The position numbers were made by a program, and so were the translations under genes. 32,861 nt of DNA from Nitratifractor sp. (GTDB lineage: Bacteria; Campylobacterota; Campylobacteria; Campylobacterales; Sulfurovaceae): contig WFMQ01000075.1 of the NCBI GenBank assembly GCA_015488995.1, positions 1-32,861 on the forward strand, in the 5' to 3' direction. Below are positions 1-32,861 of this stretch, in pieces. Below the pieces are notes generated by a model, which was given only the letters and a program-made list of their open reading frames with translations, did no database searches and was not told where the DNA came from. How positions within the stretch are numbered: the stretch's first letter is position 1; each line of letters begins with the position of its first letter.

Positions 1-1
1 A

Positions 2-2476
2 ACCGCAACCACGGAAACCCAAGTCGACGTGGCACCGGCACGTGCCTCCACACCCGACACAACGCCCGCCCCTAAACCGGAAGCCGAGATGCCCACACCC
101 GCCCAGCCCCAGGAGGAAACACCTGCAGAGACAGCGGTGCCCAAAGAGGAACCTGCCCAAGAGAATTCGGGCAAAGAGGATTCTGCCAAAGAACCCGAAC
201 CGGTCAAAAAGCCCGTAGCCACTTTTGAGAGTGATGCCATCACCATCACCAGTAAAGAGGCAGAAGAAGCGCCCAAGCCTCGTCGTGCCCGGCGCCCCAT
301 CGGTCGTGGAGGGATCACCATCGTCAAAAAGGCAAAGCGTGCTCCGGTACGCTCATCCAAAAACATATCGTTGGGCAATGCTCCCGCTGCCAGTCCTCAC
401 AGCAAGAAGCGAAAATCCAAACGCCCTGTCGAAGCCAAAACCACTGGTGAAAAACTGGAGATTCTCGGCGACAGAGGTTTGGGCGCAAGTGTAGAACTCT
501 ACGAAGAAGAAGAGGTGGTCTTGCTCGACTTCTCGGATAAAAATATTTATGAAGAGATGAAACGTCAAGAAGAGCGTCGCCGTGCCGAAGCCAAGAAGCG
601 CGAACAGCAACAAGGCAATATGTCGGCCGGTGCCCGCAAATTCCAACCTCAGCAACGCCGCTCCATCCGTCGAGGTGGCAAGAAAAAACGGTATACCCGT
701 CCCGAAACACAAGAAAAGGTCAGTGTGGTCAGAATCCCCGAAGACGTCCGCGTCTATGAATTTGCCGAAAAAGTCGGCGTGAGTGTCGGTGAAGTGGTCA
801 AAGTGTTGTTTACACTCGGTACCATGGTGACCAAAAACGATTTCCTCGACAAAGACTCAATCGAGATCCTTGCTGAAGAGTTTGAGGTAGAAGTCGAGAC
901 CATCAATCCGCTTGATGCCCTCGATTACGTCGCCACCTATGATGAGGTCGAAGAGGAAGCCTCAGAGGCACGTCCTCCTGTTATTACCATCATGGGGCAT
1001 GTTGACCACGGTAAAACATCCCTGCTTGACAAAATCCGCGCCACCAAAGTCGCCGACAAAGAGGCCGGGGGAATCACGCAGCACGTGGGGGCCTATCAGG
1101 TGGAGAAAAACGGCCAGAAAATCACGTTTGTGGATACTCCAGGTCACTCAGCCTTTACCGAGATGCGTGCCCGGGGTGCCATGGCGACCGATATCGCCAT
1201 CATTGTCGTCGCGGCGGATGATGGGGTGATGCCCCAGACCAAAGAGTCGATCTCTCACGCCAGGGCTGCCGATGTGCCGATGATTTTCGCCATCAACAAG
1301 ATGGACAAAGAGGCCGCCAACCCCGACAACGTCAAGTCCCAACTTGCCGAGATGGGGATCCTCTCCGTCGATTGGGGGGGTGAGTACGAATTTATCCCTG
1401 TTTCAGCCCACACCGGTATGGGGATCGATGATTTGCTTGAGACGATCCTCCTCCAAGCCGAAGTGATGGAGCTCGAGGCCGATCCGACCCGTGCCGCCAA
1501 AGCCGTCGTCGTCGAGAGTTCGGTCGAGAAGGGCTTCGGCCCCGTCGCCAATATCATCGTCAAAAATGGAACGCTCAACGTCGGAGACAATGTCATCGTC
1601 GGTACCACCTACGGACGTGTCCGTACGATGATCCTCGATGATGGCAGTCGTGCCAAATCGATTGGTCCGAGTACCCCGGCAGCGGTGGTTGGACTTCAGG
1701 AAGTCCCCGAGGCCGGTGAAGTGATGATCGGTATGGAGAATGAAAAAGCGGCCAAAGAGATCGCCGACAAGCGTAAAGAGCTGGCACGCACCAAACTCCT
1801 CTCCAAGTCCACCAAAGTCTCCATCGATGAGCTGGGCTCCCTCATCGCTGAAGGGCAGATCAAGAAACTGCCTCTGATCGTCAAAGCCGATGTCCAAGGT
1901 TCTCTCGAAGCGATCAAGGGTGCCTTGGCCGATCTCAAGAACGAAGAGGTCAAAGTCGAAGTGATCCACGACGGTGTAGGGGGGATCACCGACAGCGATG
2001 TTACGCTGGCCGATGCGAGCGAAAACGCCATCATTGTCGGGTTCAATGTCCGACCCACCGGTGCGGTCAAAAACAAAGCCAAAGACCTTGGCGTTGAGAT
2101 CAAAGCCTACTCGATCATCTACGATCTTCTCGACGATGTCAAAGCCCTCCTTGGCGGACTCATGAGCCCCGTCGTCAGCGAAGAAGTGACCGGTCAAGCC
2201 GAAGTGCGCGAGACGTTCACTGTCGCCAAAGTAGGTACCATTGCTGGCTGTATGATCACCGACGGGGTCATCACCCGTGGAGCGGGAGCGCGTCTGATCC
2301 GAGACGGTGTGGTGGTGTATACCAGCCGCATCAGCTCACTCAAGCGTTTCAACGACGATGCCAAAGAGGTTCGCAACGGTTTTGAGTGTGGTATCATGCT
2401 TGAAAACTTCAACGACATCAAAGTGGGCGATGTGTTTGAGACCTTCAAAGAGGTGGAGGCACAAGCAAGCCTATGA
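2..2476 (+). CDS. infB: Translation initiation factor IF-2, 5' end truncated by window edge
   Basis: G1 motif [25 protein letters not shown]; basic/proline-rich N-terminal region. Frame is open upstream of the listed GTG start ([10 protein letters not shown]...), so the true start is probably outside the window. Confidence 0.97.
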
Positions 2477-2850
2477 GCCCCGAAGCCATCAAGCTCAAGC
2501 GCACCGAGTCGGTGCTCAAGGAATTGCTCCCCGAAGCATTTGGCACCCTCGATGATCTACGGATCAATGGCTTGAATGTGATCGATGTCGTCTGCTCTCG
2601 TGGTCGCTACGACGCGCGGGTCTACCTTGACCCGACGGGCTTGAATGGGCAAGAGCAGTCCGAAGCCTTGAAACAACTTCGGAAAGTCAGCAGTCACCTA
2701 AGTACCTATATCCGGGACACTGAAGCGTGGTACCGTGCTCCGAAGTTTACGTTTGAATTTGACGATCAGCTCGAACGGATTGACCGCATGGAGAAACTCT
2801 TTGCTCAAATATCCAGCCAAAAATCAGAGGAGCCTTCGGATGAATCTTGA
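2473..2850 (+). CDS. rbfA: Ribosome-binding factor A
   Basis: Small protein directly after infB with ATGA overlap; RbfA-like sequence ([38 protein letters not shown]) and conserved infB-rbfA-rimP order. Confidence 0.85.
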
Positions 2851-3268
2851 AGACCAGATTGCCAAAATTGTCCAAGCAAACGGTGCAGAGTTTTACGATA
2901 CCGAGACGGCAACCGAAGCCGAACAAACTGTCTACCGCGTCTACATCACCCATCCAGATGGCATCACCCTCGATCGGTGTGCCGACATCTCACGTGAGCT
3001 CTCCCCCTTTCTCGATGTCCATCCCCCCATGAACGGAAAATATTTCCTCGAGGTCAGCTCCCCCGGCATCGAACGCCCCTTGAGCAAACCTCGCCATTTC
3101 CAACAAGCCGTCGGTGAAAAAGTCCGGCTCAAAGTCCCCGGTCAGGATCGCCTCCGTGGGACATTAGTCGCTGCCGACGATCAGGGGGTGACCGTCGAGA
3201 CTAAGCACGGCGAGGAGACCTATACCTATGGCGAGATCGCCAAAGCCAAAACCTATTTTGAGTGGTAG
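2840..3268 (+). CDS. rimP: Ribosome maturation factor RimP
   Basis: [22 protein letters not shown]...VYITHPDGITLDRCADISRELSPFLD...FLEVSSPGIERPL is characteristic of RimP. Start chosen inside the longer ORF 2735..3268, overlapping the rbfA end. Confidence 0.93.
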   Translation: MNLEDQIAKIVQANGAEFYDTETATEAEQTVYRVYITHPDGITLDRCADISRELSPFLDVHPPMNGKYFLEVSSPGIERPLSKPRHFQQAVGEKVRLKVPGQDRLRGTLVAADDQGVTVETKHGEETYTYGEIAKAKTYFEW

Positions 3269-4149
3269 CGATTGAGCAGATAAATCGCTGCCACCGCCAT
3301 CGTCGTCCCCACAATCATCCCCGCAGTCATATGCTCCCCCAAAAAGATCGCACTCAACCCAATCGCACTGAAGGGGACTAAAAACGTGAACGAACTGATC
3401 CGGTCGGCACCGATCCTCTGCCCTCCGACAAAATAGATCGACGTTGCAAAGGTGGTGCTGAAGAGGGCCAGTGAGAGGAGATTGAGCCAAGGGATGACAC
3501 CGATGTGGAGCATGTCGGTGCGGAAGTCGGCGACTCCAAATCCCTCAATCAGTGTCGTAAAGAGATAGAGATAGAAGCTGTAAACCAACGGCCCAATACC
3601 GGTCACTTTGCTGGCGACGATGGTCAAAATCGCCCAGAGGAGTGCCGCGAGGATAAAGTACAGATTTTCCAAGCGAAAGATTTGCTCCGCGCTGAAGCTC
3701 CAGACATTGAGGATCGTCATCACCCCCAGTGCCCCAAGCAACAAGGCCAACGCATCCTGTCTCCGTACAGCACGTCGTCCGAGGATGGCCGCGAGGAGAA
3801 AGGTGACGATGGGGATCAGCGTCGTCACAAACGCACCCCCCAAGCCGGCTGTCCCCAAATGCGTCCCCTCGATGTATAGCCACGTATAGATCGTCAGGAT
3901 CACGGCCGCGATGAGGGTCACCAGTGCCGACCGCAGATCGAGGACAAACGAACGCCGCATCCCTATGAGGATCGGCACCATGCTGATCGTCGTCAAAAGA
4001 TACCGGTAAAAAATAATCTCATTGACACTCATGTGATCGCTCAGGTACTTGGCATGCACCCACGATCCACCCCAGCCAATCATCGCCAAAAACATCAGGA
4101 AGTAAAAGAGAGCATGGGAACGGTGAAGCATCGTATACCTTTTCGACAA
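3253..4149 (-). CDS. EamA/DMT-family transporter (multi-TM permease)
   Basis: Multiple hydrophobic helices, MIGWGGSWVHAKYLS start, C-terminal FLVPFSAIGLSAIFLGEHMTAGMIVGTTMAVAAIYLLNR typical of EamA. Start could be the internal Met (MLHRSH). Confidence 0.85.
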   Translation of the reverse strand: MSKRYTMLHRSHALFYFLMFLAMIGWGGSWVHAKYLSDHMSVNEIIFYRYLLTTISMVPILIGMRRSFVLDLRSALVTLIAAVILTIYTWLYIEGTHLGTAGLGGAFVTTLIPIVTFLLAAILGRRAVRRQDALALLLGALGVMTILNVWSFSAEQIFRLENLYFILAALLWAILTIVASKVTGIGPLVYSFYLYLFTTLIEGFGVADFRTDMLHIGVIPWLNLLSLALFSTTFATSIYFVGGQRIGADRISSFTFLVPFSAIGLSAIFLGEHMTAGMIVGTTMAVAAIYLLNRYHSK

Positions 4150-4163
4150 AATGGAGGGGAGAG

Positions 4164-7100
4164 TTAGCTTGCCGCCAACGCCTCTTCGGGGTAGACGCCC
4201 AGCTCACGGGCTTCGACAAGGAAGCCTTCCCCGACCCGCACTTTGGACTCGATGACAATGTCGGCGAGCTTGCTCTTGATGTGCAGCTCCAGCGGGCGAC
4301 GGCCGGGGTGTCTTTCGGCGAGACAGAAGAGCTCTTCGGCGATCTTGGGGTCAGGCATGAGATCGAGGGCGATGATCAGAGGGGGTTGGTCAGGCTCAGG
4401 CGTGTGGTGTTCCTCTTTTTTGACCTTCACCTTCTCTTTGCGGGCATCTTTGAGGGATTCGATCTTGAGGATGTTCATCCGAGTGAAGTCCCCATCACGC
4501 CCGATCTTGACTTTGAATGCGATGGGCTTGGTCATGTCAAAATCATCTTCAAGCTCTTTGAGGCGGTTTTCAAACAGCATCAACTCGATGTTGCCATGCA
4601 AATCCATGATGTTGGCGATGCCGAATTTGTTCCCTTTTTTACTGATCTTGTGCGTGATCTCTTCGATGCGCCCGATGAAGAGTGCTTGTGAGCCGTCGGC
4701 CAAATCATCGATCTCGGAGCTCAGAGTGTAGCTAATCTGTGAGAGCTCATCCCGATAGCGATCGAGTGGGTGACCGGAGACGTAGAAGCCAAGCGATTCT
4801 TTTTCAAACGCCAGAATCTGCATCGGCTCATACTCATCCATGCGCGTCAGTTCCACCTCAACACTCGTCATCTCTTCTCCCCCGCCAAAGAGCGAGCCGA
4901 CCGCCATTTTCTTGGCTTCGCCCGCTTTTTTGGCTGCATCGACCAGCTCCTCGATCTGCACCAACATCGCCTGACGTGAATACTCGAAGCTGTCGAGTGC
5001 TCCGGCTTTGATGAGCGCTTCGACCACCTTTTTATTGACCTTGGTCGCATCGATCCGAGAGACAAAATCACTCAGACTCCTAAACGCCCCTTCCGCCCGT
5101 GCTTCGAGGATCGAACGGATTGCGATGTCCCCGGCTCCTTTGACAGCCCCCAGACCGAATATGACCGATTCCTGACCGTCAATGTTGTCGGCGATAAACT
5201 CCAAATCGGAGCGGTTGACATCAGGGGGGAGGAGTTGAATGTCCATGTGTTTCAACTCATCGACGTACTTGACGACCTTGTCGGTGTTGTTTTTCTCCAG
5301 CGTCAGGATCGCGGCCATGAACTCGGTGGGGTAGTAGTATTTGAGATACGAAGTGTAGAAGGTGACCATCGCATAGGCCGCCGAGTGGGATTTGTTGAAT
5401 CCATACCCGGCAAATTTGACGATCAGGTCAAAGAGCTCTTCGGCTTTGACTCGATCGAAGCCCTTCTTCGCTGCCCCTTCGGCAAACTCATCTTTGAGCT
5501 TGTCCATCTCCTCCTTGATCTTCTTACCCATTGCCCGGCGTACGAGATCCGCGCCACCGAGGCTGAAGCCCCCGATGGTCTGGACGATCTGCATGACCTG
5601 TTCTTGGTAGACGATGACACCATAGGTGGGCTTGAGGATCGGTTCAAGCTCAGGGAACATATAGGTGATCTCTGCCCGGCCGTGCTTCCGCTCGACAAAA
5701 TCATCCAGCATCCCCGACTCCATCGGCCCGGGACGGTAGAGGGCCAGCATCGCGATGACATCTTCGAAGCCGTCGGGCTTGAGCTTTTTGGCCAAGTCGC
5801 GCATCCCGGTTGATTCGATTTGGAAGAGTCCGAGGGTCTCTCCGGTGCCGATGTACTCATACACTTTGGGGTCTTCGATGTTCTCCTCGACGAAGTTGAT
5901 CCGCCGACCGTGGCGTTTCTCGACGAGTTGGAGTGCCTCTTCGATGACCGTGAGGGTCTTGAGGCCGAGGAAGTCAAACTTGATGAGATCCACATCCTCA
6001 ACGTATTTGCCGCTGTACTGTGTCGCCAGTGTGTCCATTCCGGAGGGTTTAAACAGTGGGGTCTTCTGCCAGAGGGGTTCGTTGGAGATGACCACTCCGG
6101 CGGCGTGGGTGCCGGCGTTGCGGTTGAGCCCTTCGAGGGCTTTGGCAAATTTCCAGACCCGGGCGGCCTGGGGGTCGCTCTCGATGAGCTCTTTGATCTT
6201 GGGCTCTTTGTCGTACGCACTGTCGAGGTCGATTTTCAGCTCATCGGGGATCAGCTTGGCAAAGGCATCGGCTTTGGAGTACGGCATATCAAGCACCCGC
6301 GCGACATCCCGGATCACTCCCTTGGCCAGCAATTTACCAAAGGTGATAATCTGCGCGACGTTGACCCGGCCGTATTTGTCCACCACATAGTCGATGATCT
6401 CCTGCCGACGCGCCTGACAAAAGTCCATATCGATATCCGGCATGCTCACCCGCTCGGGGTTAAGAAATCGCTCAAACAGCAGTCCATAAGGCATCGGATC
6501 GATGTCGGTAATCCGCAGCGAATACGCCACCAGCGACCCGGCTGCCGACCCCCGCCCAGGGCCGACCGGTATCCCCATCTGCTTGGCGACATCGACAAAA
6601 TCCCACACGATGAGCATGTAGCCGGGGAATTTCATCGCGTTAATGATCTCGATCTCCACTTCGAGGCGTTCCCGGTATTCCACATGTTTAGCTTCTGGGA
6701 CGATTTTAAGACGGGCATTGAGCCCTTCGCGTGCCTCACGCATGAACAAAACTTTGTCATTCTCAAGTGAATACTCTACATCCGGCTCCGGCAAGGTCAA
6801 CCCCACCGCTTCGGCTCGCTCACGGGCAAACTTGAAGTTCGGCGGTGTCGGGTTGCCCAGTTTGATCTCGAGGTTGCACTTGTCCACGATCTCCTGAGTA
6901 TTTTCAAGTGCTTCGGGGATGTCGGCAAAGAGCCGTGCCATCTCTTCGGGCGATTTGACATAAAACTCCCGCACCGAGTGGCGCAGACGGTCGGGATCGT
7001 CGTAGAGTTTGTTCATCGCGATGCACATAAACGCCTCATGCGCCTCGCCATCATCCTGCACTGTGTAGTGGGTATCGTTGGTGGCGACGATTTTGATCCC

Positions 7101-7718
7101 GGTCTCCTGCGAAAGGCGGATGACCTCCTTGTCGATCCGCTGCTGATCCCCGATCCCATGCCGCATCATCTCAAGGTAAAAATCCTCCCCGAAGAGCTCC
7201 TGGTAGCGCAACGCGACCTCTTTGGCTTCGTCATACCCCTTGGCACCGTTTTTGAGGTTGCGTTCTGAGAGATTGAGATTCCAGTTGATCTCCCCCTGCA
7301 AGCACGCCGAGGAGCACACCAGCCCCTCGGCATGGTCTTTGAGCAGGTTCCAGTTGATGCGCGGGTAGTAGTAAAAGCCATCGATGTAGGCTTTGGAGCT
7401 CAGCAGCATGAGATTTTTGTACCCGACATCGTTTTTGGCATAGAGGCAGAGGTGGTAACGCTGTCGGACACTTTTATCCCCGATCTCCTCTTGATTGTGC
7501 AGGTACGCTTCCATCCCGATGATCGGCTTGATCCCCTCTTTGCGCATGGTATTATAGAAGTCGATCGCCCCAAACATGTTGCCATGATCGGTCATCGCCA
7601 CCGAGTCCATCCCGAGCTCCTTGACCTTCGTGGCCAACGCTTTGATCTTGTTGGCACCGTCAAGCAGAGAGTACTCGGTGTGGAGGTGGAGATGGGTAAA
7701 TTTGGGGGTGTCAGACAT
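4164..7718 (-). CDS. dnaE: DNA polymerase III subunit alpha
   Basis: PHP domain FTHLHLHTEYSLLDGANK; GPGRGSAAGSLVAYSLRITDIDPMPYGLLFERFLNPERVSMPDIDMDF. Track ORF begins at a TTG (7820); the MSDTPKF start is more plausible. Confidence 0.97.
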   Translation of the reverse strand: MSDTPKFTHLHLHTEYSLLDGANKIKALATKVKELGMDSVAMTDHGNMFGAIDFYNTMRKEGIKPIIGMEAYLHNQEEIGDKSVRQRYHLCLYAKNDVGYKNLMLLSSKAYIDGFYYYPRINWNLLKDHAEGLVCSSACLQGEINWNLNLSERNLKNGAKGYDEAKEVALRYQELFGEDFYLEMMRHGIGDQQRIDKEVIRLSQETGIKIVATNDTHYTVQDDGEAHEAFMCIAMNKLYDDPDRLRHSVREFYVKSPEEMARLFADIPEALENTQEIVDKCNLEIKLGNPTPPNFKFARERAEAVGLTLPEPDVEYSLENDKVLFMREAREGLNARLKIVPEAKHVEYRERLEVEIEIINAMKFPGYMLIVWDFVDVAKQMGIPVGPGRGSAAGSLVAYSLRITDIDPMPYGLLFERFLNPERVSMPDIDMDFCQARRQEIIDYVVDKYGRVNVAQIITFGKLLAKGVIRDVARVLDMPYSKADAFAKLIPDELKIDLDSAYDKEPKIKELIESDPQAARVWKFAKALEGLNRNAGTHAAGVVISNEPLWQKTPLFKPSGMDTLATQYSGKYVEDVDLIKFDFLGLKTLTVIEEALQLVEKRHGRRINFVEENIEDPKVYEYIGTGETLGLFQIESTGMRDLAKKLKPDGFEDVIAMLALYRPGPMESGMLDDFVERKHGRAEITYMFPELEPILKPTYGVIVYQEQVMQIVQTIGGFSLGGADLVRRAMGKKIKEEMDKLKDEFAEGAAKKGFDRVKAEELFDLIVKFAGYGFNKSHSAAYAMVTFYTSYLKYYYPTEFMAAILTLEKNNTDKVVKYVDELKHMDIQLLPPDVNRSDLEFIADNIDGQESVIFGLGAVKGAGDIAIRSILEARAEGAFRSLSDFVSRIDATKVNKKVVEALIKAGALDSFEYSRQAMLVQIEELVDAAKKAGEAKKMAVGSLFGGGEEMTSVEVELTRMDEYEPMQILAFEKESLGFYVSGHPLDRYRDELSQISYTLSSEIDDLADGSQALFIGRIEEITHKISKKGNKFGIANIMDLHGNIELMLFENRLKELEDDFDMTKPIAFKVKIGRDGDFTRMNILKIESLKDARKEKVKVKKEEHHTPEPDQPPLIIALDLMPDPKIAEELFCLAERHPGRRPLELHIKSKLADIVIESKVRVGEGFLVEARELGVYPEEALAAS

Positions 7719-7829
7719 GGGTACCTCGGTCAAAAATATTTGGGAAATGACTATAGCAAAGGGGGGATTAGAGGAAGATAAATCCACATCGATGGCCACG
7801 GCCTCAACGAATCCATCCAAAAGATAATG

Positions 7830-7835
7830 TATAAT
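7830..7835 (+). promoter_or_regulatory. Putative -10 element (TATAAT) upstream of proC
   Basis: TATAAT about 32 bp before the proC ATG at 7868; no clear -35. Confidence 0.4.
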
Positions 7836-7867
7836 CCTCCAACCATTCTACTACAAAGGTACTCCGC

Positions 7868-8608
7868 ATGAATCTTCTCCTTATCGGTGCCGGCAACATG
7901 GGCGGTGCCATGCTCGCCGGACTCGACCGTACACACGTGACCGTCGTCGAAGCGTATCCGCCCCGTGCCCGGGAACTCTCCCAACTCTATCCCGAGATCA
8001 CGATCCTTGATACGATCCCACCTCTGGATGGCTACGTTGTTTTATTAGCCGTGAAGCCCCAATCACTGTCCGGAATGACCTTCAAGGGTGAAGCCGATGC
8101 CCTCATCTCAATCCTCGCCGGCACATCATTGGAGACCTTGCGCGAGACAATTCAAGCGACCTACTACATCCGCGCCATGCCCAACCTCGCCGCCCTCAAG
8201 CAAAAGGCCGTCACCTCCGTCACTGGTGATGTCGCTTTCAAAGAGCAAGCCCTCACCATTCTCTCCAGCATCGGTCAAGCGATCTGGCTCGAGAATGAAA
8301 CCCAACTCGACATCGCCACGGGTATCGGCGGCTCGGCCCCCGCTTGGCTGGCACTCGTCGCTGAAGCCCTCGCCGATGGGGCGGTCACCATGGGGCTACC
8401 CCGTGCGACCAGCTACGCCTACCTCCCGATGCTCTTCGAGGGGATGGGTGCCTTGCTGGCCGAGGAGCACCCCGCCCTCCTCAAAGATCGTGTCATGTCC
8501 CCCGGTGGCACCACCGCCGCTGGCTACGCCCAACTCGAAGCAGCGGGGACACGCAATGCCTTCATGCAGGCGATGCAAGCGTGCTATGAGAGGACACAGG
8601 CACTCTAA
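7868..8608 (+). CDS. proC: Pyrroline-5-carboxylate reductase
   Basis: N-terminal Rossmann MNLLLIGAGNMGGAMLAGL, AVKPQ, RAMPNLAA, C-terminal DRVMSPGGTTAAGYAQLEAAGTRNAFMQA. Confidence 0.93.
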   Translation: MNLLLIGAGNMGGAMLAGLDRTHVTVVEAYPPRARELSQLYPEITILDTIPPLDGYVVLLAVKPQSLSGMTFKGEADALISILAGTSLETLRETIQATYYIRAMPNLAALKQKAVTSVTGDVAFKEQALTILSSIGQAIWLENETQLDIATGIGGSAPAWLALVAEALADGAVTMGLPRATSYAYLPMLFEGMGALLAEEHPALLKDRVMSPGGTTAAGYAQLEAAGTRNAFMQAMQACYERTQAL

Positions 8609-8688
8609 CCCGGGGACGCAACTGTAATCGTAGTATTTCCAGCGACTACAATCACTGCCCTAAGGTATGGCTATCTCAAGGAGTCACC

Positions 8689-9624
8689 ATGTATCTTTTT
8701 TCCGATCGTCTCTACCGCAAAGATGAAATCACCCTTGATGACAACCAAAAACAGGTGATCTTCACCACGATTGACAATGAGACAATCCTGGAGTGGCTCA
8801 ACCTGCATGGTTTTCCTGAGAGCTTCATCGAAGACATCCAAAACGAAGATCAAAGTATCGCCTACGAGTTCAACACAAAATTTCGCCTCATTATCCTCAA
8901 GTATTTTGTCAAAGACGAAGAGGATGCGATGCTCTATGACGATGAAAATGTCGTCGTCATCGTCACGGACACGACACTGGTGTTTCTCAGTCGGGATATG
9001 CGGATCATCAAACACATCACCACCAAGCTCTTCAAACGGTACGATCAGCGTGATTCACTCGAGTACATCACCTACTCCATTATTGACATTATGGTGGACA
9101 ATACCATGAACATCATTGACCGGATCGATGACCATCTCGAAGAGATCGAAGATCGCATTTTTGCCGAGGATTTGGAAGAACACGAGGTACAAAAGAGCCT
9201 CTACTTCGCCCGCCGCACGCTCAACCGCATCACCAAACTCTCCGTCCAATCCAACGATGTGGTCAACAAAATCTACAACCATTTCACCGCCGAAACACGC
9301 CAAAAACTCAAATATGAGTTCATCGACCTCAAAGAACACCTCTCCTTCTCGATCAACGAATCCAAATCCTACCTCGACCGCACCGGCTATCTCCAAAACC
9401 TCCTCATGGGTTTTATGAGCAACCGGATGAATCAGGCAATGCAGCGACTCGCCGCGATCTCACTGATCTTCTTGCCGTTGACGTTCCTCGTGGGTGTCTA
9501 CGGGATGAACTTTGACTTCATGCCAGAGCTACGATGGAAATATGGCTATTTTGCTGTCTGGGGGGTCAACCTCGCGGTAGCATGGCTGATCTATCGATGG
9601 TTGAGGGAGAAAAAGTGGATATGA
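8689..9624 (+). CDS. CorA-family divalent cation transporter
   Basis: C-terminal two-TM region with YGMNF signature (FLVGVYGMNFDFMPELRWKYGYFAVWG) and long acidic/helical cytoplasmic domain. Confidence 0.9.
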   Translation: MYLFSDRLYRKDEITLDDNQKQVIFTTIDNETILEWLNLHGFPESFIEDIQNEDQSIAYEFNTKFRLIILKYFVKDEEDAMLYDDENVVVIVTDTTLVFLSRDMRIIKHITTKLFKRYDQRDSLEYITYSIIDIMVDNTMNIIDRIDDHLEEIEDRIFAEDLEEHEVQKSLYFARRTLNRITKLSVQSNDVVNKIYNHFTAETRQKLKYEFIDLKEHLSFSINESKSYLDRTGYLQNLLMGFMSNRMNQAMQRLAAISLIFLPLTFLVGVYGMNFDFMPELRWKYGYFAVWGVNLAVAWLIYRWLREKKWI

Positions 9625-9642
9625 ACTGAAGTACGTAAGAAT

Positions 9643-9665
9643 ATCCCGTCATCTCTTGACGGGAT
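9643..9665. terminator. Perfect 9-bp hairpin between convergent genes, candidate (bidirectional) terminator
   Basis: atcccgtca-tctct-tgacgggat located between the ends of the corA-like gene (+) and the lipoprotein gene (-); no strong U-tract. Confidence 0.5.
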
Positions 9666-9682
9666 GTTGTGAGACAAAAGGC

Positions 9683-10333
9683 TTATTTGCTCGGCGCCTG
9701 ATCCGTACCAATCACGCAGGTCCATTCACCGATCAAAGTCTTATTGGTCACTTTATCATTGATATCCCCTTCTTCACACTTGTCACCACTCGTAGCCGTT
9801 CTCCCATAGCTCGCACACGTGGCCGTGTTGTCCTTGTCGATGTAAAAAATCAAGTCACCTTTGTAGTCATACTTTTTGGAAACTTCACTGATACTGTAAG
9901 AGTTGCACGAAAATGTGCTGGTGTTTTTAACGACAAGTAAATAATTTTTACTGGTGACATTATTGACATCCTTTGTCTCTTTGTCGTCTTTCTTCTTCAC
10001 CTGGGGGGCTTCATCCGATGCGAAGACGCATGCGCGGTCACCGTAGCCGGTACTTCCCTTAGCGATAAGATCATTCTCTTCGATGCATAAGCCACTTTTA
10101 CCATTGTAGTCATCGCATGTGACGGTGTTGGCATCCTCATGATACAGAAGATTTGTAAAACCAGCTTTCTCTTTGATCGTACCTATGGCCAGAAAACTAC
10201 ACGCCGTTGAGCTTAAATTGTGTGCTATGATATTCAGAGGCATCGCCACGATGTCCTTCTTGCTCGATTCACACCCCGTTACCATCAAAGCAACCCCAAT
10301 CAAACTGCTTACCATCAATGACTTTTTCATCAT
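9683..10333 (-). CDS. Predicted lipoprotein with two tandem four-cysteine modules
   Basis: Signal peptide and lipobox MMKKSLMVSSLIGVALMVTGC; RBS gaggag upstream; internal duplication (NTVTCDDY..GLCIEEND..RACVFASDEAP vs NTATCASY..DKCEEGDI..WTCVIGTDQAP). Confidence 0.8.
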   Translation of the reverse strand: MMKKSLMVSSLIGVALMVTGCESSKKDIVAMPLNIIAHNLSSTACSFLAIGTIKEKAGFTNLLYHEDANTVTCDDYNGKSGLCIEENDLIAKGSTGYGDRACVFASDEAPQVKKKDDKETKDVNNVTSKNYLLVVKNTSTFSCNSYSISEVSKKYDYKGDLIFYIDKDNTATCASYGRTATSGDKCEEGDINDKVTNKTLIGEWTCVIGTDQAPSK

Positions 10334-10462
10334 TCACTCCTCATGTATAAGTATAAAGATATTGTAGCACAAAATAAGTCTAAGTGCAAATTTTTTAAAT
10401 TAAATTTATTATAATGTGTAGTTAAAAATATCCTAAAGGTAAAAAGATTCAACGCTTTATGC

Positions 10463-10468
10463 TATAAT
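10463..10468 (+). promoter_or_regulatory. -10 element of rnpB promoter
   Basis: TATAAT 7 nt before the inferred 5' end of the RNase P RNA. Confidence 0.65.
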
Positions 10469-10475
10469 CCCGTCC

Positions 10476-10865
10476 GAAGGCAGGTAGGTAGCAGCTGGCA
10501 GCATCATGCTGCGAGAGGAAAGTCCGGGCTGCATGCAAGGCAGGACTCCATCTAACGGATGGCCGGAGCGATCCGAGGGCACGTGCAACAGAGAGTAAAC
10601 CGCCTACTGAAAGGGTCAGACCCGCAACGATAACGCTGATGCATTATCGTTGAGGTCAGACCCTTTGGTGGGTAAGGGTGAAAGGGTGGGGTAAGAGCCC
10701 ACCGGTGGGGGTGGTAACATCCTCAGCCAGGTAAACCCTGTCCGCAGCAAGGGGCACCAGGTACAAGCCTTGCATTTTTTGTGTGTCCCGCTTGAGCGTG
10801 TCGGCAACGGCAAGCCTAGATAAATTGCTACCCACGACAGAACCCGGCTTATCGCCTGCCTTCCT
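10476..10865 (+). ncRNA. rnpB: RNase P RNA, type A
   Basis: Conserved core gagaggaaagtccgggct near the 5' end and acagaacccggcttat near the 3' end; gguaagggugaaagggugggguaagagcccaccg; P1 pairing gaaggcagg / cctgccttc. Confidence 0.95.
10609..10667 (+). repeat. Long hairpin (extended P12) inside rnpB
   Basis: aaagggtc-a-gacc-cgc-aacgataa-cgctgatgca-ttatcgtt-ga-ggtc-a-gacccttt folds on itself. Confidence 0.8.
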
Positions 10866-10980
10866 CTCCAAATTACAGCGAAGCCTCCCTTCAAAATAGC
10901 CGAGAGACACCACCAGACTGTAAGCTCAAATGCGATAAAATCAAAGACCTTTTATGACATCACACAAGGGACATCGCCCC

Positions 10981-13242
10981 ATGAAAAAAACCAAAGATTT
11001 TTTACGAACACGTGTCGAAGACGATCTCGCCTCGGGCAAATATGAGACGATCATCACCCGGTTTCCTCCCGAGCCCAACGGCTTCCCCCACATCGGGCAT
11101 GCCAAGTCGATCTACATCAACTTCGGAATTGCGCATGACTATAACGGTCGATGCAATCTGCGGATGGACGACACCAACCCTACCACCGAAGATCCCCGCT
11201 ATGTGGAGGCACTCAAGGATGCCGTGACGTGGCTGGGGTATCGGTGGGATGGCGACGTGCGGTACACCTCAGATTATTTTGACCGCTTGTATGACTATGC
11301 GGTTGAGCTTATTGGCATGGGCAAAGCCTACATCGACAGTGTGGATGAAGAGACGATGCGTCTCAATCGGGGGACGGTGACCGAGGCAGGCGTACGCAGT
11401 GCGTATGCCGAGCGATCCATCGTAGAAAACCTGGACCTGTTTGCGCGGATGAAAGCGGGAGAGTTTGCCGACGGAGAGCACGTGCTCCGCGCCCGGATCG
11501 ACATGGCTGCGGCCAACATGAAGATGCGCGATCCCCTCCTCTATCGTATCCGCAACGTCGCCCACTACCGGGCGGGGGATGCCTGGCATATCTATCCAAT
11601 GTATGATTTTGCCCATTGTCTCTCGGATTACATCGAAGGGGTGACTCACTCCATTTGCACACTGGAGTTTGAAAACAACCGAGACGTGTACGACTGGATC
11701 ATCGATGCACTCGGGCTGGAGCCGCCGCGCCCGTATCAGTATGAGTTTGCCCGGCTCAGTATCAACTACACCATCATGAGCAAACGGAAACTCCTTGAAC
11801 TGGTCGATACCCACAAAGTCAGTGGCTGGGACGACCCGCGCCTCCCCACCATCGCTGGTCTCCGCCGACGAGGGTACACGCCTGAGGCCGTGCGCAAATT
11901 TTGTGAGCAAATCGGCATCTCCAAGGCCAACTCCACCGTGGATGTCTCCCAGCTGGAGTTTGCCATCCGGGACGATCTCAACCCCAAAGTCCCCCGCGTG
12001 ATGTGCGTCCTCGATCCTCTCAAAGTCACGATCACCAACTACGAGGGCTCCGAAGAGATCGACGCACCGTATTATCCCCACGATGTCCCGAAAGAGGGAT
12101 CACGGAAGCTCCCTTTCTCTCGGGAGATTTACATCGATCGGGGCGATTTCTCCGAGCATCCCCCCCAAGGCTACTATCGTCTCACCCCCAATCAGCCGGT
12201 GCGTCTCAAGCACGCCTACATCATCACCTGCGATGAAGTGATCCACGACGCATCCGGGAACATCACCGAAATCAAAGCCCACTACCATCCCGACTCCCGC
12301 AGCGGAGCCGACACCAGTGGCATCCGGGTCAAGAGCGCGATTCAGTGGGTCGATGCTATCGCATCCCGCCCCATCGAAGTGCGCCTCTACGACCGCCTCT
12401 ATGCTTCAGAAGTGCCACAAAGTATGGACGATCTCAATCCCGATTCTCTCCGTGTCATCAGCGGAGCACTGATCGAACCCGCCGTCATTGCCGAGAAACC
12501 AGATGTGCGTTTCCAATTTGAGCGGGAGGGGTATTTCTACCGTGATCCGATCGATTCCATGGATACAAAACCGATCTTCAATCGCATCGTCACCCTCAAA
12601 GACTCGTGGAGCAAAAAGCGACAAACCCCAACCCAACCGTCAAAGCCTCAGCCGAAAAAGGAGCAAGTCGATGGGGAGGTCACCCCTATGAATCGTGAGG
12701 AGGAAGCACGCTTCAATCACTACACCGATTCGCTGGGTCTCGGAAGCGAAGTGGCCAATACGTTGGCGCGGGACAGTAAGCTGGCTTCGTTTTTCGAGAC
12801 CGCACTTGGTGAAGTGGTGGCCGCAACCGAACGGGCCAAGATCACGGCCAATATCGTCGCCAACGACGTCGCCCGCCATATCAAGCTCTCCGAAGGTGCC
12901 CCCCTCCTCTTGACACCGACTCACGTCGCCCAATTGGCTCGGATGGTCGAAGAGGCGACCATTTCAAGTAAGATTGCCAAAGAGATCTTTGAGGTGATGG
13001 CTGCCCAGGGGCGCGACCCAGAGCAGATCGTCGCGGAAAAGGGGCTGAGGCAGATCAGCGACCCAGCCGAAATCATCCCCATCATCGATGCGGTGATCGC
13101 TGCCCATCCAGACAATCTCGCCAAATACCACGGCGGCAACACCCGCCTGCTCGGATTCTTTGTCGGACAGGTGCTCAAAGCCACCGGAGGCAAAGCCAAC
13201 CCAAAAGTGGTCAACCAACTTGTCCAGGAGAGATTGGGATGA
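10981..13242 (+). CDS. glnS: Glutaminyl-tRNA synthetase with C-terminal YqeY/GatB-like domain
   Basis: Class I motifs PEPNGFPHIGHAKSI and IMSKRK; GlnRS-specific body; C-terminal ~180 aa (ITANIVANDVARHIKLSEG...SSKIAKEIFEVMAAQGRDPEQIVAEKGLRQISD...LLGFFVGQVLKATGGKANPKVVNQLVQERL) matches the YqeY/GatB tail pattern. In-frame start upstream at 10954 also possible. Confidence 0.93.
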   Translation: MKKTKDFLRTRVEDDLASGKYETIITRFPPEPNGFPHIGHAKSIYINFGIAHDYNGRCNLRMDDTNPTTEDPRYVEALKDAVTWLGYRWDGDVRYTSDYFDRLYDYAVELIGMGKAYIDSVDEETMRLNRGTVTEAGVRSAYAERSIVENLDLFARMKAGEFADGEHVLRARIDMAAANMKMRDPLLYRIRNVAHYRAGDAWHIYPMYDFAHCLSDYIEGVTHSICTLEFENNRDVYDWIIDALGLEPPRPYQYEFARLSINYTIMSKRKLLELVDTHKVSGWDDPRLPTIAGLRRRGYTPEAVRKFCEQIGISKANSTVDVSQLEFAIRDDLNPKVPRVMCVLDPLKVTITNYEGSEEIDAPYYPHDVPKEGSRKLPFSREIYIDRGDFSEHPPQGYYRLTPNQPVRLKHAYIITCDEVIHDASGNITEIKAHYHPDSRSGADTSGIRVKSAIQWVDAIASRPIEVRLYDRLYASEVPQSMDDLNPDSLRVISGALIEPAVIAEKPDVRFQFEREGYFYRDPIDSMDTKPIFNRIVTLKDSWSKKRQTPTQPSKPQPKKEQVDGEVTPMNREEEARFNHYTDSLGLGSEVANTLARDSKLASFFETALGEVVAATERAKITANIVANDVARHIKLSEGAPLLLTPTHVAQLARMVEEATISSKIAKEIFEVMAAQGRDPEQIVAEKGLRQISDPAEIIPIIDAVIAAHPDNLAKYHGGNTRLLGFFVGQVLKATGGKANPKVVNQLVQERLG

Positions 13243-15767
13243 AACGGTGGATTACCGTCGCATTGTCACTCCTGATTTTGGTTCTGCTGCTTACAGTCGG
13301 TGCACTGATCTATCTCTACAGTGATGCCGGCAATACACGTCTCCGCACCTATCTCGAGCAAGAGATACAGAGGCAAACCCACCTCCCCATCACCTTCAAC
13401 CGATTCAGGCTCACCCGTGGGCATCTCTATTTTGTGGCGGTGATGGGACGAGAGGCTTCACTGGGATTTGACGGCAGCTTTGATCTGTTCCACCGTCGAC
13501 TCGATGGACGCTACCTCCTCAAAGCTTCGCACGCCCGCTATCAGACGTACACCCTCCGCCAAGCCAACATCTCCGGGGAGGTGCACGGGACGATCGACAA
13601 TCTCAGGTTGCAGGGGAAGGGGACACTTCTCGATGCCCCCACTTCGTTTCGACTCAAGATTCGGGAGCGCATCCCACAGGACATCATCGTCCAGCTGCGC
13701 AAACTCCCTCTCGATGAGCTGATGAGATTGGGGGGGCAGCCTCCCCTGATACAGGGACAACTCAATGTCGATGTCGTCTTGCCCGCGATTGGGAAAAAAG
13801 GGAGCCACAGACGTGCCATTCTGTCATTGTCTGGAGCCCATTTTGATGCCGCGATGATTCGCAAACTCTATGGCTACACTCTCCCCAAAGACAAGACAGC
13901 TCTCCAAGGCAAGATCGAAGCACACCTCAACGGGATGCAACTCACCTTTGATGGAGACATCATCAGTACCTTGCTCACCATCCACCTCAACAACGGACAA
14001 GCCAACATCGAAGAGAAGAGTGCTGCATGCGATGCACGTATCGAGGCAACCGAGCTCTCCCCCGTGACGCAAGACTGGCTGCACGGTCCTTTCAAGCTGG
14101 TCGGCTCGGTGAAGCATGACGAATTGGGGACACAACTCCAGCTCCAGACGCACTCCCTCGGGGGCACCATCCAAGCTGATTATGCCCAAACACTCTCGGT
14201 GACGCTCAAAGATGTCACTCTGGGGCGTCTGTTTCATCTCGTGGGGCAACCCCAATATGGGCACGGGAAGCTCGGCGGCACCCTCCGCCTGACCCAGTTT
14301 CAACCGCAGTCAGGTCAGTACCGTCTCAAGATCACCGATGGGAAGATAGACACCAAGCTGCTCAATCAGCAGATGGGAACTTCCCTGCCCCCGCGTGCCA
14401 TCTTTACCCTCAATTCACGTGGCACATACACCAAAGGGGTTCTCAGTGCTGCGGCGTCCCTCCGCTCCAATCTCATCCATGCCGACATGGACAAGATCCG
14501 CTTCACCGCTGCCGACAAGACCTTATCCACCCACTACCGCGTCCGCATCCCCAATCCTCTCCTCTTGGCCGGCAAACGCGGGAAAGGGGTGCCGGTTCGT
14601 ATCGAGGGTACCGCAATACGGGGGAAAAGTCTGCAGGTCAAAGGGGATACCTTTGGTCTGGGGAAACGTCTCTCCTTTGACTACGGAGACAACCGTTTGT
14701 CGGTCCTTGCCAATGGGGTGATACTTGAGAGACTTCTATCAAGCTTTGGCCTGCCGACATACGTCTCGGGCAAGGTGGATGCTCTGGTTGACTTGACCTC
14801 TCTGTATCCTATCGAGGGGAGACTCTCACTCGATGCCCCTCAGTTGACCACCCACCCCGATGCGCTCAAACGCATCATGGGCACCCCGCTCAACACCGCA
14901 TTCGGTGTCACACTCAACGCCGAAGCCAAGCGGGGGATTCTCTACGGTATGGGGAGGATTCAGAGTCCCTTCATGAGACTCACCTTCCCCAAAATGTCCT
15001 GGGATGTGCAGCACACGGTGCTCAAATCGCCGTTTAAGCTTATCCTCCCTAATTTGGCAAAACTACAACCCTTAATCGGCACAAAACTTTCAGGGAAGCT
15101 TGTCACCGATGGCTCAATCTACTCCGGGAAAGAGATTGATCTCAAAGGCGCTACCTCGTCACTGGGGGGATCTTTGACCTATCGGATGCGCGGCACACAG
15201 GTCAATGCCGCGCTCAAAAATGTCTCACTCCCCAAGCTGTTGCGGATGATCGATCAGCCGGATCCAATGCGTGGCACCATCCATGGCACCATCGCATACA
15301 ACACCTTTAGCCGTCGGGGAGATGTCCGCACGACCCTCGACCGCTTTCAGTTCAAACCCAGCAAACTCACCTCTGCGGTCAAAGTGGTACTCCGAAAGGA
15401 CCTCACACAGGTGATCTATGACCACACCTCCATCGATGCCGACATCCATGGCGATGCGATCGCTTACCGACTCAAAGCCAACGGTGGACGCAGTGATTTT
15501 GCGATTCGGGATGGCAAGCTCAACACAAAAGCCCAGACCAACAAGGCCAGCTTCGGACTCAGAGTGGATAGTGTCGATGTCATCGGTACAATCCGAGGGG
15601 CGATACGCACCCCCAAGATCACCGTACTTCCCGGAAAATTGCTCCGCAATCGTATCAAGAAAAAAGTGATCCAGAAAGTAGCCCCCACACTGAAAAAAGT
15701 ACTCAAGAAACAGATCGGAAGTTCTGCTGCGGGCGCTTTGATCAAAAAAATACCGAAACTCTTCTAA
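13239..15767 (+). CDS. Large AsmA/TamB-like protein with N-terminal membrane anchor
   Basis: N-terminal TM (VALSLLILVLLLTVGALIYLYS) followed by long beta-rich repetitive sequence; ATGA overlap with glnS; C-terminal basic tail. Confidence 0.55.
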   Translation: MKRWITVALSLLILVLLLTVGALIYLYSDAGNTRLRTYLEQEIQRQTHLPITFNRFRLTRGHLYFVAVMGREASLGFDGSFDLFHRRLDGRYLLKASHARYQTYTLRQANISGEVHGTIDNLRLQGKGTLLDAPTSFRLKIRERIPQDIIVQLRKLPLDELMRLGGQPPLIQGQLNVDVVLPAIGKKGSHRRAILSLSGAHFDAAMIRKLYGYTLPKDKTALQGKIEAHLNGMQLTFDGDIISTLLTIHLNNGQANIEEKSAACDARIEATELSPVTQDWLHGPFKLVGSVKHDELGTQLQLQTHSLGGTIQADYAQTLSVTLKDVTLGRLFHLVGQPQYGHGKLGGTLRLTQFQPQSGQYRLKITDGKIDTKLLNQQMGTSLPPRAIFTLNSRGTYTKGVLSAAASLRSNLIHADMDKIRFTAADKTLSTHYRVRIPNPLLLAGKRGKGVPVRIEGTAIRGKSLQVKGDTFGLGKRLSFDYGDNRLSVLANGVILERLLSSFGLPTYVSGKVDALVDLTSLYPIEGRLSLDAPQLTTHPDALKRIMGTPLNTAFGVTLNAEAKRGILYGMGRIQSPFMRLTFPKMSWDVQHTVLKSPFKLILPNLAKLQPLIGTKLSGKLVTDGSIYSGKEIDLKGATSSLGGSLTYRMRGTQVNAALKNVSLPKLLRMIDQPDPMRGTIHGTIAYNTFSRRGDVRTTLDRFQFKPSKLTSAVKVVLRKDLTQVIYDHTSIDADIHGDAIAYRLKANGGRSDFAIRDGKLNTKAQTNKASFGLRVDSVDVIGTIRGAIRTPKITVLPGKLLRNRIKKKVIQKVAPTLKKVLKKQIGSSAAGALIKKIPKLF

Positions 15768-15778
15768 AGGATACCCCC

Positions 15779-16033
15779 ATGACCGCCATCGAAAAACTCA
15801 AAAATCTCCTCTCCCACGAAATCCTTCCCGACCTCGAGGGGGCAATCGATGAAATGTTCGCCATGGTCGAGCGCGACAAGACCATCTCCTTGGCCGACCG
15901 TGAAGAGCTTGAAGAGCTACAAGAGATGCATGCAGAGTGTCGAGAGATCCTCATCGAAATCGAGGCCAAAGAGCTCGAAGAGGGTGAAGCGGAAGAGTTG
16001 CTATTGGAGCTGATTGACGCAAAATCCGAATAG
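15779..16033 (+). CDS. Small acidic, helical hypothetical protein (84 aa)
   Basis: Clean start 11 bp after upstream gene stop; highly Glu/Leu-rich amphipathic sequence. Confidence 0.7.
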   Translation: MTAIEKLKNLLSHEILPDLEGAIDEMFAMVERDKTISLADREELEELQEMHAECREILIEIEAKELEEGEAEELLLELIDAKSE

Positions 16034-16060
16034 AAGCACCTTAAAAAATTCATATTTTTT

Positions 16061-16198
16061 GCCCGATACAACCACGACGATCATCGTAAGGGCGATCCGT
16101 GTGATACCCCCATGTCCATCGGTGAGGGAAAGATCAAACACGATGCCATCTGGGATGGATTAAAAGGGTTGGTGTTATCGATAAGAATTGACGTTTAA
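16061..16198 (+). pseudogene. Possible C-terminal remnant of an IS transposase
   Basis: Reading frame with no start: ARYNHDDHRKGDPCDTPMSIGEGKIKHDAIWDGLKGLVLSIRIDV*; the KIKHDAIWDGLKG stretch resembles the D-x(n)-WDGL block of IS1634/IS4-type DDE transposases. Confidence 0.4.
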
Positions 16199-16199
16199 A

Positions 16200-16218
16200 G
16201 GGTGCGCAATTGCGCCCC
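16200..16218 (-). terminator. GC-rich palindrome downstream of fumarase genes; candidate terminator (or REP-like palindrome)
   Basis: ggg-t-gcgcaattgcgc-ccc; read on the minus strand it is followed by TTTAAA, just after the fumB-type stop codon. Confidence 0.45.
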
Positions 16219-16248
16219 CTACACGGTGAGGATCGTACCGGTCAGAGA

Positions 16249-16803
16249 TTACTTGACCTCATACTGCTCCCGACCCATCTGATAGAGATCGTTTCCATAG
16301 GTGTCGTTGATGACGGTGACGGGGAACTCTTCGACTTCGATGCGGCGGACGGCTTCGGGGCCGAGCTCTGGGTAGGCGATCACTTCGGCTGATTTGATCC
16401 GTTTGCCCAGCAAGGCACCGGCTCCACCGGTGGCACCAAAATAGATCCCATCGTACTCGATGCAGGCATCTTTGACGGCTTGGTTGCGCTTGCCTTTGCC
16501 GATCATCCCTTTGGAACCGTGGGCGAGCATGGTGGGAGAGTAACTGTCCATCCGATAGCTGGTCGTAGGGCCGGCACTGCCGATCGGATCCCCCGGCTTG
16601 GGCGGGGTGGGGCCGACGAAATAGATCACGCTTCCTTCGAGGTCGAAGGGGAGTGCTTCGCCTGCTTCGATCAAATCGACGAGACGTTTATGTGCGGCAT
16701 CACGTGCCGTAAAAAGAACACCGCTGAGGTAGACGACATCACCCGCTTTGAGTTGGCGGGTGTCTTCGCTGGTCAGGGGGGTTGTCAAATGATAGGTTGC
16801 CAT
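16249..16803 (-). CDS. Fumarate hydratase class I, beta subunit (Fe-S type hydro-lyase)
   Basis: LKAGDVVYLSGVLFTARDAAHKRL, YFVGPTPPKPGDPIGSAGPTTSYRMD, GKGKRNQAV. Confidence 0.93.
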   Translation of the reverse strand: MATYHLTTPLTSEDTRQLKAGDVVYLSGVLFTARDAAHKRLVDLIEAGEALPFDLEGSVIYFVGPTPPKPGDPIGSAGPTTSYRMDSYSPTMLAHGSKGMIGKGKRNQAVKDACIEYDGIYFGATGGAGALLGKRIKSAEVIAYPELGPEAVRRIEVEEFPVTVINDTYGNDLYQMGREQYEVK

Positions 16804-16812
16804 GAGGACTCC

Positions 16813-17664
16813 TTAGAGGGTGATGTGCGCGTGGCGTGAGCTGTGGCACTGGATGTTGACCGAGACTGGCAGAGAGGCGATGTGGCAGGGGTTGGACTCG
16901 ATGTGGACAGCCATGGCGGTTTTGGTGCCGCCCATGCCCATCGCGCCGATCCCGAGATTGTTGATCTTCTCGAGGAGGGTCTGTTCCATCTCGTTGAGCT
17001 CTTCATCGGGGTTTTCGGTGCCGATATCACGGAAGAGGGCGTGCTTGGAGCTGATGACCGCTTTTTCAAATGTCCCGCCGATCCCCACGCCGACGACGAT
17101 GGGAGGGCAAGGGTTGCCCCCCGCGTCTGAGACCACCTCACGCACATACTCGATGATCCCTTCTTTGCCCGCAGCTGGGGGGAAGACCCGTGCACGGGAG
17201 ACGTTTTCGCTTCCGCCCCCTTTGGCGGCATACTCGATCTCGATCTTGTCACCGGCCACGAGGTCGAAGTGGATGATCGCTGGGAGGTTGTAGCCGATGG
17301 TGTCCTTGAGGTTGGCACGGCTAAAAGGCTCGCAAGTGCTGGCACGCAGATAGCCATCTTTGTACCCCTGCTCGGTGCCCATATTGATCGCATCGCGCAG
17401 GAGCCCCCCTTTGATCTTCACCTCTTCGCCAACACGGACGAAAAAGACCGCCAAGCCAGTATCTTGGCACAGAGGCCGCCCCTCGGTCTCCGCAATGTGA
17501 GCGTTTTCGAGGATCTGCTCAAGCACCGCTTTGGCTACCGGGGACTTTTCGGTCTTGGCCGACGTTCTGAGGGCATCGTACATGTCTTCAGGCAGATCGG
17601 TACTGCAATGGATGATCAAGTCACGGATGGTCTTGACCACGGTATCGAATTCTATTTCACGCAT
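16813..17664 (-). CDS. Fumarate hydratase class I, alpha subunit
   Basis: RPLCQDTGLAVFFVRVG, CPPIVVGVGIGGTFEKAVISSKHAL, MGMGGTKTAMAVHIE. Confidence 0.94.
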   Translation of the reverse strand: MREIEFDTVVKTIRDLIIHCSTDLPEDMYDALRTSAKTEKSPVAKAVLEQILENAHIAETEGRPLCQDTGLAVFFVRVGEEVKIKGGLLRDAINMGTEQGYKDGYLRASTCEPFSRANLKDTIGYNLPAIIHFDLVAGDKIEIEYAAKGGGSENVSRARVFPPAAGKEGIIEYVREVVSDAGGNPCPPIVVGVGIGGTFEKAVISSKHALFRDIGTENPDEELNEMEQTLLEKINNLGIGAMGMGGTKTAMAVHIESNPCHIASLPVSVNIQCHSSRHAHITL

Positions 17665-17682
17665 GGGTTCTCCTTGTTGGGG

Positions 17683-18630
17683 TTAAAAGTAATTTTTTGC
17701 TCTGAGGACATCGATCATCCCTTGCACCGATCCGACGCTTTTGGCAAAACGCTTCTTCTGACGGTCACTGAGGGTCACTTCAAAAATCTTCTCTGCACCT
17801 CCAGCACCGAGAACAACCGGCACACCTGAGACGACATCATGGTAGCCATATTCACCATCAAAGCAGATGGCACAAGGGTGGATTTGTTTGGTATCTTTGA
17901 GGATCGCTTCGACCATGAGAGCCGTTGACTTGGCCGGAGCATAATACGCCGATCCGGTCTTGAGATAGCCGACGATCTCCGCGCCACCGTGCTTGGTGCG
18001 CTCGATCACGTCGAGGATCTCCTCTTCGTCCAGCACGTCGCTCAGCGGGACACCCGCCACGGTCGAAAATTTGGGCAGAGGCACCATATCATCTCCATGA
18101 CCGCCCATCACCGACGCGCGTATCTGACCCGCACCATATCCAATCTTCTCAAAGATGAAGTGCGCCATCCGGGCACTGTCGAGTATCCCCGCCATCCCCA
18201 GTACCCGCTCACGCGGGAAGCCACTCTCCTTGAGAGCGACATACGTCATCACATCGAGGGGGTTGGAGACCATGATGATGACGGATTCGGGCGCCTGCTC
18301 CTTGACATCGGCGATCACTTGTTTGGTGATGTCGGCATTGATCATCAGCAGATCATCTCGGCTCATCCCGGGCTTGCGCGGACTGCCAGCGGTGATGACG
18401 ACCACATCCGATCCAGCCAAATCCTCAGCCTTCTCGGCAACAGACACGATGGTATGCGAGCGGGCAGCGTTGGCCGCTTGAGACATATCGAGTGCCTTCC
18501 CTTTTGCGATTTCTGGGGCACGATCCCGCAGGACGATCTCGTGACACGATCCTTTCATCGCCAGTGAATACGCCACAGTCGCGCCGACATTGCCGGCACC
18601 GATGATGGCGACTTTTTTCCCTCTACTCAT
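17683..18630 (-). CDS. mdh: Malate dehydrogenase (LDH-like family)
   Basis: MSRGKKVAIIGAGNVGATVAYSLA; VVITAGSPRKPGMSRDDLL; VSNPLDVMTY; VMGGHGDDMVPL. Confidence 0.95.
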   Translation of the reverse strand: MSRGKKVAIIGAGNVGATVAYSLAMKGSCHEIVLRDRAPEIAKGKALDMSQAANAARSHTIVSVAEKAEDLAGSDVVVITAGSPRKPGMSRDDLLMINADITKQVIADVKEQAPESVIIMVSNPLDVMTYVALKESGFPRERVLGMAGILDSARMAHFIFEKIGYGAGQIRASVMGGHGDDMVPLPKFSTVAGVPLSDVLDEEEILDVIERTKHGGAEIVGYLKTGSAYYAPAKSTALMVEAILKDTKQIHPCAICFDGEYGYHDVVSGVPVVLGAGGAEKIFEVTLSDRQKKRFAKSVGSVQGMIDVLRAKNYF

Positions 18631-18672
18631 GATACTCCTTTGTGTAGAAAACGAAGCCGTCCAAAACATATC

Positions 18673-18786
18673 TCAAAAGCCATGGCGTTTCAAATATGTT
18701 TTGTTGTCAGGCCTCATGAAGTCAGAAAAGCCAATCTCTTCCAACACCGCTTGGTTTGTCTCGTTGATTGAACCGGCAAACTCCAT
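18673..18786 (-). CDS. 37-aa small ORF immediately upstream of mdh
   Basis: MEFAGSINETNQAVLEEIGFSDFMRPDNKTYLKRHGF*; below the ORF-track size cutoff; could be a gene remnant or a real microprotein. Confidence 0.25.
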   Translation of the reverse strand: MEFAGSINETNQAVLEEIGFSDFMRPDNKTYLKRHGF

Positions 18787-18793
18787 CCTAATG

Positions 18794-18841
18794 TGGAGGC
18801 AGAGCTTCAGCCCTGCACTGCGGGACTGAAGTCCCGCCTCC
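18794..18841. repeat. REP-like imperfect palindrome, copy A
   Basis: tggaggcagagcttcagccctgcactgcgggactgaagtcccgcctcc; self-complementary and aligns without gaps to the reverse complement of 28801..28848. Confidence 0.8.
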
Positions 18842-18858
18842 AGATATTCATCCCAAAA

Positions 18859-21078
18859 TCAGATAGCGTCAATGATCGCATTGAGTGTCGCACTTGGGCG
18901 CATGGCCTGTGTGGCTTTGGCATTATCGGGATGATAATATCCGCCGATGTCCTGAGCTTTGCCTTCTGCAACAAGGAGCTCAGCAAGGATCGTCTCTTCA
19001 TTATCGGCCAACTCTTTGGCAATGCGGGAAAATTTTGCAGAGAGTTCTTCATCCACCGCTTGCGCACCGAGTGCCTCCGCCCAGTAGCGGGCGACATAGT
19101 AGTGGCTCGCTTTGTTGTCAGGTTCACCGGCTTTGCGTGAGGGGGCTTTGTTGTTGTCCAAGTACCCTTCATTGGCTTTGTCGAGTGCCTCGGTGAGGAT
19201 GCCCACTTTGGCATTTTCACTCTTCAGATAAATCATCCGCATGGACTCTGCGAGTGCAAGGAATTCACCAAGGCTGTCCCAGCGCAGATGCCCCTCGGCG
19301 AGGAATTGATCGACGTGTTTGGGTGCCGAACCGCCCGCTCCTGTCTCAAAGAGCCCGCCACCGGCCAACAGGGGGACGATCGAGAGCATCTTGGCCGAGG
19401 TACCCAGTTCAAGGATCGGGAAGAGATCGGTCAGATAATCCCGCAGTGCGTTTCCACTGACCGAGATGGTGTCTTTGCCCGCACGTACCCGCTCGAGAGA
19501 GTACGCCATCGCTTCGCGGGGTGCCATGATCTTGATCGTCAGACCCGTGGTATCATGATCGTTGAGATAGGTTTCGACTTTGGCGATCATGTTGCGATCG
19601 TGGGCGCGGTTGGTATCGAGCCAGAAGACTGCGGGATCTCCACTGAGGCGTGCCCGCTCGACGGCGAGACGTACCCAGTCACGGATCGGGATGTCTTTGG
19701 CACGGCTCATACGCCAAATGTCCCCCTGCTCGACCTCGCTACTCATCAACACATTGCCGTCTTCGTCAACCACTTTAACCACGCCGTCAGCCGAGATTTC
19801 AAAGGTGGTGGGGTGTGAGCCGTACTCTTCCGCTTTTTGTGCCATGAGTCCGACGTTGGAGACGCTGCCCATCTTGGTGACGTCGAACTGTCCGTTGCGC
19901 TTGACATCTTCGATGATCTCATCGTAGGTGGTGGCATAGCTGCGATCGGGGATCACAGCGGCACACTCTTGAGTTTTGCCATCTTTGTTCCACATTTTAC
20001 CGCCGTCTCGGATGACCGGAGGCATCGAGGCATCGATGATAATGTCGTTGGAGGCGTGGAGGTTGGTGATTCCGTTGTCACTATCCACCATGGCGATGTT
20101 GGGGGTGCCCGCCTCGACGACGGCTTTGATAGCCGCGAGGATCTCCTCTTTTTTCTCACAGTTGGCAAGCTTCTTCTCGAGGTCACCGAGCCCGAGATTG
20201 GGGTTGACCCCCAGCTTGGCAAATTCATCGGCGTACTTCTCAAACACATCCTTGAAGAACACTTCCACCGCATGACCGAAGATGATCGGATCGGAAACTT
20301 TCATCATCGTTGCTTTGAGGTGGAGTGACCAAAGCACCCCTTTCTCTTTGGCTTCCTCGATGCTCTTGGCGAGGAAAGCCCGCAGAGCTTTGACCGACAT
20401 GAAAGCCGCATCCAGCACCTCTTTGTCCAAGGCATCGATCTCTTTGAGGAGTTCTACGCTCCCCCCGTTTTTGTGGAGTTCGATGCGGACTTTGCCAGCA
20501 CCTTCCTTGATGATCGACTGCTCATTGCCATAAAAATCACCCGCTTCCATGTACGTGACGTATGTTTGGGCATCGTCAGCAAATGGGCGGAGTTTGTGGG
20601 GATGGTTTTGGGCAAATTTCTTGACCGCTTTGGCGGCACGACGATCGGAGTTCCCCTCACGCAGGACAGGGTTGACAGCAGAGCCGAGACAGGTATTGTA
20701 TTGGGCACGTATCGCTTGCTCTTCGTCACTTTCGGGATTTTCAGGGAAATCCGGAAGCGCATACCCCTGACCTTGAAGCTCAGCGATACACTCTTTGAGC
20801 TGTCCGATGGATGCAGAGATGTTGGGGAGCTTGATGATGTTGCCATCGGGCTGCTTGACCACCTGTCCGAGATAGGCCAGTTCATCGTCGATCCGCTGAT
20901 CCGCATTGAGATACTCACCCATGGTGGCGATGACCCGTCCGGCCAGTGAAATGTCACGCGCCTCGACGTTGAGTCCGGCGGCTGCGGTGAATTTCTGTAC
21001 GATGGGGAGCAGAGAATAAGTGGCCAGTGCCGGCGCCTCGTCGATCTTGGTCCAAATGATGGTGGGAAGTGAACTCAT
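18859..21078 (-). CDS. icd: Isocitrate dehydrogenase (NADP), monomeric type
   Basis: ~740 aa monomeric IDH sequence ([58 protein letters not shown]). Confidence 0.95.
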
Positions 21079-21204
21079 AATGGGTTCTCCTGTATGTGTG
21101 TAATATTTGCATGATGATTGTAGCAAAAGGTGACGATACGGGACGTTAAAAAGGGGAATTGTCGGGTGAGTTGTCGAAAAGTGTTTCTGAACGATACATG
21201 TTCC

Positions 21205-21219
21205 GTTAAACTTGGTTAA
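21205..21219 (+). promoter_or_regulatory. Direct repeat gttaa-N5-gttaa upstream of ABC cassette
   Basis: gttaaacttggttaa with 10-bp period in the 140-bp intergenic region. Confidence 0.2.
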
Positions 21220-21266
21220 GACTCATCCCACATACTTCCATTATCTCAAACAGAAAAGGAGGCCAT

Positions 21267-21923
21267 GTGTTACAAGTGACCCAAATACAAAAGAGCTTTT
21301 TTGACAAAGAAGTCATTCACAATGTCGGTTTTGAAATCGGACAGAAAGAGACCGTCTCTATCATGGGCAAATCCGGCTCCGGCAAAAGTACGCTTTTGTC
21401 CATTGTGGCCGGGCTGATACGGCCTGACAGCGGAGAGATCCTCTTTGACGGCCAATCCCTGAATGAACTGGACGAAGAGGAGCTGGCGTCCTTTCGGCTC
21501 CACAACATCGGTTTTATCTTCCAGGATTTTAAACTGATCCCCTCGCTCACCATTCATGACAATATCCTGCTGGGAATTTACCCCCGAAACGATATTGCCG
21601 ATGATGAAAAAGAGCGGCGGATCGTCCAACTCTCCGAAGAGGTGGGCCTGGCCGGCCGACTGGATGAGTCGATCGATACCCTCAGCGGCGGGGAGAAGCA
21701 GCGTGTCGCGATTGCCCGGAGCCTTGCGGGGCACCCTCCGCTGGTGCTTGCAGACGAACCGACGGGTAATCTCGATTCCAAAACAGCGGAGGAGATCATG
21801 GCGCTCTTTTCCCAACTCCACGACAAACATCAGACCAGTTTCCTGATCGTAACCCACGATCGGGACATCGCTTCACAAACCCAACACACCCTTACAATGA
21901 AAGATGGAGAATTACAATCATGA
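21267..21923 (+). CDS. ABC transporter ATP-binding protein (LolD/MacB-like)
   Basis: Walker [10 protein letters not shown], signature LSGGEKQR, Walker [15 protein letters not shown]-loop VTHD. GTG start with RBS aaaggagg. Confidence 0.94.
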
Positions 21924-22318
21924 AAAAACGTACTTTACTTGCAGCAGCAATCTTGCTGATGACCGGCACCATAGCGGCAAAGGCCTCCAGCATCACCCTG
22001 GAGATTTTTTCGTTGTCTCACCGACCCGCCCAGGCGGTGGTGAACAAACTGGAGCAGTATCTGGTGCCCTTCAAAAATCTCACGATCAAAAAATACGACT
22101 TTGAAGACCCAAAAGCACAGAGTCTCCTCCAGAAATACGGCGTGCATTCGCACACACCCGTGGCGATTTTTATCAACGGGAAAAACACGTTTACCGTGAA
22201 GGGGAAGCCTATGACGTTGGTCAATTTCCCCAAAGGCGATGCGTTTGTCCCCTCGTTTGAGGGGAGTTGGCGCTACGAAGATGTGGTGTCGATCCTCCGC
22301 GACATGACCCAAAAGTAA
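21920..22318 (+). CDS. Secreted thioredoxin-fold-like protein lacking cysteines
   Basis: Signal peptide [22 protein letters not shown]; beta-alpha-beta pattern and HTPVAIFINGK stretch resembling the cis-Pro strand of thioredoxin folds; no Cys in the whole ORF; ATGA overlap with ATPase. Confidence 0.6.
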   Translation: MKKRTLLAAAILLMTGTIAAKASSITLEIFSLSHRPAQAVVNKLEQYLVPFKNLTIKKYDFEDPKAQSLLQKYGVHSHTPVAIFINGKNTFTVKGKPMTLVNFPKGDAFVPSFEGSWRYEDVVSILRDMTQK

Positions 22319-22322
22319 GATC

Positions 22323-23387
22323 ATGAGTCTTGTGCCACTCATCATCCGAAACCAGCTTTTTTACAAAGCCAAGATCCTCCCTGTCGTCTTGCTGTGGGCT
22401 CTGTTTCTCACACTGCCCATCGCCAGCTGGATGTTTGTTCAGCACATCAAGGATCTGGCCAATACGCCCCTGAAAGCCTTGAAGACCGAATTCATCCTGC
22501 AGAAGGAGGCGGCACAGAAAGAGGCCAAAAATGTCGTGACACAAGGCCTGATCGAACCGTTCAATCTCAACCATTTTCCCAGACGTGATTTGAAAAAGCT
22601 TCAGGCGATCGGGGAAGTCAAGGCGTACTCTTCCGCGCTCGTCCTGTGGCAACTGAGCCCCAAAGGGACACAGACGATCGTGGCACTCGATCCTGCCGAT
22701 CCAGCTGTGGGGTTGCGCCGGATCGAATCGCTGCTGATGCCCGGGAGCCGGTTTCTGCAAAAGTCGGATGCGAACGAAGCGATCATCGAGCGTCACTATG
22801 CCAAACTGTTCGGCTACAAAAAGGGGAAGACGATCCAGGTGGGAAATACCGCACTGAAGATCGTCGGTGTGGTGGACTTCAAAACGTCGAGCAACCTGAA
22901 CAGTGCCCAGCTTTTTATCCCGTATCAAACGGCATTGCGGCTGGCGCACTTGAAGGAAGCGGTCGTCAATCAGGTGTATGTCTCACTCAACACGGTCGAA
23001 AACATGCAGAAGACGACGCAAAAAATCAGTGCAGCCTTCCCGGGGTATGCATTGATCACCAAAGACAGTCTGTACAAAAATCTCTCCAGCTTCAATCGCT
23101 TGATATACACGCTGGGGGATTATTTGGTACTCGGAGTAGCGGCCCTCTCTCTGCTCCTGCTGTACTGGGTGCACAGACTCTACCGTCTGGAGTTTGCCGC
23201 ACAGATCGAGACCCTGAAAACCTTGGGCTGGTCCGCCACCCATCGGCGCCAATGGCTGGTGTGGGACACGATGCTTATCCTGAGCCTCGGCGTCCTCCTC
23301 TCGGTCGTATTTCTGGCACTCTTCTGGTGGGGATTCCTTCCCCTTCTCGGGCACGCGCCCCTTCTGGATCAAGGATTAAGATTATGA
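22323..23387 (+). CDS. FtsX/MacB-type ABC permease, subunit 1
   Basis: N-terminal TM, periplasmic MacB-PCD-like region, C-terminal TM helices with ETLKTLGWSATHRRQWLVWDTMLILSLGVLLS. Confidence 0.85.
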   Translation: MSLVPLIIRNQLFYKAKILPVVLLWALFLTLPIASWMFVQHIKDLANTPLKALKTEFILQKEAAQKEAKNVVTQGLIEPFNLNHFPRRDLKKLQAIGEVKAYSSALVLWQLSPKGTQTIVALDPADPAVGLRRIESLLMPGSRFLQKSDANEAIIERHYAKLFGYKKGKTIQVGNTALKIVGVVDFKTSSNLNSAQLFIPYQTALRLAHLKEAVVNQVYVSLNTVENMQKTTQKISAAFPGYALITKDSLYKNLSSFNRLIYTLGDYLVLGVAALSLLLLYWVHRLYRLEFAAQIETLKTLGWSATHRRQWLVWDTMLILSLGVLLSVVFLALFWWGFLPLLGHAPLLDQGLRL

Positions 23388-24628
23388 TGGTCTCCTACTT
23401 CAAAGCCTTCGTGGCTGCCAACAAAATGAAACTGCTTGTCTTCATGGCTTCGGTGGCCATCTACACGGCCCTCATCCTGGTCACCTTGACCTTGGGGAAA
23501 AGCATCCCAAAAATCGCCGCTCTGCCTCTGCAGAGCATCGGTGTAGCCACCATGGTGCAAAAAACAGGTGACATCCCCCCCAAGATGGTCGGTGCCGTCT
23601 TCCCCCACTCCAACGCACCCATCACCGAGAAGGAGCGGCGCACGATCGAAGCGTTGCCGTTTGTCAGTGCCAGCGATGCCGGGATCTACTCCTGGTTTTT
23701 CGCCGAGAAGAATTTCCAAGCCTTCCTCGGCGTGGATGCCGGCTCGAAGATCATCAAACCGCTTCTGCAGAACAATCTGGAACAGGGGACAATGTACCGT
23801 ACCCCCGATGACGTACTCGTCACAAAAGATTTTGCCACCAAGCGATCTCTCAAAGTGGGGGAGACCCTTTCGATGGGCAACAACAGGTTCACTGTCTCTG
23901 GCATCCTGCGCTCCAATCTCAGCGGCAACATCATCCCGGCAGATATTTACATGGACAAAAAGCGTGCCGTGAAGATCGTGTTGGCCTCCTCGATGAAAAC
24001 GCTGTATAAAATGGATCCCGGAACAACTTTCTCGAATGTCCTGCTGCTCCAGAGTGATGCGGCCGGAGCCGTGGACAAGGAGAAACAGATTAAAGCGATC
24101 AATCCCAAGCTCATTGTCTTCAGTGAAAAGAATTTTACTCAGCAGATCGAAAAACAGTTGGGCCTTGTCTCGTCGTTTGCCCGGATCGCTTTTATCTTCA
24201 TCGGTCTCTTTGTGGTGATTGCGTTTGTCGTCATGATGATCTACAACATGAAGACACGGGAGAAAGAGATTGCGGTGCTGCGCATGCTGGGGTGGAGTAT
24301 CCGGGACATCAAAAAGCAATTTATCCAGGAGAGCGGATGGCTGCTCGGCGGTGCTATCCTGCTGGGAAATCTCCTCGCTTTCATCCTGTTGTACGTACTC
24401 TCCAAGACGACCGTACACATGGAGCTCCCCTGGGATATTTCCGCCCGCCCTCACTTCCTGCCCGCTGAAAATGCGATCGAGAGGGTGATCAGCGCCCCCC
24501 TCCCCATCGCATATGATCCGATGATCGCCCTGGGTGTAAGTTTCGGTTTTTTTCTCCTGATTATGCTGATCAACTATATCCTGCTGGGAAGACTGCGGAA
24601 AATCAAGCCGGATCAATTGGCCAAATAG
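23384..24628 (+). CDS. FtsX/MacB-type ABC permease, subunit 2
   Basis: MMVSYFKAFVAANKMKLLVF; TREKEIAVLRMLGWSIRDIKKQFIQESGWLLGGAILLGNLLAF typical of FtsX. True start is the ATGA overlap, not the track ORF start at 22646. Confidence 0.88.
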   Translation: MMVSYFKAFVAANKMKLLVFMASVAIYTALILVTLTLGKSIPKIAALPLQSIGVATMVQKTGDIPPKMVGAVFPHSNAPITEKERRTIEALPFVSASDAGIYSWFFAEKNFQAFLGVDAGSKIIKPLLQNNLEQGTMYRTPDDVLVTKDFATKRSLKVGETLSMGNNRFTVSGILRSNLSGNIIPADIYMDKKRAVKIVLASSMKTLYKMDPGTTFSNVLLLQSDAAGAVDKEKQIKAINPKLIVFSEKNFTQQIEKQLGLVSSFARIAFIFIGLFVVIAFVVMMIYNMKTREKEIAVLRMLGWSIRDIKKQFIQESGWLLGGAILLGNLLAFILLYVLSKTTVHMELPWDISARPHFLPAENAIERVISAPLPIAYDPMIALGVSFGFFLLIMLINYILLGRLRKIKPDQLAK

Positions 24629-24630
24629 GG

Positions 24631-24636
24631 TATAAT
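24631..24636 (+). promoter_or_regulatory. TATAAT immediately upstream of ribD start
   Basis: TATAAT ends 7 nt before ATG at 24644. Confidence 0.3.
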
Positions 24637-24643
24637 GCCTCCC

Positions 24644-25639
24644 ATGAACGATGAATTTTACATGCAGTTAGCCATCGACGAGGCGTGGAAATACCAACTC
24701 CTTACCTATCCCAATCCCCCTGTGGGGGCAGTGGTAGTGTACGACGGGAAAATCGTCGCGATCGACGCACACCGTAGGGCGGGTACCTCGCACGCTGAGG
24801 TGCTGGCACTCCTGTCAGCCTATGAAACACTTTCGGGGGAGACGGCACCGATCGATCGGTACGATGCCCATGCGGCGCACGCTTTTCTCCGCAAAGTCCC
24901 GACAGGGTTTTTCGATGCCTGTACGATCTATGTGACCCTCGAGCCGTGTGCGCATGAGGGGAAGACCCCTTCGTGTGCATCCCTTCTCGCTGAGCTGGAG
25001 TTGGAGCGCGTAGTGGTGGCGCACCCCGATCCGATCGCTGGACATGGTGGGGGAGCGGGTCGATTGAGCCGTGTGACGATGGGGGTGCTGGAAGAGAAGG
25101 CACATGATTTGATCACGCCGTTTTTGATCTGGCAGGAGCGGGCGTTTGTCGTGTTCAAGCTTGCTCAGACGCTCAATGGCCGCATTGGAGGGGGGTATCT
25201 GAGTTCTCGGGAATCTCTGGAACATGTCCACCGTATCCGCAGCGTGATCGATCGGCTCATCATCGGCGGGGGGACGGTGCGTGCCGATCGTCCGACACTC
25301 GACAGCCGCTTTGATCCCGAGGGGCGGGCACCCGATGTAATGATATATAGCCACGATACTGAGTGGGATCATACCATTCCGCTCTTTGGCGTGGAGGGGC
25401 GTGAGGTTCGGGTAAGCGATACCCTCGACGGCCTCGACACCCCCTCCTTGATCCTCGTTGAGGGGGGTAATGGAATGCTGGAGGCGTTGCAGGATCGGAT
25501 CGACTGGATGCTCACCTATCTCACCCCTAAGCTCAGTCCCAACGAAATCACTTATAATACCACCACCACTTTACGCTTCCTGCACACACAGCGGATCGGA
25601 GTGGATTTGATGATATGGAGCCAAAACCTTGGGGATTGA
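24644..25639 (+). CDS. ribD: Bifunctional diaminohydroxyphosphoribosylaminopyrimidine deaminase / 5-amino-6-(5-phosphoribosylamino)uracil reductase
   Basis: PNPPVGAVVV, SHAEVLAL, LEPCAHEGKTPSCASLL deaminase motifs; reductase domain RIGGGYLSSRESLEHVHRIRSVIDRLIIGGGTVRADRPTL. Start may be 24635. Confidence 0.93.
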   Translation: MNDEFYMQLAIDEAWKYQLLTYPNPPVGAVVVYDGKIVAIDAHRRAGTSHAEVLALLSAYETLSGETAPIDRYDAHAAHAFLRKVPTGFFDACTIYVTLEPCAHEGKTPSCASLLAELELERVVVAHPDPIAGHGGGAGRLSRVTMGVLEEKAHDLITPFLIWQERAFVVFKLAQTLNGRIGGGYLSSRESLEHVHRIRSVIDRLIIGGGTVRADRPTLDSRFDPEGRAPDVMIYSHDTEWDHTIPLFGVEGREVRVSDTLDGLDTPSLILVEGGNGMLEALQDRIDWMLTYLTPKLSPNEITYNTTTTLRFLHTQRIGVDLMIWSQNLGD

Positions 25640-26369
25640 AAAACTGACCGACAAAGCCGAGAAACAAGACAAAATCGTCAGCATGTTTGACGACATCGCC
25701 TCGACCTATGATACTGCCAACCGAGTATTGAGCATGGGGATCGATATCCAGTGGCGCAAAAAAGGGTGTGACAAGGCGTTTGAGATCTTGAAGACGGATC
25801 ACCTCGCACAAGTCACCGACGTCGCTACTGGTACGGGAGATCTGCTGATCTACTGGCAGGAACAGGCCCGCAAAAAGGGGGTCGAGATCGACAAATACGT
25901 CGGCATCGATCCCTCGACTGGGATGCTCGATGTGGCACGCACAAAAGTTGATTTCGCTGAATTCATCGTCGGCAAAGCCCAGAAACTCCCCATCGAGGAT
26001 GCGTGTACCGATGTGATCTCCATCAGCTACGGTATCCGCAACGTCGTCGATCGCGTCGAAGCCCTCCAGGAGTTTCACCGCGCCCTCAAGCCCGGCGGCA
26101 TCGTCATGATCCTCGAATTTACCAAGCAAGATCGCAGCGGCATGGTCGATAAAGTGGTCGATTTCGGGATGAAAAAGATCCTCCCCCGCATCGGCGGACT
26201 GATCTCCAAAAACTACGAAGCGTACCAATACCTCCCCGACTCCATCGAAGAGTTTCTCACCACAGAGATGCTCAGCCGTGAGCTCGAAGAGGCTGGATTT
26301 GCAATGCGGTATACCGAGAGTTTTTCGATGGGGATCAGTACGCTTTTGGTAGCTCAAAAGCGTCAATGA
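25629..26369 (+). CDS. ubiE: Demethylmenaquinone/ubiquinone methyltransferase
   Basis: KIVSMFDDIASTYDTANRVLSMGIDIQWRK; DVATGTGDLLI; SISYGIRNVVDRVEALQEFHRALKPGG; overlaps end of ribD; TTG start. Confidence 0.94.
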   Translation: MGIEKLTDKAEKQDKIVSMFDDIASTYDTANRVLSMGIDIQWRKKGCDKAFEILKTDHLAQVTDVATGTGDLLIYWQEQARKKGVEIDKYVGIDPSTGMLDVARTKVDFAEFIVGKAQKLPIEDACTDVISISYGIRNVVDRVEALQEFHRALKPGGIVMILEFTKQDRSGMVDKVVDFGMKKILPRIGGLISKNYEAYQYLPDSIEEFLTTEMLSRELEEAGFAMRYTESFSMGISTLLVAQKRQ

Positions 26370-26387
26370 GGAGTGAGGAGTGAGGAG
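26367..26387. repeat. Heptanucleotide tandem repeat (TGAGGAG)x3, first TGA is the ubiE stop
   Basis: tgaggagtgaggagtgaggag read directly. Confidence 0.9.
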
Positions 26388-26399
26388 TAAACCGAAACG

Positions 26400-26427
26400 A
26401 TTCACTATTCACTATTCACTATTCACT
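26400..26427. repeat. Heptanucleotide tandem repeat (ATTCACT)x4
   Basis: attcactattcactattcactattcact read directly, upstream of xseA. Confidence 0.92.
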
Positions 26428-26450
26428 TTATCGTCAGGAGGCAACGCCCC

Positions 26451-27716
26451 ATGTCGATGATGTCCGTCTCTGCCCTCAACACCAAGATCGGCTCCCTCCT
26501 CGAAGCGACCTTTGTCCACGTGATGGTCGAGGGGGAGGTGGCGCAGGTGACGTACCACCGCAGCGGGCATGTCTATTTCTCGATCAAGGACGACACAAGC
26601 ACCCTCAGCTGTGTGATGTGGCGCTCGACGGCGGCACGGATGAAGTTTCGCCTCGAGCAAGGGGAGCACATCGTCATAGACGGCTCCATCAGCGTCTACG
26701 TCCCCCGGGGTACCTACCAGCTCATGGCGACGCACATCGAACCCTATGGCAAAGGCACCCTTGCCGTGGCGTTCGAACAGCTCAAAACGGAACTCAAAGC
26801 CAAGGGGTATTTTGATGCCGAGCGCAAAAAACCTCTCCCGCACTTCCCGACACACATCGCCCTCGTGACGGCGGCCGGGGGTGCGGCACTTCAGGACATG
26901 CTTGCCGTAGCCGAGAAGCGGTGGCCGTCCGTGGCGATCACCGTTGCCGATGTGCTGGTACAGGGTGAGGCGGCGGCCGGAGAGATCGCCAGGGGGATTG
27001 CCTATACCGATGCATTGGGGGCGGATCTCATCATCACCGGGCGGGGCGGGGGGAGCCTCGAGGATCTGTGGGCGTTTAACGAACGGATCGTTGCCGAGGC
27101 GATCCATGAATCTACGACCCCTGTGGTGAGTGCCGTGGGGCACGAGGTGGATACCCTCATCAGCGATTTTGTCGCCGATCTGCGGGCTCCGACCCCGAGT
27201 GCGGCGATGGAGATGGTGCTTCCGGATCGGAATGAATTACGTATCCATCTTGATGAGATGGCCGGTCGGATGGAACAGCAGCAGCGGCAGCGACTCCGTC
27301 AGATCGAAGAGCGATGCGCTGCCCTCTCCGAGCAGTTTGTCCGGCACTCTCCCCTCCACCACCTCCAACGCACAGCCGAGCGTTTCCAAAATCTCCGAGA
27401 AGACTTTGGCCGTACGATGGCCTATCGACTCGATCGTTTCACGACAGCACTCGATCCTCTGGCGGGGCTTCTCAAGGAGACCGAGACACGCGTACTCCAT
27501 CACCACCAGGAGCGTCTCGACCTCCTCGCATACCAACTGAGTCTGCAAACCCCCGACACGCGCACACGAGCGGGCTTTGGTGAATTGGTGTACGACGGAG
27601 TGCGCACCCCCCTGAGTCACCTCAACGTCGGTGATACATTTGAGATAGTATCCCCGCCCATCAAAATGCGCGTCAAAGCTCTCGATAAAATCGAAATCTC
27701 CTCTCCTCAGGTTTAA
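26451..27716 (+). CDS. xseA: Exodeoxyribonuclease VII large subunit
   Basis: VEGEVAQVTYHRSGHVYFSIKDDTSTLSCVMW; GRGGGSLEDLWAFNERIVAEAI; SAVGHEVDTLISDFVADLRAPTPSAAME. Confidence 0.96.
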   Translation: MSMMSVSALNTKIGSLLEATFVHVMVEGEVAQVTYHRSGHVYFSIKDDTSTLSCVMWRSTAARMKFRLEQGEHIVIDGSISVYVPRGTYQLMATHIEPYGKGTLAVAFEQLKTELKAKGYFDAERKKPLPHFPTHIALVTAAGGAALQDMLAVAEKRWPSVAITVADVLVQGEAAAGEIARGIAYTDALGADLIITGRGGGSLEDLWAFNERIVAEAIHESTTPVVSAVGHEVDTLISDFVADLRAPTPSAAMEMVLPDRNELRIHLDEMAGRMEQQQRQRLRQIEERCAALSEQFVRHSPLHHLQRTAERFQNLREDFGRTMAYRLDRFTTALDPLAGLLKETETRVLHHHQERLDLLAYQLSLQTPDTRTRAGFGELVYDGVRTPLSHLNVGDTFEIVSPPIKMRVKALDKIEISSPQV

Positions 27717-27774
27717 CTTCAATTAACCTCCATCCATTACACTTCCACCATCAATCAGTATAGGAGCGTACATC

Positions 27775-28719
<945 letters not shown>

Positions 28720-28760
28720 CGTGAATGAGAAATGTCGGTTTGCGTTGCTGTGCAATGCTT

Positions 28761-28914
28761 TGATCGGACATACAACTCCAAATGGCGGTTGTCCCGATCA
28801 GAAGCAGGGACTTCAGTCCCGTTGTGCGGGGTTGAAACCCTGCCTCCAAATCCGATAAATTCTCACCGATCCGTAGAGGTTTATCGGTGTAGGTCGGGAT
28901 GCCCTCACCCCGAC
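28761..28914. repeat. Cluster of consecutive inverted repeats between moxR and DUF58 gene
   Basis: Hairpins tgatcggacatacaac/gttgtcccgatca (28761-28800); REP-like copy B (28801-28848); ccgataaa/tttatcgg (28852-28887); gtcggg/cccgac (28893-28914). Confidence 0.75.
28801..28848. repeat. REP-like imperfect palindrome, copy B (opposite orientation to copy A)
   Basis: Reverse complement tggaggcagggtttcaaccccgcacaacgggactgaagtccctgcttc aligns gaplessly over 48 nt with copy A (about 39 identities by eye). Confidence 0.8.
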
Positions 28915-28924
28915 ACAATGTCAA

Positions 28925-28990
28925 ATGAATGAGGTTCTGAACATGATCAAAGACTATAGAAAAGACGTGGAGTCAAAGGGACGGCGATGA
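28925..28990 (+). CDS. 21-aa micro-ORF overlapping the DUF58 start codon (ATGA)
   Basis: MNEVLNMIKDYRKDVESKGRR* ends cgATGA where ATG is the start of the DUF58 gene. Confidence 0.25.
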   Translation: MNEVLNMIKDYRKDVESKGRR

Positions 28991-29847
28991 GTACCACAAC
29001 CACCAATCTACCCACTAACAAAAAGATCAAGGCCAAAAAGATCCTCCTCAAGACCAAAAAACAGGTCTTTGGGGATATGCTCGGCAACAATGCCTCCCTC
29101 TTTCACGGTGAAGGATTTGAATTTGCCGAATTGCGGGAGTACATCTACGGTGATGATATCCGCAAGATCGACTGGAAGACCACCGCCAAGCTGGGAAAAC
29201 CGTTTGTCAAAGTCTACCGCGAAGAGCGCGAACTCAATGTCGCCGTCTCGACGATGCTTGGAGGATCGACCTATTTTGGCACGTGCTGTCAAAAGAGCGA
29301 ATACATCGCCCAGCTTGTCTCCATGTTGGGGTTTTCTGCGGTCAAAAACTTTGATCCCTTTTCGCACCTCATCTATGCCGACACCCTCTATCACCACAGC
29401 AAACCTTCCAAAAAAATGTACGCCGTCACCCAGGCGGTGGAGCGGACACTGGCCTTCCAACCTTTGGGCTTGCACAGCGATTTCCAGGGATGGACGGATA
29501 CCACCTTCCACCGCTTCCGCAAAAAGTCGCTCTTGTTTCTGATCTCCGACTTTGTGGGGGAGGTGGATCTGCGACTGCTGTCCAAAAAACACGACGTCTT
29601 TGCCATCATCATCCGGGACCGCTTCGAAGAAGAGCCCCAAGATTTGGGCTACCTCCGTCTCGTCGATACCGAAGGGGACGGCAGCTACGAAGGGGAGATC
29701 GGACACAGCACGCTGACGCACTACCGTGCCGCCCTCAAAGCCAACGATCACGCCCTCTACCAACAGTTCCGCCAAAACGGCATCCGGTATGTCAAACTCT
29801 TCACCGACGAAGACCCGGCGGTTCATCTCCTCAAAAGGATGCGATGA
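28987..29847 (+). CDS. DUF58 domain protein
   Basis: GEGFEFAELREYIYGDDIRKIDWKTTAKLGKPFVKVYREERELNV is the DUF58 signature; follows MoxR. Confidence 0.92.
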   Translation: MSTTTTNLPTNKKIKAKKILLKTKKQVFGDMLGNNASLFHGEGFEFAELREYIYGDDIRKIDWKTTAKLGKPFVKVYREERELNVAVSTMLGGSTYFGTCCQKSEYIAQLVSMLGFSAVKNFDPFSHLIYADTLYHHSKPSKKMYAVTQAVERTLAFQPLGLHSDFQGWTDTTFHRFRKKSLLFLISDFVGEVDLRLLSKKHDVFAIIIRDRFEEEPQDLGYLRLVDTEGDGSYEGEIGHSTLTHYRAALKANDHALYQQFRQNGIRYVKLFTDEDPAVHLLKRMR

Positions 29848-30260
29848 TGGCTGCACACCTCACACCGGCTCAACACCTGCGGGACATCAAACCCCCCGTA
29901 GAGATCCACGACATCAGCGTCTACCTCTACTGGGGGCTGATCATTCTCAGCGTAGCGGTGCTTGCCGTCGCGCTGTTTTACCTCGTCAAGCTCCTCCTCG
30001 GTCTGCGCCGTACCAACTGGCGCAAAGCTTGGCTGGAGGCGCTCAAACAGATCGACTGGAACGACCCGAAACACGGTGCCTACGAAGCGACCCGCCTGGG
30101 GCGTCTGCTTCTCGGAGAGGAGCACCGCCCCCGTGAACTCTACCGGCAGATGGTGGAGGCACTCAAACCGTACAAATACCGAAAAGAGGTCTCTGGACTT
30201 GCCCCGGATGCCCGGGCGCAGTTCGACCTCTTCCTAAAGGCATGCGATGAGTCACTTTAG
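29844..30260 (+). CDS. Small membrane protein of MoxR/Bat operon (DUF4381-like)
   Basis: One TM helix after HLRDIKPPVEI...; ATGA overlap with DUF58 gene, overlap with VWA gene. Track ORF start 29490 is an in-frame extension over the DUF58 gene. Confidence 0.7.
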   Translation: MMAAHLTPAQHLRDIKPPVEIHDISVYLYWGLIILSVAVLAVALFYLVKLLLGLRRTNWRKAWLEALKQIDWNDPKHGAYEATRLGRLLLGEEHRPRELYRQMVEALKPYKYRKEVSGLAPDARAQFDLFLKACDESL

Positions 30261-31167
30261 CCTCCAATACCCCTATGCATTGGCACTGATCCTCCTGTTT
30301 TATGTCTGCGCACGCTGGTGCCCGGCACGGACACAGGCGATCTATTTCCCTCACATTCATGCGTTGCTGAGTGGGGGTGGCCGTCGCAGCCGACTGCTCG
30401 ATCTGCTCAAATGGTTTGGGATCGTCTCCCTGCTGGTTGCCCTCGCCTCACCCGTCATCACCAAAGAGTACAAAGATACCAAAAAGCGGGGACGTGACAT
30501 CATGCTTGTCATCGACTCCAGCGGTTCGATGCGCCAATACGGTTTTGACCCCAACGCCCCGTTCAAAAGCAAATTTGATGTCGTCAAAGAGGTGCTTGCT
30601 GACTTTGTCAAACAGCGCAAAAATGATCGGCTGGGGCTCATCAACTTCGCCGATGCGGCGTTTGTCGCGTCACCACTGACCTTCGAGCACGACTTCATGA
30701 AGAGCATCATCGCCATGCAGCGTCTCGGGCTGGCAGGTCAAAAAACAGCCATCAACGATGCCCTCGTGCAGACCTATAGCATCCTCAACAAAAGCGATGC
30801 CAAGACCAAAATCGCCATCCTCCTCACCGATGGAGAAGACACCGCCAGCCGTATTGGTGCGGATGCGACCCTCAAACTGGTACGCGAAACACCGGTCCGG
30901 CTCTACACCATCGGTATCGGTACCGTCAACGACTTCAATGCCCCCTACCTCACGGCATTGGCTCGCGCGGGCAAAGGGAAATTTTTTGCTGCTTCGGATC
31001 GGACAGCTCTCCAAAAGATCTATGCACAAATCGATGCCATGGAGACCAGTAAGATCAAGCACAAAAAAATCGTCCAATACGAGTACTACTACCTCTACCC
31101 CTTGCTCGCCGCGCTGCTGAGCCTGTTGGGCTTTATCTATCTTCGCACCACCAAAGGAGTCGAATGA
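30247..31167 (+). CDS. VWA-domain membrane protein (BatA-like)
   Basis: MIDAS DSSGSM, N- and C-terminal TM helices (KWFGIVSLLVALASPVI; YYYLYPLLAALLSLLGFIYL). Confidence 0.92.
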   Translation: MSHFSLQYPYALALILLFYVCARWCPARTQAIYFPHIHALLSGGGRRSRLLDLLKWFGIVSLLVALASPVITKEYKDTKKRGRDIMLVIDSSGSMRQYGFDPNAPFKSKFDVVKEVLADFVKQRKNDRLGLINFADAAFVASPLTFEHDFMKSIIAMQRLGLAGQKTAINDALVQTYSILNKSDAKTKIAILLTDGEDTASRIGADATLKLVRETPVRLYTIGIGTVNDFNAPYLTALARAGKGKFFAASDRTALQKIYAQIDAMETSKIKHKKIVQYEYYYLYPLLAALLSLLGFIYLRTTKGVE

Positions 31168-32861
31168 TGTCATGGGTTCATCCATATCTTCTGCTGTTCT
31201 TGCTTGTGCCGTTTGTGATCTTTGCGGGTCTCATCCTGACCAATCGGGAAGGGGTAACGCGGGTCTTTGATGCGGCCGTGCTCAAGCGTCTCCGTGTCGA
31301 GGGTGATGTCTTGCCCGTGCGGGTACGCAACACCGTCCTGCTCCTCTCCATCCTCCTGATGATCTTTGCCCTTGGTCGGCCGGTGATCGAGCACGGCAAG
31401 CATACCGTCTCGCTCAAGGGGCTCGATGCCATGGTGGCACTCGACATCTCCGGCTCGATGCGCTCACAGGACACATACCCCAACCGCCTTGTGTTTGCCA
31501 AGCGCAAAATCGATCAACTGCTTGATGCAATGCCTGGCGATGAGATCTCTCTCGCGGCTTTTGCCCACGCGGCCTTCATGCTCGCCCCGTTTACGACCGA
31601 CAAGGCTGCCCTCAAGCAGATCCTCGATGGCGTCGACGAGAGCTACATCAACCTCGCTTCAACCAACTTCGCCGCACTCGGAGATCTGGCCACCACCTTC
31701 CTCAAAAAGAAAAAACCCAAAATCCTCATTGTCGTCACCGACGGCGGGGATCCCAAAGCCCTCGCTTCGTTTGGATCGATCCTCAAAGATGCCAACATTA
31801 CCCTCTACGGTGTCCTCGTCGGCACCAAGAAAGGTGCCCCCGTCCTCGACAAAAACCATCGCCCCATCACCTCCTCGAAAGGTACCATCGCCATCACCCA
31901 ACGCAACGATACGCTCAAAGAGATCGCCCATAAAACCGGTGGGGAAGCCATCATCGCCAGCAACGGCAAACGTGATATGCAGCACCTTGCAGAGCGGATT
32001 CATGCGAAATACTCTACCCAAAACCAAGGCTCCATCACCGTCAAAGAGCGCACCGAACTGTTTGTCTATCTCCTCGCCGCCGCAACGCTCCTGCTGCTCT
32101 TGGGGCTGATGTCATTGCCCAAAAAATCTATCCACATAAGTTTGCTCTTTTCATTTTTCATTTTTCATGTTTCATTTTTCACTCCCGCTTATGGCGGCAT
32201 CACCGACTTCAAGACCATCAAAACAGCCAAAGAGGCCTACGCATCCAAAGACTACAACCGCACGATCCAAGCACTCACCCAGCTCAACACACCCTCTCCT
32301 GAGCGCAATTATGATCTCGGAGATGCGTACTACAAAGCTGGGCGACTCGATGCAGCACTCCGTACCTGGAAACGGGCAAAAGGTGGGGATGTTGACGAAG
32401 AGAAACGGCTCCACAACATTGGCAATATTTATTTCAAAAAGAAACAATACGACCACGCCATCACTGCCTATGAAGCGGCTCTCAAAATCCACGATGACCC
32501 CGATACCCGTTTCAACCTCGATCTTGCCAAGAAGATGAAGAGGAAACAGGAACAGAAGAAAAAGAAGAAGAAAAAACAGCAAAAGAAGCAACAGAAGAAA
32601 AACAATAAGGATAAAAAGAAAAACAACAAGCAGAAAAACAATCAGGATAAAAAGAAAAAGAAATCGGGTCAAAATCAGAAGAAAAAGCCCAAAAACAAAC
32701 CGGGGAAACAGCCAAAAAAGAAACCACAGGATAAACCCGGCGACCAGAAGAAAAGCACCAAAAACAAACCGGGGCAACACGGCAAACAGAAAAAACCCGA
32801 CCCGAAAAAGGGCGACCAAAAGTCAAAGGCATCTTCCAAGCCCGACACGAAGGGGCAAAAG
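31164..32861 (+). CDS. VWA + TPR fusion protein (BatB-BatC-like), 3' end beyond window
   Basis: Own translation of frame 31164: MMSWVHPYLLLFLLVPFVIFAGL...LDAMVALDISGSMRSQDTYPNRLVFAKRKIDQLL...TELFVYLLAAATLLLLLGLMSLPKKSIHISLLFSFFIFHVSFFTPAYGGITDFKTIKTAKEAYASKDYNRTIQALTQLN...LHNIGNIYFKKKQYDHAITAYEAALKIHDDPDTRFNLDLAKK then Lys-rich tail; no stop in window. Confidence 0.88.
   Translation, partial: MMSWVHPYLLLFLLVPFVIFAGLILTNREGVTRVFDAAVLKRLRVEGDVLPVRVRNTVLLLSILLMIFALGRPVIEHGKHTVSLKGLDAMVALDISGSMRSQDTYPNRLVFAKRKIDQLLDAMPGDEISLAAFAHAAFMLAPFTTDKAALKQILDGVDESYINLASTNFAALGDLATTFLKKKKPKILIVVTDGGDPKALASFGSILKDANITLYGVLVGTKKGAPVLDKNHRPITSSKGTIAITQRNDTLKEIAHKTGGEAIIASNGKRDMQHLAERIHAKYSTQNQGSITVKERTELFVYLLAAATLLLLLGLMSLPKKSIHISLLFSFFIFHVSFFTPAYGGITDFKTIKTAKEAYASKDYNRTIQALTQLNTPSPERNYDLGDAYYKAGRLDAALRTWKRAKGGDVDEEKRLHNIGNIYFKKKQYDHAITAYEAALKIHDDPDTRFNLDLAKKMKRKQEQKKKKKKKQQKKQQKKNNKDKKKNNKQKNNQDKKKKKSGQNQKKKPKNKPGKQPKKKPQDKPGDQKKSTKNKPGQHGKQKKPDPKKGDQKSKASSKPDTKGQK
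32147..32181. repeat. Degenerate heptanucleotide array (TTTTTCA)x5 inside coding sequence
   Basis: cttttca tttttca tttttca tgtttca tttttca read directly. Confidence 0.85.

Follow-up and report, generated by a model that had tools for sequence, protein, structure and literature searches.

Does the heptanucleotide array at the junction of batB and batC in a Nitratifractor sp. genome switch the fused gene on and off, did it create the fusion, or does it have another history? The window that we analysed, 32,861 nt in length, is contig C75 of a draft genome (1.43 Mb, 74.5% complete; hereafter G000) that was surveyed by sampled stretches. Among named genomes, Nitratifractor sp. S017_3 and two MAGs labelled Campylobacteraceae are closest to it, which suggests that it belongs to the family Sulfurovaceae. 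Tandem Repeats Finder identified an array of TTTTCAT with a period of 7, 4.9 copies and 92% match, which bears out the heptamer array of a preliminary description of the window, although that had placed its start one base too early, at 32147. The units read, in order, TTTTCAT three times, GTTTCAT and TTTTCA(C), and the longest perfect stretch is 21 nt. No match to the array was found in 100 dinucleotide shuffles of the window, even when three mismatches were allowed. The window contained three period-7 runs against 0.0 expected from order-2 Markov simulations, and the same analysis found no runs with periods of 5, 6, 8 or 9.

The array is coding and lies inside one open frame that extends to the contig end (566 aa), where it specifies residues 329–339 (FSFFIFHVSFF), a hydrophobic segment as had been proposed. 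Pfam placed a VWA domain at aa 90–194 and TPR repeats at about aa 359–443, with the array between them. Similarity to BatB stops at about aa 321, and aa 345 (nt 32196) is the first residue of mature BatC, which makes it fair to locate the array at the exact BatB/BatC junction. The genes for VWA and TPR proteins adjoin those for a MoxR-type ATPase, a DUF58 protein and a BatA-like protein, the composition of a bat operon (Table 1). The BatC tail (32529–32861) is long, rich in Lys, Gln and Asn, and repetitive, and runs off the contig end; the free BatC of another genome, G033, has such a tail as well. An assembly artefact was ruled out as the source of the fusion, which is also present in two other MAGs (G001 and G002) and whose downstream frame, the TPR part 3′ of the junction, is under purifying selection as judged by dN/dS against the sister species (0.05-0.065 for the TPR part). 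In Leptospira biflexa, batB and batC are reportedly fused too, and further bacteria carry fusions of other bat genes (PMC3557215). The L. biflexa operon resembles the present one in being a bat (Bacteroides aerotolerance) cluster with VWA and TPR proteins and a batB–batC fusion (PMC3557215), whereas here the fusion is found in just three genomes of the family and carries a heptad-coded internal signal segment.

Table 1 Features of the window discussed in the text.
Feature	Coordinates	Strand	Remarks
Second heptad site, between ubiE and xseA	26367..26427	+	TGAGGAG x3 and roughly inverted ATTCACT x4
MoxR-type AAA+ ATPase (27775-28719) and DUF58 protein (28987-29847)	27775..29847	+	bat operon
BatA-like VWA protein	30247..31167	+	5′ of the fusion, shared operon
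BatB part of the fused gene	31164..32126	+	three hydrophobic segments and VWA domain (Pfam VWA_2)
Signal-peptide cassette (SIHISLLFSFFIFHVSFFTPAYG), now internal hydrophobic segment	32127..32195	+	alignment with free BatC N-termini of relatives; hydropathy
Heptanucleotide array TTTTCAT x4.9 (TTCATTT units, last TTCACT)	32148..32181	+	read as hydrophobic core of former BatC signal peptide
BatC part of the fused gene	32196..32861	+	mature TPR domain and Lys-rich tail, ends at contig end; dN/dS 0.05-0.07 versus sister species

Most members of the family carry batB and batC as two genes. Across the 15 such genomes checked, the DNA aligned to the array encodes the hydrophobic core of a batC signal peptide with its own ATG. 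The ATG lies at −60 or −63 in most of the 15, and a GGAGG-like ribosome-binding site is present in most. The layout comprises the ATG, an AAA-rich n-region (Lys/Arg), the heptads, A-x-A and a mature start of GLTDF or GITDF, and the arrays were in frame in every case (15/15). BatC of the split relatives thus has the hallmarks of a Sec signal peptide, namely a basic n-region, a core of 8–14 residues and an A-x-A-like motif at the N-terminus; in the window, the same segment is not N-terminal but internal (aa 322–344). Lag-7 identity reached at least 0.5 in the BatC signal peptides of 18 of 46 species, compared with 5.6% for synonymous recodings of those peptides, although these and related counts come from species that are kin and hence not independent. 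Signal peptides at large are not heptad-coded: among the 378 predicted in six genome samples, only 3 passed a stricter cut-off of 0.62, two of them BatC (about 1 in 376 for the remainder). Many Sulfurovaceae BatC signal peptides have no heptads, which indicates that the array is dispensable.

Comparison of one genome per species showed that, between species, the register and unit number of the batC array are the same and the unit sequence differs. Five units are present in the window, in fused G002 and in split G028, a member of another genus. The unit is TTCATTT in these three genomes, CTCATTT in G166, TTGGCTA in G154, TTCACTA in G169, G173 and G159, CTCATTG in G183 and CTCACTG in G122. A final TTCACT at a fixed 3′ position is retained in 10 of 17 arrays from three genera while the inner units vary, and it has the look of an ancestral unit. 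Neighbouring units within one array are 73% identical, against 51% for units at the same position in different species. The alike inner units, retained edge unit and constant length together suggest homogenisation in place under a length constraint, and the arrays have evidently been turned over by slippage or conversion across evolutionary time. Perfect three-unit arrays of CTATTGG in G154 and of CATTTTT in G028 were found solely at batC in the respective genome, which argues against plain copying from elsewhere; the batC unit of G166 is common in its genome, and import is possible in some such cases. Copying from the commonest unit of the genome was therefore rejected as a general rule, being true of G166 and false of G154 and G028. 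Short recombination must have contributed in addition to in-place homogenisation, because the sister genomes G001 and G002 have unrelated cassettes, that of G001 resembling split G003. The junction cassettes accordingly conflict with the BatB tree, those of G001 and G003 forming one pair and those of G000 and G002 another (L024 = G002, L025 = G001, L026 = G003).

A long fused frame (>600 aa) was found only in G000, G001 and G002 among 168 BatC-bearing genomes. The three group together in a supported clade, to which split G003 is sister. Split G028 carries the same five-unit array in a batC with its own ATG, and fused G001 has an array unlike that of the window. At the junctions of the more distant fused genomes G009 and G053, heptads were absent (lag-7 identity 0.21 and 0.39), an observation of the kind that the preliminary description had itself named as refuting its reading. 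Arrays without fusion, fusions without an array and one fused species with a different array indicate that the array neither made nor marks the fusion. Since G028 and G002 have equal copy numbers and the spacer 5′ of the array differs between them by 2 nt, the frames were joined by a change 5′ of the array.

Collectively, these observations favour a reading to which we assign a probability of roughly 0.7, namely that the array is the core of a BatC signal peptide older than the fusion, kept in length and register while its units were homogenised in place, and that the fusion was a separate, later event. A Sec signal peptide core of about 11 residues would have been written as approximately five heptamers. 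As 7 is not divisible by 3, every frame of such an array reads one and the same recurring hydrophobic heptapeptide, and none of them holds a stop on this strand. Its length and register would be held by selection on the reading frame and on the core length of about 11 residues, an attribution of our own, while slippage or gene conversion would leave different units at equal coordinates in different species. In the lineage that the window shares with G002 and G001, the BatB stop, the BatC start and the ribosome-binding site would then have been lost through changes 5′ of the array.

The signal peptide would thereby have become an internal membrane segment, by way of which the TPR domain reaches the periplasm. 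Hydropathy predicted four hydrophobic segments in the fused protein, of which the array segment is the putative fourth helix; the basic loop between the first two segments and the PKK that precedes the array suggest that it leads out of the cytoplasm into the periplasm, where the TPR domain would lie. The cassette ends in A-Y-G before a Gly, a signal-peptidase-like motif that reads A-H-A in G002 and T-Y-A in G001, which suggests that the fused protein is perhaps still cleaved there. Both topology and cleavage are read from hydropathy and motifs.

Heptads are not confined to batC. Period-7 runs numbered 20, against 0–5 for any other period, in 296 kb of partly chosen contigs, and 4 against 2 in an unchosen 103 kb; the same trend was seen in G021, G033 and G039. 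The reversed-pattern control was uninformative because the heptad motif is nearly symmetric. The two arrays between ubiE and xseA in the window likewise point to heptad arrays genome-wide. There, the first TGAGGAG unit contains the ubiE stop, and ATTCACT x4 precedes xseA. The corresponding gap in G033, G028, G008 and G021 holds heptads with other units, and other genera have at this locus a like layout with other units, a REP-like palindrome, or nothing. Downstream of ubiE in L207, L209 and L212 (G025, G016 and G011), TGTAGGGTGTGCA...TGCACACCCTACA palindromes or a related TGTAGGGTGGA form, REP- or MITE-like in appearance, take the place of the heptad pairs. The N-terminus of tilS is heptad-coded in several genera with differing units (CTTCCTA, GGTTACTC and CATTTCT; L221, L222, L237 and L180), and in G002 and G003 a hisH-like gene (MKNEK...) apparently takes its start codon from AAAAATG heptads in the opposite orientation (L188 and L191, at about 1500). 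Arrays near other ORF starts, considered as signal peptides, were mostly intergenic sequence within over-extended ORFs, and strict inverted complementarity between neighbouring arrays held for some pairs only.

By sequence class, the array belongs with the dispersed heptanucleotide repeats (the LSSR class), as period 7 dominates the long tandem repeats in the sampled stretches. Such repeats have been described as TAACTGA in Beggiatoaceae and Cyanobacteria (PMC4679880) and as GGGAATC in Xanthomonas and GGGGA(C/T)T in Nostoc (PMC4692102), and resemble those reported here in being spread genome-wide at gene boundaries, mostly as few units. A further resemblance, to the Xanthomonas heptads, is that arrays at the ends of genes and those at the starts have opposite polarity, and that inverted pairs occur (PMC4692102). 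However, those genomes favour one unit, whereas Sulfurovaceae have many that differ at orthologous sites; in G000, ATTCACT is the commonest but occurs beside many others. The batC array further differs from the described repeats in being a conserved coding part of a signal peptide. A literature search for heptanucleotide repeats and Sulfurovum within a restricted paper collection found nothing.

The dispersed elements raise an alternative. In it, an intergenic pair consists of a purine arm at the upstream stop and a pyrimidine arm ahead of the following start; the batC array would be one such arm that extended into batC, and the fusion would have arisen when the purine arm with the BatB stop was lost. 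In split G003, the BatB stop TAG indeed lies in GGTAGAR heptads ahead of batC and CTACCCG heptads occupy the batC signal peptide, making arm loss a possible fusion route; the ubiE–xseA gap repeats the layout with different units in G000, G033 and G028, and the polarity matches that described for Xanthomonas and Nostoc. Yet the purine arm is absent from other split relatives with batC arrays, neighbouring arrays are just loosely complementary overall, and the scheme depends on the arrangement of G003 being ancestral. We therefore regard this alternative as unlikely.

A phase-variation switch, as the preliminary description had suggested, would have one heptamer more or less toggle between BatB–BatC and a truncated BatB. 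The unit length is not a multiple of 3 within a coding frame, and the frame arithmetic on which the suggestion rested is correct: one additional unit brings a stop after 381 aa and the loss of one a stop after 455 aa, either of which removes the TPR part, while three additional units keep the frame. Moreover, homogenised units imply slippage or conversion in the past. Nevertheless, comparison between species showed equal copy number in G000, G002 and G028, a constant register and no OFF state among the 15 split copies checked, and the window array is short and broken by a G. To our knowledge, Bat genes are not classical surface antigens, which also counts against a switch. Mechanistically, the closest known system is the (CTCTT)n repeat of the Neisseria opa leader peptide, which occupies a like position as a non-triplet unit coding part of a signal peptide, and where one unit more or less shifts the frame; its copy number varies and expression switches at about 1e-3 per cell per generation (PMC3960869, PMC5354566), whereas the batC arrays of different species agree in copy number and register and differ in unit sequence. 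On balance, a switch of this kind appears very improbable.

That heptamer slippage produced the fusion is hardly credible, even though array and fusion occur together in the window and BatB and BatC of G028 are two frames apart such that 7 added nucleotides would align them, because the BatB stop of G028 lies 5′ of the array, split G028 equals fused G002 in copy number, and the fused relatives G009, G053 and G001 have no array or a different one.

A signal-peptide minisatellite of locked length and fluid sequence, in a family of sulfur-oxidising bacteria, is in our view a better finding than either a switch or an origin for the fusion. If such an array formed the BatC signal peptide throughout Sulfurovaceae diversification and its homogenisation reflects continuing slippage, BatC export may be a slow contingency locus family-wide, an extension that we consider rather improbable. 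The array also cautions against reading phase variation from nothing more than a non-triplet repeat in a signal peptide. As batC illustrates, tandem heptamers can make up the core of a signal peptide, and one set of heptamers can be rewritten as another. The locus offers a natural record of concerted evolution in coding sequence whose length is strictly constrained, and more than 10 species can be compared at this one site. Why period 7 prevails among the minisatellites of bacteria is a long-standing question for which the batC array is a tractable system.
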